NCBI GenBank assembly: GCA_018701395.1
Contig: JABIWU010000023.1
Span: 1-64,000 of the forward strand
DNA: 64,000 nt
Direction of reading: 5' to 3'
DNA from: Phycisphaerae bacterium
Lineage (GTDB): Bacteria > Planctomycetota > Phycisphaerae > Phycisphaerales > SM1A02
Position 1 is the stretch's first letter. Each line of letters begins with the position of its first letter. Of the stretch, positions 1 through 64,000 are shown in pieces. The translations under genes were made by a program, and so were the position numbers. The notes below the pieces were generated by a model. The model was given only the letters and a program-made list of their open reading frames with translations, ran no database searches and was not told the origin of the DNA.

Positions 1-2020
1 CTAACGCTCGATACCATTTTTCTCCTGCTGGATGTAACGTTGCTTCAGTATGTTCTGGCAATGGTGCCAAAGTATTCAATGAAGAAGTTATAACGGGAAC
101 AAATGGTACATTTTCATCTATTTCACCATCATTATTATTTGGGCTACCACCGCTGCCACCTCGGCCACCACCACGCCCGCCAGCACCACCGCCACCCATC
201 GGTGTTCCGCCACCCATCGGTGTTCCGCCGCCACCCATCGGTGTTCCGCCGCCACCCATCGGTGTTCCGCCGCCACCCATCGGTGTTCCGCCACCGCCGC
301 TTGGAGCATTTCCACCACCGCGCCCTGTACTAGGTGCGACATAATCTGGAAGCAGCATAGTCTGGAGTGCTTGCGGATTACAACTTACACTTTCTTTCAC
401 GATGCGATAGGGAACTTTCTCCCGATCGCCTGTTGGTTCTGTATGTTCACGAAGCCAACCTGCTACATGTTCATTCAAGAAAGCAATTGGGTCAGCATGA
501 CTCAAATTCACTTCGAGAGAAACAGTAACCGTTGTTGGACTCTCATTTGTGGAAGGCGTTAATGCACCACCAAGATAATACAACTGCACCATGGGTCTAT
601 CACTTGCATTTGGAAATGCAGAAAGAAAATCAGACAAATTCATCGTTCGGTCTTCTGGACCCGCTGCAGCAAGTGAATCTGCGGCGTCTTGTACGATATA
701 TGGCCAAATATCTCGATACTCAAAGAGCGAAATCATTTGCCCAGCATCAGTACTAACCCGACCACTCAATTCTGCTTTGTCGAATGCTCTTTTAAATTTC
801 TCGCCTTTGTCGATTACTTGTTTTACTTTCGCTGAAACACCTTCCGTTCCAAGTTGCCTCTCTTGCATGAATGGTCCTAAAATTGAGAGTGCACTTCCGA
901 GAACAATAATGCTCGCCGCTGCAACAAACCATTTAGTTTTGGCATGCCACATTTGTTCTCGAAGAATTGCAGAAGGCACAAGGTTAATATCAATTTGACT
1001 TAAACCAACACCTTGCAATGCTAAACCATATGCAGTCCCCATGTTTACACAATGTTCTGCGAAGGATGCTGCATCTCTACCGCTTACATCAATTCGCTTA
1101 AATTCATCAAGTCTTGTCACATTTACTTGCAACTGTTGACCAATAAATTTTCGAAGCCCTGGGATTTTAAACGTAGAACCCAACCCAACCATTGATGTTA
1201 GTTCACCCAAGGATGACGCGTAACTCAATGAGCGCTGTAGTTCTTGAAGTAAATCTGCAAATACAGGACGCATCGCTTGCATAATTTGTTTTGCATATTT
1301 GCTACTTGCTGCTTCTTGTTTTAACCGCTCTGCTTTTGCATACGTAATTTTAAAAGTTGAAGCAATTGCCTCAGTAAAATGCGTTCCGCCAAGTGGGAAT
1401 GTGCGTATCCAACAACGATCGCCTGTAGCAATAATAACATCTGTTGCTTGGGTTCCGATGTCAATAAAAACGACTGGGTCTTTTGCGCCACTGAGATTCA
1501 AATCGTAATTCATAGCGTTAAACAATGACACCGGGCTTAGTGTTAATGTTTCAGGACTAATGCCAACTTCGCCATAAACATCTAACCGTTCGTTTACCCT
1601 TTCTCTCGTAATTGCAAAAATGCCAACTTCAACTTCTGGCAAACCCTCTTGGTGAAACGCTTCGTAATCCCATTCAACCTCTTCGATTGGAAACGGAATT
1701 TGTTGCACCGCTTCAAACTTTACAATTTCAGGAAGGTCTTTCTTTTCAACTGGTGGCAACTTTGCGAAACGTGCAAACGCTGAATGTCCAGGAACAGAAA
1801 TGACGAGATGTTCGCCTTCTAAATCTTTTTCACTAATCAATTGACCTAAACTTAGTCGTGTTACTTCAGCGACATCAATGTCTGGTGTTGATAAAACTTT
1901 TCGGTGCGGGAGGACGGCGAAATCTGTAACACTAACGTTGTCGCCATCGCGTTCAAGACGGATAGCTTTGATAGCAAACTGACCTATTTCTATGCCCCAT
2001 GCAGCTGAGGGATGTGCCAT
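1..2020 (-). CDS. pilM: PilM-like type IV pilus/secretion assembly protein, partial (C-terminus beyond window)
   Basis: The frame is open from an ATG at 2020 to the window edge, about 673 codons, so the C-terminus is missing. The start MAHPSAAWGIEIGQFAIKAI is the typical opening of the PilM actin-like ATPase fold, and an AAGGAA lies upstream. Residues 1 to about 345 contain the phosphate-binding motif DIGTQATDVI and the strand GLGSTFKIPGL. A single membrane segment at about 353-375 is followed by a periplasmic-type domain and a glycine-rich stretch of GGGGTPM units. Family knowledge: PilM is the cytoplasmic ring protein that links PilN/PilO to the ATPase of type IV pili; proteobacterial PilM has no membrane span, so this is a longer composite form. 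It is transcribed away from the S1 gene and lies 15 kb from the secretion operon. What follows downstream is unknown. Confidence 0.85.
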   Translation of the reverse strand, partial: MAHPSAAWGIEIGQFAIKAIRLERDGDNVSVTDFAVLPHRKVLSTPDIDVAEVTRLSLGQLISEKDLEGEHLVISVPGHSAFARFAKLPPVEKKDLPEIVKFEAVQQIPFPIEEVEWDYEAFHQEGLPEVEVGIFAITRERVNERLDVYGEVGISPETLTLSPVSLFNAMNYDLNLSGAKDPVVFIDIGTQATDVIIATGDRCWIRTFPLGGTHFTEAIASTFKITYAKAERLKQEAASSKYAKQIMQAMRPVFADLLQELQRSLSYASSLGELTSMVGLGSTFKIPGLRKFIGQQLQVNVTRLDEFKRIDVSGRDAASFAEHCVNMGTAYGLALQGVGLSQIDINLVPSAILREQMWHAKTKWFVAAASIIVLGSALSILGPFMQERQLGTEGVSAKVKQVIDKGEKFKRAFDKAELSGRVSTDAGQMISLFEYRDIWPYIVQDAADSLAAAGPEDRTMNLSDFLSAFPNASDRPMVQLYYLGGALTPSTNESPTTVTVSLEVNLSHADPIAFLNEHVAGWLREHTEPTGDREKVPYRIVKESVSCNPQALQTMLLPDYVAPSTGRGGGNAPSGGGGTPMGGGGTPMGGGGTPMGGGGTPMGGGTPMGGGGAGGRGGGRGGSGGSPNNNDGEIDENVPFVPVITSSLNTLAPLPEHTEATLHPAGEKWYRAL
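192..290 (-). repeat. In-gene tandem repeat coding for GGGGTPM units
   Basis: Five copies of an 18-base core (ccacccatcggtgttccg on the plus strand) begin at 192, 210, 231, 252 and 273, so spacing is 18, 21, 21 and 21 bases. All steps are multiples of three and the PilM-like frame is kept, giving glycine-rich TPMG units. Near-identity between copies points to recent slippage expansion. The flanking codons continue the glycine-rich run. Confidence 0.95.
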
Positions 2021-2202
2021 ATTATTGGTATTCCTTGATTCCTAGATAAACAAATGCGCCGCGAGTCAGCACTGAGGCACGATGATACACGATGACCGCC
2101 CTTATGACCGCAAAGCGAGGGCATCAAAAAGTGTACGTAAGTAGACAATTTTGATGTGCTGAATTTGCATATTTTTTTGGCTTCGTGGTGTACGATGTAC
2201 AA

Positions 2203-3381
2203 ATGGCAAAAAATATACCCAATGACGAACTAAATCGAGAAATATTGAATGCAATTGGCGATGGTAGTTTCGCTGATATGCTCGATGTTCAAGCGCAATC
2301 TACCCCTACACGTAGATCCGCTCGCTCTGGAGTAGTTGCCGCAATTCACGGTCGCAATGTTCTCGTTGAATTTGGTCCAAGAGAGCAAGGATGTTGTCCT
2401 AAATCTCACTTTGAAGAATTGCCGCAAGTCGGGGAATCACTTGACTTTATAGTCGAGAGAACAGATTCTGATGGCATGTTAGTCTTGTCTCGAAAAGGCG
2501 CCGTTCAAAAAGCGACTTGGGATGCACTTGAGACAGGACAAGTGGTAGAAGCAAAATGCAGTGGCACGAATAAAGGCGGTTTGGAGATGGAAGTCGCTGG
2601 CCACAAGGCATTTATGCCTGCAGGTCAAGTTGCAATCCACCACCTTCCCGATTTAGACATCATGATTGGCCAGAAAATGGCTTGTGAAGTGATTGAACTA
2701 GACAGAAGAGCGAATCGCATTGTTTTAAGCCGTAAAAAAGTGCTATACGCAGAGCGTGAAGCTGCGAAAGAGGAAATGCTTGAAACTCTAAACGCAGGTG
2801 ACACCTACGATGCGACGATTACTTCGGTGCAACCCTACGGTGCATTTGCAGACATCGGTGGGATTGAGGGGCTTATCCATAAATCAGAAATGACCTGGGA
2901 ACGAGATATTGACCCATCAAAGTTTGTGAAAATTGGTGACATTGTCAAAATTCAAATTCTCGACATTGACCTAACAAATGAACAACCAAAAATTGCTTTT
3001 GGGATGAAGCAACTTATTGAAGACCCCTTCGTCTCATCCATGGCAACCATCGAAGTTGGCGAAACGGTGACTGGAACAGTCACGCGACTTGCAGACTTTG
3101 GCGCGTTCGTCGACCTTGGTTCTGGAACTGAAGGCCTTGTTCATATTTCCGAACTCGCAGACCATCGAATTAAATCTCCGAAGGATGTCGTCAAAGAACA
3201 ACAAGTCATAACAGTAAAAGTTCTGTCGGTGGATCCGGCAACTAGGCGAATTGCGTTATCCCTTAAACAAGCCGTTGGAAATTACGATGGCGAAGATGCT
3301 CCACTTCGTGAAGAAGATAATGCAATGCGCAAATTGAGAGAAAAATTTGGCAACGGACCATTGAAGGGTGGTATCGGTTGA
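2203..3381 (+). CDS. rpsA: S1 RNA-binding domain protein (ribosomal protein S1-like)
   Basis: A 392-residue protein made of four successive S1 (OB-fold) repeats at roughly 42-105, 115-180, 198-270 and 280-350. The last two are the best conserved (YGAFADIGGIEGLIHKSE and FGAFVDLGSGTEGLVHIS). Bacterial S1 proteins bind mRNA on the 30S subunit and help start translation; E. coli S1 has six repeats, while four to five are usual in other phyla. The reading frame extends up to a GTG at 2185, but ATG 2203 gives a normal lysine-rich N-terminus and is preferred. It leads an operon with pdxA and glyS. Other S1-repeat proteins cannot be excluded, so the symbol is by analogy. Confidence 0.8.
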   Translation: MAKNIPNDELNREILNAIGDGSFADMLDVQAQSTPTRRSARSGVVAAIHGRNVLVEFGPREQGCCPKSHFEELPQVGESLDFIVERTDSDGMLVLSRKGAVQKATWDALETGQVVEAKCSGTNKGGLEMEVAGHKAFMPAGQVAIHHLPDLDIMIGQKMACEVIELDRRANRIVLSRKKVLYAEREAAKEEMLETLNAGDTYDATITSVQPYGAFADIGGIEGLIHKSEMTWERDIDPSKFVKIGDIVKIQILDIDLTNEQPKIAFGMKQLIEDPFVSSMATIEVGETVTGTVTRLADFGAFVDLGSGTEGLVHISELADHRIKSPKDVVKEQQVITVKVLSVDPATRRIALSLKQAVGNYDGEDAPLREEDNAMRKLREKFGNGPLKGGIG

Positions 3382-4415
3382 CGAACAAACCAACCATTGG
3401 CATTACGATGGGCGATCCTGCAGGCATTGGACCACAAATAGTTGCAAAAGCACTGCAAAACACTGCCTTAACGCAAAAAGCGCGATTTATAATTTACGGC
3501 GCAAACGAGTCACTTACATTAGCCGCCGATGCGTGTAAATTGCACACAAGATGGGACCGTGTTGATGCGAATTCAGCTCGTGCATCTCAAAGAATACATT
3601 CAAACATTCTTGTGCTTGATGATGGCGAGGATGGTTTGCCGTTACTCAAACACAAACCGTCTAAACTTGGCGGAATAGTTTCAAAACGGTGGGTCGAACA
3701 AGCAATTACAGATGCGCTGTTGCCTTCTTCTAACCCCCGAAAAATTGACGCTATTGTTACAGCACCAATTTGCAAAGAGAGTTGGGCATTAGCAGGCTAT
3801 AAGTGGCCAGGACATACCGAACTGTTTGCTTCAAGAACAAAAGCAAAAAGACACGCAATGATGTTCGTTTCAGAAAAACTAAGAGTCGTTCTTGCAACTT
3901 GTCATATTCCGTTGATGGATATTCGAAATGTACTCACCATTGGAAAAGTCCACGATGCCATCGACATTGCAGCAGAGAGTTGCAAACAACTTGGAATTAA
4001 GAACCCTCGAATTGCAGTCACCGGCCTCAATCCACATGCTGGGGAAAACGGATTGCTTGGGGATGAGGAAACTCGTTTAATTATTCCAGCAATAAAGGTG
4101 GCTCAAAATAATGGCCTGAATGTTTCAGGGCCATTTCCTGCAGACACCATGTTCAGGGATACCTCTACGTTTGATGTCATCGTAGCCATGTACCACGACC
4201 AAGGACTGCTTCCAATGAAGCTACTTTCACCACAATCAGCCGTAAATTGGACGGTTGGAATTCCCATTATTCGAACAAGCCCAGATCATGGGACTGCATT
4301 TGATATTGCAAGCACTGACAAAGCTGACGCAACCTCATTAAACCATGCAATTACACTTGCTTACCAATTAGTAACCACTCCATCTCACCGCCCCATGCTA
4401 AAATCGCATTTATGA
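3378..4415 (+). CDS. pdxA: 4-hydroxythreonine-4-phosphate dehydrogenase
   Basis: 345 residues, normal for PdxA, which oxidises 4-phosphohydroxy-threonine in pyridoxal phosphate synthesis with NAD and a divalent metal. The start region IGITMGDPAGIGPQIV is diagnostic. The three metal-binding histidines are visible in TCHIPL (about 176), NPHAGE (about 220) and MYHDQG (about 273). The start codon is TTG: it overlaps the S1 stop as TTGA, and no ATG exists before the conserved GDPAGIGP core. The overlap with glyS downstream is ATGA, so the three genes are translationally coupled. Its product PLP is needed by GcvPA/GcvPB elsewhere in the window. Confidence 0.95.
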   Translation: MTNKPTIGITMGDPAGIGPQIVAKALQNTALTQKARFIIYGANESLTLAADACKLHTRWDRVDANSARASQRIHSNILVLDDGEDGLPLLKHKPSKLGGIVSKRWVEQAITDALLPSSNPRKIDAIVTAPICKESWALAGYKWPGHTELFASRTKAKRHAMMFVSEKLRVVLATCHIPLMDIRNVLTIGKVHDAIDIAAESCKQLGIKNPRIAVTGLNPHAGENGLLGDEETRLIIPAIKVAQNNGLNVSGPFPADTMFRDTSTFDVIVAMYHDQGLLPMKLLSPQSAVNWTVGIPIIRTSPDHGTAFDIASTDKADATSLNHAITLAYQLVTTPSHRPMLKSHL

Positions 4416-5929
4416 CAACACCTTATTCAATGGAAGAACTTGTTTCACTATGCAAACGCCGAGGATTTATTTTCCCCGCAAGTGAAATATATGGCGGAAT
4501 CAACGGTTTTTGGGATTACGGTCCCTTAGGTACAGAACTGAAAAACAATTTGCGAGACGCTTGGTGGCATGACATGGTGCACTGCCCCCCGATGGGCCCT
4601 GATGGCGAACCACTGAGTATTGTCGGGATTGATTCTTCCATTATCCAAAATCCAAAAGTTTGGGAAGCATCCGGGCACGTTGGCGGTTTTAACGACCCGA
4701 TGGTTGATTGTCGAGAATCAAAAGCAAGATACCGCGCGGACCATCTTCTCTGTCTTGGAGTAAAAGGAGATACCAGTGGTCAAATCTATGCTTACATTGA
4801 AAATGATGACGACTCTCTTGCATCTGCTCAGAAAAAACTTGAAAAATATGTAAAACGAACACTCAGTTCAGAAGAAATAAACACATGCGCGTTAACAGAA
4901 CTTTCAGTTGAAGAATTAGCCATTACTGTTGGACCAGATACAAAAACAGTTGGCACACTTACAGAGCCACGTCAATTTAGTTTGATGTTTGACACAACTG
5001 TGGGTGCAACCGGTGGCGAAGAAAACAAAGCATACTTACGACCAGAAACTGCCCAAGGTATTTTTCTAAACTTCATGAATGTCGTTGACACCATGCGTGT
5101 GAAGGTCCCATTTGGCATCGCACAAATCGGGAAAGCATTCCGCAACGAAGTCACACCAAGAAATTTCATTTTCAGAAGTCGTGAATTCGAACAGATGGAA
5201 TTAGAATGGTTTTGCCACGAAGACGAAGCACAACAGTGGTATGCATTTTGGTGTGATTATCGGAAAAAGTGGTGGCAAAAAATGGGGCTTACAACTAGCA
5301 ATTTACAGATGCGGCAACACGATTCAGACGAATTAGCACATTACGCCAAAGAAGGCTGTGGAACATTTGACATCGAATATAAATTTCCATTTACTGACCC
5401 TGGTTATGGCGAACTTGAAGGAGTCGCACACAGAGGTAATTACGATTTGTCGAGGCATACTGAATTTAGTGGTAAGAAAATCAATTACTTCGACCAACAA
5501 AAAAATGAACGGTATACACCCCACGTTATAGAGCCATCTGCTGGACTTAGCCGTGGAACGCTTGCACTACTTTGCGAGGCATACACACCAGACGACAGAC
5601 CATCAAAACTTTTTATGAAATTCAACCCTCGCATTGCACCAATCAAGGCTGCTATTTTTCCTCTGGTAAACAAAAACGGGATGCCAGAAATTGCAACAAA
5701 GTTACATGAAGAGATGCGTAAACAACATGTTGTTCAATACGATGCAAAGCAATCTATCGGTAAACGCTATGCCCGAATGGATGAAGCGGGCACACCTTAC
5801 TGTTTTGTTATTGATGGTGACACACTTGAAGATAACACAATCACAGTAAGAGACCGTGACACTGCAACGCAAGAGCGAATTAACATTGACCAAGCAGTTG
5901 CATTTCTTAATGACAAACTGAACCAATGA
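4412..5929 (+). CDS. glyS: Glycyl-tRNA synthetase, single-chain (alpha2) type
   Basis: 505 residues. The N-terminus has LCKRRGFIFPASEIYGGING, characteristic of the eukaryote/archaea-like dimeric GlyRS rather than the bacterial GlyQ/GlyS tetramer. Class II motif 2 appears as FRNEVTPRNFIFRSREFEQM (about 248-267) and motif 3 as GLSRGTLALL (about 378). The C-terminal 110 residues form the anticodon-binding domain. It attaches glycine to tRNA-Gly using ATP. The ATG overlaps the pdxA stop as ATGA. Symbol usage varies (glyQS, glyS, glyS1). Confidence 0.96.
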   Translation: MTTPYSMEELVSLCKRRGFIFPASEIYGGINGFWDYGPLGTELKNNLRDAWWHDMVHCPPMGPDGEPLSIVGIDSSIIQNPKVWEASGHVGGFNDPMVDCRESKARYRADHLLCLGVKGDTSGQIYAYIENDDDSLASAQKKLEKYVKRTLSSEEINTCALTELSVEELAITVGPDTKTVGTLTEPRQFSLMFDTTVGATGGEENKAYLRPETAQGIFLNFMNVVDTMRVKVPFGIAQIGKAFRNEVTPRNFIFRSREFEQMELEWFCHEDEAQQWYAFWCDYRKKWWQKMGLTTSNLQMRQHDSDELAHYAKEGCGTFDIEYKFPFTDPGYGELEGVAHRGNYDLSRHTEFSGKKINYFDQQKNERYTPHVIEPSAGLSRGTLALLCEAYTPDDRPSKLFMKFNPRIAPIKAAIFPLVNKNGMPEIATKLHEEMRKQHVVQYDAKQSIGKRYARMDEAGTPYCFVIDGDTLEDNTITVRDRDTATQERINIDQAVAFLNDKLNQ

Positions 5930-6060
5930 ATTATTCGATGGCAGTTGCACTGTCAATTACAGCAGTATGGGGTTCTATAGGATAAGGATTCGTACTTATG
6001 CTTGGGCTTGTCCTAAGCGTCAAGTTCGCTAAAAAATTAAACGATAAAATTCTTAACTGA
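5926..6060 (+). pseudogene. Small membrane protein ORF interrupted by an in-frame TAA
   Basis: An ATG at 5926 overlaps the glyS stop as ATGA and reads MNYSMAVALSITAVWGSIG, then TAA at 5983, then continues in the same frame as GFVLMLGLVLSVKFAKKLND before a TGA at 6058-6060. Together the halves look like one 44-codon protein with a hydrophobic membrane helix and a lysine-rich tail. The last 8 bases overlap the convergent transglutaminase gene. Possible readings are a recently broken microprotein gene, a sequencing or assembly error at 5983, or a short independent peptide from ATG 5998. No function can be assigned. Confidence 0.5.
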
Positions 6061-7399
6061 TTATTCTTTGAAATCCAAACTGTGGCTTTACTTTTACTGG
6101 CACGCCGCCAACTTCAAGCAATGGATACGCAAGGAAGTTAATTGGACCAGATTCGGGCCCTGGCTCAACAACAAGATCGCGGCCACGACTAAACTCGACT
6201 CTGTTTGCTGGATTATGTCCAAAATAATAGGTGGAAAGCGATGTATATTTGTCTGCTTCGCTAATATCAACTGGCCACCACTTACCCTCTGCATAAAACT
6301 CTGCCCAACAATGATAGCCATTGACACCACCATCATCTCGGCTTGATGGAACAGCAGCGCCAATTGCAAACCGCGCAGGGATATTTACAGACCTGCACAA
6401 AGCGATAAAATACGAGTGATAATCTGTACAGTTGCCCCGAGCAGAATCGCATGCAAATTCCGCGTTGCCGTTACCCCAACCGATGCCGTACTTCGCATAT
6501 TTCATGCTATCTATTGTGTGGTCATAAAGCGCTCGTGCTTTCACTAACTCTCCACCATTTTTTCCAAGAATAGCTTCTTCTGCAAGGTCTTTAAATGTAT
6601 CGTTCAGCGGAACCATGTTTTCAGCAAGTAGGTATACCTCTGGTTTAGTATCATCTTTATGCACTGTTTTTTCTTGTCTTTTCACAGTGAAGTGAAGAAC
6701 CATCGTTTTACCGCTGTCTTCTGGTTCTAGTTCAACATACAAAATTTGGTTACCAAATTTTTCTTCAAGAAGTATTTCGTGCTTGCCTGGGATTTCAAGT
6801 CGATTTATTACGATGGCTTGAAAATCATCATCACTTGGAATTGGAATCCACATTTTGGCGGACTCTGTCATTGTAGGCAAGGTCGCTTGGTAGGTAAACT
6901 CAAAATGATCATCACCTTCTTTTACACCGAGCAATTCCTGCGATGCATCATCAGCATCAACATGAATCCAAACGCCATCTTCCTGTTCGCGCCATAAATA
7001 AAATGGTCTACCATTTAATTTATGGACTGTCGTTTCGGTAACATTCATGTTACCGGGATCACCCGAAAGGAAAAAATCGACGTCGTAGACATTTCCCTCT
7101 TCGCTTGCTAAATCAACGCAAGCAAAGTGGCGGCGAGGTCCAAGGTTCGCTAAGTATTCCATATGGACACGAACAAGTTTTAATTGCATCTCTTTACCAT
7201 CAAAGGCGATTGGGAAAAAGCCACCATTTGCTTCGGACAACTCTTCAATGTGTTTTTCTATTCCCGCTTTAATATCGTTTGTCACGACGTTAGGAATTGT
7301 ATCGAGTGTTTCGCAATTAGAATCATCGCTAGAGCCAGGAGTAGCAAAACCCGTTGCTGAAAGAGCGAGAGCTAAAAATGCAGAAGCCATATAAATCAT
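6053..7399 (-). CDS. Exported transglutaminase-like cysteine protein
   Basis: 448 residues. A signal peptide (about 1-20, cleavage near GFATPG) suggests export. The C-terminal part has the transglutaminase-like triad: Cys324 in RGNCTDYHS, His363 in GYHCWAEF and Asp378 in WWPVDISE. Such folds in bacteria act as peptidases or cross-linking enzymes; the substrate cannot be read from the sequence. The N-terminal 250 residues are beta-rich and resemble the region preceding the core in bacterial transglutaminase-like proteins. AGGAA lies about 7 bases before the ATG; an internal ATG at 7390 is an alternative. It begins one base after the CPBP gene ends and is probably co-transcribed with it. Confidence 0.85.
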   Translation of the reverse strand: MIYMASAFLALALSATGFATPGSSDDSNCETLDTIPNVVTNDIKAGIEKHIEELSEANGGFFPIAFDGKEMQLKLVRVHMEYLANLGPRRHFACVDLASEEGNVYDVDFFLSGDPGNMNVTETTVHKLNGRPFYLWREQEDGVWIHVDADDASQELLGVKEGDDHFEFTYQATLPTMTESAKMWIPIPSDDDFQAIVINRLEIPGKHEILLEEKFGNQILYVELEPEDSGKTMVLHFTVKRQEKTVHKDDTKPEVYLLAENMVPLNDTFKDLAEEAILGKNGGELVKARALYDHTIDSMKYAKYGIGWGNGNAEFACDSARGNCTDYHSYFIALCRSVNIPARFAIGAAVPSSRDDGGVNGYHCWAEFYAEGKWWPVDISEADKYTSLSTYYFGHNPANRVEFSRGRDLVVEPGPESGPINFLAYPLLEVGGVPVKVKPQFGFQRIIS

Positions 7400-7400
7400 A

Positions 7401-8117
7401 TTAATTTCCTGTAATTATGGACCATACTATCCACATGATAGCGGTGTCTGCAGCAACGTGGCAAATCCAGCCAGGCCAAATGGAGTTGTATTTATTGTAA
7501 AGCCAACCCCAAATAATACCGCCAGAAATTAAACCTATAGATCCAACCAATAGAAGCCATACCGACCCAAAATTCCAAAGAATAATGGTGTGATGTACTG
7601 TAAAGAAAATTGCGCTAAGAACAATAGCTGGCCAAACGCCGACAAGAACTTTGAACTTACTAAATACAAACCAACGCCAAACATACTCTTCCATGAGTGA
7701 ATTACCCAGCGACATAGCAGAAGCAAAAATAAGAAATTTCGCAGGCGATGAAATGCCGAGTGCTTCAATTGTTTGCCTTGCTTCTGGGTCAATAAATGAC
7801 CCCCCTTTTGCAACCCAATATGTCACTAGCAATAGAATCGAAATAGGTATCGACCAAAGTAATCCTTCGAGCACACCCTTCATCGATGTAGGCGACCAAC
7901 TGAGTTTTCCATTTTCAAGATAAAGAAGCCAGAGTACTGGCAGTGCAACCATCCAGACTTTCAACACGAACCAAATTACTTGACCAATCTGTAAATCGCC
8001 TACTTGTTGGGGTAAATAGAGCGACGACAAAATGCCTACCAGCGGTGCTGGCAAAACCAAGCAGAGCGCTAACACTGCTTTCTTACGTTGACTTAACGTA
8101 TTCAGATTCGTCAGCAT
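7401..8117 (-). CDS. CPBP-family intramembrane metalloprotease
   Basis: 238 residues with about six to seven membrane helices. The three CPBP (ABI, Rce1-like) motifs are present in order: EEYVWR (Glu143-Glu144, Arg148), FFTVHH (His175-His176) and CHVAAD (His220). These glutamates and histidines form the metal site in Rce1-type proteases. Bacterial members process or protect membrane proteins and peptides; the target here is unknown. It sits between metH (39-base gap) and the transglutaminase gene (1-base gap), so the minus-strand order is metH, CPBP protease, transglutaminase. Confidence 0.85.
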   Translation of the reverse strand: MLTNLNTLSQRKKAVLALCLVLPAPLVGILSSLYLPQQVGDLQIGQVIWFVLKVWMVALPVLWLLYLENGKLSWSPTSMKGVLEGLLWSIPISILLLVTYWVAKGGSFIDPEARQTIEALGISSPAKFLIFASAMSLGNSLMEEYVWRWFVFSKFKVLVGVWPAIVLSAIFFTVHHTIILWNFGSVWLLLVGSIGLISGGIIWGWLYNKYNSIWPGWICHVAADTAIMWIVWSIITGN

Positions 8118-8156
8118 TACTGCATCTTAACCTGCTCAATGTTTGGAGCCGATTTT

Positions 8157-11100
8157 TTACTTTGCACTAAAATATTTTGCTTGATGATGATGCACAATAA
8201 TCGCACTGGTTGACTGTTCTGGCACAATTTCCCAAGATTCCGTGAGTGTGCAACCAATGCGGTCTGGTTCAAGTAATTTGAACATTATCTCTTGCTGTTC
8301 CATTTCTGGACATGCCGGATAACCAAAACTGTAACGACTTCCTTGATATCCCTGCGCAAACAGTTCCTTTGCCGTGGACTTGTCATCTCCAGCAATGCCA
8401 ATTTCTATACGCATTTTCTTGTGCCAATATTCTGCAAGTGCTTCTGCGCATTCAACGCCGATTCCATGCAAATATAAATATTCGGTGTATTCATCCTTGT
8501 CAAACAAATCACGTGTGCGCCTGCTAATTTCTTCGCCGACTGTTACGCAAGACATCCCGATTATATCTCTCTGGCCACAATTAATTGGTTTAAAAAAATC
8601 ACTTAAACATCTCCGAGCACGTTTTGATTGACGCGGAAATGCATAACGCGCAATTTCTTTATCGTGGTCATCACTATCGTAAATAACTACGTCGTCGCCG
8701 TCACTAGCGCAGGGCCACCAGCCATACACAACTTTTGGTCGCAATACATTTTCTTCCTTGCACCATTTTTTCAATCGTTCAAAAATTGGTTCTACTGTTT
8801 CCTCAACTAAGTTGTCAAAATGTTCTCGACTAAGAGCTCCCTTTTTAAAACCCCACTGCCCACGAAACAATGCAGTTTTATTTATATAAGGATAGATTAA
8901 ATCTAAATCTATTTCTGTCTCAATCTTTGATCCAAAAAAAGGTGCGCTTGGAACTGCAACCGTGTCCAAGGAGTGACTCTCGTCTAAACGAACTTTATCT
9001 ACTCTATCGGTACGACCTGATTGCACTTTTGCTTCAACTTCTGCCCTCTTTTTCAATCTTGCTTCTATTTGCTCGTCGACATCACCAAGTTTATTAGTAA
9101 CTAATTTATCGCAAACCGAAAGTGCTTCAAATGCATCTCTGCCGTAGTACAACGACCCATCATAAATGGTACGAAGGTGCGATTCAGCCCAGTGCCTAGT
9201 TAGCGCTGCGCCACCGAGGAGAACAGGTATTGTAATTGATTTAGTATTAAGTTCATGCAAGTTTTGCTCCATGACACCTACTGATTTAACAAGTAAACCA
9301 GACAAACCAATAGCGTCTGCATTGTGCATAGTCGCTGCTTCAATGATTGCTTCAATTTTTTGACGAATGCCAATATTAAAAACCGTGTATCCATTATTGG
9401 ACAGAATAATGTCAACAAGATTCTTGCCGATGTCATGCACATCGCCAGCAACAGTAGCGAGGACAATCCTCCCCTTATCAACCACCTCGCCTTTTTCCAT
9501 GTGTGTCTCAAGGATTCCGACTGCCTTTTTCATTACTTCAGCAGATTGCAACACAAATGGCAGTTGCATCTGACCAGAGCCAAATAACTTGCCAACAGTT
9601 TTCATGCCATCGAGTAAATGATCATTTATTATTGTTAATGCTGACCACTCTTTCAGTGCTTCCTCAAGAACTACTTGTAGGCCTTCTTTTTTCCCATCTA
9701 CTATATAACCTCGAAGTTGTTCACCAAGAGGCCTGTCTGTTTGATCTACATCTTCTTCAATAACATCCGTTTCAAACAATGACAAAAAATAGAGTAGTGG
9801 GTCTTTATTCTCTGTTTGATTATCGTAAATTAAGTCAATTGCCGCGGCCCAGTGATGCTCTTCAATACGGTGTTTCGGCAAAATTTTCGAGGCGTGAACA
9901 ATCGCAGAAGTCAAACCCCGATGAATTGCTTCGTGTAAAAAGACTGAATTCAACACACGTCGAGCTGGCGGCTTTAAGCCAAAACTCACATTAGAAACAC
10001 CCAGTAATAATCCACATTCTGGAAGTTCATTTGAAATCATCTCAATAGCATCGAGGGTTTCAACAGCCAATTTACGGTCGGACTCCATGCCAGTAGCGAT
10101 AGTAAAAGTCAAAACGTCAATAAGAAGATCTGAAGATTTCAGACCCCACTTCTCTGTGTATAAAGAATGCAAACGCTTAGCAATCTCGACTTTTCTAGAA
10201 GCAGTTTTCGCCATTCCCTCTTCGTCGATTGTTAAAGCAACCGCAGCAGCACCAAATTTTTTAAGCAAAGGGCAAATATCGTCCAATCTCGTTTCGCCAT
10301 CTTCAAGATTGATTGAATTCACAATACAACGACCACCCGCTCGCTTTAACCCCGATTCGATTGCAGTTGCGTCTGTGGAATCCAACATAAGCGGCGCATC
10401 AACCCGTTGCGCTAATCTTCCAACAATCTCTTCAAGGTCAGCAACGCCATCTCTTCCAACATAATCAACGCAAACATCGAGAACGTGCGCGCCCCCCGAC
10501 AATTCTTCGCGAGCCATGTCAACCAAACCATCCCATTGTTCTTCTTCTAATAATCGCTTGAACTTTCGTGAACCATTAGCATTAGTTCGTTCAGCTACAA
10601 TTAAAATTGATGTGTCCTGCTTGAATTCAACAGGAGTAAACAAGCTAGTCGAACTTGGAGCAAGTTGTTTCGTTGTTCGTTTCGCAACACACAATTCGCT
10701 TTTTAACTTAATAAAAGATGCTAAGTGTTTCGGTGTAGTTCCGCAACATCCACCAATAATGCGTACGCCATATTTCTCAACAAATCGCTTCATCGCCATA
10801 CCATATGCGTGCGCTGACAAAGGAAAATGAGCGCAACCTGAGACAAACTCCGGAAGACCAGCATTTGGAACTACAGAAATTTCCCCGCTCCAGTTCTCGC
10901 TAAGCCAAGCAATGTGTGTCTCCATTAACTCAGGACCTGTCGCGCAATTCAAACCAAGAGAAAAAATTGGATACGGAGCAAGTGCGTGAACGATTGTTTC
11001 AAGATCACTTCCAACGAGCATCGTGCCAGTCGTTTCAATCGTAATACTAACCAGTATTGGTATGCTTTCTGTAGTCTTATCGAAAAACGCCAATGCATCC

Positions 11101-11621
11101 AAGCAAGCATTTATAGCGCATTTTACTTGTAGAATATCTTGACACGTTTCGATTATAAACGCATCAACACCACCCTCAAGTAAACCACGTGCTTGTTCGG
11201 TGTACGAGTCAAGCATATTGTCCCACGTAGTTTGACCTAACGAAATTAATTTTGTTCCTGGTCCCATCGATCCTAGAACGTATCTATCGCCTTCAACTCT
11301 TGAGCAAGCTTCTACTGCAAGCTGCGCAGATTCTTTGTTCAAGTCAAAAGCCCACGTTGCTATTTCTTCGTCAAATTCCGAAAGCACTAAACGGTTAGCT
11401 CCAAACGTGTTTGTTTCAACTGCATCCACCCCAACCTCAAGAAACGAAGTATGTATAGCACGTACGAGGTCTGGCCTTGAACGTGTTAACACATCTGTAC
11501 AGTTTTCTCTGCCGATATAATCCGCTTCACTATCAATCTGCATTGCTTGCACTGCCGTTCCCATGGCACCGTCAATGACAAAAATACCTTCGCGCATCGC
11601 TTTTGTAATGTGTTTCTTCAT
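8157..11621 (-). CDS. metH: Cobalamin-dependent methionine synthase
   Basis: 1154 residues, close to the usual 1150-1230 for full-length MetH. Domains in order: homocysteine-binding (about 1-310) with zinc ligands Cys226 in GLNCATG and Cys292-Cys293 in GGCCGTTP; methyltetrahydrofolate-binding TIM barrel (about 340-600); cap and cobalamin domain (about 635-880) with DVHDIGKN, where His729 is the lower cobalt ligand; and the SAM-dependent reactivation domain (about 900-1154) with YPACPEM. It transfers a methyl group from methyltetrahydrofolate to homocysteine via methylcobalamin in the cytoplasm. This B12 need fits the B12-controlled operon at 58 kb. A palindrome upstream may be an operator. 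Confidence 0.98.
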   Translation of the reverse strand: MKKHITKAMREGIFVIDGAMGTAVQAMQIDSEADYIGRENCTDVLTRSRPDLVRAIHTSFLEVGVDAVETNTFGANRLVLSEFDEEIATWAFDLNKESAQLAVEACSRVEGDRYVLGSMGPGTKLISLGQTTWDNMLDSYTEQARGLLEGGVDAFIIETCQDILQVKCAINACLDALAFFDKTTESIPILVSITIETTGTMLVGSDLETIVHALAPYPIFSLGLNCATGPELMETHIAWLSENWSGEISVVPNAGLPEFVSGCAHFPLSAHAYGMAMKRFVEKYGVRIIGGCCGTTPKHLASFIKLKSELCVAKRTTKQLAPSSTSLFTPVEFKQDTSILIVAERTNANGSRKFKRLLEEEQWDGLVDMAREELSGGAHVLDVCVDYVGRDGVADLEEIVGRLAQRVDAPLMLDSTDATAIESGLKRAGGRCIVNSINLEDGETRLDDICPLLKKFGAAAVALTIDEEGMAKTASRKVEIAKRLHSLYTEKWGLKSSDLLIDVLTFTIATGMESDRKLAVETLDAIEMISNELPECGLLLGVSNVSFGLKPPARRVLNSVFLHEAIHRGLTSAIVHASKILPKHRIEEHHWAAAIDLIYDNQTENKDPLLYFLSLFETDVIEEDVDQTDRPLGEQLRGYIVDGKKEGLQVVLEEALKEWSALTIINDHLLDGMKTVGKLFGSGQMQLPFVLQSAEVMKKAVGILETHMEKGEVVDKGRIVLATVAGDVHDIGKNLVDIILSNNGYTVFNIGIRQKIEAIIEAATMHNADAIGLSGLLVKSVGVMEQNLHELNTKSITIPVLLGGAALTRHWAESHLRTIYDGSLYYGRDAFEALSVCDKLVTNKLGDVDEQIEARLKKRAEVEAKVQSGRTDRVDKVRLDESHSLDTVAVPSAPFFGSKIETEIDLDLIYPYINKTALFRGQWGFKKGALSREHFDNLVEETVEPIFERLKKWCKEENVLRPKVVYGWWPCASDGDDVVIYDSDDHDKEIARYAFPRQSKRARRCLSDFFKPINCGQRDIIGMSCVTVGEEISRRTRDLFDKDEYTEYLYLHGIGVECAEALAEYWHKKMRIEIGIAGDDKSTAKELFAQGYQGSRYSFGYPACPEMEQQEIMFKLLEPDRIGCTLTESWEIVPEQSTSAIIVHHHQAKYFSAK

Positions 11622-11663
11622 CTTATGGAAAGGTAACCGAAATTGGCGAGTCTTACAACCGTA

Positions 11664-11681
11664 TATCCGGATTAACGGATA
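11664..11681. promoter_or_regulatory. Palindrome upstream of metH, candidate operator
   Basis: The sequence TATCCG-GATTAA-CGGATA is a perfect 6-base inverted repeat with a 6-base spacer, lying about 43 bases before the metH start and 38 bases before the divergent ATG at 11720. This is where a repressor site would be expected. Methionine genes are often controlled by palindrome-binding regulators sensing SAM or SAH, but which regulator binds here is not known. No riboswitch fold was seen in this short leader. Confidence 0.5.
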
Positions 11682-11719
11682 AAGGGATTTTATGCCTAAA
11701 ATAGAACATTACGATTAGA

Positions 11720-12523
11720 ATGAACATAGTGATACACATCCTTACTCCAATTCTATTATTTGCCTCAATAGCAGGAATTCAGTCGCCTCCTCAACCAATT
11801 GACCCATCGCCGGACAAAATCCTTGTAAAAGCGGTCCAGTCAATTGGTGGTCATAAGGCCCTTGAAGAAGTGCATGCTTTCAAACTGCACGGTCTAATTA
11901 GGCTCGCGGACGGTCAACCAGTTGTTGAAATCGATTTATCAACAAGCATTGGCGGAAAAGTACTTTGCGTAATGACTTTCATTGGTGTTGGGCAATCAAG
12001 GTTCGGCAGTGATGGCACCATTACATGGGAACAAAGTTTCAACAGCGTCAATGAACAAGTTTGGAAATTAATCAACAATGATGCTCTTACCCAAAAAGTA
12101 CGGCAAATCAATTGGCTGGAATGGTTCACCATGCTGCCAGAAGATATTAGTTACATGAAAGTTGACGGCGAAGAAGAATTCGACGAAGAAGATTGCTGGC
12201 GAATAAACATCGCCTACAATGATGATTCTAAAAAAGATCAGTACGCATTTTTTTCAAAAGAAACATATCGACCTCGGGGTAGACGCACTATTGAAAAAAC
12301 TCCAAACGGAGATGCTACTATTGATGTATTCTTCAGAGACTGGCAACGCGTTGGCGATCTCCTTCTCTTTCACACAGTAATTTACAGCAGAAATGGCTCT
12401 GAAGTAAGCATGAAATTCGACCAAATAAATACTGATGCTTTGCCTAATTCATTATTCCAGTTGCCAGAAAAAGTAAAAGAATTGGCAGAAGAAATGGAAA
12501 TTAAAATTGACAACAGCGATTGA
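11720..12523 (+). CDS. Exported protein of unknown function (LolA-like fold possible)
   Basis: 267 residues. A hydrophobic signal peptide (about 1-20, ending near IAGIQS) has no lipobox cysteine, so the product is probably periplasmic. The rest is predicted beta-rich, with the start DKILVKAVQSIGGHKALEEV and repeated strand-like segments such as GLIRLADGQPVVEID. This layout is typical of outer-membrane lipoprotein-sorting-like (LolA/LolB-type) domains often annotated in planctomycetes, but no specific motif confirms it. It overlaps the following ABC ATPase gene by 17 bases and so may belong to the same operon. The function is not assigned. Confidence 0.7.
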   Translation: MNIVIHILTPILLFASIAGIQSPPQPIDPSPDKILVKAVQSIGGHKALEEVHAFKLHGLIRLADGQPVVEIDLSTSIGGKVLCVMTFIGVGQSRFGSDGTITWEQSFNSVNEQVWKLINNDALTQKVRQINWLEWFTMLPEDISYMKVDGEEEFDEEDCWRINIAYNDDSKKDQYAFFSKETYRPRGRRTIEKTPNGDATIDVFFRDWQRVGDLLLFHTVIYSRNGSEVSMKFDQINTDALPNSLFQLPEKVKELAEEMEIKIDNSD

Positions 12524-13457
12524 ACTGCAACACATTTCAAAATCTTTCGGCGACACAAAAGCAGTCCAAAATCTTGATTTAGAAATACCACAAGGATCGA
12601 TGTGTGGTTTTCTTGGACCAAATGGCGCGGGTAAAAGCACGACTATCCGAATGATTATGTCAATCATCCACGCAGACTCTGGTTCGATAAATGTTCTAGG
12701 AACAAACGCTCTTAACGCAAAAGATCGCATTGGTTATTTGCCTGAGGAACGAGGCGTGTACAGAAAAATGAAAGTTTGCAAATTCATTGAATACATCGCA
12801 AACCTAAAGGGTATGTATGGTCCATCGCTAAGAAAAATTATTCCTGATTGGCTTGAACGCATTGAGCTTCCAAATGTAGAAAACAAAAAATGTGAAGAGC
12901 TGAGTAAAGGCATGCAGCAGAAAGTACAGTTTCTCGCTGCAGTGATACATGAACCAGAACTAATCATTTTAGACGAACCCTTTTCTGGCCTAGACCCAGT
13001 CAATGCACGGGTAATTGGCAAAGTAATTAACGATTTGCACAAAGAAGGCCGTACTATTTTGTTTTCAACGCACATTCTGTATCAGGCAGAGCAAATTTGT
13101 GATCGAATTATTATGATTGACCAAGGGACGAAAGTATTGGATGGTTCGATCTCCTCAATTCAAGAACAGTTTGACCCGCGAGTAGTTCAAGTTGAACCAG
13201 TTAATAAATCAATTTCATTCGATTCGATTGAAGGTGTTGAACATTCTACACCAATCGAACAAAGCAACAAAGTGAATTTGCGAATTCGTGAAGACGCAAC
13301 CCCGACCGATGTTTTGCAAAGAGTTGTCGCCTATACACCGGTAATTTCAGCGCAACTTGCGCGCCCTACACTTGACGAAATTTTTATTGAACAAGTTGCT
13401 CGCAATAGAGGTGCTGACGCTGCTGATGCTGTCCGAATGGAGTTTGAGAATGCGTAA
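12507..13457 (+). CDS. natA: ABC transporter ATP-binding protein, NatA-type
   Basis: 316 residues. Walker A is GPNGAGKST (about 37-45), the signature is LSKGMQQK (about 134), and Walker B with the catalytic glutamate is LIILDEPFSG. A C-terminal extension of about 90 residues is typical of NatA/DUF4162 ATPases. It powers export by the permease encoded next. No ATG occurs before Walker A except inside it, so the start is taken as TTG 12507, with a GGA about 9 bases upstream and a 17-base overlap with the previous gene. The substrate is unknown; NatAB of Bacillus exports sodium, but many relatives export other compounds. Confidence 0.9.
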   Translation: MTTAIELQHISKSFGDTKAVQNLDLEIPQGSMCGFLGPNGAGKSTTIRMIMSIIHADSGSINVLGTNALNAKDRIGYLPEERGVYRKMKVCKFIEYIANLKGMYGPSLRKIIPDWLERIELPNVENKKCEELSKGMQQKVQFLAAVIHEPELIILDEPFSGLDPVNARVIGKVINDLHKEGRTILFSTHILYQAEQICDRIIMIDQGTKVLDGSISSIQEQFDPRVVQVEPVNKSISFDSIEGVEHSTPIEQSNKVNLRIREDATPTDVLQRVVAYTPVISAQLARPTLDEIFIEQVARNRGADAADAVRMEFENA

Positions 13458-14769
13458 AACGCTCACAGTTGCATGGCGGGAATTCCGACACACAGCGATG
13501 ACCAAAGCATTCTTGTTTGGCGCTGTTGTCATGCCAATTTTAATGATGGGCCTATTCATAATTGTTATCCCTTTAATGAAGACAACCGAAGATCCACTTA
13601 AAGGAACAGTTATAGTTTTGGGTCCTGAGGATGTCGTTACTGTTTTGCAGTCTAAAATTTCTGAAGAAGACAACTCACTACAAGAAATAATGGACCAACT
13701 GCCTGAAATCATCGCGCAAGATCCTCTTGTAGGAGCGCTAAGACCTAAAAAACTAGAAACTGACCTTCAAATTATTGTCGCTCCTGAAGAAGACATAGAC
13801 ATTTTAAAAGACCAAGTTCGCAATGGCGATTATCTCGGGCTCATCATTGTCCCAGAAGAAATAGTACAAACTGAACAAAGTGATGTGCGCCTAGAAGTTT
13901 TTATCGCAAAAAGCTTTTCCCCAAAGCACACAGACATTTTAACTTCTCTTACATCAAAGTCGGTTGTCGACGCTCGATTACGACGGCTTGGTCACGACCC
14001 CGATGCTATAAAACAATTAACTCGACGGCCAAGAACTATCGCTACTCGATTATCTGATGATGGAACAGAAGCGAAAGATAATGAAATTGCTCGGAAAATC
14101 ATTCCAATGGCGTTCATGATGTTGCTGTGGATTGCAACATTTACAAGTGGTAATTACTTACTGACTACTACCATAGAAGAAAAAGGCAACAAAGTTATGG
14201 AAGTATTACTCAGCGCAATTAGTCCAATTCAATTGCTTGGCGGGAAAATACTTGGTCAAGCAGGAGTCAGTGCTGTCATCCTTTGTATGTACGGGTCTGC
14301 GGCATTTGCTGGACTGCTCTCATTTGCACTTGTCGACTTGATTCCATTTTCGCACTTGGTTTTATTTGCGGTGTACTTTGTTATTGCCTACTTTATGATT
14401 GCAACAATTATGGCTGCAATTGGCAGTGCCGTTAGTGAGTTGAGTGATGCACAATCGCTCATGGGTCCAGCGATGTTAATTTTGATTATTCCGTTTGCTC
14501 TCTGGCCGATTATTTCAGACCAACCAAATGGAATGATTGCAACGATAGCAAGTTTAACCCCGCCGCTCATTCCATTTATCATGATTATCCGTGTGACCGC
14601 TTCGACAGAAATGGTTGCAACATGGCAAATTATGCTCTCGATAGGAATAGGTTTTGCCTCTGTGTTAGCAATGGTTTGGATGTGCGCTCGAATTTTCAGG
14701 ATTGGCATCCTCATGCAAGGCAAACCGCCGAGCCTGCTTCAACTTGTTCTATGGATCAAGCAAGGATAA
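13450..14769 (+). CDS. natB: ABC-2 type permease, NatB-like
   Basis: 439 residues from ATG 13450, which overlaps the ATPase stop by 8 bases. The longer upstream frame is only the shadow of the ATPase gene. One membrane helix near the N-terminus (about 20-43) is followed by a large extracytoplasmic domain (about 45-215) and then five to six helices. A conserved segment between the domains, TTIEEKGNKVMEVLLSAISP, is diagnostic of the NatB/ABC-2 family. It forms an exporter with the NatA-like ATPase. The substrate is unknown. Confidence 0.88.
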   Translation: MRKTLTVAWREFRHTAMTKAFLFGAVVMPILMMGLFIIVIPLMKTTEDPLKGTVIVLGPEDVVTVLQSKISEEDNSLQEIMDQLPEIIAQDPLVGALRPKKLETDLQIIVAPEEDIDILKDQVRNGDYLGLIIVPEEIVQTEQSDVRLEVFIAKSFSPKHTDILTSLTSKSVVDARLRRLGHDPDAIKQLTRRPRTIATRLSDDGTEAKDNEIARKIIPMAFMMLLWIATFTSGNYLLTTTIEEKGNKVMEVLLSAISPIQLLGGKILGQAGVSAVILCMYGSAAFAGLLSFALVDLIPFSHLVLFAVYFVIAYFMIATIMAAIGSAVSELSDAQSLMGPAMLILIIPFALWPIISDQPNGMIATIASLTPPLIPFIMIIRVTASTEMVATWQIMLSIGIGFASVLAMVWMCARIFRIGILMQGKPPSLLQLVLWIKQG

Positions 14770-14808
14770 TCGCACTTTTAAGCACTCATTTGTCGTATGA
14801 TGCCATGC

Positions 14809-15507
14809 ATGGCAAGCAAAATATATTCGACGCCAGCGTCTGCTCTTGAAGGGCTCACGACCGATAGCATGATGGTCGCAGTTGGAGGCTTTGGTCTTTG
14901 CGGCATACCTGAAAACCTCATTGTTGCGTTGCGCGATAGTAACGCAAAAAATTTAACCTGCGTTTCAAATAATGCTGGCGTTGATGGTTGGGGGCTTGGA
15001 CTTCTTCTCGAAACGAAGCAAATTAATAAAATGCTAAGTTCATACGTTGGCGAGAATGCTGAATTTGAAAGACAGTTTATGGCCGACGAATTAGAAATTG
15101 AATTTTGCCCACAAGGAACGCTTGCTGAAAGACTTCGTGCAGGCGGCGCAGGAATTCGTGGGTTTTACACGAAAACTGGTGTCGGAACCGTTGTTGCAGA
15201 AGGCAAAGAAACAATGACCTTTGACGGTGAAACGTGTGTCCTTGAGCGCGGTATTGTTGCAGACCTTTCACTTGTAAAAGCATGGAAAGCAGACGAGGCA
15301 GGTAACCTGATCTATCGGAAAACTGCAAGAAACTTCAACCCAATGGTGGCAATGGCCGGTAAAATCACCATCGCGGAAGTTGAAGAAATCGTACCAGTGG
15401 GCACCTTTGACCCCGATCAGATTCATACTCCATCTATCTATATAAATCGAATAGTGCAAAGCACATTCGAAAAACGCATCGAACAAGTAACGGTAACCGC
15501 CTCATAA
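14809..15507 (+). CDS. scoA: 3-oxoacid (succinyl-CoA) CoA-transferase, subunit A
   Basis: 232 residues, the normal A-subunit length. The motif VGGFGLCGIPENLI is diagnostic of family I CoA-transferases (SCOT alpha), and the segments GAGIRGFYTKTGVGT and ADLSLVKAWKADEAGN are also typical. The enzyme moves CoA between succinyl-CoA and acetoacetate. The catalytic glutamate lies in subunit B, which normally follows at once; here no B subunit is next door or anywhere in the window. An upstream in-frame ATG pair at 14797 is possible, but homologues begin near MxKxY, which matches ATG 14809. Confidence 0.85.
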   Translation: MASKIYSTPASALEGLTTDSMMVAVGGFGLCGIPENLIVALRDSNAKNLTCVSNNAGVDGWGLGLLLETKQINKMLSSYVGENAEFERQFMADELEIEFCPQGTLAERLRAGGAGIRGFYTKTGVGTVVAEGKETMTFDGETCVLERGIVADLSLVKAWKADEAGNLIYRKTARNFNPMVAMAGKITIAEVEEIVPVGTFDPDQIHTPSIYINRIVQSTFEKRIEQVTVTAS

Positions 15508-15650
15508 ATGCCGTCCGATAGCATAAAGCTCAAAATTATCCGTCATATTTATTGTTCAAGTGCGTTGAACTGCCTGTATGTTCCGGCCGAAAGAAGACTG
15601 TCGATATGCTTTACACAGAGAATAGAAATGCAATGAGAAGGACCAATAGA

Positions 15651-16994
15651 ATGACCAAATTAACCCTAAAAACACTACTTTTTGCCACAATAGCGGCTTT
15701 TTCGCCCTTTTCATTATCTTCAACGGCAAATGCCCAAATGGAATACATGGCCGAAGCGATGCAACCAGCATATTTATCACGCGATTTAGTCGTCTTTGCA
15801 GAGGGTCTAAACCTTGATGATACGCAGGAAGTCATCATGGAAGCCATGTTTGACGCGTATGAAGATGAATTTGAATTGGGTTGGGCAACTACGCAAGAAC
15901 GACTCAATAGAGTTGCTGAAGAGATGCGCGAGAAGCCACCAGCCAATAGTCTCGATACGCTTGAGCCAGTTCTCAACACACTTGGTGATTGGCTTATTGA
16001 AAAACGCCAACTTGACCAGGGACTTCTTGAAAATATCCAAGCAATTTTAGTAAGTGACCAACGAGCACTTTGGCCTGCATTCGCACAACGGCTATACAGA
16101 GAAAAACACATGAACCGGGGGCGACTAAGTGGCGAGACTGTCGACTTATTTCTTATCGCGCGAGACTGTGACCTAAGCCCAGTTGCTGAGAGCACCATTT
16201 CGGACACCCTCGATGAATACGGAGTTGCTTTAGACATTGCAATGCGAAACCGCGATGCAATTCTTCGTGGCAACCCAAAGAAATTATTTGACAACATCCT
16301 CTCAGGAAATGACAAAAGAGATTCAAGTCTCGGCGTCGACCTTGTTAAAGCACGCATAGAGGTACGAGACCTCAATGACAGGTACACAGAAATAATTGCA
16401 AGCGAACTCGTTCCTGTTGATAGCGAGAACTTTAGAAACCGAGCACTAAAACGTGGCTACACACGAATTTATAGAAGGACCCCAGCACAACGTATCATTC
16501 GCCAAGCTGCAGAAAACCCTTCGTACTCTCCAGAAATTAGTGCACAAATTTACTCAATCGAAGGAAGTTACCTTCAAGAATTAGCGAGTGTCAATTTCCA
16601 ACTTCTTGACCTCACTCGTAATTACGAACCAGAATTGCAACTTCACCGTGAGCAAGCAGGGCAAGTTCGCAAAAGTGGTGGGACTCCTCAAAAATTGAAT
16701 GACCCAACCCGTGAAATATTTAAAAAACGCGAAGCCCTCGGCAAAGAGTACATCGAAATGCTTCGAGCACTTCTGTCTGCTGAACAATTCTTAGAATTAG
16801 ATGGTTCACGACGATGGATCCCCCGTGACGAGCCAACCTCAGTACCAACTACTGCGCCTGCGCCAGGCGGTGGTCTAAACGGATTATCGACCCAAAGTGG
16901 CACCGCACCAGCGATTGATCCAAAAGGTAAAGGCGACAAGGATAGCAAACCAGACAATTCCGGCTTTGGCAACAAAGGCAAACCAGGAAGTTAA
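15651..16994 (+). CDS. Exported helical protein of unknown function, upstream of gspE
   Basis: 447 residues from ATG 15651, preceded by GAGAAGGA. Signal peptide about 1-29 (cleavage after TANAQ or nearby). The mature part is almost all charged alpha-helix, broadly like Spy/CpxP-type periplasmic proteins but longer, with no recognised motif. It ends in a low-complexity tail rich in Pro, Gly, Lys and Asp (about 400-447), probably disordered. An upstream in-frame ATG at 15633 would put extra charged residues before the signal peptide. gspE starts only 15 bases after the stop, so it may be the first gene of the secretion operon and could be a client or helper. Confidence 0.75.
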   Translation: MTKLTLKTLLFATIAAFSPFSLSSTANAQMEYMAEAMQPAYLSRDLVVFAEGLNLDDTQEVIMEAMFDAYEDEFELGWATTQERLNRVAEEMREKPPANSLDTLEPVLNTLGDWLIEKRQLDQGLLENIQAILVSDQRALWPAFAQRLYREKHMNRGRLSGETVDLFLIARDCDLSPVAESTISDTLDEYGVALDIAMRNRDAILRGNPKKLFDNILSGNDKRDSSLGVDLVKARIEVRDLNDRYTEIIASELVPVDSENFRNRALKRGYTRIYRRTPAQRIIRQAAENPSYSPEISAQIYSIEGSYLQELASVNFQLLDLTRNYEPELQLHREQAGQVRKSGGTPQKLNDPTREIFKKREALGKEYIEMLRALLSAEQFLELDGSRRWIPRDEPTSVPTTAPAPGGGLNGLSTQSGTAPAIDPKGKGDKDSKPDNSGFGNKGKPGS

Positions 16995-17009
16995 GACGAA
17001 CTTATAAAA

Positions 17010-18626
17010 ATGGAACTTGATGCAAACATGACACCCAGCGTAGATAACATTGAATTCAATTCAAACAAAGACCCAAAAATTGATTGCGAAAAGTTAGGTC
17101 TAAACTGGATTGATGTAGCACCTGAAGTTGATGCTGAAACAATCAACTTGTTAGATGCTGAACTTGCTGTACGCCTTAGGGTTTTACCTATCGCAATTGA
17201 ATCTGGCCGACTTTCAATTGCAATGCTGAACCCGACTGACATTGAAGCATCAGACGAAGTTGCAACTATTACTGCATATCCAATTACACGCTGTGGAATG
17301 GATAAACAAATTTTTTCAGAACTCATGCGCAATTATTATGGCACCACTGCTGCGAGAATGGCCGAAAGCCTAGGTGGCGCTGCGGATGAAGCAGATACAA
17401 TTGATCATAATGTTGATGCGATTGAAACTGACAATATTCTTGTCATGGCAGAACAACCAACCCTCATCAATCTTGTTAACCTTCTTTTGCTTGAGGCAAT
17501 TCAACAGCGCGCAAGTGATGTTCATATTGAACCATTTGAAAGTGAACTAAAAGTGAAGTATCGAGTTGACGGCGTACTTGTTGAGCAAACCCCCCCGCCA
17601 AAACATTTGCAGCCAGCTTTAACTGGTCGTATCAAAATTATGTCATCGATGAACATCGCAGAACGCTACGTTCCGCAAGATGGACACATCGCGTTACGTT
17701 TTGAAGGAAGAAAAGTTGACATTCGTGTTTCGACTGTTCCAACTTTGTATGGCGAATCTGTTGTCATGCGTATTCTTGATAAAAGCACGCTTCCACTTGA
17801 CTTGTTTTCACTTGGCATGGACCAAGCGATGCAAGACAAAATGGATAAGTTGATTGCTAAGCCGCATGGACTTGTGCTTGTAACTGGCCCTACTGGCTCT
17901 GGCAAAACAACATCTCTTTACGCTGCGTTAAATAAATTGTATGACCCACGCAAAAAGATTATCACTATTGAAGATCCAGTTGAATATGAACTCAATGGCA
18001 TCAACCAAATTCCCGTCAATCCAAAACGTGGCCTTACATTTGCCGCTGGTTTACGTTCAATTCTTCGTCAAGACCCAGACATTATTTTTGTTGGTGAAAT
18101 TCGAGATGGCGAAACAGCAGATATTGCAATTCGTTCCGCCCTCACAGGGCACTTGATTTTTTCAACCATTCACACAAACGACGCAGTAAGTTCCATCGGC
18201 AGACTTGTCGACATGGGTGTAGAGCCTTACCTTGTTGCTTCTGTCCTTGAAGGCGTTCTTGCTCAACGACTCGGTCGAAAAATTTGTACCGATTGCAAAA
18301 AACAAGTACCACTCTCACCGGATTTGTCCCACCGCTTGACCCCTGAAGAACGTCAATTTTTCAATGATAGTATGTGGATTGGCGAAGGATGTGATAAATG
18401 TAGTAATTCTGGCTTCCGCGGACGAGTTGGTTTCTTTGAATTAGTAACGATAGACCCGAAGATTCGCAGCGCAATTTCAGAGAACCGAACAGCATCTGAT
18501 TTGACTTCTCTGCTATCTGATTCTCATGTCACCATGCGGCAAGACGCCATGAGCAAAGCGTCTAAAGGAGTTACTACCATTGGAGAAGTCTTACGCGCAA
18601 CACAAGACGTTGACAGTGACTTATAA
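17010..18626 (+). CDS. gspE: Type II secretion/type IV pilus assembly ATPase
   Basis: 538 residues. The N-terminal domain (about 25-115) resembles the MshE-N/GspE-N fold. Then come Walker A GPTGSGKTT (about 293-301), Asp box ITIEDPVEYE, Walker B DPDIIFVGEIRDGETA (about 355-370), His box HLIFSTIHTND, and a four-cysteine zinc site at Cys426, Cys429, Cys461 and Cys464. It is a cytoplasmic hexameric ATPase that drives pseudopilus assembly through GspF. GspE and PilB are hard to separate, but the neighbours G-H-I-J-K favour type II secretion. Confidence 0.93.
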   Translation: MELDANMTPSVDNIEFNSNKDPKIDCEKLGLNWIDVAPEVDAETINLLDAELAVRLRVLPIAIESGRLSIAMLNPTDIEASDEVATITAYPITRCGMDKQIFSELMRNYYGTTAARMAESLGGAADEADTIDHNVDAIETDNILVMAEQPTLINLVNLLLLEAIQQRASDVHIEPFESELKVKYRVDGVLVEQTPPPKHLQPALTGRIKIMSSMNIAERYVPQDGHIALRFEGRKVDIRVSTVPTLYGESVVMRILDKSTLPLDLFSLGMDQAMQDKMDKLIAKPHGLVLVTGPTGSGKTTSLYAALNKLYDPRKKIITIEDPVEYELNGINQIPVNPKRGLTFAAGLRSILRQDPDIIFVGEIRDGETADIAIRSALTGHLIFSTIHTNDAVSSIGRLVDMGVEPYLVASVLEGVLAQRLGRKICTDCKKQVPLSPDLSHRLTPEERQFFNDSMWIGEGCDKCSNSGFRGRVGFFELVTIDPKIRSAISENRTASDLTSLLSDSHVTMRQDAMSKASKGVTTIGEVLRATQDVDSDL

Positions 18627-18631
18627 CGAGC

Positions 18632-19840
18632 ATGGTTGATTATCGATTTCAATCTATTACTACCAGTGGAGAATCACGAAGTGGAGTCTTAAAGGGGAGA
18701 GACCGCGCTGATGTAATCCAACAACTTAGTAGCCGTGGTGAAACCGCTACAAAAGTCGAAAAAATCAAAGACTCCGAAAAATTGACTGCAGTAACAAAAA
18801 CACGCAAACGTCGACTGTCAAAAATTGAGATGTCGGCGATGATCCGTGAACTTGCAACAGCCCAAGAAGCTGGCCTTCCATTAATGCAAGCGTTGCGCAC
18901 CATTCGTAGGCAAGCCGCACCTGCAGCGGGTGGCGTTCTAGACCATTTTATCGCTTGCGTTGAAGCAGGTGATCCAATGTACAAAGCCGCCGCTGATTGG
19001 GGAGAGCCATTCGACGACTTAATTGTTGGCATGCTTCGTGCGTCCGATGCATCTGGGCAGGTGAGTGTCATTCTTCACCAACTTGCAGACTTGATGGATA
19101 GGTCACTCGAATTAAAACGCGAATTACTTGGCGCAATTATATACCCAGCAATTATTGCTTGTCTCATTGCAATAAGCGGTATCGTGCTTGTGACTGTTCT
19201 TGTCCCCAGATTAATTGAACCACTCGCTGGGCAAATGGTTCTCCCATGGCCAACTGTTGTTGTGATGGGATTCGCAACTTTCATCTTGCAATGGTGGATT
19301 TGGATTATCGTTTCTGTCGGTGCATTGATTATCGCATGGAAAAGTTGGATTTCGATTCCTGAGAATCGGTTTAAAGTTGACAGAGCAAAACTACGCATGC
19401 CACTGCTTGGAAAACTTCTTCGCGATGTTGCCGTTGCTCGATTTACGCGGACACTTGGAACATTAACTTCTGCAGGGTTACCTATACTTGACGCACTTCG
19501 AATTACCCGAGACACACTTGGAAACGCTGCACTCGCTGAGGCTGTTGACGCCGTACAAGAAGAAGTATCCAGTGGTAAACCACTTGCAGACCCACTTGAG
19601 CGCTCTGGTCTTTTTCCGCCATTGCTTGTTCAAGTTGTAAACCTCGGCGAACGATCAGGTAAACTTGAAGATATGCTTTTGCACTCTGCAACAGCATTTG
19701 ACCGCCAAGTTAATGCATCATTAAATATTTTTACAAAGGCGCTACCGCCTATATTACTCATTGTTATGGCATCTTTAGCATGTTTTGTTCTTGCTGCCAT
19801 CCTCTTGCCTCTACTCGAATTGCAATCACTCGTACGCTAA
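18632..19840 (+). CDS. gspF: Type II secretion inner-membrane platform protein
   Basis: 402 residues, the usual length for GspF/PilC. Two repeated cytoplasmic helical domains (about 65-165 and 270-370) alternate with membrane helices near 168-190, 205-235 and at the C-terminus. The family signatures YPAIIACLIAISGIVLV and GERSGKLEDML are present. It is the polytopic platform that couples the GspE ATPase to pseudopilin assembly. It starts 5 bases after gspE. The first 60 residues include a charged segment usual in GspF. Confidence 0.93.
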   Translation: MVDYRFQSITTSGESRSGVLKGRDRADVIQQLSSRGETATKVEKIKDSEKLTAVTKTRKRRLSKIEMSAMIRELATAQEAGLPLMQALRTIRRQAAPAAGGVLDHFIACVEAGDPMYKAAADWGEPFDDLIVGMLRASDASGQVSVILHQLADLMDRSLELKRELLGAIIYPAIIACLIAISGIVLVTVLVPRLIEPLAGQMVLPWPTVVVMGFATFILQWWIWIIVSVGALIIAWKSWISIPENRFKVDRAKLRMPLLGKLLRDVAVARFTRTLGTLTSAGLPILDALRITRDTLGNAALAEAVDAVQEEVSSGKPLADPLERSGLFPPLLVQVVNLGERSGKLEDMLLHSATAFDRQVNASLNIFTKALPPILLIVMASLACFVLAAILLPLLELQSLVR

Positions 19841-19859
19841 GCACGTTATAGGAAATAGT

Positions 19860-20297
19860 ATGACAAACAAAATAAATAACCAACAAATAGCACGCCGTGG
19901 CTTCACCCTTCTTGAAATTATTGTCGTTGTCATGATTATCGCTGTGCTTGCGACTTTAATCGCTCCAAAACTTTTAAGCAGAGTTGGAACTGCGAAACAT
20001 GCAGCAGCACAATCGAAGGCGAGTGCCATTGCACAAGCTGTTGAGTTGTACCACCTCGAAAAGGGTTTATCAAAAGTTCAAGATGATTTTGACCTAGAAC
20101 TTTTATTGCTGCCGCCTGATGATGGCGGAGCGCCAGGTGGTCCTTTTTTACAAAAAGCAGATGACATCATCGATCCTTGGGGAAATCAATTTGAAATTTT
20201 AGTTCCAGGGAATGTGAACTTTAATTACGATGTCATCAGTTTTGGAGAAGATGGCGAAGAAGGAGGCGAGGATATCAACGCTGATATCACTCAATAA
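19860..20297 (+). CDS. gspG: Major pseudopilin
   Basis: 145 residues from ATG 19860, with AGGAAATAGT just before it. The prepilin signal is RRGFTLLEIIVVVMII, cleaved between Gly and Phe, with Glu at position 5 of the mature protein. The C-terminal half carries the GspG motif IDPWGNQFEILVPG and an acidic ending (GEEGGEDINAD) that fits the calcium site of GspG. It builds the pseudopilus shaft pushing substrates through the secretin. It is first in a run of five prepilin-like genes. Confidence 0.93.
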   Translation: MTNKINNQQIARRGFTLLEIIVVVMIIAVLATLIAPKLLSRVGTAKHAAAQSKASAIAQAVELYHLEKGLSKVQDDFDLELLLLPPDDGGAPGGPFLQKADDIIDPWGNQFEILVPGNVNFNYDVISFGEDGEEGGEDINADITQ

Positions 20298-20300
20298 CCA

Positions 20301-20876
20301 ATGCGATCAAAGACTGCTTCCATTCGAAAGGCATTTACGCTACTTGAGATAATCATTGTTGTAATCATGATTGGAATTATGTCTTCTATAGTATTACCGC
20401 GTTTAGTTGGCACAAGAAACCAAGAGTTTACACTCATCGTAGAGCGTGTTGCAGATGTTGTTTTGATGTATGCACATAGAAACACAACGAGTAACCAACC
20501 TGCTGCCTTGCAGTACAACGGCGAAGCAAAAGAGTTTGCCTTGCTTACAAAAGTAGAAGAAGAAGAAGAAGGCGACCGCTTTTGGGATTTTGACCCTCTA
20601 GCAAAACCAATCAATTTACCAAGCTGGGCAAATGAAGATCTACTTACTATTTATGTAGACGGAGATTTAACAGACACTTCTCAGTGGCCAGTAACCGCTT
20701 CGCCTGGCGAAGCGAGACCGCTGATAGAAATCGTGATTCGTTGGGAAGATCGCTCCGCTTTGATTTCACTAGCATCACACGCAATCGGTCCAAAAGTTTG
20801 GTTTGATGGAAGCGGCGTCGAACCAGTCATGCCAATTGATTTAGACGCTGAAGGCAGAGGGCGAGAAGAATGGTGA
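20301..20876 (+). CDS. gspH: Minor pseudopilin, GspH-like
   Basis: 191 residues. The type III signal RKAFTLLEIIIVVIMIGIMS is cleaved before Phe, with Glu5 present. The remainder is beta-rich with an acidic stretch (EEEEEGD). It starts 3 bases after gspG and overlaps the next gene by 7 bases. Position between gspG and a GspI-like gene supports GspH; sequence alone would only say minor pseudopilin. Confidence 0.8.
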   Translation: MRSKTASIRKAFTLLEIIIVVIMIGIMSSIVLPRLVGTRNQEFTLIVERVADVVLMYAHRNTTSNQPAALQYNGEAKEFALLTKVEEEEEGDRFWDFDPLAKPINLPSWANEDLLTIYVDGDLTDTSQWPVTASPGEARPLIEIVIRWEDRSALISLASHAIGPKVWFDGSGVEPVMPIDLDAEGRGREEW

Positions 20877-21331
20877 AGCAACGCAAAGGATTTGCATTAC
20901 TTGATGTCATAATCGGTTCAGCGATGTTAGCGGTTGGTCTTGCTGTTGTTATTTCAATTAGTAGTCGCTCATTAACTAGGCAAACAAATGCAGAACAACA
21001 AATTATTGCGGCTTGGCTTGCTGATGAGTTAATCTCAATGGCGCTTGTTGTCGGTCCAGACGAATACGAAAAGGCGTTTCCAAAATCAGATTCTTTCGAC
21101 CCTCCTTTCTCGCAGTTTTCATATGACATTTCATTCGATGGCGACTCTGAATATTTACCTGTGCATACTGTTGTAAAAGTATTTTGGGATTCTGCAGGCG
21201 CAGAACATTCTATAAATCTTGAAACTGAAATCGCTCGATTGCACGGCGAAAAAGCTGACCGGCTTCCAGCCGAAGCAGTTGACCGCGAAGCAAGATATTG
21301 GGAAAAAGTAGAATCGAGGGACGCAAATTGA
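20870..21331 (+). CDS. gspI: Minor pseudopilin, GspI-like
   Basis: 153 residues. The N-terminus KQRKGFALLDVIIGSAML is a prepilin signal with Asp instead of the usual Glu at mature position 5, followed by LAVGLAVVISIS. In GspI the body contains a QxxAxWLAxEL-like segment, seen here as IIAAWLADELISMAL. The ATG lies within the end of gspH and the stop is shared with the TTG of gspJ, so translation is coupled. Confidence in I rather than another minor pseudopilin rests on that segment and gene order. Confidence 0.75.
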   Translation: MVKQRKGFALLDVIIGSAMLAVGLAVVISISSRSLTRQTNAEQQIIAAWLADELISMALVVGPDEYEKAFPKSDSFDPPFSQFSYDISFDGDSEYLPVHTVVKVFWDSAGAEHSINLETEIARLHGEKADRLPAEAVDREARYWEKVESRDAN

Positions 21332-22314
21332 CACGCCGTGGCTTTACACTTATTGAACTTTTAGTTGCTGGCATGATGGCAACTATTGTGCTTGGTGGAA
21401 TTACGATTTCACTTTCGCAACTTGGTTCTGCAAAAGCAATAAGTCGACAGCGTCTTGAAGCATTCTCAAGATGCGATGCGGCATTACGAACAATTCGTAG
21501 AGAAACCATTACTGTTCTTCGTAGAGGCGATTTGTTCGATACAAGAATTTTAATTTCAGATTTATCTTCTCGTTATGATGGAATGCAAGTGCAACGAGAC
21601 GAGTTACTTATTTTTAATGGCAACTTGCGCGCAAACAAAGAAATAGATTTTAACGGCGAGGGCATCGAATATGAATCGCAATTCAGAATTGAAGATGGTG
21701 AAACTGGATTAAGCCTTTGGAAAAGAAGAGACCCAATCCTCGATGACAATCCAATCGGCGGAGGTGTTGCCACACCAATCGCGGAAGGAATTGTCTCTCT
21801 TCAAATTGAAGCATTTGATGGCGCATCCTGGTTTGAGCAATGGGACTCTGACGAAAGTGGAATCCCAGAAGCAATTCGAATCACCGTTACTTCTACTGGC
21901 ATGGAGTTAAACGATGTGTCTACACGTAATGTAACCCTTCGCACAATCGTACCACTTGATCGAGTCCGCTCGCCGCAAGACAAACTTGTTCTCATTGCAC
22001 AACTCATAGATGATGAGCGAGTTGAAAACGGAGAATTAGACGGCGATGGTGAAGGCGGCTTAGGAGACGGCGGTGCCGGCACAGATGATGGTGCTAGTGA
22101 TGGAGAAGGCAGCGAAGGCAGCGAAGGTGGCGGCGGAAGCGGCGGTTCTGGAACTGGCACGACAGGTGGCAAGGGCGACCCTGCTGGCACAGGAAATGAC
22201 GGTGGCGGTGGCGGTGTCGGTGGCGGTGGTTCAAGTGGTGTGAGTAACGCCGGCAAAGGCACAACCATTTTTGTTGATCCAGATGGCAATGAACACGAGA
22301 TACCAAACCCATGA
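21328..22314 (+). CDS. gspJ: Minor pseudopilin, GspJ-like, with glycine-rich tail
   Basis: 328 residues from TTG 21328, which overlaps the gspI stop as TTGA and has GAGGGA about 7 bases upstream. A TTG at 21298 would add ten residues before the prepilin signal and is less likely. The signal RRGFTLIELLVAGMMA has Gly-Phe cleavage and Glu5. A GspJ-like core runs to about residue 235. The last 90 residues are very rich in Gly, Asp, Ser and Glu (GDGEGGLGDGGAGTDDG and more), likely disordered and unlike proteobacterial GspJ. Confidence 0.78.
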   Translation: MTRRGFTLIELLVAGMMATIVLGGITISLSQLGSAKAISRQRLEAFSRCDAALRTIRRETITVLRRGDLFDTRILISDLSSRYDGMQVQRDELLIFNGNLRANKEIDFNGEGIEYESQFRIEDGETGLSLWKRRDPILDDNPIGGGVATPIAEGIVSLQIEAFDGASWFEQWDSDESGIPEAIRITVTSTGMELNDVSTRNVTLRTIVPLDRVRSPQDKLVLIAQLIDDERVENGELDGDGEGGLGDGGAGTDDGASDGEGSEGSEGGGGSGGSGTGTTGGKGDPAGTGNDGGGGGVGGGGSSGVSNAGKGTTIFVDPDGNEHEIPNP

Positions 22315-23612
22315 TGCACCAACGAAAACATCATGGCTCCGTTGTTGTTCTCTCGTTGTGGGCGCTGGGTATTGCTGCGATTGTCACCTCGTCAATTCAA
22401 GTTTTTTCTCATCGCCAATCTTTACTTGGCATCGAAGTGCATGACCGTATTCAAGCACGATGGGCAGCAAGAGCTGGCATTGACTCAACCATCGCCATGA
22501 TGGCAGATCATACTGCTCGACCTGTTCCAAACAATGCGATTACGCTGGTTGACAATCTCGACTTCATCTCAAAAGGTGATGCGGGAAAAGCAACATGGGA
22601 TATACGTCATCACATAGATGGTAAGGACTGGACCGGTCCAATGGACGAACACAGCAAGTTCAATATTAATTCTGAAAATAATGCGGTATTCCAACTTGTC
22701 ATTGATGAAATCCTTGCATTCGGCGTGATGGAATCCATCCTTGACTGGATTGATTCTGATGATGAGCCACGGACTTTAGGCGTTGAAAGCGATTATTATT
22801 TGGGTTTAGAAACAAGCTACGAGCCACGGAATGGTCTTCTTCAATCCATCGCAGAACTTGAACTCATTGCGGGCGTAATGCCTGACGATGTTCGAGGTGA
22901 AGATTGGGATTTAGATTTCAGATTAGACGCAAACGAAGACGATGGCGGCGAAAGTCTACCGTGGGACGAACCGGATAAATACCTTGATGGTGGCTGGGCT
23001 TCTTTGCTCACCACATCATCCGTCAGTGGTGGTGCGACAGACAGCGGCTACCCACGACTAAATTTAAAACGAGAAAATTCAGAAACACTCCAACTTCGGC
23101 TCGGTATTGAACCAGCCCAAGCACAAGCATTACTCGATTTTGCAAAAAGTGACACCGCAACGCTTTCTACGTTGCTCACCCAGACACTTCGCTCAATATC
23201 AGGCGATGCCCAGGGTGTATCAAACTTAACTGATGATCAATTGAGAATCATTTTCGCAGAAACCGCCCTCTTTCACCCACACGAAGCACCTCCTGGGAAG
23301 ATGAATATCAATACGGTTTCTTCTGTAATTCTGTACCGATTATTCCCTGAAAATTCAAGACTCGTCGAAGAATTGCTTTATCTACGAAACAACAGTGCTA
23401 GTGGCATCTCAAGCCCTGTTGATTATCTTGATATACCGGGGATTGAGCCGACAATGGTAGAGTTTATATATAGTCTTTTTGACACCCGCAGCAATGTCTT
23501 TACTATTTCAAGTTTAGGAAAAGTTGAAGGAAGTGGCGTAGAACAGGAAATTATTGTTATCGTCGATCGTTCTACCCTGCCTGTGACGATACTGGAATAC
23601 AGAGAACAATGA
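22311..23612 (+). CDS. gspK: GspK-like pseudopilus tip protein
   Basis: 433 residues. N-terminal hydrophobic helix HGSVVVLSLWALGIAAIV is followed by IQARWAARAGIDSTIAMM, the conserved start of GspK. The large soluble part includes repeated helix-hairpin-helix-like segments (ISGIxxPVDYLDIPGIEP region, GKMNINTVSS). GspK caps the pseudopilus together with I and J, and has no Glu5. ATG overlaps the gspJ stop as ATGA. Confidence 0.85.
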   Translation: MMHQRKHHGSVVVLSLWALGIAAIVTSSIQVFSHRQSLLGIEVHDRIQARWAARAGIDSTIAMMADHTARPVPNNAITLVDNLDFISKGDAGKATWDIRHHIDGKDWTGPMDEHSKFNINSENNAVFQLVIDEILAFGVMESILDWIDSDDEPRTLGVESDYYLGLETSYEPRNGLLQSIAELELIAGVMPDDVRGEDWDLDFRLDANEDDGGESLPWDEPDKYLDGGWASLLTTSSVSGGATDSGYPRLNLKRENSETLQLRLGIEPAQAQALLDFAKSDTATLSTLLTQTLRSISGDAQGVSNLTDDQLRIIFAETALFHPHEAPPGKMNINTVSSVILYRLFPENSRLVEELLYLRNNSASGISSPVDYLDIPGIEPTMVEFIYSLFDTRSNVFTISSLGKVEGSGVEQEIIVIVDRSTLPVTILEYREQ

Positions 23613-25498
23613 GTACATCAACTTCTATAAGTGAAAACGAGCACCAAACAACCATCCTTGTCGCGCATCGAGCCGGCAGGTTGTGGCGATGCTTAATCGC
23701 AGCAACCAATGCATCGAATCCAGCGGCACAACCTGAAATTCTTGAAACTCTAGAAGTAGATTCAGACAACGCTTTAGAACAAGTATTGAAAGCAAAAGCT
23801 CCAACTACGGTATATGCAATCCTACCAGGCGCGTCAACCATTTGCAGAACAACAACTCTGCCAGACATTGACGAAGAACAAATCTTTGAAGTACTTCGAT
23901 TACAAGCAGAAGCAAAACTTTTAGGGCATACGAGTCCATCTCGCAGAGCCATAGCGCCACTCGAAGCTGCGGTCGGCGAAACAAATAGAGTCGGTCTCAT
24001 AGTTGCTTGGCCAGAAAATTCAAAAAGCGAATTTCCATCATGCTTAGAAGATGCCTTTTATATTCCTGACGCTGTATCACTTGCTGCGTTAATAAATGGA
24101 TTCAGGTCTACAGAACCAAGTGTTCTTGCAGACCCAACTGACGGCACCGTTACTCTTTCCATTTCGCACCCAAATGGCGCTGCATTTCGAGCAACGCGTG
24201 AAGATTTCTCAAATAAAGAATCATTCGTTCGTGGTATCGTTCGAATTGCACAAGAAACCGCTTCGATGCACAACCATACTGATGTGTATACGAATGAGAT
24301 GGCCTCCAAACTACAACATGAAATCGATGCAAAATACAACGATTCATTAGTACTACTCTTGCCAGACACTATTATGAGCGGTGCTTCAAAACAAATTACT
24401 GGCGCACCTGCTGAAGATACTGTTTGGTGGAACAACTGGGGAATAACGGCTGGCGCTTTACTCGCAATAACAGGCCCACTCAAAACGCTCACGACGATAC
24501 GTCAAAAATCACCCGAGTTACACCCATCCTTTTTAGAACAAGTAACTGCACGGCTTGAAACTAAGTCTTTTGCGGGTCGACTTCTTATTACAGCGGCATT
24601 ACTTCTTGCAATCGGACCTGCGCTCTTTTCTGGTGTTCGTCTCACCATTCTTGAAATGATGAATCCAGAAATCAGTTCACAATATACAGAACTAATTGAA
24701 TCTCGCAAACAACAAATTGTTTACAAAGAACTTGGAAAAATTTCCTGGCCAATGACTAAAGTCATTGCCGACCTTACGAATAATATTCCAATCGGAATAG
24801 AAATTGAATCCATTCGTATTGATATCGGCCAACCAATTTCAGTTCGAGGTCGAGCCCGCAACGAGGATGGAAATTCTGCAGCAGAACTTATTGCTTTAAT
24901 GCAAACTAATTTGCAAGGAACTGGCATTTTCAAAGAAATTACCTTTGCGTATGATCCTGCTGGAACATACGGCAGCCGTGAATTTGATCTCTGGGCGACA
25001 GTGACCGACCCACTGCGCCGCCCTCGCTACACAAAAGAACAAGACTTTGGTAAATGGACTTTTGCAATGCGCCAAGCAGGCATTGAACCAGAAGACGAAA
25101 TTGCCGATGTAACCAAGCCCAGAGCCGTTGAATCAAATTCATCGCCTATGAATGAAGCAAACAACGACAGCATTCCAAACAATACCGCTCCAATTGAAAC
25201 GCTCGAGAACTCTGATACGCGCATTGATAATAGACCAAGACCAATGAACAGCGACTCTGGTGGCGCTTTATCCCATAGTGGAAACCGCGGTGGTGAAAAT
25301 AGTCCAATAATGCGTGTACCAGACCCAATTACTGCAGAAGAAATTGCGTTGATGAATCGCAATGAAACAATGATTGCCGTTAAAGACATCGCAGAAGCTA
25401 AAAAACGCGTTGGCAGATCTAACCCAGAAGTAAAAGAACGACTGCAAAAAGAGTTTCGACTTTTAATGGATCACTTAAAGGAACTACCAATTGGGTAA
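23609..25498 (+). CDS. gspL: GspL-like assembly protein (PilM/PilN-type fusion)
   Basis: 629 residues. The N-terminal 280 residues look like a degenerate actin-like cytoplasmic domain (PilM/GspL type). A membrane helix at about 324-344 is followed by a PilN-like ferredoxin-fold segment (about 380-480) starting near KISWPMTKVIADLTNNIPIG. The last 130 residues are Asn/Ser/Pro-rich, probably disordered, ending in a charged helix. GspL recruits GspE to the inner membrane. It overlaps gspK by 4 bases and the next gene by 8. The assignment is from layout and order, not from a strong signature. Confidence 0.7.
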   Translation: MSTSTSISENEHQTTILVAHRAGRLWRCLIAATNASNPAAQPEILETLEVDSDNALEQVLKAKAPTTVYAILPGASTICRTTTLPDIDEEQIFEVLRLQAEAKLLGHTSPSRRAIAPLEAAVGETNRVGLIVAWPENSKSEFPSCLEDAFYIPDAVSLAALINGFRSTEPSVLADPTDGTVTLSISHPNGAAFRATREDFSNKESFVRGIVRIAQETASMHNHTDVYTNEMASKLQHEIDAKYNDSLVLLLPDTIMSGASKQITGAPAEDTVWWNNWGITAGALLAITGPLKTLTTIRQKSPELHPSFLEQVTARLETKSFAGRLLITAALLLAIGPALFSGVRLTILEMMNPEISSQYTELIESRKQQIVYKELGKISWPMTKVIADLTNNIPIGIEIESIRIDIGQPISVRGRARNEDGNSAAELIALMQTNLQGTGIFKEITFAYDPAGTYGSREFDLWATVTDPLRRPRYTKEQDFGKWTFAMRQAGIEPEDEIADVTKPRAVESNSSPMNEANNDSIPNNTAPIETLENSDTRIDNRPRPMNSDSGGALSHSGNRGGENSPIMRVPDPITAEEIALMNRNETMIAVKDIAEAKKRVGRSNPEVKERLQKEFRLLMDHLKELPIG

Positions 25499-26090
25499 TC
25501 AACTACAACAATTAGTAACGCAAGTTTCTACATGGTCTCGCGCAATGCAGTGGGCTTTTTGGGCTGGAGTATTCACCCTCGCGTTCCTTATATGGGATGC
25601 TACCATTGCAAACATTGGCGCTGACTGGTCTGCACAAGCTAACCAAATTGAAATGCAAATTAATGAAATCAACAAACCCGTAATCCTGACTTCCAGCGAC
25701 AAGAAAAACATTTCTTCATACGGAGAAGTCCGTTTGCCACTAGCCAAATCAGATGGTACTGCAGACATGACTGAAGCAGTGCATCAAATATTAAGTTCAC
25801 ACAATGTCAAAAATGACGAATACACACGAACCAAAACAAGCCGGATGAAATCTGGCTCATTGCCTGGAATTGGAAAATCTGGGCAACAAATTGAACAAAT
25901 AATCGGCGATATCCGATTTGAAGCAATGCAGGAAGACATTTTAAAAGTTATCTCAGCGCTTGAAAGTAGTCCAGCAATAAATGTCGTGTCTAATATTCGT
26001 CTCACTCGTAAAGAAGGACGGCTTATACGAGTTGACCTTGCCGTCGAAGCTTGGGTTATTTCAAGTTCGAAAAAGAAAGGTCGAAGATGA
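25491..26090 (+). CDS. gspM: GspM/PilO-like assembly protein
   Basis: 199 residues from TTG 25491, preceded by AAAGGAACTACC; no ATG is available near the N-terminus. One membrane helix at about 18-38 (AMQWAFWAGVFTLAFLIWD), a short coiled region, then a C-terminal ferredoxin-like domain containing LKVISALESSPAINVVSNIR. This topology is that of GspM and PilO, which pair with GspL/PilN. It overlaps gspL by 8 bases and shares ATGA with the next gene. Confidence 0.68.
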   Translation: MGNQLQQLVTQVSTWSRAMQWAFWAGVFTLAFLIWDATIANIGADWSAQANQIEMQINEINKPVILTSSDKKNISSYGEVRLPLAKSDGTADMTEAVHQILSSHNVKNDEYTRTKTSRMKSGSLPGIGKSGQQIEQIIGDIRFEAMQEDILKVISALESSPAINVVSNIRLTRKEGRLIRVDLAVEAWVISSSKKKGRR

Positions 26091-26689
26091 TTGACACTTC
26101 TAAACTAAAAGGTCCTCTTGGCATGAGTATTCTTTCCATTGCCCTACTTCTTGTTCTTGGAATAATTGGAATTTCGTCTATTGTTTCACCCTTGCTTGGG
26201 AGTTCTAATGCAACGGCAATCTCGACAACTTCAAATACACTTCTCAAACAACACGAAACGTACATTGCGATGGACATTGCACGATTTAATGGACGATCTG
26301 CCTTTTACAAACCAATTAGAATTGCAGTTCCATTGCCACCCCCGCCACCACCAATAGAAGATGACACTCCAAAAGTTCCAGATACAATCATCGAACAGGG
26401 GCCTCCTCCTGCACCTGCAAATTATATGGGGCCAGCCCTAATCGCAATAATTGACGACGAAGCATGGTTCAAAGGCAGTGGTACTGGCCCAGACGCAGTT
26501 CTAAGAATCAAAATCGGTGAAGAATCTCAAGGAATCAAAGTTATTAGTACTGCCGGGCCTTCGCTCGTAACAGTGGAACACCGAAGAGGCACTTATTCAA
26601 TACTTTTGTTTGAATCTGCTGAAGATTTTTTCCGTGAAGAACCACTTCCTCCCACCTCAAACGATTTCTTGCAAGAGGTCCAGGGGTAA
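26087..26689 (+). CDS. GspC-like single-pass protein with proline-rich linker
   Basis: 200 residues from ATG 26087, overlapping the previous stop as ATGA. A membrane helix at about 13-36, a short helix, a proline-rich linker (PLPPPPPP near 85-92) and a C-terminal beta-rich part (about 118-185) with YMGPALIAIIDDEAWF and IKIGEESQGIKVIS. GspC of type II systems has the same order: helix, proline-rich linker and homology region contacting the secretin. No PDZ domain is present. The position just before gspD supports the role, but identity is inferred. Confidence 0.6.
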   Translation: MIDTSKLKGPLGMSILSIALLLVLGIIGISSIVSPLLGSSNATAISTTSNTLLKQHETYIAMDIARFNGRSAFYKPIRIAVPLPPPPPPIEDDTPKVPDTIIEQGPPPAPANYMGPALIAIIDDEAWFKGSGTGPDAVLRIKIGEESQGIKVISTAGPSLVTVEHRRGTYSILLFESAEDFFREEPLPPTSNDFLQEVQG

Positions 26690-26907
26690 CTGACACTCTT
26701 CCCTCAGTTTTGATAATTTAATCCGTTCATTGATGCGTAAAATGTCGCTTTTCTATTACTAGGGACGCTATTTTGCCGATGATAGTCCGATAGTTTTTCT
26801 TTTAAATTGATAAAGCAAATAGACGTAATAATCCCCCTAGCATGACGTTATTCTCATCACCGGTTCTTACTTAGATGAAGAACCAAAAGTAGATAAGGAA
26901 TACAAAA
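26690..26907 (+). promoter_or_regulatory. Leader region of the secretin gene
   Basis: The only sizeable gap (218 bases) inside the secretion operon. It is AT-rich and holds an inverted repeat, GGTTCTT at 26862-26868 and AAGAACC at 26878-26884 with a 9-base loop, ending 23 bases before the gspD GTG. A ribosome-binding site AAGGAA is at 26895-26900. No clear sigma-70 promoter could be fixed. The gap suggests that gspD may have its own promoter or a leader control. Confidence 0.4.
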
Positions 26908-29502
26908 GTGAGCATACTAAACGTGGTACCAATAAACCTAATCGCAACAATTCTGTTCTCCATTTCAACCCTCGCGCAAGAGAGACCCGTGCCCGAGTCA
27001 GCGCCAAAAATAGAGTTTCCTGCGGTCCCAGCAGAAGTTGATGCCACAGATACTGAAGACGAAGTTGTTAGTACTGCGGAAATCACAATTACACCTGATA
27101 GTGAAACAACTCCAAGTTCAGAAACAGATGAAGTGGAGATTATCACTGGGCCAGGAGCTGCAAAAATGGTGCGTTGGCCACTCAAAGTAGAAATTCCAAC
27201 TGGAAAAGTTATTCTTTCATTCAACGATGTGGCTATTGAAGACACGCTTGGATTAATTGCTCAATTAACTGGCAAAGTAGTCATCCCAGTCAGCGCCACT
27301 TCCCTTCGTGCAAAAAAAATAACTCTAAGAAATAATGAGCCTGTCGATCGAAGCGTTGCGCTGGATCTTTTGTTTCATGCATTTAGATTAAATCAAGTTG
27401 GTGTTATTGAACGCGACGACATTATTATCATTGGCCCCCTAGATGCAATGCTGAGTGACATTGGTGATATACCTGTACTGGGTGTAAATGATGACGTTAT
27501 GAATCGCCAAGACCGAGGCACGCTGGTCATCAAGGTTTTCGGCATTGAGCGCACAGAGGCTGCTGTCATTGGTGAACGCATCAATGAAATGTTCCCCGAT
27601 TATGGTTCACTCACGGTTTACCCAGTTTCTAACCAAATAGTTTTGCTTGGCGATGTTGGCCTTTGCCAGCGCATTCAAGATTTGATTAACCAACTAGACC
27701 GAGTCTGGCGAAGTGGCGAAGTAAAAACATTCCGACTTAAATATGCTGACGCATCTGAAATAAGCACAAATATTCTTGACCTTTTCGAAGAATCAGGAAC
27801 ATCAAGTGGAACGCAGGGCAATAGAAATCAAAATCGTGCAAGAACAACCACTACAACCACAAACTCAGAAAAAGTGGAACTTCGTTTAACCGTAAACATG
27901 CAACAAAACTCTGTCACTGTTCAAGCAGAACCCGATGTTATGGAGGACATTGAAGAACTTCTCATCAACGAATGGGATTTGCCTCGACCAACTGAAACTA
28001 GCAAAATGTATGTTCTGCAGTACAGCGATCCAATTAAAATCAGAAACCTACTCCAAGAAATTCTCGGCGATGGCAGTTCCACCGGAGGAGGTGCCCGAGG
28101 TGGTCAAACTGGACGAGCAGATGTAACTGAAGCAATGAGTGGCGTGTATAGGTTCGAAGCATACCCTGACAAAAACGCATTACTTGTTTTATCAAAGACA
28201 GAAGAAAGTTTTGCGTTTCTTGACTCCATAATTGAGTCATTGGATATGCCAAGTGATGTTGGGCTTCCTCGAATTGTCGAGCTTAAGCACGCGGATGCTG
28301 TTTCGCTTTCTGAAGAAATTAACGCACTACTCGCAGCTCCTGGTGTCTCTGCAACAATTCAACGCCCTGACGAAGGTCTTTCAGGTGAAGGATTTAGTGA
28401 TTCAGCGACTTCAACAGATAATGAAACTGGCGGGCAAATGGGATTCCCTTGGCAACAAGGCGGGGCTAACGCAGACGACCAATCTCCAGAGTCATCGCTC
28501 ATTGCGAAAATTCGCCTTGTTCCAATTGTGCGTCAGAATGCACTTGCAATTGTAGCGCCGCCAGAATACATGCAACATATTATGGATGTAATTGATGAAT
28601 TCGACCGACCTACTCGGCAAGTTATGATTTCAGCAACAATTGCTGCCGTTACATTAACCGACGATTTGAACCTTGGCCTTCGCTGGGGTTCCGGCGTATC
28701 GGGCAGCGGCGAAAATTCCATTGGCTTCAATGGAGATCTAACAGGTAGTAGCAACAGCATTCTTGGCGGTATATTCACAGGTGGTGCAGTATTCACGTTA
28801 GGCGCTGGCAACAACGTTGGAATTGCACTTGACGCACTCAACAAATTAACAAATGTTCGAGTAATTCAACAGCCTCGTACATTTACTTCGGACAATAAAG
28901 AATCCATCTTCTTTAACGGTAAAGAAGTACCGACAAAAACAACAACTAACACAACAAGTAGTGGTTTAGTTGAAGGCGGTTTTGAATATCGTGACGTTGG
29001 CGTTATGCTCAATGTTCGACCAAGAATTACAGCCCATGGCGATGTTGATTTAACAATTAATGTTGAATTATCAGACATAGATGGTTCTGGTGTTGGCGAC
29101 AACCCAATTTTCTCGCGACGCCAAGTTCGAAGCCAAGTTCAACTTCAAGATGGACAAACTGTTCTGATAGGTGGCATCTTGAAAGAAAGCGAACATAAGA
29201 CTAAACGAAAATTTCCTCTTCTTGGTGATATTCCAATCATTGGTGCAATCTTCAATTCTATTGAAGAACAAACTATCCGAGAAGAATTATTAATATTCAT
29301 AACCCCAACAATTGTTTCAAGATTAGTAGAGAACGACGCGAATTACAATCTCGAATATCTTGAGAGACTTCAAGAAATTTCTCTTCCAATTGATGAACAA
29401 ATTGAAAACATTGAATCAAGTGAAAATGATTTCCTTTCCGAACGATTGAGAAATCCAGCAGCAGACTACAATTCAAAACATGATTCACCAGATAACAAGT
29501 AA
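26908..29502 (+). CDS. gspD: Type II secretion outer-membrane secretin
   Basis: 864 residues from GTG 26908, with AAGGAA 8 bases upstream. A signal peptide ends near STLAQ. An acidic linker (about 25-80) is followed by the N0 domain (VILSFNDVAIEDTLGLIAQL) and N1-N3 repeats, e.g. VFGIERTEAAVIGERINEMF, with glycine-rich insertions. The C-terminal secretin domain (about 555-820) contains VRVIQQPRTFTSDNKESIFF, VGVMLNVRPRITAHGDVDL and PLLGDIPIIGAIF. It forms the outer-membrane channel through which substrates leave. Placing gspD last in the cluster rather than first differs from proteobacterial operons. Confidence 0.95.
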   Translation: MSILNVVPINLIATILFSISTLAQERPVPESAPKIEFPAVPAEVDATDTEDEVVSTAEITITPDSETTPSSETDEVEIITGPGAAKMVRWPLKVEIPTGKVILSFNDVAIEDTLGLIAQLTGKVVIPVSATSLRAKKITLRNNEPVDRSVALDLLFHAFRLNQVGVIERDDIIIIGPLDAMLSDIGDIPVLGVNDDVMNRQDRGTLVIKVFGIERTEAAVIGERINEMFPDYGSLTVYPVSNQIVLLGDVGLCQRIQDLINQLDRVWRSGEVKTFRLKYADASEISTNILDLFEESGTSSGTQGNRNQNRARTTTTTTNSEKVELRLTVNMQQNSVTVQAEPDVMEDIEELLINEWDLPRPTETSKMYVLQYSDPIKIRNLLQEILGDGSSTGGGARGGQTGRADVTEAMSGVYRFEAYPDKNALLVLSKTEESFAFLDSIIESLDMPSDVGLPRIVELKHADAVSLSEEINALLAAPGVSATIQRPDEGLSGEGFSDSATSTDNETGGQMGFPWQQGGANADDQSPESSLIAKIRLVPIVRQNALAIVAPPEYMQHIMDVIDEFDRPTRQVMISATIAAVTLTDDLNLGLRWGSGVSGSGENSIGFNGDLTGSSNSILGGIFTGGAVFTLGAGNNVGIALDALNKLTNVRVIQQPRTFTSDNKESIFFNGKEVPTKTTTNTTSSGLVEGGFEYRDVGVMLNVRPRITAHGDVDLTINVELSDIDGSGVGDNPIFSRRQVRSQVQLQDGQTVLIGGILKESEHKTKRKFPLLGDIPIIGAIFNSIEEQTIREELLIFITPTIVSRLVENDANYNLEYLERLQEISLPIDEQIENIESSENDFLSERLRNPAADYNSKHDSPDNK

Positions 29503-30640
29503 ATCGGCATTCCTCCTCATGGCTATTGGTTTAGCGAGTTGTGGCGAATCACAAAAAACTTCTAAACCTCTTGCAACAACCGAAACAAAGCTTGCTGCGA
29601 TCAAAACACTCAATGCAATAATAAAACCGTCCACTTCGGCAACTGTGATCACTTCGAACGACATCGATTGGCCTGTTGGCGACTTACCATGGGACCGATT
29701 CACCCTCCCATTAATTTCGCCTAACGGATTACATGCCATTGTTCAACTAGGGAAAACGCCTGGACTAGATATCCTCTGTGGGCTTGAGAACACTCCTGTC
29801 ACGACAACATCTGTTGAGCTATACGCGCTTGATCCATTGCAAGGAAGGCGAATTTCGCCACTGGTCGTTGATAGAAAAGGTCTTGTCATAGGTAGAGGTG
29901 CAAACGACCAATTTGCACTTGTTGAATTGCCCGCTGGTGAAAATGGTCGGTGGATTGGAGAAATCGATTGGGCTACGGGCTCTCTTCGATGGATTGTTTC
30001 AGATGATGCCATAAATTGTTTTTCAACTACCAACCCTGCTGGAGATATTGCATGGTCACGAAGGGAACAAGATGACAATCGTTTCCATCTAGTTGTAAAA
30101 ACCTCACGCGGGCAACGAGTCATAGATGATGGTTCTAGCGATTGGCTTTTACCTTCCTTTGTCGGAAATGGTCGACTTCGCGCTTTTCAAATTTTAAACG
30201 GCCGCCTTACGCTTGTTGAATTTGACCTTCGAGCAACGGACTCAATGCAAACTTCCATTGCACTTCCAATTATTCAATCGGGCGCGACTCGTGAAATTGC
30301 GTGGCAAATTGCAACGACAAATTCTGGAACGACAGTAAATTCACCCACCGCTTTTTATCATCCTGTCCGAAAGAGAATGGTAGTTTGGCAACCAAACAAC
30401 GTGGTAGATACCGTTGCTCTTGAACCAAACAGCATAGCAGCCGTACCGGTAGCAGATGGTTCTTGGCTTGTCTCAACAACAACTAGAGTAATCCGTCAGT
30501 CAAATACAGGCGAAAACGGCATCCACTTACGTAATCGGTTTGCAATTCCAATCGCTACAACTTCATTACAATGGACACACTTGTTTCTTATTCCAGACGG
30601 TAACCGTCTTCAAATTCGCGCTATCAATATTGGCGAGTAA
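29480..30640 (+). CDS. Lipoprotein of unknown function at the end of the secretion operon
   Basis: 386 residues. The N-terminus ends in a lipobox, AIGLASC, with the lipid-bearing Cys at 21, followed by GESQ (no Asp at +2, so outer-membrane sorting is likely under the E. coli rule). The body is beta-rich, with repeats such as GLVIGRGANDQFALVEL and IAWSRREQDDNRFHLVV that suggest a beta-propeller. It overlaps the 3' end of gspD by 23 bases, implying coupled expression. A pilot or accessory role for the secretin is possible but unproven. Confidence 0.75.
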   Translation: MIHQITSKSAFLLMAIGLASCGESQKTSKPLATTETKLAAIKTLNAIIKPSTSATVITSNDIDWPVGDLPWDRFTLPLISPNGLHAIVQLGKTPGLDILCGLENTPVTTTSVELYALDPLQGRRISPLVVDRKGLVIGRGANDQFALVELPAGENGRWIGEIDWATGSLRWIVSDDAINCFSTTNPAGDIAWSRREQDDNRFHLVVKTSRGQRVIDDGSSDWLLPSFVGNGRLRAFQILNGRLTLVEFDLRATDSMQTSIALPIIQSGATREIAWQIATTNSGTTVNSPTAFYHPVRKRMVVWQPNNVVDTVALEPNSIAAVPVADGSWLVSTTTRVIRQSNTGENGIHLRNRFAIPIATTSLQWTHLFLIPDGNRLQIRAINIGE

Positions 30641-30660
30641 CGAACTGTTACTCAATTTTT
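30635..30660 (+). terminator. Hairpin terminator overlapping the lipoprotein stop
   Basis: Stem GAGTAAC (30635-30641), loop GAACT, stem GTTACTC (30647-30653), then AATTTTT. The first stem contains the TAA stop of the lipoprotein gene and the second contains the stop of the convergent POT transporter gene. It looks like the end of the secretion operon. Confidence 0.7.
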
Positions 30661-32750
30661 GTTGCTGTTGAAAGCATGCTTTCATCTTGAATATATGTTT
30701 TTGGAACATAGAAGTAACCAACAACTACAAATATAATCGCAGTACCTAGCATTAACCAAGTGAAGAATTCAAAATAAGACGCACCCGCAAGAGTAGTCGC
30801 GCCACCAACTTGCCATGTTATTGCAAAATTGTGATTCTGCTTAGCGATTTCATCTGCTTGCATTGCATCTGAAGTTGGAAGAAATTGTTCCCAAGTTGCC
30901 GTAGTGTCTCCAGTTGCAATTGCTTTTTCAGCTGCAATTTCCGCAATTCGTTTAACAAGCCACGGATGTTGTGGCTGAACGCCAGGTTCTACTGCAGAAA
31001 CTTTTGCCTCAGCTGCCATTTCTTCTTGCTGCTCAACGGTGTAAGATTTTACCTCCACAAGAGCCCGCACATCATTCGTCGTCATGAAAATCTGATCAGG
31101 ACCATCGCTTGAAATTTCAAAGTTTTTACGATTCACTAAATGATAATGAAGCGGTTTGCCCCATGGGTCTTCTAGGTTTCTAATCGCTGCCGTACCCTCA
31201 TCTTCAAATGGAAGTCGATCGTACTGATCCCAAAACTGCCCAATGTTGGCGACGGCTTCTTGAATAACTGCAACTTCAGAAGTTACAAGCGATTGTCTCG
31301 ATAAGTCGGGCGCATACCCAACGCGGATATCGTCTTCGCCTATTGATTTTTCCCAACCCTGTATAAGTAATTCAAATCCATTCTCAGATAGTGCATACAC
31401 CATGCCATGTTCAACAGCACTTTGCTTGCGTTTATCATGCGTTGCTTGTGTTACTTCTGTATCTGATTCTTCAACGCCCCACTTTGCAACGAGTGATTTA
31501 GCGTCAGCGAGTCCATCAGGAACAACAATGAAATGGTTCACGCCAGCGGTAAACAAATTGCCAAGTGAAACACTCATCAAAAATAACGCCATGATGACGG
31601 ATTTCATCTTCTTTGGTGCTTGTGTATACGCGAATTCTAACCCTGTAATAGAAACCATTACCTCAGACGCAGTTAAGATTGCGTACGCTAGGACTTGCCA
31701 ACCGATTGATGGTCGTTCGCCAGCATCAACCCATCCTTGAACAGCGCCGACCATTGCGAAGCCACCAACCATGATAAATAACCCAAGTGAAATTTTTCGA
31801 ATTGGTGTCAACTTCCAGACTTTATTAATCAATGGATAGACAGCAAATTGAAAAATTGGAATGTATAGTAAAATCATAATTGGATTAACCGCTTGAATTT
31901 GCGATGAAAGCCAGTGCATGCCAAGCCAATTTCGATTCAAATCTTCTGCTTGCAAAACCCACGATGAACCCGTCTGGTCAAATAAAGCCCAGAATACTGC
32001 AATGAATATAAAAATTATCGATAATTTCAATATAGCCTTTAATCCAACACCGCTGAATGTCTCTCTAAACCAACCCATTCCGCCTGCAGGAATATGAATG
32101 AATACCTTTCTGCCCATAAAAAATGCGATTGTGGCTATAGCCATTAGTACTCCTGGTACACCAAATGCCCAGTGTGGCCCGTACCAATTTAACAGCCATG
32201 GCGTTAGCATCGTTGACAAAAATGCACCAGTATTGATGGAGAAATAGAACCATCCAAATACTTTTTCAAGCAGTACGGAGTTCTTCGAACCGAACTGGTC
32301 GCCAACATGCGCAGAAACACAAGGCTTAATTCCACCAGAACCAACTGAGATTAAAACTAAGCCAATCGCTAAAACAATTCCAGGGGACATGTCCAACCAC
32401 GCCGTCGAACCCATCATTGCAAGCACGCCATGCCCTGCACAATAAACCACGCTCAGTAACATAATTGTTAGGTATTTACCCAGAACAATATCCGCTATCA
32501 ATGCGCCCATGATTGGGAAAAAATACACAGCGGTTGTAAAGAGATGGTAATTTTCCATCGCTGCTGGTCGAGACATTGCTTCAGCGCCAGACCCCGGCAG
32601 TAAAAACAAATACTGCGTCATAAAAATAACGAGAATGCCCTTCATGCCATAAAAACTAAACCGTTCAGCAGCCTCATTGCCAATGATGTACGGAATGCCA
32701 CGTGGCATTTTCTCTGATAAAACAGGAGCATTTAAATAATTGTTCGACAT
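30648..32750 (-). CDS. POT-family peptide transporter with a large inserted domain
   Basis: 700 residues; bacterial POT transporters are usually 450-510. The POT signature NEAAERFSFYG (25-35) and the segment FYFSINTGAFLSTMLTPWLL (about 168-187) identify the family, which imports di- and tripeptides with protons. Twelve or more helices occupy residues 1-410 and 650-685. Between them, about 411-640 is a soluble insert. Part of it, EDPWGKPLHYHL (527-538) followed by FEISSDGPD (544-552), matches the C-terminal motif of GspG pseudopilins, compare IDPWGNQFEI in the gspG of this window. The insert should lie in the loop before the last helix. Confidence 0.88.
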   Translation of the reverse strand: MSNNYLNAPVLSEKMPRGIPYIIGNEAAERFSFYGMKGILVIFMTQYLFLLPGSGAEAMSRPAAMENYHLFTTAVYFFPIMGALIADIVLGKYLTIMLLSVVYCAGHGVLAMMGSTAWLDMSPGIVLAIGLVLISVGSGGIKPCVSAHVGDQFGSKNSVLLEKVFGWFYFSINTGAFLSTMLTPWLLNWYGPHWAFGVPGVLMAIATIAFFMGRKVFIHIPAGGMGWFRETFSGVGLKAILKLSIIFIFIAVFWALFDQTGSSWVLQAEDLNRNWLGMHWLSSQIQAVNPIMILLYIPIFQFAVYPLINKVWKLTPIRKISLGLFIMVGGFAMVGAVQGWVDAGERPSIGWQVLAYAILTASEVMVSITGLEFAYTQAPKKMKSVIMALFLMSVSLGNLFTAGVNHFIVVPDGLADAKSLVAKWGVEESDTEVTQATHDKRKQSAVEHGMVYALSENGFELLIQGWEKSIGEDDIRVGYAPDLSRQSLVTSEVAVIQEAVANIGQFWDQYDRLPFEDEGTAAIRNLEDPWGKPLHYHLVNRKNFEISSDGPDQIFMTTNDVRALVEVKSYTVEQQEEMAAEAKVSAVEPGVQPQHPWLVKRIAEIAAEKAIATGDTTATWEQFLPTSDAMQADEIAKQNHNFAITWQVGGATTLAGASYFEFFTWLMLGTAIIFVVVGYFYVPKTYIQDESMLSTATKIE

Positions 32751-32756
32751 TTGTGT

Positions 32757-33284
32757 TTAACTCTCTTTTTTAATAAAACGTAAGTTTTCTTTATCTTTTA
32801 CAACGTCTGGGAATTTCAATACGCGATTATGCATCACGACATACACCCCAGCTTCAAGTAATTTTACAACGGAAAGCGATTCAACAAGATTTTGCAGTGC
32901 ATCTGTGTTTTTCATAATCCAAGGTCGCATCGCACCAGTAAGTACGCACGGCACGGCAATTGCAGGTTGCAAGGCAACAATACAATCTCCTGTTTGAGAA
33001 AGTGTATCTGTACCATGAACAACTATTACTCCATCAAAAGTTTGAGCGCATTCCTGTACTTTCATGGCAATCACTCTATGGTCTTCTTCTGACATATCCA
33101 AACTATCTTTATCCATCAATTGAACGCGCGTTATATCAACACCTTCAAGTTGTAATGAACCGAGCATAATTTCAAGCACTGAAGTTCCATTTGCAAGAAT
33201 GCCTTCATGTGCATCATACGTTTTCTCGATTGTTCCGCCAGTTGAAATTATGGCGACTTGAAATAGCTTTTCCAATGAAATCAC
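32757..33284 (-). CDS. Asparaginase-like protein, N-terminal domain only
   Basis: 175 residues from GTG 33284, which overlaps the upstream stop as GTGA. The longer frame to 33332 is the tail of the DUF255 gene read in another frame. The N-terminal asparaginase fold is clear: STGGTIEKTY with the nucleophile Thr and the Tyr, HGTDTLSQT with the catalytic Thr-Asp pair, and LTGAMRP. Full asparaginases are about 330 residues with a second domain that completes the active site; here the stop falls after domain one. A short family of this kind exists, so it need not be broken. Catalysis on asparagine is uncertain. Confidence 0.82.
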   Translation of the reverse strand: MISLEKLFQVAIISTGGTIEKTYDAHEGILANGTSVLEIMLGSLQLEGVDITRVQLMDKDSLDMSEEDHRVIAMKVQECAQTFDGVIVVHGTDTLSQTGDCIVALQPAIAVPCVLTGAMRPWIMKNTDALQNLVESLSVVKLLEAGVYVVMHNRVLKFPDVVKDKENLRFIKKES

Positions 33285-35647
33285 TCCACGATTATCGCAC
33301 AAGGTACACGAGTATCTTCTTGTTCGAGGCAAGTGCTCTCATTACACGATTGCCAACTTGCCATGATTGTTACCATTCCATTTGCATTTGCATTTGCGGT
33401 GGCAGTAATTGGAATTGAAACTGATCCGCCAAATACTGCAACTTTTTCTCCAGCGGAAGTCATTAATTCGCTTTCTGGCCAATCTATTTTCAGTGTTACA
33501 TTATCGTCAAGTGATTTGAATGAAAGAGGCACTGTAAATTCACTCCCTGGGTTATTTGAGTTAACGTGCCAACCTTTCGCCATTTGCAAGGTCACATTAA
33601 ATGTAACTGATTCACCTTTGGCAACTTGTAACGATGCATTTTCGCAAGTCATCCGAACCATGGATGTGTCTCCCAAGGATGGTTCCCAAGTCAGGTTAAA
33701 TTTTTCTGGGTGTGAACCAAACAACGTATTTAAGTGCATCGTTGCAACGACTGCTGCGAGTGGTTGAGAACTAATCATCTGAGACTCACTGTCAACAGTT
33801 GCAATTGCATCAGTTAAAAAACGTGCTTCGTTAGTCGCATCAGATAACGCGATTAAGTCACCGAGTATAAACGAAGTTGCAGCAGGAATTGCACCATCGG
33901 AAAGCGCTCTCGTGCGAACAAACAAATCTGACTTGCCTTTTTCGGTGTCATACCAGCCCTCTCCGTCAACGTAAAACAATGCTCGCGCTTTATCGTACAA
34001 AACAATTGCTGCATCAAGCATTTTTTGATTTCGGTTAGCATCGTAAATTGCTAGCAGACCACGAATGAGCGACGCATAATCAATAAGAAAAGCTTCAGCT
34101 CCACCCTTTCCATTTCGCCAAGTGCGAAGCAATTTTCCATTGCTTAATTTCATTTCAGACAAAATAAAATTTGCCGCCTTTGTAGCTCTGTCAATCCAAA
34201 CTTCATTTTGCATTACCTTGCCTGCATGTGCGTAACCAGCAATCATAATGCCATTCCATGCAGTAATAATCTTATCATCAGTTAACGGCTGGTCGCGTGT
34301 GTCACGAACTTTCAGTAATGCGAGGTTAATTGCGTCAACGCGAGCACGAAATGCTTCGTACGACATCTTGTTTTTGGAAGCTAGCCTCTCGGGGTGCTTT
34401 GTAAAATACAAAACATTTGTAGGCGGCGATTCTGGATGGTGTGGGTCTTGAAAGTTTGTACCATTATTTACGCCATACACAGATAGGATGAAATCAATTT
34501 CGTCTTCCATTCCAGCTGCTTCTAATGTTTCACGAATTTGTGCTTCTCGCCAAAGATATGTTTCGCCTTCTAAATGATTTGTTTCAGCATCCTGCGCCGA
34601 AAAGAACCCACCCTCAGGAGCGCTGAGTTCTCTATCTACATACGAGAGTGTTTCTTCGATTACTTTTGCAAACGACGGGTCACCTGTCAATTCATACGCT
34701 TTGGCGTAGGTTGAAACAAGTTGCCCGTTGTCGTACAACATTTTTTCAAAGTGAGGAACAAGCCACTTTGCGTCAGTTGAATAACGATGAAAACCACCGC
34801 CGACCTGATCGTACATTCCACCCATCAACATACTATCAAGTGTTTTCTTAACTGCTTTGTGAACTTGCGGAATGTCCCAACCAGCCGACATTAAAAAGTC
34901 GCTGTAAATTGGCATTGGAAATTTAGGTCTTCCTGAGAAACCGCCAAGGTCAGAATCAAACCGGGAAAGCAATGCCGAGACACCGTTGGTTACAACATCG
35001 TTGGTCAAAGGAACTGGGGCTTGCAGTGACGTCAATCGTGAGATCACTGCATTGGCAACTAGATTTGCCCGGTCGATTATTGCTTTTTTATCTGTTACCC
35101 ACTTGGCTTGAATCGTTTTCATGAAGTTGATGAAGTCTGGTTTCGATAAATAAGTCGCTCCCCAAACTGGTTTTAAATCGTTTGGCTCAAGGAAAAGCGA
35201 AATCGGCCAACCGCCCCTTCCTCTTGTGATTAATTGCAACGCAGTCATATATATTTCATCAATGTCTGGACGCTCTTCTCGGTCAACTTTAACTGCAATA
35301 AAATCTTTGTTCAGCCAGTCTGCTACTTCTTGATTTTCAAAACATTCACGTTCCATAACATGGCACCAATAACAGGTGGAATACCCAATACTTAAGAAAA
35401 TTAATTTGTCTTGGGCTCTAGCTGCTTCGAATGCCTCCTCGCCCCAAGAATACCAATGCACTGGGTTGTACTGGTGTTGAAGTAAATACGGGCTCGTTGT
35501 CTCCCCCAAGTGATTTCGTCCAGCACTCGCTGGTCGTGGGCCTTGCTCAGGTTGAGCATTTTCATGGCCCATTGCTGATGCATTACATAAAAAACATGGA
35601 AGTACACAAAATAGACCAAAGATGGTTATGCAGAGATATTCTTTCAT
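33281..35647 (-). CDS. Exported DUF255 (YyaL/SSP411-type) protein fused to a DsbD-like domain
   Basis: 788 residues. A signal peptide (about 1-25) suggests export, unlike most DUF255 proteins, which are cytoplasmic. The thioredoxin-like domain starts with NHLGETTSPYLLQHQYNPVHW and has CYWC at Cys92-Cys95. An (alpha/alpha)6 glycosidase-like barrel follows (about 200-640). The last 130 residues, from about 655, resemble the N-terminal domain of DsbD, with KGWHVNSNNPG and a Cys pair in CNESTC. A redox role in the periplasm is likely; substrates are unknown. It is co-transcribed with the asparaginase-like gene. Confidence 0.85.
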   Translation of the reverse strand: MKEYLCITIFGLFCVLPCFLCNASAMGHENAQPEQGPRPASAGRNHLGETTSPYLLQHQYNPVHWYSWGEEAFEAARAQDKLIFLSIGYSTCYWCHVMERECFENQEVADWLNKDFIAVKVDREERPDIDEIYMTALQLITRGRGGWPISLFLEPNDLKPVWGATYLSKPDFINFMKTIQAKWVTDKKAIIDRANLVANAVISRLTSLQAPVPLTNDVVTNGVSALLSRFDSDLGGFSGRPKFPMPIYSDFLMSAGWDIPQVHKAVKKTLDSMLMGGMYDQVGGGFHRYSTDAKWLVPHFEKMLYDNGQLVSTYAKAYELTGDPSFAKVIEETLSYVDRELSAPEGGFFSAQDAETNHLEGETYLWREAQIRETLEAAGMEDEIDFILSVYGVNNGTNFQDPHHPESPPTNVLYFTKHPERLASKNKMSYEAFRARVDAINLALLKVRDTRDQPLTDDKIITAWNGIMIAGYAHAGKVMQNEVWIDRATKAANFILSEMKLSNGKLLRTWRNGKGGAEAFLIDYASLIRGLLAIYDANRNQKMLDAAIVLYDKARALFYVDGEGWYDTEKGKSDLFVRTRALSDGAIPAATSFILGDLIALSDATNEARFLTDAIATVDSESQMISSQPLAAVVATMHLNTLFGSHPEKFNLTWEPSLGDTSMVRMTCENASLQVAKGESVTFNVTLQMAKGWHVNSNNPGSEFTVPLSFKSLDDNVTLKIDWPESELMTSAGEKVAVFGGSVSIPITATANANANGMVTIMASWQSCNESTCLEQEDTRVPCAIIVE

Positions 35648-35752
35648 GTCACTATGCTAGCACAGGAGCCAAAAAGAGTGAAGTGCACCGAACGTAAATA
35701 AATTTATGAAATTAAGGTGGGTTCGTATCCCAATGACGATAATAGAAAAGCA

Positions 35753-36565
35753 ATGGATCAAATAACCTCCACCTTAGTCCCATTTATCGTACCTGCAATC
35801 ACAGGGATTACTGCGCTCATTTTATTAGTTGCGGGCGGAAAACTTCTCAAATCTGCAATTGGGCTAAGTGCTGGATTACTAGGGGCAGGTGCTGGGCTGA
35901 TGCTCGCTCCAGCACTTTCAGTCGATTTATCTCCATTCATACTCGCACTCATTTTTGGCATCATTTGTGCCATTGTGGCTGTGTACATTGCAAAATTTGC
36001 CATCATGCTTTTGTTAAGTATTTCGTTTGCTTGCGTGTTACCCGTAGCCACTTGGTACATCGCTGGGCTAGACGACGGCAAAAGAGTCGCTGAGGATGTC
36101 TACGTTGCAGCGACGACTCCGGACGAGCAGTCTCAGCCAGTAAACCAAGACCAACGTGCTCTTGCTCTTACGCAAGATGCTATGACAACTGCTATCTCAA
36201 TGCTCAGTAGCGATGCTTCGCGTGTTCTAGGCACTGGGAAACGACGCGCACTTGCTGCCTGGAACACTGTTCCGAACGGGCCCCGCATGATGTTGGTCGG
36301 ATCTGTTATTGCAGGTCTATTATTAGGGCTCTTAGTTTCGACGTTCATGCCATTTTACTCAGCGGTTATTGTGACATCCATTGGGGGCAGCATATTGCTT
36401 GTGGAGGCAGTGCGAAATTGCATCACGTTGATTTGGTCACAGAATTCTATGGCTGAACTTACCCCAACGGTATTAGTCGTAACCATCGCTTGTATCGCAA
36501 TTGCAGGACTTGGTTTGCAAGTAACACTCTTTAAGAAGTCGCCAAAATTGCTCCGCGCAGAATAG
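35753..36565 (+). CDS. Multi-pass membrane protein of unknown function
   Basis: 270 residues from ATG 35753; an upstream GTG at 35717 would add 12 residues, and no strong ribosome-binding site decides. Six membrane helices: about three at 8-30, 34-60 and 68-105, a soluble loop (about 112-170, with DDGKRVAEDVYVAAT), then three more at 180-270. Many Gly and Ala residues in the first helices (GLSAGLLGAGAGLML). No family was recognised. It stands alone between two minus-strand operons. Confidence 0.65.
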   Translation: MDQITSTLVPFIVPAITGITALILLVAGGKLLKSAIGLSAGLLGAGAGLMLAPALSVDLSPFILALIFGIICAIVAVYIAKFAIMLLLSISFACVLPVATWYIAGLDDGKRVAEDVYVAATTPDEQSQPVNQDQRALALTQDAMTTAISMLSSDASRVLGTGKRRALAAWNTVPNGPRMMLVGSVIAGLLLGLLVSTFMPFYSAVIVTSIGGSILLVEAVRNCITLIWSQNSMAELTPTVLVVTIACIAIAGLGLQVTLFKKSPKLLRAE

Positions 36566-36590
36566 TAATACTCTTTTGGTTACAAGCGAA

Positions 36591-38093
36591 TTATTCTTCT
36601 GGCATAACAACTGCTTGTTCAGCATATGCCATGAGAGATGATAGAACAAGCGGGCCGCCGATTGCGATAATTGCAGATAGCACTGCAGCGATTAGTGGCC
36701 ATTTCAATGTAACTGAAACGCCTTCACTTCGAGGAGTTGTTGAGGACAGCAAACTAAGACCAATCAATCGCAAGTAATACCAAGCGCTAATTGCACTAGC
36801 AACTACAGCGATTAAAACGAGCAATATTTGCCCTGCTGCAATACCTGCGGCGAATAAAAGCAACTTTCCCCAGAAACCAAAGAGCGGCGGAATTCCAAGC
36901 AAGGAACCACTCGAAACTGCAAGAGATGTTGCCGCTAGTGAGTTCCGTTTATGTAACCCTGAAATATCTTCAAGGGAATCAACACTGTCTCCATCACGAG
37001 ACAAACAAGCAAGTGTTGCAAATGCTGAAGTATTTGTTGCGCCGTAAATGACCAAGTACACAAGCACTGCCACAATACCAAGTGGCGGACCAGCAATGAC
37101 ACCAATAAGCATGTATCCACTGTGGGCAATTGAACTATATCCAAGCATTCTTTGCGCAGATGTTTGTAGCAACGCGCCAATGTTACCAAGCAACATTGTC
37201 AAGACTGCAACAACCCATAATGCCGTTTCAATTGCAAGTGGCAGTCTATTCTCGTCCCAACCTACAAGTGTGCAGAGCATAATAATTGCAAGCATACCTG
37301 CGGTTTTTGGAATGAATGCTAAGAATGCAGTGACCGCTGCCGAAGCTCCTTGATACACATCAGGTGCATACAAGTGCATTGGCGCTGCAGCAATTTTGTA
37401 ACACAAGCCAAATATCGCAAGCAACAAACCAATTTGTCCGAAGACAGCTATGCCGCCTTCAGCTCGTTGGGCTGCAAAAACATCGACCATTTCTGTGAAT
37501 ACAAAAGTTCCCGTTGCACCATAAAGCAATGCAAATCCGTAAAGCATCAATGCTGCGGAAACCGCGCCAAGGAAAAAATACTTCATTGCCGCTTCTTGAG
37601 CAACTTTTGACCAGCGACTAATTGCAACCATCACGTATGTTGGAAGTGAAACTAACTCAAGTGCGAGAAACAACCAAATCAAATCGCGAGCTTCACAAAT
37701 AAGCATGACGCCAGCAATACTTAATAAAAGCAATGCGTGGTACTCGCCACCGCTCGTTCGTAATGCGCTGAATGTCGCTTTGCCTTTTGCAATAGCGTGT
37801 TCATATTTTCTATCCATCAACCCACCTGAAGTCATAACAAGCAGAATGCCAATCAACGCTGCAAAGAACTTGACGTACTTGCCAATATTTGGAAGCAGCG
37901 TATCAGCTGTTGCGACGTGTTCGGTTGTGTAAACAAATGGGATTGAGATACATGCCGCTGCGAGGAATGCACAAGCGATAAAACCGACGTGCCTTCGTAT
38001 TGCAGCAGTGTTAGCCAAACCACCAATCGCACATGTAATAGCACCAACAAGCAATATTAATTCGGGAATTAAGAACCAGAGACGATCAGCCAT
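36591..38093 (-). CDS. nuoN: NADH-quinone oxidoreductase subunit N
   Basis: 500 residues, 14 predicted helices, one of the three antiporter-like proton channels of complex I. Family features include RSGGEYHALLLLSIAGVMLI-like and EAAMKYFFLGAVSAALMLYG segments and the lysine in YQGASAAVTAFLAFIPKTAG. It overlaps nuoM by 8 bases and has GGAGGA before the ATG. Last of nuoJKLMN. Confidence 0.95.
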   Translation of the reverse strand: MADRLWFLIPELILLVGAITCAIGGLANTAAIRRHVGFIACAFLAAACISIPFVYTTEHVATADTLLPNIGKYVKFFAALIGILLVMTSGGLMDRKYEHAIAKGKATFSALRTSGGEYHALLLLSIAGVMLICEARDLIWLFLALELVSLPTYVMVAISRWSKVAQEAAMKYFFLGAVSAALMLYGFALLYGATGTFVFTEMVDVFAAQRAEGGIAVFGQIGLLLAIFGLCYKIAAAPMHLYAPDVYQGASAAVTAFLAFIPKTAGMLAIIMLCTLVGWDENRLPLAIETALWVVAVLTMLLGNIGALLQTSAQRMLGYSSIAHSGYMLIGVIAGPPLGIVAVLVYLVIYGATNTSAFATLACLSRDGDSVDSLEDISGLHKRNSLAATSLAVSSGSLLGIPPLFGFWGKLLLFAAGIAAGQILLVLIAVVASAISAWYYLRLIGLSLLSSTTPRSEGVSVTLKWPLIAAVLSAIIAIGGPLVLSSLMAYAEQAVVMPEE

Positions 38094-39678
38094 GTTGGTC
38101 CTCCTTCTCTATCACTATTGGTGTACTTGTTGCATCTTGTTCTGGTTGAACAAGACGAGGATACGGGGCAAGAACTTCTTCAACCGAACCACGGATCGCG
38201 TCTGTTAATACGGTTGGTTGCACACCAATCCAAAGACAGAGTGCAGCAAGTGGAACAAGTATGCCAATTTCGCGAGGGCTCAAATCTGTTGGAAGTGAAC
38301 TGAGCGCTCCATCTTGATTAGGCTCTTTGAGTTTTCCAAAGACAACCTTACCAACCATGATGAGTAAGTACATCGCAGCGAGCACCATGCCGATTGCGGC
38401 AATTGCTGCATATTCTGGGCCAAGTACGCCAGGCCATTGCGGGGCATCCGCAGTTGCAATGAAAGTGCCCATCAAGCACATGAACTCACTTATAAAACCG
38501 TTTAAGCCGGGAAGACCAACGCTTGCAAGAACAAAGAACACCATAAAGAATGACCAAACTGGCATCTTCTTAGCGAGACCACCAATAGAATTCATGTCGC
38601 GAGTGTGATACCGCTCGTACATCATGCCAATCAAAAAGAACAATGCGCCAGTTGAAAGTCCGTGATTGATCATATAAAGCACAGCGCCTTCGAGTGCGAT
38701 TGGGTTGAGTGCTATCAATCCAAGGACACAGAATCCAAGGTGACTTATAGATGAATAGGCAACCAATTTCTTAATATCATCCTGTACCCAACAAATGAGT
38801 GCGGCATATAAAATGCCGATGATTGCAAGCACTGCAATTGCAGGTGCATACGCGACAAGTGCTTCTGGAACCATTGGTAATACAAAACGGTACACACCAA
38901 AAGTACCAAGTTTCAACAGTACTCCAGCAAGAATAACTGAGCCGGCTGTTGGCGCTTCGGTGTGCGCAAGTGGAAGCCAAGTGTGCACTGGGAATACTGG
39001 AATTTTCACAGCAAACCCAGCCAACAGAGCAAGCAATATCCAACACTGTTGACTGTACTCAAGGTTCGTCGATGCGAATTGAGCTAAATCATGAATTGCA
39101 AATGACCAAACTCCATACTGTGAAACTTGATATAGCCAAGCGACATATACAAATCCTGCCAATGTAAAGAGTGAGCCTGTAAATGTATAGATAAAGAACT
39201 TGACACTTGCGTGCGCTCTGTTCTTACCTCCGTAAATTGCAATCAAGAAGAACATTGGCACGAGTGTTAACTCGAAACTTACGTAAAACAGAATTAAATC
39301 TTGTGCGCTAAACACGCCGAGCATTGCTGTTTCAAGAATAAGTAACCAAGCATAATATTCTTTTCTTCGCGATGTAATTGCCGTGAACGAGCCCCACACA
39401 CAAAGTGGTGTTAATAATGTCGTTAACAGAACCAGCAACAAAGCTACTGAATCGACACCAACATCAAGTGTTACTCCAAGTTGGGTTAGCCAAGAAACAT
39501 GCGACACTAAGCCAGTTTGAGACGTTCCCCACTGATCAAATTGCACTGCCATCAAAATACTGACAACTAATACCAAAGACGAAACACCAAGTGCTATCCA
39601 CTTTGCAATTGATGCCTTTGCTACAAAAATACAAGCAGCGCCTACAAGAGGAATGAGTAAAAGTAACCACAAAGTCAT
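38086..39678 (-). CDS. nuoM: NADH-quinone oxidoreductase subunit M
   Basis: 530 residues, about 14 helices. Conserved segments include FYVSFELTLVPMFFLIAIYG with the channel glutamate, FPVHTWLPLAHTEAPTAGSV and KKLVAYSSISHLGFCVLG. It is the middle antiporter-like proton channel of complex I. The ATG overlaps the nuoL stop by 4 bases. The short C-terminal cytosolic tail is charged (EKEDQHG). Confidence 0.96.
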   Translation of the reverse strand: MTLWLLLLIPLVGAACIFVAKASIAKWIALGVSSLVLVVSILMAVQFDQWGTSQTGLVSHVSWLTQLGVTLDVGVDSVALLLVLLTTLLTPLCVWGSFTAITSRRKEYYAWLLILETAMLGVFSAQDLILFYVSFELTLVPMFFLIAIYGGKNRAHASVKFFIYTFTGSLFTLAGFVYVAWLYQVSQYGVWSFAIHDLAQFASTNLEYSQQCWILLALLAGFAVKIPVFPVHTWLPLAHTEAPTAGSVILAGVLLKLGTFGVYRFVLPMVPEALVAYAPAIAVLAIIGILYAALICWVQDDIKKLVAYSSISHLGFCVLGLIALNPIALEGAVLYMINHGLSTGALFFLIGMMYERYHTRDMNSIGGLAKKMPVWSFFMVFFVLASVGLPGLNGFISEFMCLMGTFIATADAPQWPGVLGPEYAAIAAIGMVLAAMYLLIMVGKVVFGKLKEPNQDGALSSLPTDLSPREIGILVPLAALCLWIGVQPTVLTDAIRGSVEEVLAPYPRLVQPEQDATSTPIVIEKEDQHG

Positions 39679-41909
39679 GGCGTACCTCCCATCAACAACA
39701 TTGCTTTTTCAATTTCTGTTTGTTGTGAAGAAAGTGATTGTAAATATGAAACAATTTCTGGCATGTAAAGCATTAGCAATGCAATTAACACTGCGCCACC
39801 CATCATAGATATTGCATAACTTTGGACTGCGCCATTATGCAGTGGCGAGAACCAACGCGCACCTGCTCGTGGCAATGCTGCAATGCCGTTCACTAAAGCA
39901 CCATCGATAATATACTTATCAAAGAGCGAGAAGAATTTACCCAAAATCCAAAGGGGAGAACGGATGAGTGCAATGTACACTTCGTCTACGTACCATTTAT
40001 TTTCCATCGCAGTTGGAAGCCAACGAGTTGATCTACTTGACAAAAGTTTGCTTCGCAATTTATCTGCTGCTCCACGATTTAAGAGATGGAAGAACAATGC
40101 AATGGCAATTCCAATAAAACCAACTATCGCAGAAATGTAATACATGGCTTTGTGTGGGTCCATTCCAAGAATGTCGCCATGACCAATAGTTTGCTCCATC
40201 GTGCCATGTCCAGCATCGCGAGAGTCAATGGCTGCTTGCGCTACTTTTGGCACGCCATCAGACGCTGGCGAATCGTGCACCATTTCAGCAATCCAACCAC
40301 CCTGAATTGTTTCTGTTTCATTCGGGACGAAGTAAGGAAGAGCAGCAAGAAGCGCACCGAGCGAAATAGTAATCAATACAAAATTGATTGCAAATCGAGG
40401 TGCGTGAGGGCGGAATGAATTTGGATCATCACCGTGCAATTCATCCCCTGGTTCAAAATGAACGGGACCTGCGCACACTCTAAACCAAACTCTGAATGTG
40501 TAGTACGCGGTTAGACCAGCGGTGAAAATTGCAAGCCAACCTAAAAATTTAAACCCTGATCCTTGGGCAACAAATGCTTCAGCAAGAATCGCATCTTTCG
40601 AGAAATACCCCGAAGTAAACGGGAACCCCGCCAAACAAAGGCAACCAATTAACATTGTGTAACTTACAATTTTCCAGCCCTTCATTTTTCGAAGACCAGA
40701 AATACGACGAAGGTCAAGTTGACCAGCGAAGCCGTGCATAATTGCACCGCATGTAAGGAAGAGCACTGCTTTAAAAAATGCATGCGTAAAGACATGGTAT
40801 GCCGCGCCGTAAGATGTGATTACTCCTAAACCAAGGAACATGTAACCAAGTTGCGAAATGGTTGAATATGCCATGATTCGCTTGATGTCGTACTGTGCCG
40901 TGCCGATTGTCGCAGCAAAAAAGGCGGTCAAACCACCAACCCACGCTACAGTGGGTAACGCATACTCGTCCAACATAAAAAGCGGATACGTTCTGATAAT
41001 TAAATAAACTCCGGCAGTAACCATTGTCGCTGCATGAATGAGGGCAGAAACTGGGGTTGGCCCTTCCATCGCATCGGGTAACCAAACATACAACGGCAAT
41101 TGTGCAGACTTACCAAACGCAGCAAGCATGAGTAAGTATGGAATCGCGTGCGCAGTCCAACCACCATAAGATACGTCCAAACTATTCGATTGCAAGTCAG
41201 TCGATTGCAAGACAGTTGTAATTTCGTCGTACTGAACCGTGCCAAAGGTAGACCAGATAAAGTAAATGGCTAACGCCAAACCAACATCGCCAATTCTGTT
41301 AACAATGAATGCTTTCTTAGCAGCGGCAACTGCGGATGGTTTTTGATAAAAATACCCAATCAACCAATACGATGCAAAACCAACACCTTCCCAGCCAAGA
41401 TAGAGCATAAGGAGATTGTCGCCCATAACTAAGCAGGTCATTGCAAAAAGGAAAACGCTAACACCTGCGAAGAAACGCGTGTAGCCCTTGCCGACATCCT
41501 GTTCCATGTATTCCGATGCATAGACCGCAATCATGGTGCCAAGGCCTGTTACAAATAGCATCCAAAGAAGGGTTAAAGAATCAACATACAGTGCAAAATT
41601 TGCAACAAATGAACCACCATCCCAATGCACCTGCAACCAATCAAAGAGATGAATCGTTTCTGGCTGGGTGTAACCATTCCAAAGCAAAAGTGTGAGCAGG
41701 AAGGAAGTGCCAAGGCAAATAATTGTAATTATTGCTGGTGCTTTTGATTGCACTTTGAACGCTGCACATAAACCGCAAAGCACAAGTGAGACGAGCGGCA
41801 TCCAGACAATGAAACCTGCCCAACTTAGATCTGATGGGTACAGCACCTCAGCTGCAGGAACTGCAGGCATTGTTAGTAATGATGAAAAAATGGAAATCGT
41901 TTCAATCAT
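39675..41909 (-). CDS. nuoL: NADH-quinone oxidoreductase subunit L
   Basis: 744 residues, longer than the roughly 610-650 typical. Conserved segments include YLGWEGVGFASYWLIGYFYQ, PLYVWLPDAMEGPTPVSALI and KRIMAYSTISQLGYMFLG. The distal proton channel with a lateral helix that runs along the membrane arm. The extra length is in a loop (about 500-570) holding a His/Asp-rich segment (DAGHGTMEQTIGHGD). The stop and start overlap neighbours by 4 bases each. Confidence 0.96.
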   Translation of the reverse strand: MIETISIFSSLLTMPAVPAAEVLYPSDLSWAGFIVWMPLVSLVLCGLCAAFKVQSKAPAIITIICLGTSFLLTLLLWNGYTQPETIHLFDWLQVHWDGGSFVANFALYVDSLTLLWMLFVTGLGTMIAVYASEYMEQDVGKGYTRFFAGVSVFLFAMTCLVMGDNLLMLYLGWEGVGFASYWLIGYFYQKPSAVAAAKKAFIVNRIGDVGLALAIYFIWSTFGTVQYDEITTVLQSTDLQSNSLDVSYGGWTAHAIPYLLMLAAFGKSAQLPLYVWLPDAMEGPTPVSALIHAATMVTAGVYLIIRTYPLFMLDEYALPTVAWVGGLTAFFAATIGTAQYDIKRIMAYSTISQLGYMFLGLGVITSYGAAYHVFTHAFFKAVLFLTCGAIMHGFAGQLDLRRISGLRKMKGWKIVSYTMLIGCLCLAGFPFTSGYFSKDAILAEAFVAQGSGFKFLGWLAIFTAGLTAYYTFRVWFRVCAGPVHFEPGDELHGDDPNSFRPHAPRFAINFVLITISLGALLAALPYFVPNETETIQGGWIAEMVHDSPASDGVPKVAQAAIDSRDAGHGTMEQTIGHGDILGMDPHKAMYYISAIVGFIGIAIALFFHLLNRGAADKLRSKLLSSRSTRWLPTAMENKWYVDEVYIALIRSPLWILGKFFSLFDKYIIDGALVNGIAALPRAGARWFSPLHNGAVQSYAISMMGGAVLIALLMLYMPEIVSYLQSLSSQQTEIEKAMLLMGGTP

Positions 41910-42226
41910 TCGTGGAGTTCTCCGTATGCATCAGCATCAAGTGTATCTTTTTGCCGATGCAAAAGAACGACGAGAGCAAGCGCAAGCGCTGCCTCTGCTG
42001 CTGCGATTGTGAGAATGAAAATCACCATAACTTGCCCTGAGTAATCAAGCAAATAACGACCAACTGCAACAAATGCGATGGCTGCACCTTGGAACATTAA
42101 TTCAGTACACAGAAACATAACGATTAAGTTTCTGCGAACTAAAAAACCAATCATCCCAATCGTTAGCAACAACCCTGAAACAATTAAATAACCAGCAAGA
42201 GCAGATGGCGCGAATGATGTCATCAT
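41906..42226 (-). CDS. nuoK: NADH-quinone oxidoreductase subunit K
   Basis: 106 residues, three helices, normal size. The membrane glutamate pair needed for proton transfer is seen in MFLCTELMFQGA and TIAAAEAALALALVV. It overlaps nuoJ and nuoL by 4 bases each. A second ATG three bases later is possible. Confidence 0.95.
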   Translation of the reverse strand: MMTSFAPSALAGYLIVSGLLLTIGMIGFLVRRNLIVMFLCTELMFQGAAIAFVAVGRYLLDYSGQVMVIFILTIAAAEAALALALVVLLHRQKDTLDADAYGELHE

Positions 42227-43155
42227 GCGTCACCCCCTGTTTCTTCAGTATCAAACCCTAATATTGCTTTGCGCTTATCACGCTCAGTTAATTCAATTGC
42301 ACGCCGTGCAAGAACCGCAGCGCCAAACATTGCCATGAGCAATATTACACCGGCCAACTCAATTGTGACAGGAAAATCGTTTACAAGCGACCATCCAACA
42401 AGTTGTGTATTTGTTGGAAGCGAGGAAGCATCGAGGTATAAAACCACGCCGTCTACCGATACAATATACGGGCCATTTGCATCGTGGCGAATAGTATTTC
42501 CATCTTCTGTAACCGGTGGCCAAGCAAAATCTGGCGCAATGTTAATTACATTTGTTTCAAATTGTTTTGGGAGTTTTTCAAGAACGGTCCAATGTTGGTC
42601 TACATTTTCTGTTGTATCCAATTCAGATGTTCCACCGATGACCGTTCCACTTATCAAACAAAGCAGTAAAAAGCCAACGGCAACTGCTGCCGCAGGTTCC
42701 CGTGGAATGCTGTCGTACGTTGATTGAGAAAGTGGTTCTTCAGGATTCTCCGCTTGATTAGCAAGCATCAGCACGAACATATACGTAATCAAGATTGCAC
42801 CAGCGTAAACAATGATGAGTGCAAAAGCCATGAACTCAGCTTCGAGCATTAACAGTAAGCCAGCAGAAGAAATGACAACTAAAACAAAATGCAACGCGGA
42901 ATAAATCGGTCGATCATGAGTCACCATTCGTAATGCAGCTGCAACTGCAAAGAGCGAGAAAATGATAAAGAATATTCCGTGGCTCACATCACCAAATTGT
43001 GTAAACGAACCAATGACAATTCCTATGAGCCAACCGCAAGCTGCAACGCCAACAGCGATAAACCCAACTTGCACCGTTGGAGGTGCTGGGCGGAGTGCTG
43101 CGTACACGGTCAATGCAAGCATCACACAAGCGATGTAAGGTAGGAACGAATCCAT
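42223..43155 (-). CDS. nuoJ: NADH-quinone oxidoreductase subunit J, long form
   Basis: 310 residues against about 165-190 in most bacteria. The core (about 56-170 and 255-290) contains HGIFFIIFSLFAVAAALRM and the conserved VYAGAILITYMFVLMLA. Extra material is an N-terminal membrane hairpin (about 1-50) and a soluble loop (about 175-255) before the last helix. Hydrophobic subunit of the membrane arm near the quinone site. First gene of this nuo block; no nuoA-I is next to it. Confidence 0.93.
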   Translation of the reverse strand: MDSFLPYIACVMLALTVYAALRPAPPTVQVGFIAVGVAACGWLIGIVIGSFTQFGDVSHGIFFIIFSLFAVAAALRMVTHDRPIYSALHFVLVVISSAGLLLMLEAEFMAFALIIVYAGAILITYMFVLMLANQAENPEEPLSQSTYDSIPREPAAAVAVGFLLLCLISGTVIGGTSELDTTENVDQHWTVLEKLPKQFETNVINIAPDFAWPPVTEDGNTIRHDANGPYIVSVDGVVLYLDASSLPTNTQLVGWSLVNDFPVTIELAGVILLMAMFGAAVLARRAIELTERDKRKAILGFDTEETGGDA

Positions 43156-43267
43156 AGGAATAAATGAATATATTTCTTTGTAATGAGTGAGTTACTTTAT
43201 AGCCTAAAAATGGGCAAGATATGTCCTTTAGCGTTGATTCGCAACCTCGGCAGCGGTTAAAGGTAGA

Positions 43268-43915
43268 ATGGATTTTATGGACCAAGCGATGAAACGTCGA
43301 ATACCCAATGCCATCACCATGTTGCGGATTCTAATTGCTGCAGCATTCTTTGCGGTACTTGGAGGGTACCGCTTCCCTGAGCAAGGAATTCTCTGTGGAA
43401 ATGTGGCAATCGCCCTTTTTGTGCTTGCTGCCACAACTGATTTTATTGATGGTTATCTTGCACGAAAATGGAACGTTATTTCAATGTTTGGGAGACTAAT
43501 GGATCCATTTTGTGACAAAGTTTTAATTCTTGGCACGTTTATCTACTTTGCTGGCCCTAGATTCAGTGTAGAAGCTTGGGTTGAGGGTGAAAAACTGCTC
43601 ACTATGGCAACAGGAATCTATCCATGGATGGTTGTTGTCATCATCGCTAGGGAATTGTTGGTTACCTCAATTCGAGGCATATTGGAATCGATGGGGCATA
43701 CAACTGGAGCAAAATGGGCTGGAAAAATGAAAATGATTCTTCAATCGTTCATTCTTCCCTTAATTTTGCTTTTGGTCGTCAATTTTAATCCAGAAAAATA
43801 CGCAGGCGTAATGCTTGCAATAAATGCGTTGGCTTGGGCACTTCTCGTCGTAACTGTCTGGTCTGGCTTGCCTTACATCACTGGTCTCGTTGCTGTTATG
43901 CGTAAAGATTCATGA
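43268..43915 (+). CDS. pgsA: CDP-diacylglycerol--glycerol-3-phosphate 3-phosphatidyltransferase
   Basis: 215 residues with four to six helices. The CDP-alcohol phosphotransferase motif is complete: DFIDGYLAR, then GRLMDPFCDK, giving the pattern D-x2-D-G-x2-A-R-x8-G-x3-D-x3-D. It makes phosphatidylglycerol phosphate in the inner membrane. AAAGGTAGA precedes ATG 43268; later ATGs at 43277 and 43289 are alternatives. Coupled with pgpA (overlap ATGA), giving the two successive steps of phosphatidylglycerol synthesis. Confidence 0.93.
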   Translation: MDFMDQAMKRRIPNAITMLRILIAAAFFAVLGGYRFPEQGILCGNVAIALFVLAATTDFIDGYLARKWNVISMFGRLMDPFCDKVLILGTFIYFAGPRFSVEAWVEGEKLLTMATGIYPWMVVVIIARELLVTSIRGILESMGHTTGAKWAGKMKMILQSFILPLILLLVVNFNPEKYAGVMLAINALAWALLVVTVWSGLPYITGLVAVMRKDS

Positions 43916-44415
43916 ATTCAAAACTTCCTCTGCTTCTCTGCACAAGCGGAGGGCTTGGACTTCTTCCCAAAGCCCCAGGCACTTGGGGTTCATTACTCCC
44001 GCTTTTTGTTGTTCTGGGTTGTGGGCATTTTAGCGTTAGTGCTTGGTGGCTCATTTGCATACTTGTTTCTTTACTTGTTGTCTCATCTATAGTTACAGTC
44101 GTTCTAGCACCTTGGTATTCCGTCTATTTTGGCAAAAAAGACCCATCACAAGTTGTAAGCGATGAAGTCGCTGGGCAATCTATAGCGCTTTTGGCGATGG
44201 TTTGGCTCGTTCCTGAAATTGATACCAGCCCTGCTCAATGGATTGGGCTTGCCGTACTTGCGTTTTTGCTGTTCCGACTATTTGATATATGGAAACCCTG
44301 GATTATTAATACATCGCAACATTTGCGAGCTGGCTATGGCGTGTTGATGGACGACATCCTCGCTGGAATTGTCTCAGGCACCATTGTATACCTCGCCACC
44401 ACCCAACTAATCTAG
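43912..44415 (+). CDS. pgpA: Phosphatidylglycerophosphatase A
   Basis: 167 residues. Family motifs: GLGLLPKAPGTWGSL at the N-terminus, VVSDEVAGQ, LFRLFDIWKPW and GVLMDDILAGI. The acidic residues bind magnesium. It removes the phosphate from phosphatidylglycerol phosphate at the inner membrane, the step after PgsA. ATG overlaps the pgsA stop. Confidence 0.93.
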   Translation: MNSKLPLLLCTSGGLGLLPKAPGTWGSLLPLFVVLGCGHFSVSAWWLICILVSLLVVSSIVTVVLAPWYSVYFGKKDPSQVVSDEVAGQSIALLAMVWLVPEIDTSPAQWIGLAVLAFLLFRLFDIWKPWIINTSQHLRAGYGVLMDDILAGIVSGTIVYLATTQLI

Positions 44416-44430
44416 ATAGCCGGACTTAAC

Positions 44431-45927
44431 TTATTTGAAAGTGATGATGGGTTTTCGGGCCGCAGTGACTTCATCCGCTCGAGCGATATCTGATTCAAGC
44501 GGAGATTTCAAAATAAGTTCAATCTCGGAGGAAATTTCATCTGCAATTTGAAGCATCACATCAATAAAACTATCCAATGCGGCTTTAGACTCGGTCTCTG
44601 TTGGCTCGACCATTAAGCAATCATGTATCGGCCAGTGCATCGTCGGAGGATGCACACCGTAATCTATCATTCGCTTTGCAATATCAATGAGAGTCACGCC
44701 CTTATCTAACAAATCCTGTGGAACTGTTACAAATTCATGTGCGCAAAACTTGCCATTCTTCGGATCAAAAAATGGCATGGAATAGCGACTACATAATTTC
44801 GCAGCAATGTAATTCGCATTCAGAACAGCTGTATCTGAAACATTGCGTAATCCATTTGGTCCGCAAGCAGAAATGTACGCCCAACATCGAACTAGTACCC
44901 CAAACTGCCCAATAAAGGAACGCACTTTCCCAATTGTTTTTTCACGGTCTCTATCTAGATAAAAACTACCGTCATCCGCCATCATTACTTGAGGGACAGG
45001 CAAGTAAGGTGCAAGTTCTTCGGTCACCGCAATTGGTCCGCTGCCTGGACCTCCGCCACCGTGAGGTGTACTAAATGTTTTGTGGGTGTTGTAATGCATC
45101 GCGTCTGCGCCAAAGTCGCCAGGTCTTACTCTGCCTAACAACGCGTTCATATTTGCGCCATCAAGATATAGTTTTGCTCCTGCCGCATGCACAATGTCAG
45201 CAATTTCCTTGATATGTGCATCAAACAATCCCGCGGTACTTGGGTTTGTAATCATAAATGCTGCAATGTTTTCAGCGCCAACACCCTCAATGACTTCTTT
45301 TAAATGCTCTAAGTCCGTCTGTCCGTCAACTGTTCTAACAATTTGCACAGATGCACCACACATAGTGCAAGATGCGGGGTTTGTTCCGTGCGCAGTGTCA
45401 GCTGCCAAAACTACTGTTCGTTCAGGTTGTCCATGATCAGAAAAGTAAGCACGAATTACTTTCAACGCTGTGAACTCACCATGCGCTCCTGCTGCGGGTT
45501 GTAATGAAACTTCATGCAACCCTGCAATTTCTTCAAGCATGGTTCTTGTTTCATACAACAAACGAAGCGCACCCTGAATAGTATCTTCATCTTGCAATGG
45601 ATGCAAACATGCAAAGCCGGGCAACGCAGCGCCCCACTCATTTACTCGTGGGTTGTGCTTCATTGTGCATGAGCCAAGTGGATAAAAATTGCCGTCAACT
45701 GAAAAATTTCTGTCCGAAAGATGTGTGTAATGTGCCATCACATCGTGTTGCCCAAACGAAGGCAAAGTTTTGCATCCACCTGCAAACACACTTGGCACTT
45801 TTGTCTCTGGGACATCAAGTGGCGGTAAATCCACGCCAATAATATGTTCAACATGCTTTTCGAAAATCAACGGTTCAGTTGGTTTACAACCTCGTGACTG
45901 TTTTTTAACTGCTTCTAAAGTTGTCAC
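44431..45927 (-). CDS. gcvPB: Glycine dehydrogenase (decarboxylating) subunit 2
   Basis: 498 residues. The PLP-binding lysine is in NTHKTFSTPHGGGG, followed by a glycine-rich loop. With GcvPA it forms the split P-protein that decarboxylates glycine and loads the aminomethyl group on GcvH. The ATG overlaps the gcvPA stop by 4 bases. gcvT and gcvH are not in the window. In proteobacteria P-protein is one chain of about 950 residues; the split form is common in other phyla. Confidence 0.96.
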   Translation of the reverse strand: MTTLEAVKKQSRGCKPTEPLIFEKHVEHIIGVDLPPLDVPETKVPSVFAGGCKTLPSFGQHDVMAHYTHLSDRNFSVDGNFYPLGSCTMKHNPRVNEWGAALPGFACLHPLQDEDTIQGALRLLYETRTMLEEIAGLHEVSLQPAAGAHGEFTALKVIRAYFSDHGQPERTVVLAADTAHGTNPASCTMCGASVQIVRTVDGQTDLEHLKEVIEGVGAENIAAFMITNPSTAGLFDAHIKEIADIVHAAGAKLYLDGANMNALLGRVRPGDFGADAMHYNTHKTFSTPHGGGGPGSGPIAVTEELAPYLPVPQVMMADDGSFYLDRDREKTIGKVRSFIGQFGVLVRCWAYISACGPNGLRNVSDTAVLNANYIAAKLCSRYSMPFFDPKNGKFCAHEFVTVPQDLLDKGVTLIDIAKRMIDYGVHPPTMHWPIHDCLMVEPTETESKAALDSFIDVMLQIADEISSEIELILKSPLESDIARADEVTAARKPIITFK

Positions 45928-47279
45928 AGTGATACCTCTTTCAATAAAGCAACAAGCCCATCCATCTCAGATTTTGTGCGCTTTTCAGTCACTGCAATAA
46001 TAAGCTCATTCCCTTTGGACAATCCTTGCATTCGCCGTCCTGCGGCCGCAACGCCGGGAAGAAATCCTCGCACTTTGCAAAAGTCGACAACCTTTGTCAC
46101 ATCGCAAGGACATTCCACCGTGAATTCGTTAAAAAACTCGCCATCGTACGTTAATTTCCAACCGTCTAGTTTTAAAATTTCTCCAGCAAGATAGTGTGCT
46201 TTATGCCAACATTGCGAAGCCATTTCACACATGCCTTCGCTACCAAACGTTGTCATAAACATTGTCGCACGCATTGCCATCAGACCTTGATTGGTGCACA
46301 CATTACTTGTTGCTTTTGCACCACGAATATGTTGTTCTCGTGTTTGCAATGTCAAGCAAAACGCTCTTCGGCCTTCTTCGTCCGTCGTCATACCAACAAG
46401 TCGCCCAGGCATTTTTCTAGTAAAAGATTCTTTTGCCGCAAGGAGCCCAAGGTAGGGACCACCAAGGTTAAGCGCATTCCCAAGTGGCTGTCCTTCACCA
46501 ACTGCAATGTCAGCGCCACACTCGCCGGGCGTTTTCAGTAATGCGCAAGCGATTGGATTAAACACAGCAATTCCTGCGGTTTTTGGCGTTTTATGTGCTT
46601 CAGCAAAACAAGCATCCCAATCTTCAATTTGTCCCCAGATGTTTGGGGATTGCACAATTACACCAGCCACGTTGTCGGACATTGCTGCTTCAACAGTTTC
46701 TGGTGCAATACAACCATCAGTAGCATCAAGCATCGTAATTTTTATGTGCACATCAGAGAGTACTGTTCGCAAAACTGCGATATACTCAGGATGCATAGTT
46801 GAAGCAACAAGTACTTCATTTCTGCGAGTTGTATTTGTTGAGAGCAATGCCGCTTCTGCAACCGCAGTCGCACCATCGTACAGGCTTGCATTTGCAATAT
46901 CTAAACCTGCGAGACGTGCAATTTGTGTTTGAAATTCAAAAAACGCTTGCAAAGATCCTTGAGAAGCTTCCGCTTGGTACGGCGTGTAGGATGTTAGAAA
47001 CTCACCTCTACTAATAAGTTGGTCGATCAGCGCAGGGTAGAAGTGGTCATACGCACCGCAACCCATGAAACAGGGCATATCGTGCGCCCCATGATTGTGG
47101 GAAGCCATCTCAGCCATTGCTCTTTGTAATTCCAACTCGCTCAGTGCTGGCATTAAATCAAGCTCATCTTCGCACCGTATTTCAGTTGGAATCACGTCAA
47201 ATAGCTCATCGATTGATTGAATACCAATCGCATCGAACATTTCTTGTCTTTGGGTAGAATTTAATTGGGTGTAATCCAT
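45924..47279 (-). CDS. gcvPA: Glycine dehydrogenase (decarboxylating) subunit 1
   Basis: 451 residues from ATG 47279; a GTG at 47288 would add three residues. Conserved segments: FMGCGAYDHFYPALIDQLIS, TSYTPYQAEASQGSLQAFFE and LGGPYLGLLAAKE. It pairs with GcvPB to make the PLP-dependent P-protein of the glycine cleavage system. First gene of a two-gene operon, divergent from the M28 peptidase. Confidence 0.95.
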   Translation of the reverse strand: MDYTQLNSTQRQEMFDAIGIQSIDELFDVIPTEIRCEDELDLMPALSELELQRAMAEMASHNHGAHDMPCFMGCGAYDHFYPALIDQLISRGEFLTSYTPYQAEASQGSLQAFFEFQTQIARLAGLDIANASLYDGATAVAEAALLSTNTTRRNEVLVASTMHPEYIAVLRTVLSDVHIKITMLDATDGCIAPETVEAAMSDNVAGVIVQSPNIWGQIEDWDACFAEAHKTPKTAGIAVFNPIACALLKTPGECGADIAVGEGQPLGNALNLGGPYLGLLAAKESFTRKMPGRLVGMTTDEEGRRAFCLTLQTREQHIRGAKATSNVCTNQGLMAMRATMFMTTFGSEGMCEMASQCWHKAHYLAGEILKLDGWKLTYDGEFFNEFTVECPCDVTKVVDFCKVRGFLPGVAAAGRRMQGLSKGNELIIAVTEKRTKSEMDGLVALLKEVSL

Positions 47280-47324
47280 GATATGCACTCGCTGTTTTAG
47301 AGCGGTAAGTATAAACTCTTATGC

Positions 47325-49208
47325 ATGCTACGACTCATTTTATCAACACTTCTTTTCTCATTTCCTGCACTTGCACAACCAACGGCATCAGTTATCGATG
47401 GACCGCTTTCCGCGAGGTCATTTCGACCAGAAAGCACACCGCAAGATGGCGTAATCAAATCCTATTTTGAAAGCGCAAGCCCGCTTGCAGTTGAATTTTT
47501 CGAACACATTTCATTACTTTCAAACTCTTGGCTAGGTGGACGACAACCAGGAACACAAGGCAGTAAACGTGCTGGAGAATACATCACTTGGAACTTAGAA
47601 CGGTCTGGGCTTACACCGGCTTTTGATGCACATACATCGTGGTATCAACCATTCCTTTTTGATGTCGACGGAACACCACCAGTTGTCAAAAAGGCATTTG
47701 TAGCGATTGAAGATATGGCACTTGTCGACGAACGCGATTTCGTGGTCCTTGGTAATAGTGGTTCGGGAGATATTTCCGCTCCAATTACGTTCGTTGGCTA
47801 CTCCATCGATGATGGTGAAAATGGCTATTCCAGTTTCGACGAAGACACAGATTTAACTGGGCAAGTTGCATTGATGCTCCGCTACGAGCCACTCGATGAA
47901 TTTGGTGTTAGCCAATGGGCAAGCCGACGTTTTGGACCACATTCAAATATTAAAGATAAAATGAAAGCAGTTATTGATCGAGGTGCGGTTGGCGTAATCC
48001 TCGTGAACCCACCAAATTGCAGAGACGGAAGAAGAGGCTTAGAAAAAAACCGTTCAAGCAGATTCGGTAAAACAAACATTCCAATTGTCCATTTCACTGA
48101 AGATGCTGCCAATATTGCCCTTGGCAGTGAAGCGACGATTGCAGAGTTGCAAATACTTGCAGACGCTGGTGAAATTTCAACAAAAACACTGAACCAGAAG
48201 GCATCGCTTCTTACGGAGGTTGAATCTACTGATTTACAAGCGCAAAATATCGCTGGCTATTTACAAGGAAGAGGAGAACTTGCAGATGAATGGCTTGTCA
48301 TTGGTTCCCATTACGACCATGTTGGCTACGGTTACACAGGAACATCATCGCCCGGCATTTTACACCGCGGTGCTGATGACAATGCTTCTGGAACCTCTGT
48401 AAACTTAATCCTTGCTCGGCTTTTCTCTGATTATTATTCCATTACCGAAGAGGAAACACTTCGTTCAGTGCTTTTCATTTTCTTCGATGGCGAAGAAGCC
48501 GGACTGCGCGGTTCAGCACACTTTACAAAAGAACCAACCATGGAATTAGATTCCGTGAATGCAATGATAAACCTTGACATGGTTGGTAGTCTTAGAAATT
48601 CTACCATTTCAATTTCTGGTACAGGTACTGCAGTTGAATTCGATGTGTTTATACCCGAAATAATTGAACAAACAACTCTGACTGCAAGCTTAACACCTAG
48701 TGGAACTGGAGCTTCTGACCACACGAACTTTTACGCAAAGGACATCCCTGTATTATTTTTCTTTACTGGCATGACTCCTGAATACCACACACCGGCTGAC
48801 CAAGCGTACACAACAAACCCTTCCGGTGGTGCAATTGTGACAGAACTCGCCTATACGTTTGCGATGCGTTTACTCAAAGATGAAAAACTTACTTTTTCAA
48901 CGAACACGAAAGGTGGTGCTGGTAGATCCTCGAGCATGCCATCCCCTGTTCGACTTGGAGTGCATCCGTCTTACTCTGAAATGTTAGAGACAGGCATTTT
49001 GCTCACGGGAGTAAGCGAAGACACAAGTGCATCAGATGCAGGGTTACAAGCAGAAGATGTTCTGCTTGCGTGGAATGAGATAGAACTAACCGGTGGGCGT
49101 AAACTTATGGAGTTGTTGAGAGCATCATCGCCAGGTGATATTGTTGAATTAACCATACAACGCGGTGGTGAAAATATTATCGTAGACGTAACACTGCGAG
49201 CTCCGTAA
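47325..49208 (+). CDS. Secreted M28 zinc peptidase with PA and PDZ domains
   Basis: 627 residues. Signal peptide about 1-17 (ALAQ). A PA (protease-associated) domain is inserted at about 150-290. The M28 core has the metal ligands in GSHYDHVG (His329), GADDNASG (Asp352), FDGEEAGL (Glu390-Glu391), NLDMVG (Asp418) and PEYHTPAD (His488). A PDZ domain at about 530-627 includes GLQAEDVLLAWN. It likely cleaves amino acids or peptides outside the inner membrane and is a plausible client of the type II system. AT-rich start with no clear Shine-Dalgarno. Confidence 0.93.
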   Translation: MLRLILSTLLFSFPALAQPTASVIDGPLSARSFRPESTPQDGVIKSYFESASPLAVEFFEHISLLSNSWLGGRQPGTQGSKRAGEYITWNLERSGLTPAFDAHTSWYQPFLFDVDGTPPVVKKAFVAIEDMALVDERDFVVLGNSGSGDISAPITFVGYSIDDGENGYSSFDEDTDLTGQVALMLRYEPLDEFGVSQWASRRFGPHSNIKDKMKAVIDRGAVGVILVNPPNCRDGRRGLEKNRSSRFGKTNIPIVHFTEDAANIALGSEATIAELQILADAGEISTKTLNQKASLLTEVESTDLQAQNIAGYLQGRGELADEWLVIGSHYDHVGYGYTGTSSPGILHRGADDNASGTSVNLILARLFSDYYSITEEETLRSVLFIFFDGEEAGLRGSAHFTKEPTMELDSVNAMINLDMVGSLRNSTISISGTGTAVEFDVFIPEIIEQTTLTASLTPSGTGASDHTNFYAKDIPVLFFFTGMTPEYHTPADQAYTTNPSGGAIVTELAYTFAMRLLKDEKLTFSTNTKGGAGRSSSMPSPVRLGVHPSYSEMLETGILLTGVSEDTSASDAGLQAEDVLLAWNEIELTGGRKLMELLRASSPGDIVELTIQRGGENIIVDVTLRAP

Positions 49209-49231
49209 CAAACAACATTTATATAAAAAGT

Positions 49232-49261
49232 CATCCCCTCCTCTATTAAGAGGAGGGGATG
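49232..49261. terminator. Strong bidirectional hairpin between the M28 peptidase and rnpB
   Basis: A perfect 13-bp stem (CATCCCCTCCTCT at 49232-49244; its complement at 49249-49261) with a 4-base ATTA loop. On the minus strand it is followed by ACTTTTTATA, which gives a U-rich tract after rnpB. On the plus strand it lies 23 bases after the peptidase stop and is followed by only a short T run. It probably serves mainly rnpB. Confidence 0.85.
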
Positions 49262-49283
49262 TTTGATTCCCCGAAAGTGATTG

Positions 49284-49660
49284 CCTGTGGACGATAAGCC
49301 GGATTCTGTCGTGAACGGTCATTCATCTACGTGTACTGTTGCCAGCACACTTTTGCACGCGACCCGTTCTCATTCCTCGGACAAGGACATCCACAAAAGT
49401 GAATCGAGAACTGCTTGCGTTTGCACGCGGTGGGGTTTACCTTGCCTGATTTGTCACCAAACCAGCGGTGCGCTCTTACCGCACCTTTTCACCCTTACCT
49501 GTGTCATGTAAACATGACCATCGGCGGTTTAATCTCTGTGGCACTAAGCCCTAACCTGCAATCAAGGTCGGTGGACGTTATCCACCACCGTTTCCTATCG
49601 TGTCCGGACTTTCCTCGCGATTCTTCATTACAAAGAAACCCGCGACCGTCTATCCACATA
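49284..49660 (-). ncRNA. rnpB: RNase P RNA (class A)
   Basis: About 377 bases. On the minus strand the universally conserved blocks appear in order: GAGGAAAGTCCGGAC near the 5' end, AGGTAAGGGTGAAAAGGTGC and GGTAAGAGCGCACCG in the middle, AGGTAAACCCC, and GACAGAATCCGGCTTATC near the 3' end. The ends pair as helix P1: TGTGGAT (49658-49652) with GTCCACA (49292-49286). A -10-like TACAAT on the minus strand lies at 49669-49664, about 6 bases before the 5' end. It is the catalytic RNA that trims the 5' ends of pre-tRNAs. End positions are good to a few bases. Confidence 0.96.
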
Positions 49661-49692
49661 CATATTGTACGCCCTAAGTATACACTGCGTAC

Positions 49693-50568
49693 ATGGCAGA
49701 AGGAAAAAAGCAATTAGTCGCATGGGTTGCTCCAGAACAAGTAGAACTCGTTAAAAAAGTCACAAAATTAGCGAAATTGAAACTCGTAGCTGTTGGAACA
49801 ACTAACCAAAGTGACTTGCCAAAAGTTGGGAATACACTCAAAGTTGCTACGTGCAGCGATATTCGCACGCTTGCCGCGACGTATGACGATGCCATTCTCT
49901 GGATTGCTGAACCTCAATCTTACGAAGTATCCCTTTGCGAATTACTACGGCGAAGAACTACACAAACAGTGACGACTACACCACTTTCTGGCTCTATGGA
50001 TGAGTTAGTTGAAGAAGCAGGCAAAACCCCAGCTGCAAAATTTATTCCACTGATGCGAAGAAGTGCCAGTTACGGTGAAGCAACAGATGACATCGAGCAA
50101 TTTGGGCTTGCCATTTCAGCTCAATGCACTATGACTTGTTCTTCTATCGAAGGAACACTTTGGTCAAGATTGTTTGATGCGATGGATTTTATCAATGGGC
50201 TCTTTGGTACTCCTGAATTAGTGCAAGCATTTTTGCATAGTTCAAACATACCTGAAGAGCCGAGTGATTTACGCGGGCACATGACAGTGAATTTGCAATT
50301 TCAAAAACAACGAGTAGCAACCATGTTATTAAGCGATCAATCCACTTGGCAACGAGAGACACTCATGATTAGTGAAAATCATTCCATCAGTATTGGTGAC
50401 CATGAAACAACACTACCTCAACTCATAGCTGATGGCATTAGTTCTTGCGAAACGACAATGGCAGATGCACCCCGTGTTCTCGCATTATGCGAAGCAGCAC
50501 GACTAAGTTGTCTTACTGGTGCAGCAGAACAGCCAAGTAGAGTTCTGACTATGTTTTCTGGTTCGTAA
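49693..50568 (+). CDS. Hypothetical protein, possibly a degenerate Gfo/Idh/MocA-type fold
   Basis: 291 residues. The first 90 look like an alternating beta-alpha nucleotide-binding fold (VAWVAPEQVELVKKVTKLA, VAVGTTN, TYDDAILWIAEP) but without a GxGxxG loop. The second half (GTLWSRLFDAMDFINGLFG, HMTVNLQFQKQRVATMLLSD) resembles the C-terminal sheet domain of Gfo/Idh/MocA oxidoreductases. Loss of the dinucleotide motif would argue against enzyme activity. A -10-like TATACA lies 8 bases before the ATG and no Shine-Dalgarno is seen, so the mRNA may be leaderless. Confidence 0.6.
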   Translation: MAEGKKQLVAWVAPEQVELVKKVTKLAKLKLVAVGTTNQSDLPKVGNTLKVATCSDIRTLAATYDDAILWIAEPQSYEVSLCELLRRRTTQTVTTTPLSGSMDELVEEAGKTPAAKFIPLMRRSASYGEATDDIEQFGLAISAQCTMTCSSIEGTLWSRLFDAMDFINGLFGTPELVQAFLHSSNIPEEPSDLRGHMTVNLQFQKQRVATMLLSDQSTWQRETLMISENHSISIGDHETTLPQLIADGISSCETTMADAPRVLALCEAARLSCLTGAAEQPSRVLTMFSGS

Positions 50569-50576
50569 TCAAATAA

Positions 50577-51314
50577 CTAAATGCCAATTGCTTGGTGCAA
50601 CGGAACAACTATATCAGGCACGACTCGGTGCTCAGCAATGTGTTCGATATGCCCGGCGAGTCGACTAAACGTAGATTCTAATTCTTCAAGCGCTTGAATT
50701 GGTCCGTGTTTTCGAATTGTTAAAAAAACACTTATCGGTTCATTTTCAAAAACTTGAGTCGCCGCTTCTACAGCAGTAGTGCGCGTCTTAATTTCAACAA
50801 ATGCTTGCAAGTCACACGCTTCATTTAATGCAAAACCAATGCGAGGCTGCACATCAAGCAGTGGTTCCATAGATTCATCTACAAGTGAAGCCAGTGGTGT
50901 GTTTGCTAACAAAGACTGAGCAACTACACTGTTTCTATTTTCTCTTGCGGGAAGGTCGAAGCCGTAGACGAGCTCGATATATTCAATATGGAGTGGAGTC
51001 AGTGAAAGATAGTACGGAGCAAGATCAAGAACCAAACGGTGCAGGCTATAGGCTGCTTCGATGTGGTTCGGGTTTACAAATCCAGATGAAATTGCGGTTG
51101 GTCGCAATCCTACCCACTGGTAACGCCCTTCAACTTCAGCCGTTTCAAGTGCTACTTCACCATCAAAAGGTCTAATGCGCTCAAACTCTGGAATTTCGCG
51201 ACGAATCCGTTCAAACATATCCGTCGCAGATTCTTGGATCTTTGGCAAATCCAAACTCAATTTGATTTTTTGATTTACGTAAAAATCGCTACAAAGTGTG
51301 CCGAATGAATGCAT
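50577..51314 (-). CDS. Hypothetical protein
   Basis: 245 residues from ATG 51314; a GTG at 51338 is an alternative with 8 more residues. No signal peptide or membrane helix. Mixed alpha/beta sequence; segments LHIEYIELVYGFDLPARENR and PISVFLTIRKHG. No family was recognised. It lies convergent to the gene at 49693 (8-base gap) and near a hypothetical membrane gene, with no telling context. Confidence 0.6.
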   Translation of the reverse strand: MHSFGTLCSDFYVNQKIKLSLDLPKIQESATDMFERIRREIPEFERIRPFDGEVALETAEVEGRYQWVGLRPTAISSGFVNPNHIEAAYSLHRLVLDLAPYYLSLTPLHIEYIELVYGFDLPARENRNSVVAQSLLANTPLASLVDESMEPLLDVQPRIGFALNEACDLQAFVEIKTRTTAVEAATQVFENEPISVFLTIRKHGPIQALEELESTFSRLAGHIEHIAEHRVVPDIVVPLHQAIGI

Positions 51315-51379
51315 CGTATGTGCATGATAGCAAACCACCGAAATTGACTAAGCAACTAAGTTGCCTCGTTGATATTTTT

Positions 51380-52612
51380 TTAGTTTTTCCGAACGATTGG
51401 TTGCCATTTCAAATATGTTGCCGATCTCCAAAGCCATTCAAAAGGACCAAATCGAAATTTCGAAAGCCAAAACATACTAAATATAATTTGGAATACCCAT
51501 ATTGCAACCGCAACATAGAGTAATTCCACCCGTTCTAGTTGTCCAAACAAACCAAGCCCATGCCCATAGAAAATAAATGTGCAAATAATCGTTTGGCCAA
51601 GATAATTTGTAAGAGCCATTTGCCCTGTAGCTGCTAATGCCTTTCTTGCATAGGTCAACATGCCAAGCTTGCAAACAAGCATAACCAGACAAATCCAAAC
51701 AAAGGCGATAAACACACCGCCAACACTGTTCCAATTACTAACCAAGAATTGCACCGTTGCTGGGTCCCAATCATGTAGCTGTTTTTGCCAAACTCCAATT
51801 GCTATGAGTGGAAAACCTATAAGAGCAGACAAAGCAATTATCACTATATAAAATCGAACGGATTTCGATGCAGACAAAATGTTCAATTTATACGCAGCCA
51901 TCCCAACCATCATTAACCCGACACAATGCCACAATAAATACAATGGCAGAATAATAAATTGCAACATGAAAGCAATTGAAACTCGATGCGGCAATTGGTC
52001 TAACCAAGAACCAGTGTACGCGGCGATTTCAAGTTGGACTTCTGGTGAATCCAAAATTACAGATTGTTGCATTGCCAACACATCTTTTTCTGGCCAAAAT
52101 TGCATCGTCCAAAATATAAACAGCTTAAACACAATCGGGATAATAAACATCAATGCAAATCCGAGAATGAATAAAACTGCTGGCTTCCAGTTTCGAACTG
52201 TCGCAATAAGCATTCCGCTAATTGCATACGTCACAAGAATATCGCCAAACCACAGCAAATAAGCGTGCAATATTCCAATAACGAATAACCAACCCATTCG
52301 GCTTGTTTGTAACTTCCATACAGAATGCCCTTTCGAATTGGCGCGCTCCATAAAAATACAAACACCTGCACCAAACAGAATTGAAAATATTGACATGAAT
52401 TTTGTATCTGCGATGTAGTGCAATACCAACCATGTCCACCAGTCCGGTCCTGCCATGTCGTTGTAGACCGTTGGCAACTCATACGCAGCGGTAACCATCG
52501 AAAATGAGACAATGTTCATCAAGAGAATGCCAAGCACCGCAACACCTCGTAAAACATCCAGCGAAGCTATTCGTTCGCTAAGGGCTACTGGTTTTGAGCG
52601 TTGAATATCCAA
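51380..52612 (-). CDS. DUF418/YeiB-type membrane protein
   Basis: 410 residues, about ten helices. The N-terminus SLDVLRGVAVLGILLMNIVS and the C-terminal KFRFGPFEWLWRS motif are the two hallmarks of the DUF418 (YeiB) family, related to acyltransferase-3 membrane proteins. The role in cells is unknown; transport or acyl transfer has been suggested for relatives. Its ATG lies 28 bases inside the HAD phosphatase gene, so the two may be coupled. Confidence 0.87.
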   Translation of the reverse strand: MDIQRSKPVALSERIASLDVLRGVAVLGILLMNIVSFSMVTAAYELPTVYNDMAGPDWWTWLVLHYIADTKFMSIFSILFGAGVCIFMERANSKGHSVWKLQTSRMGWLFVIGILHAYLLWFGDILVTYAISGMLIATVRNWKPAVLFILGFALMFIIPIVFKLFIFWTMQFWPEKDVLAMQQSVILDSPEVQLEIAAYTGSWLDQLPHRVSIAFMLQFIILPLYLLWHCVGLMMVGMAAYKLNILSASKSVRFYIVIIALSALIGFPLIAIGVWQKQLHDWDPATVQFLVSNWNSVGGVFIAFVWICLVMLVCKLGMLTYARKALAATGQMALTNYLGQTIICTFIFYGHGLGLFGQLERVELLYVAVAIWVFQIIFSMFWLSKFRFGPFEWLWRSATYLKWQPIVRKN

Positions 52613-53253
52613 TGGAGCACTGCCTCAGTGTCGCTCAAATCATCTACTAGAAGATCTGGTTTTGACTCAAGCAGTGTAGCACGGTCGTGGGACCCCGTGC
52701 AGACTGCAATGACTCGACATCCCGCTGCTTGACCACTCGTCACATCATGAATTGTGTCTCCAATCAGGACGGCTGGTTCATTCTTTTTGTGAGCAGCAAT
52801 TGCAACAGGTGGTAGGTCAACCCGTTGCTCGCCATCTGTACCCCAAGCATTTGAAACAAACATGTCGGTATTTATTCCTGCTGCTTGGAGTTTCATCAAT
52901 CCTGTCTCTTTGTAATTACCTGTGACGAGCCCCAATGTGACGTTGTCTATTTCAATGCACGCTTCAAGAAGCTCTTCAATACCGGGCAATATTCTGACCT
53001 GCACTTTTGAAATATTCTTGCGGAGCAAATCCGTATACAACTCACGAAATTCTTTATGATGCGAAGCGTGATTTTCAATCCCATGAAGTTTGCATGCATC
53101 TTTCCAGATGAGTGGGTCTAAACAACCCCCAAATGAAATACCAGAGAGTAAAAATGGTTTTCCAAACATCAACTCTCCTGTTTCTTCCATTGAACGAACA
53201 CCGACACCTTCCGAAGAAAGCATTGTTCCATCAATATCAAATAGAATGAGCAT
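52585..53253 (-). CDS. HAD-family phosphatase (phosphoglycolate phosphatase-like)
   Basis: 222 residues. HAD motif I DIDGTM with Asp6 (nucleophile) and Asp8, motif II LVTGNYKE, motif III lysine in the K-rich segment, and motif IV VLIGDTIHD. A helical cap domain lies at about 15-85. Such proteins remove phosphate from small metabolites; phosphoglycolate is a guess from overall similarity. The ATG shares one base with the sucC stop (TAATG), so it is in an operon with sucC. Confidence 0.87.
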   Translation of the reverse strand: MLILFDIDGTMLSSEGVGVRSMEETGELMFGKPFLLSGISFGGCLDPLIWKDACKLHGIENHASHHKEFRELYTDLLRKNISKVQVRILPGIEELLEACIEIDNVTLGLVTGNYKETGLMKLQAAGINTDMFVSNAWGTDGEQRVDLPPVAIAAHKKNEPAVLIGDTIHDVTSGQAAGCRVIAVCTGSHDRATLLESKPDLLVDDLSDTEAVLHWIFNAQNQ

Positions 53254-54461
53254 TATGCGCTTGCAACTAAAACTGCGTTAGCAACTTTTTCAGCTGCATC
53301 TTCAAGGTCAGTAGCCGTTTGCATTGTTGGCAAGTCTGATTGAGCGGCTATTAATATGTCGCGTGCTGCATCCACATTTGTTCCTTCAAGTCGAACAACC
53401 AGCGGGACAGAGAAACTGACCTCTTTTGCTGCTGCCACAATCGCCTCAGCAATCACATCACAACGCATAATCCCGCCGAATATGTTTACAAGAACGCCTT
53501 CAACTTTTTCATCTGACAAAATAATTTTGAATGCTTCAGATACCGTTTCAAGGGTTGCAGCACCGCCAACATCCAAAAAGTTTGCGGGGCTACCACCGTG
53601 CATTTTGATAATGTCCATCGTTGCCATTGCAAGCCCAGCGCCATTTACCAAACAACCAATGTTGCCATCGAGCGCAATAAAATTCAGTCCGAACTGTGCT
53701 GCTTTAATCTCAGATTCATTTTCCTCAGAAGGATCGAACATCTCTTGCAAATTTTTATGTCGAAATAGCGCGTTGTCATCAAAGTCGAATTTGGCATCAA
53801 TGGCAAGCACTTGTCCATCTGGATGTTCATCCGTTGCAGGCGTAACGATTAGTGGGTTAATTTCTGCAAGAGATGCATCTGTTTCTTCCACTAATTTTGA
53901 CATTTTTAACATGATGTTAATTGCCTGTCCAACTTGTTTCCCAGTGAAACCAACATTGAATGCCATTTCGCGAGCTTGGTATGGTTGCAATCCCGCAAGT
54001 GGATTTATACAAACATGTTTGATTGCGTCAGGAGTCTCATGAGCAACTGTTTCAATGTCAACACCTCCTTCGCTAGAAGCGATTAAAGCGCTTGTGCCTG
54101 TTGCTCTGTCTGTAGTTATTGCGAGATAAAATTCACTCGCAATATCGACGCCATCAGCGATTAAAACTTTCGTGACTTTTAAACCTTCTGGGCCTGTTTG
54201 CACTGAAACCATTTTGTTCCCAAACATAAATGTAGCCGCTTCGTTAACCTCATCTGGAGTTCGACACAACTTCACAAAGCCAGCTTTTCCACGGCCACCT
54301 GCGTGAACTTGTGCCTTCACAACGAGCAGAGTTGCGCCAGCATCAAAGAGTGATTTTGCTGCTTCGTTGGCAGCATCAATGGTTGTTACCATCGTGCCTG
54401 AAGGAACTGGAATTCCTGCTTCAGCAAGAAGTTGACGTGCTTGGTATTCGTGGATTTTCAT
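53253..54461 (-). CDS. sucC: Succinyl-CoA synthetase beta subunit
   Basis: 402 residues. ATP-grasp N-terminus with MKIHEYQARQLLAEAGIPVP and the lysine/glycine loop KAQVHAGGRGKAGFV. The C-terminal flavodoxin-like domain contains NFLDVGGAATLETV and VNIFGGIMRCDVIA. It converts succinyl-CoA, nucleotide diphosphate and phosphate to succinate and nucleotide triphosphate, with SucD. ATP or GTP specificity cannot be told. sucD usually follows sucC, but here a HAD phosphatase gene does. Confidence 0.96.
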   Translation of the reverse strand: MKIHEYQARQLLAEAGIPVPSGTMVTTIDAANEAAKSLFDAGATLLVVKAQVHAGGRGKAGFVKLCRTPDEVNEAATFMFGNKMVSVQTGPEGLKVTKVLIADGVDIASEFYLAITTDRATGTSALIASSEGGVDIETVAHETPDAIKHVCINPLAGLQPYQAREMAFNVGFTGKQVGQAINIMLKMSKLVEETDASLAEINPLIVTPATDEHPDGQVLAIDAKFDFDDNALFRHKNLQEMFDPSEENESEIKAAQFGLNFIALDGNIGCLVNGAGLAMATMDIIKMHGGSPANFLDVGGAATLETVSEAFKIILSDEKVEGVLVNIFGGIMRCDVIAEAIVAAAKEVSFSVPLVVRLEGTNVDAARDILIAAQSDLPTMQTATDLEDAAEKVANAVLVASA

Positions 54462-54589
54462 GGAATCGACAATTATACAGCATCAAATGTGGGTTCGTTT
54501 CTTGAGTAAGAAGAGAAAAAACACAAATTAATGTAAAGTTTTCTCGTCATCATTTTAAAAATAATGCATACTATCCATATAAATTACGA

Positions 54590-54697
54590 ACTCCCAGGCT
54601 GGGACGATTCCTACACCATTGCCCAAAAGGGCAACACGGGCTCATTGAAGTACCGTTTTCGGGATATACGAGAGGAGCCGTCCCAGTCTTCTTTTTT
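54590..54697 (+). ncRNA. Unassigned structured small RNA with own promoter-like box and terminator
   Basis: Between sucC and the lipoprotein cluster. A long-range helix pairs AGGCTGGGACG (54596-54606) with CGTCCCAGTCT (54679-54689), 11 bp with one G-U, and after one mismatch five more pairs, TTCCT (54608-54612) with AGGAG (54673-54677). Inside are hairpins TTGCCC-AAAA-GGGCAA (54619-54634) and CCG-TTTT-CGG (54653-54662). The helix is followed by TTCTTTTTT (54689-54697), as in an intrinsic terminator. A TATAAA box at 54578-54583 would start transcription near 54590. It lacks the SRP RNA apical motif and is too short for 6S RNA or tmRNA. No family was recognised. Confidence 0.55.
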
Positions 54698-54829
54698 AAA
54701 AATTTAATCCGCAATGCTGACATAATCAGCGTATCATGCATGTTAGATGAAACAAACGAAGTGTTTCAGGCGTTGTACTAATGACACAAATCAAACTCGC
54801 CGAAAACTTCATATTACAGGAGACTCAAC
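54698..54829. other. Intergenic stretch before the lipoprotein cluster, no gene found
   Basis: AT-rich spacer after the terminator-like T run. It contains an AGGAGA ribosome-binding site at 54818-54823 for the first lipoprotein and no other convincing element. The sequence between the sucC start (54461) and the small RNA (54590) is also AT-rich and without genes; the sucC promoter must lie there. Confidence 0.5.
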
Positions 54830-55198
54830 ATGAACAATTCATTACTCGGATTAACAGTTGCAGCATTAGCAACCACTTCACTTATCGGATGCACTAAAAC
54901 TGAAGAAGGCGCAACTTGGGGCGCTGGAATCGGCGCGCTTGCTGGACAAGCAATTGGCGGCGACACAGGAGGAACATTGATTGGCGCAGGAATCGGCGCT
55001 ATTGTTGGCGGTGCAATTGGCAACGATCAGCAACAGCAACAACAAAGACAACGACAAGAGCAACAAGCAGACGGTTCAACTATTCATCGAACTACTATTA
55101 ATGAAACACTGAACCCAGATGGCACAATCACACGAACTGGCACTACGACCACCACTTCTAGCCAATCTAATTCTGGTTACACAGGTCTTGAAGATTAA
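54830..55198 (+). CDS. Glycine-zipper lipoprotein
   Basis: 122 residues. Lipobox LIGC with the modified Cys at about 21, directly followed by TKTEEG. A glycine-zipper region (about 28-65), GAGIGALAGQAIGGDTGG then LIGAGIGAIVGGAIGN, resembles the 17-kDa antigen/OmpA-like glycine-zipper families that insert in or span membranes. A Gln-rich segment (QQQQQQRQRQ, about 66-80) and a Thr/Ser-rich tail follow. AGGAGA precedes the ATG by 6 bases. First of three similar small lipoprotein genes. Confidence 0.85.
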   Translation: MNNSLLGLTVAALATTSLIGCTKTEEGATWGAGIGALAGQAIGGDTGGTLIGAGIGAIVGGAIGNDQQQQQQRQRQEQQADGSTIHRTTINETLNPDGTITRTGTTTTTSSQSNSGYTGLED

Positions 55199-55208
55199 CT
55201 TACAAACG

Positions 55209-55415
55209 ATGAACAAACACGCGTTGCAGTTGGGTTTTTGTCTTGTCATTACTTCGTTCTTTGTTGGTTGTACTAAAACAACCTCAACTAACTCACAACG
55301 AACACAACCCATGGATGCAATTATAAATGGGACATTCGCAACCGATGCAGCAATGCAAGAAGAGCGAGTGCAACAAGGCGATTACATCGCAGAACAAGAA
55401 CGCAGATACGAATAA
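55209..55415 (+). CDS. Small lipoprotein, 68 residues
   Basis: Starts at ATG 55209, ten bases after the previous stop; a longer reading from 55119 runs through the previous gene and is rejected. Lipobox FFVGC followed by TKTT, the same CTKT start of the mature protein as both neighbours. No glycine zipper; the mature part is polar and charged (EERVQQGDYIAEQERRYE). The product is likely an outer-membrane lipoprotein of unknown role. Confidence 0.75.
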   Translation: MNKHALQLGFCLVITSFFVGCTKTTSTNSQRTQPMDAIINGTFATDAAMQEERVQQGDYIAEQERRYE

Positions 55416-55434
55416 ACAAAAAGGACCGGATACC

Positions 55435-55641
55435 ATGAAAAAAATTATTTCAACATTAGCAATTTCAACGATAATCATTATCTCAATGACTGGTTGCACT
55501 AAAACACAAGAAGGCGCAGGTATTGGCGCTGTTGTTGGGGCACTCGCTGGGCAGGCAATCGGTGGTGACACCGGTGCAACTTTAATCGGCGCAGGCGCTG
55601 GCGCAATTGTTGGCGGTGCAGTTGGAAATAATCAAGAATAA
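55435..55641 (+). CDS. Small glycine-zipper lipoprotein, 68 residues
   Basis: Starts at ATG 55435 with AAAAGGACC upstream. Lipobox MTGC followed by TKTQEG. The zipper GALAGQAIGGDTGATLIGAG is nearly identical to that of the gene at 54830, so the two are paralogues; this one lacks the Gln-rich and Thr-rich tail. Followed by a terminator. The repeated CTKT and shared zipper suggest local duplication. Confidence 0.82.
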   Translation: MKKIISTLAISTIIIISMTGCTKTQEGAGIGAVVGALAGQAIGGDTGATLIGAGAGAIVGGAVGNNQE

Positions 55642-55657
55642 ATAGATCAAGCTCAAT

Positions 55658-55693
55658 AAAAACCGCCCCGCTGTATTGCGTGGCGGTTTTTTT
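55658..55693. terminator. Intrinsic terminator after the lipoprotein cluster
   Basis: Stem AAAAACCGCC (55658-55667) with GGCGGTTTTTTT (55682-55693), 14-base loop. The T run on the plus strand ends the lipoprotein operon; the A run gives U residues on the other strand, so it can also end the convergent HEAT-repeat gene, whose stop is at 55722. Confidence 0.88.
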
Positions 55694-55721
55694 ATGCAAT
55701 TCGGTATGTAGTAGATTTAGA

Positions 55722-57860
55722 TTACGGTAGAAAAATCATCACAGATGTATTTGGATGATTTAGCGCACCGTTTAAGCGAGCAGCCGCATCTGCAAGTGAA
55801 CCACTTGAGTTTTCAGCAAGGTCAATAACTCGATTAACTTGCCAATCTTCTGCCAGATTTCCCCATCGTCTTACAGAGCCAGCAGCTTCATCAAGAAGCA
55901 TGACTTGCAAGTCTGAAGAATTACTTGAAAGAGCTGCGTCTATAAGTGCACCTTGCGCATCTACGCTTTCAATCATCGAAAGTGTTTGAGCAATTACAGT
56001 TTGAGAATCCTCATCAGCAGATCGTAGCGCTACAATCAATGGGCCAGTTGCGTCTTCTACTTCTAATACACAATCCGCAAGAGCAATATCTCGAAGAGCG
56101 GATAGTGCACGAGATGAAAAAGCATCTTGCTCTTCGTAACTCAATCTTCCTCCAGCGGTCAAGTGAATTAAATCTTCAATGATTGCAAGACGAGTTGAAT
56201 TTGATTTATCCATATGCGTTACAGCAACCATCGACGAATTTGCAAGAGCATTCGAAAGAGTTTGTTCGTCTGAGCCATCACAAAGTAATAACACTGGGCT
56301 AACCATTGTTTTTGGCATGAGTGCCGCATTATCTGCAAGCAGTTGTCCGTGGTCTGCACTCCGCGAAACACCAACAACAAGATCGATTCCTGCAACAACG
56401 CCCGCAGCGTTCATTGCTTCGTCTACAGTTACGCCTTCGCCAACAACCGTCCAACCATTTGATTGCAAGAAAGCGCGAATTTCTCGGCGAACATCTGCAT
56501 TATCACCAATGACTATTGCAAACTCTTCACCCTGCTGACGAATCGCAGATGCAAGCAGTGGAACTACTCGATAGCTGCCTTCAAAATAGGAATTAGGCAA
56601 CGTTGAAGCAAGCGTGAGCGCGGCTTCATATTGCACTCGTCTATCTGGATACTGCATTGCAACAACAATTGGCTGTGAGCCCGATTGAAGTAGCGCATCT
56701 GCGCCTGCAGTTTTTGAAAGTGCTGTAATGGAATCAAGAACAAGCGGAGTATCGCCATCTTGTAATGAAGTAGTTAAAACTAATTGGGCAATTTTTGGTC
56801 CGAATACAGTTGCGTAGAATTCAGGACTATATGCAAGGTCGCCGTAAACTAAATCGTTTCTGCCAGCAAGCGCTCGATTACGACGCAAGTTTGCACCAAC
56901 AAATGTACTCATCGCAGTTGCATTATCTACATCCGTCCCGAGTGCTTCAGATGCATAGTACATAGCCATCACGTCAAAAAATACCTCTTCAGGAATATCA
57001 AGCGCGACGAGTTGATTTTCGCCATCCCATTTCCAGAATAGATTTAGTCCACCAATTGGTTGTGGTTGAAGTGAATTTTCGCCAGCATAAAATCTATTTG
57101 CTACAACTGTTTGTTGTGCTGAAAGATTACTTGGGTTTGCATCCATGCCAATTTTGCCGAGTGCTGTCGATGCGGCAATCCGTACAACAGTAGGATTCTG
57201 CGAATCCGTAGCACACACAATCAGTGCTGGTCCAGCGTGTTTGTACCCTATGTCACCAAGAATTGTAGCTACGTGTACTTTTGATTCGTTATTAAGATTT
57301 GGCAACGCCACTGTCAGCGGAAGAACTGCATCGCGCCCTAGCCGTGCCAACATTTCTTTTGCATTTTTTGTGCCACGAGCAGTGCTCGCATTTTGCAACT
57401 GTCGAAGCAAAAGGGGAACTGCGTATTCTCCAGCTTCTTGCAATCGTTCGTCAGCAAGAATTCGTTGCCTAGTTGTTCCGTTTAATAACTCAATTGACTC
57501 TGCTAAGTTTGCGGAATTTCGAACAACACTTACTCGTCCAGTTTCAAAACGGTCTTCTAATATTGAAGCAAGTGGTTCTAGGTCTTCAACAAAAAGCGCC
57601 CAACCGATTGCTCGATCGAAACGTTCATGTCGGTCTTTTGTTTCGATAACCATTTTGTAGAAATCTTCGTTTGACATGTCATCTCGTATAAGTATGAGAG
57701 CGTACGCATCTGCAAGTTCTACATTTGCAATAAGTGCATAATGGATAAAGTCGTCTAGAGCAGTCTCAGCATCGGGATTCTGCGCAAAGGCAACCGGCTG
57801 AAACATCACAAAAGTGATTGAAAAAAGTGCGACAATAAAACGATTTCTAATATTGAACAT
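55722..57860 (-). CDS. Exported HEAT-repeat protein
   Basis: 712 residues with a signal peptide (about 1-26, VAFAQ). Several helical repeats of HEAT/PBS-lyase type, e.g. AGEYAVPLLLRQLQNAST, LGRDAVLPLTVALPNLNNES, VRIAASTALGKIGMD and VQYEAALTLASTLP. In the middle (about 440-540) there is a Rossmann-like segment (FAIVIGDNADVRREIRAFL, GIDLVVGVS, LLLCDGSD). Probably a periplasmic scaffold for protein binding; no catalytic motif. Stands alone, divergent from the B12-controlled operon. Confidence 0.75.
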   Translation of the reverse strand: MFNIRNRFIVALFSITFVMFQPVAFAQNPDAETALDDFIHYALIANVELADAYALILIRDDMSNEDFYKMVIETKDRHERFDRAIGWALFVEDLEPLASILEDRFETGRVSVVRNSANLAESIELLNGTTRQRILADERLQEAGEYAVPLLLRQLQNASTARGTKNAKEMLARLGRDAVLPLTVALPNLNNESKVHVATILGDIGYKHAGPALIVCATDSQNPTVVRIAASTALGKIGMDANPSNLSAQQTVVANRFYAGENSLQPQPIGGLNLFWKWDGENQLVALDIPEEVFFDVMAMYYASEALGTDVDNATAMSTFVGANLRRNRALAGRNDLVYGDLAYSPEFYATVFGPKIAQLVLTTSLQDGDTPLVLDSITALSKTAGADALLQSGSQPIVVAMQYPDRRVQYEAALTLASTLPNSYFEGSYRVVPLLASAIRQQGEEFAIVIGDNADVRREIRAFLQSNGWTVVGEGVTVDEAMNAAGVVAGIDLVVGVSRSADHGQLLADNAALMPKTMVSPVLLLCDGSDEQTLSNALANSSMVAVTHMDKSNSTRLAIIEDLIHLTAGGRLSYEEQDAFSSRALSALRDIALADCVLEVEDATGPLIVALRSADEDSQTVIAQTLSMIESVDAQGALIDAALSSNSSDLQVMLLDEAAGSVRRWGNLAEDWQVNRVIDLAENSSGSLADAAARLNGALNHPNTSVMIFLP

Positions 57861-57910
57861 TCAAGAACTCCGTTGAGATAACTTAAAACGACCACAACGG
57901 TCGTATGCAG

Positions 57911-57922
57911 ATATGGAGGTCG
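57911..57922 (+). repeat. First copy of a 12-base repeat, ATATGGAGGTCG
   Basis: The same 12 bases occur at 58248-58259, where they hold the Shine-Dalgarno sequence (GGAGG) of the secreted dockerin gene. Here the copy is upstream of the riboswitch and has no start codon after it. The two copies flank the aptamer. They could compete for pairing with ACCTCC in the aptamer (58162-58167). Confidence 0.6.
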
Positions 57923-57974
57923 TATCTTACCCTTTTTTCCCTCCACGAAGGGTCAAATAGAGCATATACTCCTC

Positions 57975-58262
57975 ATTGTCAGGGCGTCTTGCAGTTGTTC
58001 TGCAAGATTGGCATGTTGTCATGCCAAAGGGAAGGTGGTGAAAAACCACCGCGGACGCGCCGCCGTAACGAGAAAGTCAGCCCAATTCCTATAGTTGACA
58101 CTTTTTGCATTTTGCCACTGCTTTTTAGCGGGAAGGCAGCAAATTGACTCGGAGCCGGAAAACCTCCCCGACAATCAGTGTTGTCCGCGCGAATCGGGCC
58201 ACGGCGCTGTGCCATTTGGCATTTCTCGTGACCATCGCACGGCTCAAATATGGAGGTCGCGC
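57975..58262 (+). promoter_or_regulatory. Cobalamin riboswitch and expression platform
   Basis: Aptamer about 57975-58175. Outer helix ATTGTC (57975-57980) pairs with GACAAT (58170-58175). Two hairpins follow (tcttgcag/ctgcaaga at 57987-58007 and ttggcatg/catgccaa at 58008-58027). Then come the core GGGAAGGTGGTGAAAAACCA with hairpin GGTGGT/ACCACC (58034-58050), GCGGACGCGCCGCCGTAAC, the peripheral GCCACTG...CGGGAAGGC and a B12 box AGCCGGAAAACCTCCC (58153-58168). These match the order in the cobalamin riboswitch family. The RBS GGAGG (58252-58256) lies 77 bases later, so control is probably at translation initiation. Whether the ligand is adenosyl-, methyl- or hydroxo-cobalamin is not determinable. 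Confidence 0.88.
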
Positions 58263-59144
58263 ATGTCGACACTCACAATTATCATTATTTCACTTTTTGC
58301 AAACCCTTGGGCAGATTCTATCGTTTCGTTTGACGAGGGAATCGGCGGAAGCGCTGGGTACAACCTTCCAGAAACAGCTTTAGGTGAACCAAGCAGATTT
58401 ACAGGCGAAAATGTTTGGCCTTGTGTCGTCAGCCCTTTTAATTCAGCATGGCTTTCAGATGAAATCGTATCGCTTGGTGCAGGTGGTTCCGTGGTTGTTT
58501 CATTCAACGAACCAATTCAAGACGACCCTGCAAACCCTTGGGGAATTGATCTTATTATCTTTAGCAATACAGGTTGCACTGACAATTCATATCCCAACGG
58601 AGTTGTAGGCGGTCTTTACAGTGATGATGGCGGCTTAATTGAAGTGTCGCAAAATGGGAAACAGTGGTTCACAATCTCAACAACGTTCGCCGATGGTTTA
58701 TGGCCAACCCGTGGTTTTATTGACAGCCAGCCCTATGACACTGTTGAAGGAACAATACCAACTGACTTTACTATGCCAGTTGACCCCCGACTTGCACTTG
58801 ATGATGTATTGTTAGTAGACAACGATGTACTCATGGTTTTGTATAGAAACTCTGGCGGAGGAACTCCCATTGATATTGCAGAGACTGGCTTGAGCTCAAT
58901 TTCTTTTGTGCGCATCTCGGTAAATGCAAGTTCAAAACTATCGCCTGAAATTGATGGATTCGCAGATGTAAGTCCACAAATTAAAGGCGATGTAAATATG
59001 GATGGCGTAGTCGATGTCACTGATTTGCTTGAACTTATCAGTGCTTTTGGACCACTTGAAATTGGCACACCTCTGGCAGACTTTAACGGCGATTACATTG
59101 TGGACGTTATCGATTTATTAGAACTGATTGGCAACTGGTCTTGA
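58263..59144 (+). CDS. B12-controlled secreted protein with dockerin-type repeats
   Basis: 293 residues from ATG 58263, preceded by GGAGG six bases away. Signal peptide about 1-17. A beta-rich domain (about 18-235) has VSFDEGIGGSAGYN, ALGEPSRFTGENVWP, GIDLIIFSNTGC and DDGGLIEVSQNGKQWFTIS. I recall similar domains in planctomycete secreted proteins, but have no search to prove it. The C-terminus has two calcium-type repeats, GDVNMDGVVDVTDLLELI and ADFNGDYIVDVIDLLELI, the dockerin type I pattern. It is the first gene after the cobalamin riboswitch, so a role in B12 capture or a B12-responsive surface function is inferred. Confidence 0.82.
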   Translation: MSTLTIIIISLFANPWADSIVSFDEGIGGSAGYNLPETALGEPSRFTGENVWPCVVSPFNSAWLSDEIVSLGAGGSVVVSFNEPIQDDPANPWGIDLIIFSNTGCTDNSYPNGVVGGLYSDDGGLIEVSQNGKQWFTISTTFADGLWPTRGFIDSQPYDTVEGTIPTDFTMPVDPRLALDDVLLVDNDVLMVLYRNSGGGTPIDIAETGLSSISFVRISVNASSKLSPEIDGFADVSPQIKGDVNMDGVVDVTDLLELISAFGPLEIGTPLADFNGDYIVDVIDLLELIGNWS

Positions 59145-59791
59145 AACGCGCCTTTTCACTCATTGAATTACTAGTAGTCATTGCTGTTATTGGAATCCTC
59201 GCCTCGGTGATGGTTCCAGCAATCAGCGGTGGTTACAGTTTGTCACGGACCACGGTCTGCAAGAATGTGCAACGGCAACTTGTAGTTGCTGGCGCTTCTT
59301 ATCGCAATGACCATAACACATTTCCACCCGCCGTCGTTTCGATGTTCGTACATTGGGATGACGAAACTGTACTTTGGCAGTATGTCGGCGTAGAAAAAGA
59401 AAAAATGGTTTGCCCAGAACATACGCACACTGATTTTTCGACAACTGGCTATAACTACAACACTTCATTCATTGGAGATGAACGCATTATTGGCAGTGGA
59501 ATTCTACGTAAAGGAGTCCCCCCCTCAAGTTGCTCACACCCTGCACAATGCGCAATGTTTGGCGATGGTCATAACAATAAATTTATGCGATCAACACTTA
59601 GTAGTCTGTCTATTCGTTGCGGCGGAAGGCAAGCGTTTAGGCATAACAACGCAACCGTCGTTGCATGGCTTGACGGACATGTCAACACGCAAGAAGCTAT
59701 GTTCAATAATAATTGCAGCGATGAAGAACTTGTTGGTTTTCTAAGCAGTGATGACAGCGCATACGACCCACGCACATTAAAACTACATTAA
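59141..59791 (+). CDS. Pseudopilin with H-X9-DG motif (DUF1559-like)
   Basis: 216 residues from TTG 59141, which overlaps the previous stop as TTGA. Prepilin signal KRAFSLIELLVVIAVIGILA, cleaved after Ala rather than Gly (an unusual -1 residue), Glu5 present. The C-terminal third contains HNNATVVAWLDG, the H-X9-DG motif common in planctomycete pseudopilins. Cysteines at several points may form disulfides. It shares the riboswitch of the previous gene. The stop TAA overlaps that of convergent moeA by two bases of TTAA. Confidence 0.85.
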   Translation: MKRAFSLIELLVVIAVIGILASVMVPAISGGYSLSRTTVCKNVQRQLVVAGASYRNDHNTFPPAVVSMFVHWDDETVLWQYVGVEKEKMVCPEHTHTDFSTTGYNYNTSFIGDERIIGSGILRKGVPPSSCSHPAQCAMFGDGHNNKFMRSTLSSLSIRCGGRQAFRHNNATVVAWLDGHVNTQEAMFNNNCSDEELVGFLSSDDSAYDPRTLKLH

Positions 59792-60990
59792 CACCAAGGG
59801 TATCGTAAGAATAAAACCTCTGCGCCCTCTTGCAACTTCGACTCTGATTGAGGAAGTTGGCTAAGCCCATTTGTCTCTGCAGTGTGTGCAAAATCTCCTG
59901 AGCCATGCCAAGTTGGAACTGTAATTTTCCCATCACGCATACTGCACGGACGAAAAGCTAATCGATCTGGATTTGGCGTTATTTCTTTAAGAAGTGACAT
60001 TTCCTGCCAAGGCAATGTTGCAGATACACCTTGCAACCCTCGAACAATTGGCCAACCGAAGATGCAACTACACGCAAGTGCTGATACTGGGTTGCCAGGA
60101 AGCCCAAGTACTACCGTTGTATTTTTCATGCCAACAATGACTGGCTTGCCAGGCTGAATAGCCACGCCTTTGACAGAAATATCAACGCCGACATGATCGA
60201 AAGATGTTGAAAAATAATCACGCTTACCTGCACTAATTCCACCAACTGTTACAAGAAGATCGCATCTGCCATCAAGTGCCGAAATGACTTCACTGCAAGT
60301 TGCATCAAAATCATCTTTCAAATGATGTGTTTCAATAACCTCGCAACCCATCGAAGTGAATGCGGTTTCGATCATTGGATTATTTGAGTTTCGTATTTGG
60401 TGCGCAAGTGGTTTGGTATTTGTATCGACAACTTCGTCACCACTTGTCAAGACAATCACTTTTGGTTTTGAAAGCACTTCTATTTCTGAAACGCCAACGC
60501 TCGCTGCGATACCGATGTGCTGCGGAAATAATTCTGTATGTTTTCCGATGAGCACATCTCCCGCTTTTGCATCAACACCGCAAGGATGAATCGACTTGCC
60601 CGGCTTGATAGCCCCGCAGTTGAAAACAACTCTATCTTCTCCGTTGTCTGTACACTCGTGCTGTACCACAGCATCAAAACAACTTGGCACTGGTGCACCC
60701 GTTGCAATCGCAACACATGTTTTTTCTTCTGCGCAATCGTTAAAAACAGTCCCTGCAGAAACTTGCCCAACCACTTGCATTGATGTTCCATTTTGCACTT
60801 CACTTGCTCGGACAGCGTAGCCGTCCATTTGACTTCGATTAAATGGAGGCAAATCTCGGTCAGCAACAATTTCATTTGCAACGACTCGACCAATCGAAGA
60901 AGTTAACGGAATTCGCTCAGTTACACATGTTTGCTGAACGAGTGACCGTGTTGTTTTTAATGCTTGAGCGTATGAAGGAAGTTTGTTCAT
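59788..60990 (-). CDS. moeA: Molybdopterin molybdenumtransferase
   Basis: 400 residues from ATG 60990, which shares one base with the moaD stop (TGATG); the earlier ATG at 61029 lies inside moaD. Motifs: DLPPFNRSQMDGYAVRA, VLTSGDEVV, TVGGISAGKRDYF and GLPGNPVSA. It inserts molybdate into adenylated molybdopterin. No moaA, moaC, moaE or mogA in the window. Last gene of the nadE-mutL-moaD-moeA chain. Confidence 0.95.
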   Translation of the reverse strand: MNKLPSYAQALKTTRSLVQQTCVTERIPLTSSIGRVVANEIVADRDLPPFNRSQMDGYAVRASEVQNGTSMQVVGQVSAGTVFNDCAEEKTCVAIATGAPVPSCFDAVVQHECTDNGEDRVVFNCGAIKPGKSIHPCGVDAKAGDVLIGKHTELFPQHIGIAASVGVSEIEVLSKPKVIVLTSGDEVVDTNTKPLAHQIRNSNNPMIETAFTSMGCEVIETHHLKDDFDATCSEVISALDGRCDLLVTVGGISAGKRDYFSTSFDHVGVDISVKGVAIQPGKPVIVGMKNTTVVLGLPGNPVSALACSCIFGWPIVRGLQGVSATLPWQEMSLLKEITPNPDRLAFRPCSMRDGKITVPTWHGSGDFAHTAETNGLSQLPQSESKLQEGAEVLFLRYPWC

Positions 60991-61250
60991 CACCCACCAC
61001 TCACCGGTGGCAACAGTGCAATCGTGCATCCTTCTTGCAAATCAGAATCTCGTTTTGCGAGTTGCCCATCAATTGCAATTGCACAAACAGAAACAATCGT
61101 TTTTAATTGAGCACAGTCAGTTGAGAGCAAATCAATTACACCGCCAGCAGTTGTGCCAATGGGGACTGCAATTTCCTTTTCTCTGCAATCCATTGCTTGT
61201 GCTGCTTCTCCAAAAAACATGATGTTGCATGTGATGCTATCTTCTGCCAA
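60990..61250 (-). CDS. moaD: Molybdopterin synthase sulfur carrier subunit
   Basis: 86 residues, ending in the diagnostic GG that carries the thiocarboxylate. The first beta strand (ITCNIMFFGEAAQ) starts before the only ATG (61220), so a TTG at 61250, with GGA about 9 bases upstream, is preferred; it overlaps the mutL end by 14 bases. MoaD donates sulfur to make molybdopterin with MoaE. The call rests on size, GG ending and the moeA neighbour. Confidence 0.8.
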   Translation of the reverse strand: MAEDSITCNIMFFGEAAQAMDCREKEIAVPIGTTAGGVIDLLSTDCAQLKTIVSVCAIAIDGQLAKRDSDLQEGCTIALLPPVSGG

Positions 61251-62967
61251 ACCGTTTTTCCAATTCTTCAATTGACAAACGCAACGAAGTTGGCCTTCCG
61301 TGCGGACAACTGCTTCCTCGTTCAATTTCTTTTCGTTTTCTCAATAAGTCGGCAAGTTCTCGAGGGTTCAAATAATCGCCTGCTTTTATTGCTGCCTTGC
61401 AAGACATCATGTCTAAAATTTCTGAAAGCGCTTCTTCTTCACTCGATGGGAAATCGCTATTGCCAAGGGAATCTAATAACTCTCGAATGAAGGTTGCTCC
61501 ATTTACGTTTCTTGAAACGAGTAATGTTGGCAATGCGTAGACCGAAATAGATGCAGGACCAGACGCCGATGCATCTATGCCTAACTTTTCGAACAACCCA
61601 GCGTGGGTTTCCAGCGCTTCAAGTTGCCCACAGTCAGCTTCGAACGAATCCGGCACAAGCATTCGTTGCGACTCTAGATTACCTTCTGCAATTCGTTTTG
61701 AAAGTTCCTCAAACATAATTCGCTCGTGGAGCGCGTGTTGATCGATAATCAAAATCCCCTGCTCGTCTTGTGTTACAAGAAAACATTTCTGAACTTGCAT
61801 GATGGCGTCCGGGCCGAGAATAGTAGGAAGCGGTGTTGCTTGTGTTGGCAATTCAATGCCAGATACGGCATTGCGTGCTTGTTCAATATCAAAGGACGGC
61901 GTGCTTGTTGGACCGAATGACGCTTGATGTGAACCGCTGCCAAACGATGGCAATTGTTCTGACGGTTGATACGCAGGAACAATATCTTGTGCAAGAAGTG
62001 CTTTTGTAATTGTTTTGTTAACCAATCTCCAAATACTATCTTTGTCACGAAACCTAACCTCGCTTTTTTGTGGGTGTACGTTCACATCTACGAGCGCTGG
62101 GTCCATTTCTAAAAACAAAGCGGCAGTTGGCCAACGCTTCGGTTCAATCAATCCACGAAACGCTTCTTTAAGAGCATGCGTTATCGAACTATCTGAAATA
62201 GTCCTTCCGTTTACATGCACTCTGATATGTCTCGATGTTGGGCGAGCCACACTTGGCTTGCCCACTAAACCCCACAAATGTATTCCCTCGATGCTACCAT
62301 CAATTTCGATAAGTTCGCCATCGAGCTCGCACCCAAAGATGGAAAGGATTCGCTCTTTTGATGTTGCTTGAGGATATTCTAAAAGAAGAGCATCGCCGCT
62401 TCTAAATGTAAACGCAACAGCATGGTGCGATGCTGCGAGACGTTGTACTACTTCGCGAACTCGCGTAGTCTCAGCTCCATCTGATTTTAAAAACTTACGT
62501 CTTGCTGGCGTATTAAAAAACAATCGTTTTACTTCGACTGTTGTCCCTACACTTGCACCAACTGGTTTTGGCTTTGTTAAATCTCCGCCATCTACCTCTA
62601 TTTGCGTTCCAGATTCCGCAATTTCCTGCCTACTTCTAAGTAGCAACTGGCTAATTGAACCAATAGACGCCAGCGCTTCTCCTCTAAAACCAAGGGAAGC
62701 AATCGCTGACAAATCTGCTTCTTCTGTAATTTTGCTCGTGGCATGTGGCGTTACAGCAAGTTCTAATTCTTCGGAAGCAATGCCACTTCCGTTATCGCTA
62801 ACTCGAATTAAATCTTTCCCACCATGTAACAATTGGATATCTATTCGAGTACTGCCGGCATCGATTGCATTTTCAACAAGTTCTTTGACGATGCTTGCCG
62901 GCCGATCCACCACTTCACCTGCAGCAATTTGGTTAATTAAAACTGTTGGCAACTTTCGGATTGTCAT
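61237..62967 (-). CDS. mutL: DNA mismatch repair protein MutL
   Basis: 576 residues from ATG 62967 (overlap ATGA with nadE; the ATG at 62991 lies inside nadE). GHKL ATPase motifs: ELVENAIDAG, VSDNGSGI and GFRGEALASIGS. The C-terminal domain holds DQHALHERIMFEE, which fits the DQHA-x2-E-x4-E endonuclease motif, and CPHGRPT. So this is the nicking type of MutL, as in organisms without MutH. It links MutS mismatch recognition to strand removal. Confidence 0.96.
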   Translation of the reverse strand: MTIRKLPTVLINQIAAGEVVDRPASIVKELVENAIDAGSTRIDIQLLHGGKDLIRVSDNGSGIASEELELAVTPHATSKITEEADLSAIASLGFRGEALASIGSISQLLLRSRQEIAESGTQIEVDGGDLTKPKPVGASVGTTVEVKRLFFNTPARRKFLKSDGAETTRVREVVQRLAASHHAVAFTFRSGDALLLEYPQATSKERILSIFGCELDGELIEIDGSIEGIHLWGLVGKPSVARPTSRHIRVHVNGRTISDSSITHALKEAFRGLIEPKRWPTAALFLEMDPALVDVNVHPQKSEVRFRDKDSIWRLVNKTITKALLAQDIVPAYQPSEQLPSFGSGSHQASFGPTSTPSFDIEQARNAVSGIELPTQATPLPTILGPDAIMQVQKCFLVTQDEQGILIIDQHALHERIMFEELSKRIAEGNLESQRMLVPDSFEADCGQLEALETHAGLFEKLGIDASASGPASISVYALPTLLVSRNVNGATFIRELLDSLGNSDFPSSEEEALSEILDMMSCKAAIKAGDYLNPRELADLLRKRKEIERGSSCPHGRPTSLRLSIEELEKRFGRR

Positions 62968-64000
62968 GTTATTTCTCTGCTCGTTGCCCAATTTCTTTTC
63001 ATTACGATTGGCATTCTACGGCCACGCCCGAACGTACGCGGCGAAGTTTTAAATATCACCGATGCTTGATCTCGTTTAAATTGCGCGATGTCGACCATGT
63101 GAATTATGTTCGAAATAAACTCTCTTGTGCAGTCTAGTTCTTCTTCAATCTCATCGACTCCTAAATCTAATTCAATGTGTAAACGAAGAACTGCATCAAG
63201 CTCGTCGTAACTTGGAAGTGAATCTTGATCAAGTTGATTCGGCCGAAGCTCGGCAGTTGGTGGCTTAGTAATCGAAGATTGAGGTATTGGCGCAGAAGAA
63301 AAGCCGAACAACGAATGCGTATGATTAAGTAATTTTGACATCGACCAAACGTCTGTTTTATAAATGTCACCAATTACTGAAACAGCACCAGCCATATCGC
63401 CGTACAGCGTGCTGTAACCAACCGCCAATTCTGATTTGTTACCTGTTGCAAGTAAAAGACTACCTTGCTGATTCGAAAGTGCCATCAATAACAACCCGCG
63501 AATGCGAGCTTGTGCATTTTCTTCAGCAAGTCCCGTTGATTCTTGGCAACTAGTTCGAAATATCTGTTCAAATGCAGCATGCATGTGTTCAATGGGCAAT
63601 GTTACAGTTGCAATCCCAAGGTTTGCTGCAAGTTGCTCTGCATCTTCGACGGAACCAATGGAAGAATAACGAGATGGCATTAAAACGCCTGTAACTGCAT
63701 CTTTTCCAAGAGCAATTACTGCAAGTGTTGCCACTAGAGCGGAATCTATTCCACCAGAAAGCCCTAATAGCGCCTTGGAATGTCCAGTTTTACAAAAATA
63801 ATCTTTGATTCCAAGAATAATTGCCCTGCACCGTTCCTCATCATTGCAATATTCATTTACCACTTCCACAGAATCGCCTTGCAAAGAAACGTTCATGGCA
63901 CCAACTTCAAACAGCGGCAAAGTGCCTAGTACTCCAGCCGAGGAAACGACGAACGAGCCACCGTTAAAAACTAAATCGTCATTTCCGCCGACTTGATTGC
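62964..64000 (-). CDS. nadE: NAD synthetase, glutamine-dependent, partial (N-terminus beyond window)
   Basis: The frame is open to the window edge. At the edge the sequence NQVGGNDDLVFNGGSF is the end of a C-N hydrolase (glutaminase) domain, so this is the two-domain enzyme of about 550-600 residues. The synthetase domain has the ATP-pyrophosphatase loop GLSGGIDSAL, then LATGNKSELAVGYSTLYGD and a C-terminal RGRRMPI motif. It converts deamido-NAD to NAD. Internal ATGs such as 63920 are not starts. Confidence 0.96.
   Translation of the reverse strand, partial: NQVGGNDDLVFNGGSFVVSSAGVLGTLPLFEVGAMNVSLQGDSVEVVNEYCNDEERCRAIILGIKDYFCKTGHSKALLGLSGGIDSALVATLAVIALGKDAVTGVLMPSRYSSIGSVEDAEQLAANLGIATVTLPIEHMHAAFEQIFRTSCQESTGLAEENAQARIRGLLLMALSNQQGSLLLATGNKSELAVGYSTLYGDMAGAVSVIGDIYKTDVWSMSKLLNHTHSLFGFSSAPIPQSSITKPPTAELRPNQLDQDSLPSYDELDAVLRLHIELDLGVDEIEEELDCTREFISNIIHMVDIAQFKRDQASVIFKTSPRTFGRGRRMPIVMKRNWATSREIT

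Follow-up and report, generated by a model that had tools for sequence, protein, structure and literature searches.

Structural work on proton-coupled peptide transporters of the POT family describes an ectodomain in the mammalian members and its absence from the bacterial ones (PMC4597091, PMC4331665, PMC8565842). The solved bacterial POTs possess two extra helices, HA and HB, and no soluble domain (PMC8565842). The ectodomain of mammalian PepT transporters was shown to bind trypsin (PMC4597091, PMC8565842), and its removal from PepT2 left uptake unchanged (PMC4597091). In the membrane part of POTs, TM9 and TM12 have a supporting function (PMC4331665). For GspG of type II secretion systems (T2SS), mutation of the aspartates coordinating the calcium site was reported to impair secretion (reviewed in PMC10574481). 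In the window, which is the whole stretch of 64,000 nucleotides that was analysed from a Phycisphaerae genome, we observed a bacterial POT with a large insert in its last extracytoplasmic loop:

30648..32750, minus strand: gene for a POT/PTR2 proton-coupled peptide transporter of 700 aa with 12 TM and an extracytoplasmic insert
31530..32750, minus strand: POT core, TM1-TM11, residues 1-407
30795..31520, minus strand: insert between TM11 and TM12, residues ~411-652
30711..30782, minus strand: TM12, residues 657-680, as placed in the AlphaFold model
32757..33332, minus strand: asparaginase-like gene, immediately upstream of POT and conserved in the genus, its product named from reading of the sequence

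The reading frame at 30648-32750 (minus strand) matched the Pfam family PTR2 above the cut-off (E=1.5e-80, 271.5 bits, cut-off 27) and was the sole POT gene detected in a PTR2 search of the genome. Its best relatives in the PDB were PepTSo and another bacterial POT, followed by PepT2. The AlphaFold model of the 700-aa transporter, calculated with 35 sequences (pLDDT 88.6, pTM 0.89), contained twelve membrane helices, with TM11 formed by residues 380-407, and lacked the HA/HB pair. The ExxERF motif in TM1 (E26, E29 and R30), K142 in TM4 and E372 in TM10 were invariant in 35/35 sequences, and these substrate-site residues are the equivalents of those named for PepT2 (PMC11464717). Proton-coupled uptake of di- and tripeptides is predicted for the 12-TM transporter.

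A preliminary description of this DNA had noted an interruption of about 230 residues before the last helix, which we can confirm with a length of ~240 aa between TM11 and TM12. POTs have a cytoplasmic N-terminus, and the TM11-TM12 loop is therefore periplasmic. Among 69 homologues, this loop comprised either about 6 aa (20 in one case) or 185-254 aa; the identical two-way split was seen in a set of 110 homologues, together with two loops of 140-143 aa. The transporter gave no N_methyl match and no hydrophobic segment was found within the insert, which has neither the prepilin/methylation motif nor the hydrophobic N-terminal helix by which type II pseudopilins are recognized.

The insert as modelled by AlphaFold (mean pLDDT 79.8, above 90 in the core) aligned best with PulG (1t92), GspG (3gn9 and 3g20) and EpsG (4lw9), with Z scores of 6.2-6.5 and, for 3g20, an rmsd of 2.1 over 75 residues. 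The next entries in the ranking, for which the candidates of Foldseek were aligned by VIA-align, were a type IV pilin with Z 4.9 and, with 4.3, the first chain that is neither pilin nor pseudopilin. Foldseek alone returned no significant match to the insert model. A single insert sequence matched the Pfam family T2SSG weakly and below the cut-off (E 0.04-0.24), a single-sequence phmmer search of the PDB gave no match, and neither NCBIfam nor a plasmid search yielded a match to the insert. When a profile of 19 inserts was compared with the whole PDB, four matches were obtained at E values up to 10, all of them GspG and the best with E 0.025. Since the insert-family profile retrieves GspG and nothing else from the PDB, the likeness goes beyond chance. 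Judged from model and profile, the insert is a predicted GspG-type beta domain. The preliminary description was thus correct in expecting a GspG-like fold, which comparison of the modelled insert with known structures reproduced, but it assumed one domain where there are two in tandem:

31281..31520, minus strand: first GspG-like unit, degenerate, residues 411-490
31041..31283, minus strand: second GspG-like unit, residues 490-570, well conserved and modelled with the highest confidence within the insert
31137..31172, minus strand: EDPWGKPLHYHL motif, residues 527-538
31068..31121, minus strand: FEISSDGPDQIFMTTNDV, loop aligned to the calcium-loop region of GspG, residues 544-561
30915..30968, minus strand: helix C-terminal to the beta domain, residues 595-612, with a conserved W-x3-R
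19785..20297, plus strand: GspG, major pseudopilin of the T2SS encoded in the window (T2SSG 2e-17, N_methyl 6e-6), containing IDPWGNQFEI

Two GspG-like units follow each other in the insert: profile comparison of its two halves scored 42.9, against a maximum of 14.7 in 200 column permutations and 7.5 after reversal, and in the insert model the order of helices and strands is the same in the N-terminal as in the C-terminal part. A loop of the GxDGxxxTxDDI type was retained in some first units, e.g. those of L156, L158, L161 and L046. The C-terminal motif pattern of GspG, which had been read earlier from the DPWG-type motif and from FEISSDGPD (residues 544-552, window positions 31095-31121, minus strand), was kept in most homologues. 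Among 55 inserts, DPWG was present in 34 and lost in 21, and the calcium-loop positions were retained at S548 in 51/55, G550 in 55/55, D552 in 50/55 and D560 in 48/55. Calcium binding by the loop of the second unit is probable on the basis of its sequence.

The best match to a profile of the second unit was the non-pilin multi-TM T2SSG protein L130 (E 2.8e-27 in a small test set); in the same small test set, the E value was 0.007 for the GspG of the window and 1e-4 to 1e-7 for genuine pseudopilins. The nearest sequences are non-pilin, membrane-anchored proteins with a T2SSG domain and not the GspG of the window, with which the preliminary description had compared the insert. These similarities suggest that the insert may have been recruited from a non-pilin T2SSG protein. 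Several planctomycete multi-TM proteins (L126, L128, L129, L130 and L131) end in a GspG-like domain and lack a pilin signal, and L130 has two such domains in tandem. The genome under study additionally encodes a TraB/GumN-like protein of 444 aa (L091:1045-2376, G000 contig C96) in which a T2SSG domain is embedded (E 4.5e-5), and a similar TraB/GumN-like protein with a T2SSG domain occurs in G182 (L127).

The insert was found in POTs across several planctomycete families. The tree built from the membrane core placed 52 carriers of the GspG insert in one clade (SH-aLRT 98) and three carriers apart from it; a single clade of all GspG inserts was not rejected (p-AU 0.086). Between the window and L004, dN/dS was about 0.17 for the insert and 0.06 for the core, and the insert is under purifying selection. 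Two congeners (L179 and L180) have an insert-free POT of 459 aa from another part of the tree at the same locus, flanked by the gspD-adjacent gene and the asparaginase-like gene. At a completeness of 93% and 84%, these genomes showed no insert-carrying POT gene at any other position, and the POT gene was apparently replaced at this locus. That a POT lacking the insert has taken this place speaks against a requirement for the domain in import. Within the genus, the POT gene adjoins the end of the T2SS operon; outside the genus, no conserved gene neighbours of POT were found. A distant POT subfamily of related planctomycetes (L031 and L032) possesses extra segments of its own.

GspG-like units are not the only domains in this position. 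PKD or Ig-like domains occupy the TM11-TM12 loop in Myxococcota, Bdellovibrionota, Verrucomicrobiota and some planctomycetes, with matches to K319L-like_PKD down to E 4e-10, and a single clade of PKD inserts was rejected (p 0.0185). Domains of these kinds fill the loop in L047, L048, L049, L057, L058, L061 and L064. Other homologues have inserts of 31-253 aa in the TM9-TM10 loop, which is the site of the ectodomain in mammalian PepTs, and both loops were filled together in 0/69 homologues. The TM9-TM10 inserts are of other kinds (L023-L026, L076-L082 and L087), and that of L025 weakly resembles F5/8 type C (E 0.12). A tentative generalization, which we consider doubtful at present, would be that bacterial POTs repeatedly gained exchangeable ectodomains of unrelated folds at two loops, convergently with PepT, and that these recruit extracellular peptidases.

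For the GspG-type insert itself, the reading that we prefer, with a probability of roughly 0.55, is that of an exchangeable extracytoplasmic docking platform on a di/tripeptide importer. The last extracytoplasmic loop would have acquired a soluble domain of two tandem GspG-type units, which may ride on the C-bundle and leave transport unblocked because TM12 is a supporting and not a gating helix. In the periplasm, such a platform could concentrate a partner, e.g. a peptidase or another component of the envelope, near the site of import, similar to the retention of trypsin proposed for the tandem Ig domains of mammalian PepT1/PepT2. Assembly into a pseudopilus would not be expected because the N-terminal pilin helix is missing. 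This interpretation draws on the analogy to the mammalian ectodomain, the exchangeability of the loop domains and the role of TM12 as support helix. It is weakened by the lack of conserved gene neighbours outside the genus, by the loss of DPWG in 21/55 inserts and by the non-significant result of Foldseek alone. The preliminary description had left the choice between binding of substrate and binding of a partner, and our data favour a partner or platform function.

A direct role in transport, in which the insert captures peptides or shapes the access to the binding site and thereby alters specificity or rate, appears unlikely. The extracytoplasmic location of the insert, attached to the C-bundle, would be compatible with it, and Shen et al. 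2022 (cited in PMC11464717), judging by its title, reported that the ectodomain of PepT1 contacts TM1 to facilitate transport. However, unrelated folds fill the same loop, the two congeners have an insert-free POT at the locus, and GspG folds are, to our knowledge, not known as peptide-binding modules; the unaltered uptake by PepT2 after removal of its ectodomain points in the same direction (PMC4597091). A purely structural function, in which the calcium-stabilized insert acts as a spacer or shields the surface and binds no specific partner, would fit the fast divergence of the first unit and the tolerance of several different folds at the site, but is rather improbable in view of purifying selection and invariant motif residues, although stability alone could explain both. 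The GspG-like fold and, within the genus, the proximity of the POT gene to the end of the T2SS operon could also indicate that the insert links the importer to the T2SS, for instance by touching the pseudopilus or hydrolases in transit. We regard such a link as very unlikely, since the POT lacking the insert is likewise located near gspD, the pilin helix is missing and the insert is most closely related to non-pilin proteins. Conserved synteny as an argument for coupling to the T2SS was rejected, as synteny with T2SS genes was seen within the genus but, in 4-kb flanks, in no genome outside it.

In the literature searched, which was a part of the whole, we found no description of ectodomains in bacterial POTs or of non-pilin GspG domains. 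The closest solved core by sequence and fold, PepTSo (2xut/4uvm), has no soluble domain. GspG, PulG and EpsG (PF08334) have the alpha-beta-meander fold and the DPWG and calcium-loop motifs in common with the insert, which, unlike these proteins, lacks the prepilin signal and the N-terminal pilin helix, is duplicated and is embedded in a transporter. The multi-TM proteins of planctomycetes that end in a T2SSG domain (e.g. L130, L128 and L131), among which L130 was matched best by the insert profile, are small membrane-anchored non-transporters, whereas the insert belongs to a transporter. The insert shows the GspG fold in use outside secretion pseudopili. Mammalian PepT1 and PepT2 (SLC15A1/2) likewise have 12 TM, no HA/HB and a large ectodomain of two units in the C-terminal half, but theirs is Ig-like and lies between TM9 and TM10, whereas the GspG-like domain described here lies between TM11 and TM12. 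Since relatives carry unrelated domains in the TM11-TM12 loop, the family resembles the mammalian PepTs in having an outer domain, and a bacterial clade with ectodomains of varied fold makes the question of their role testable in simple systems.
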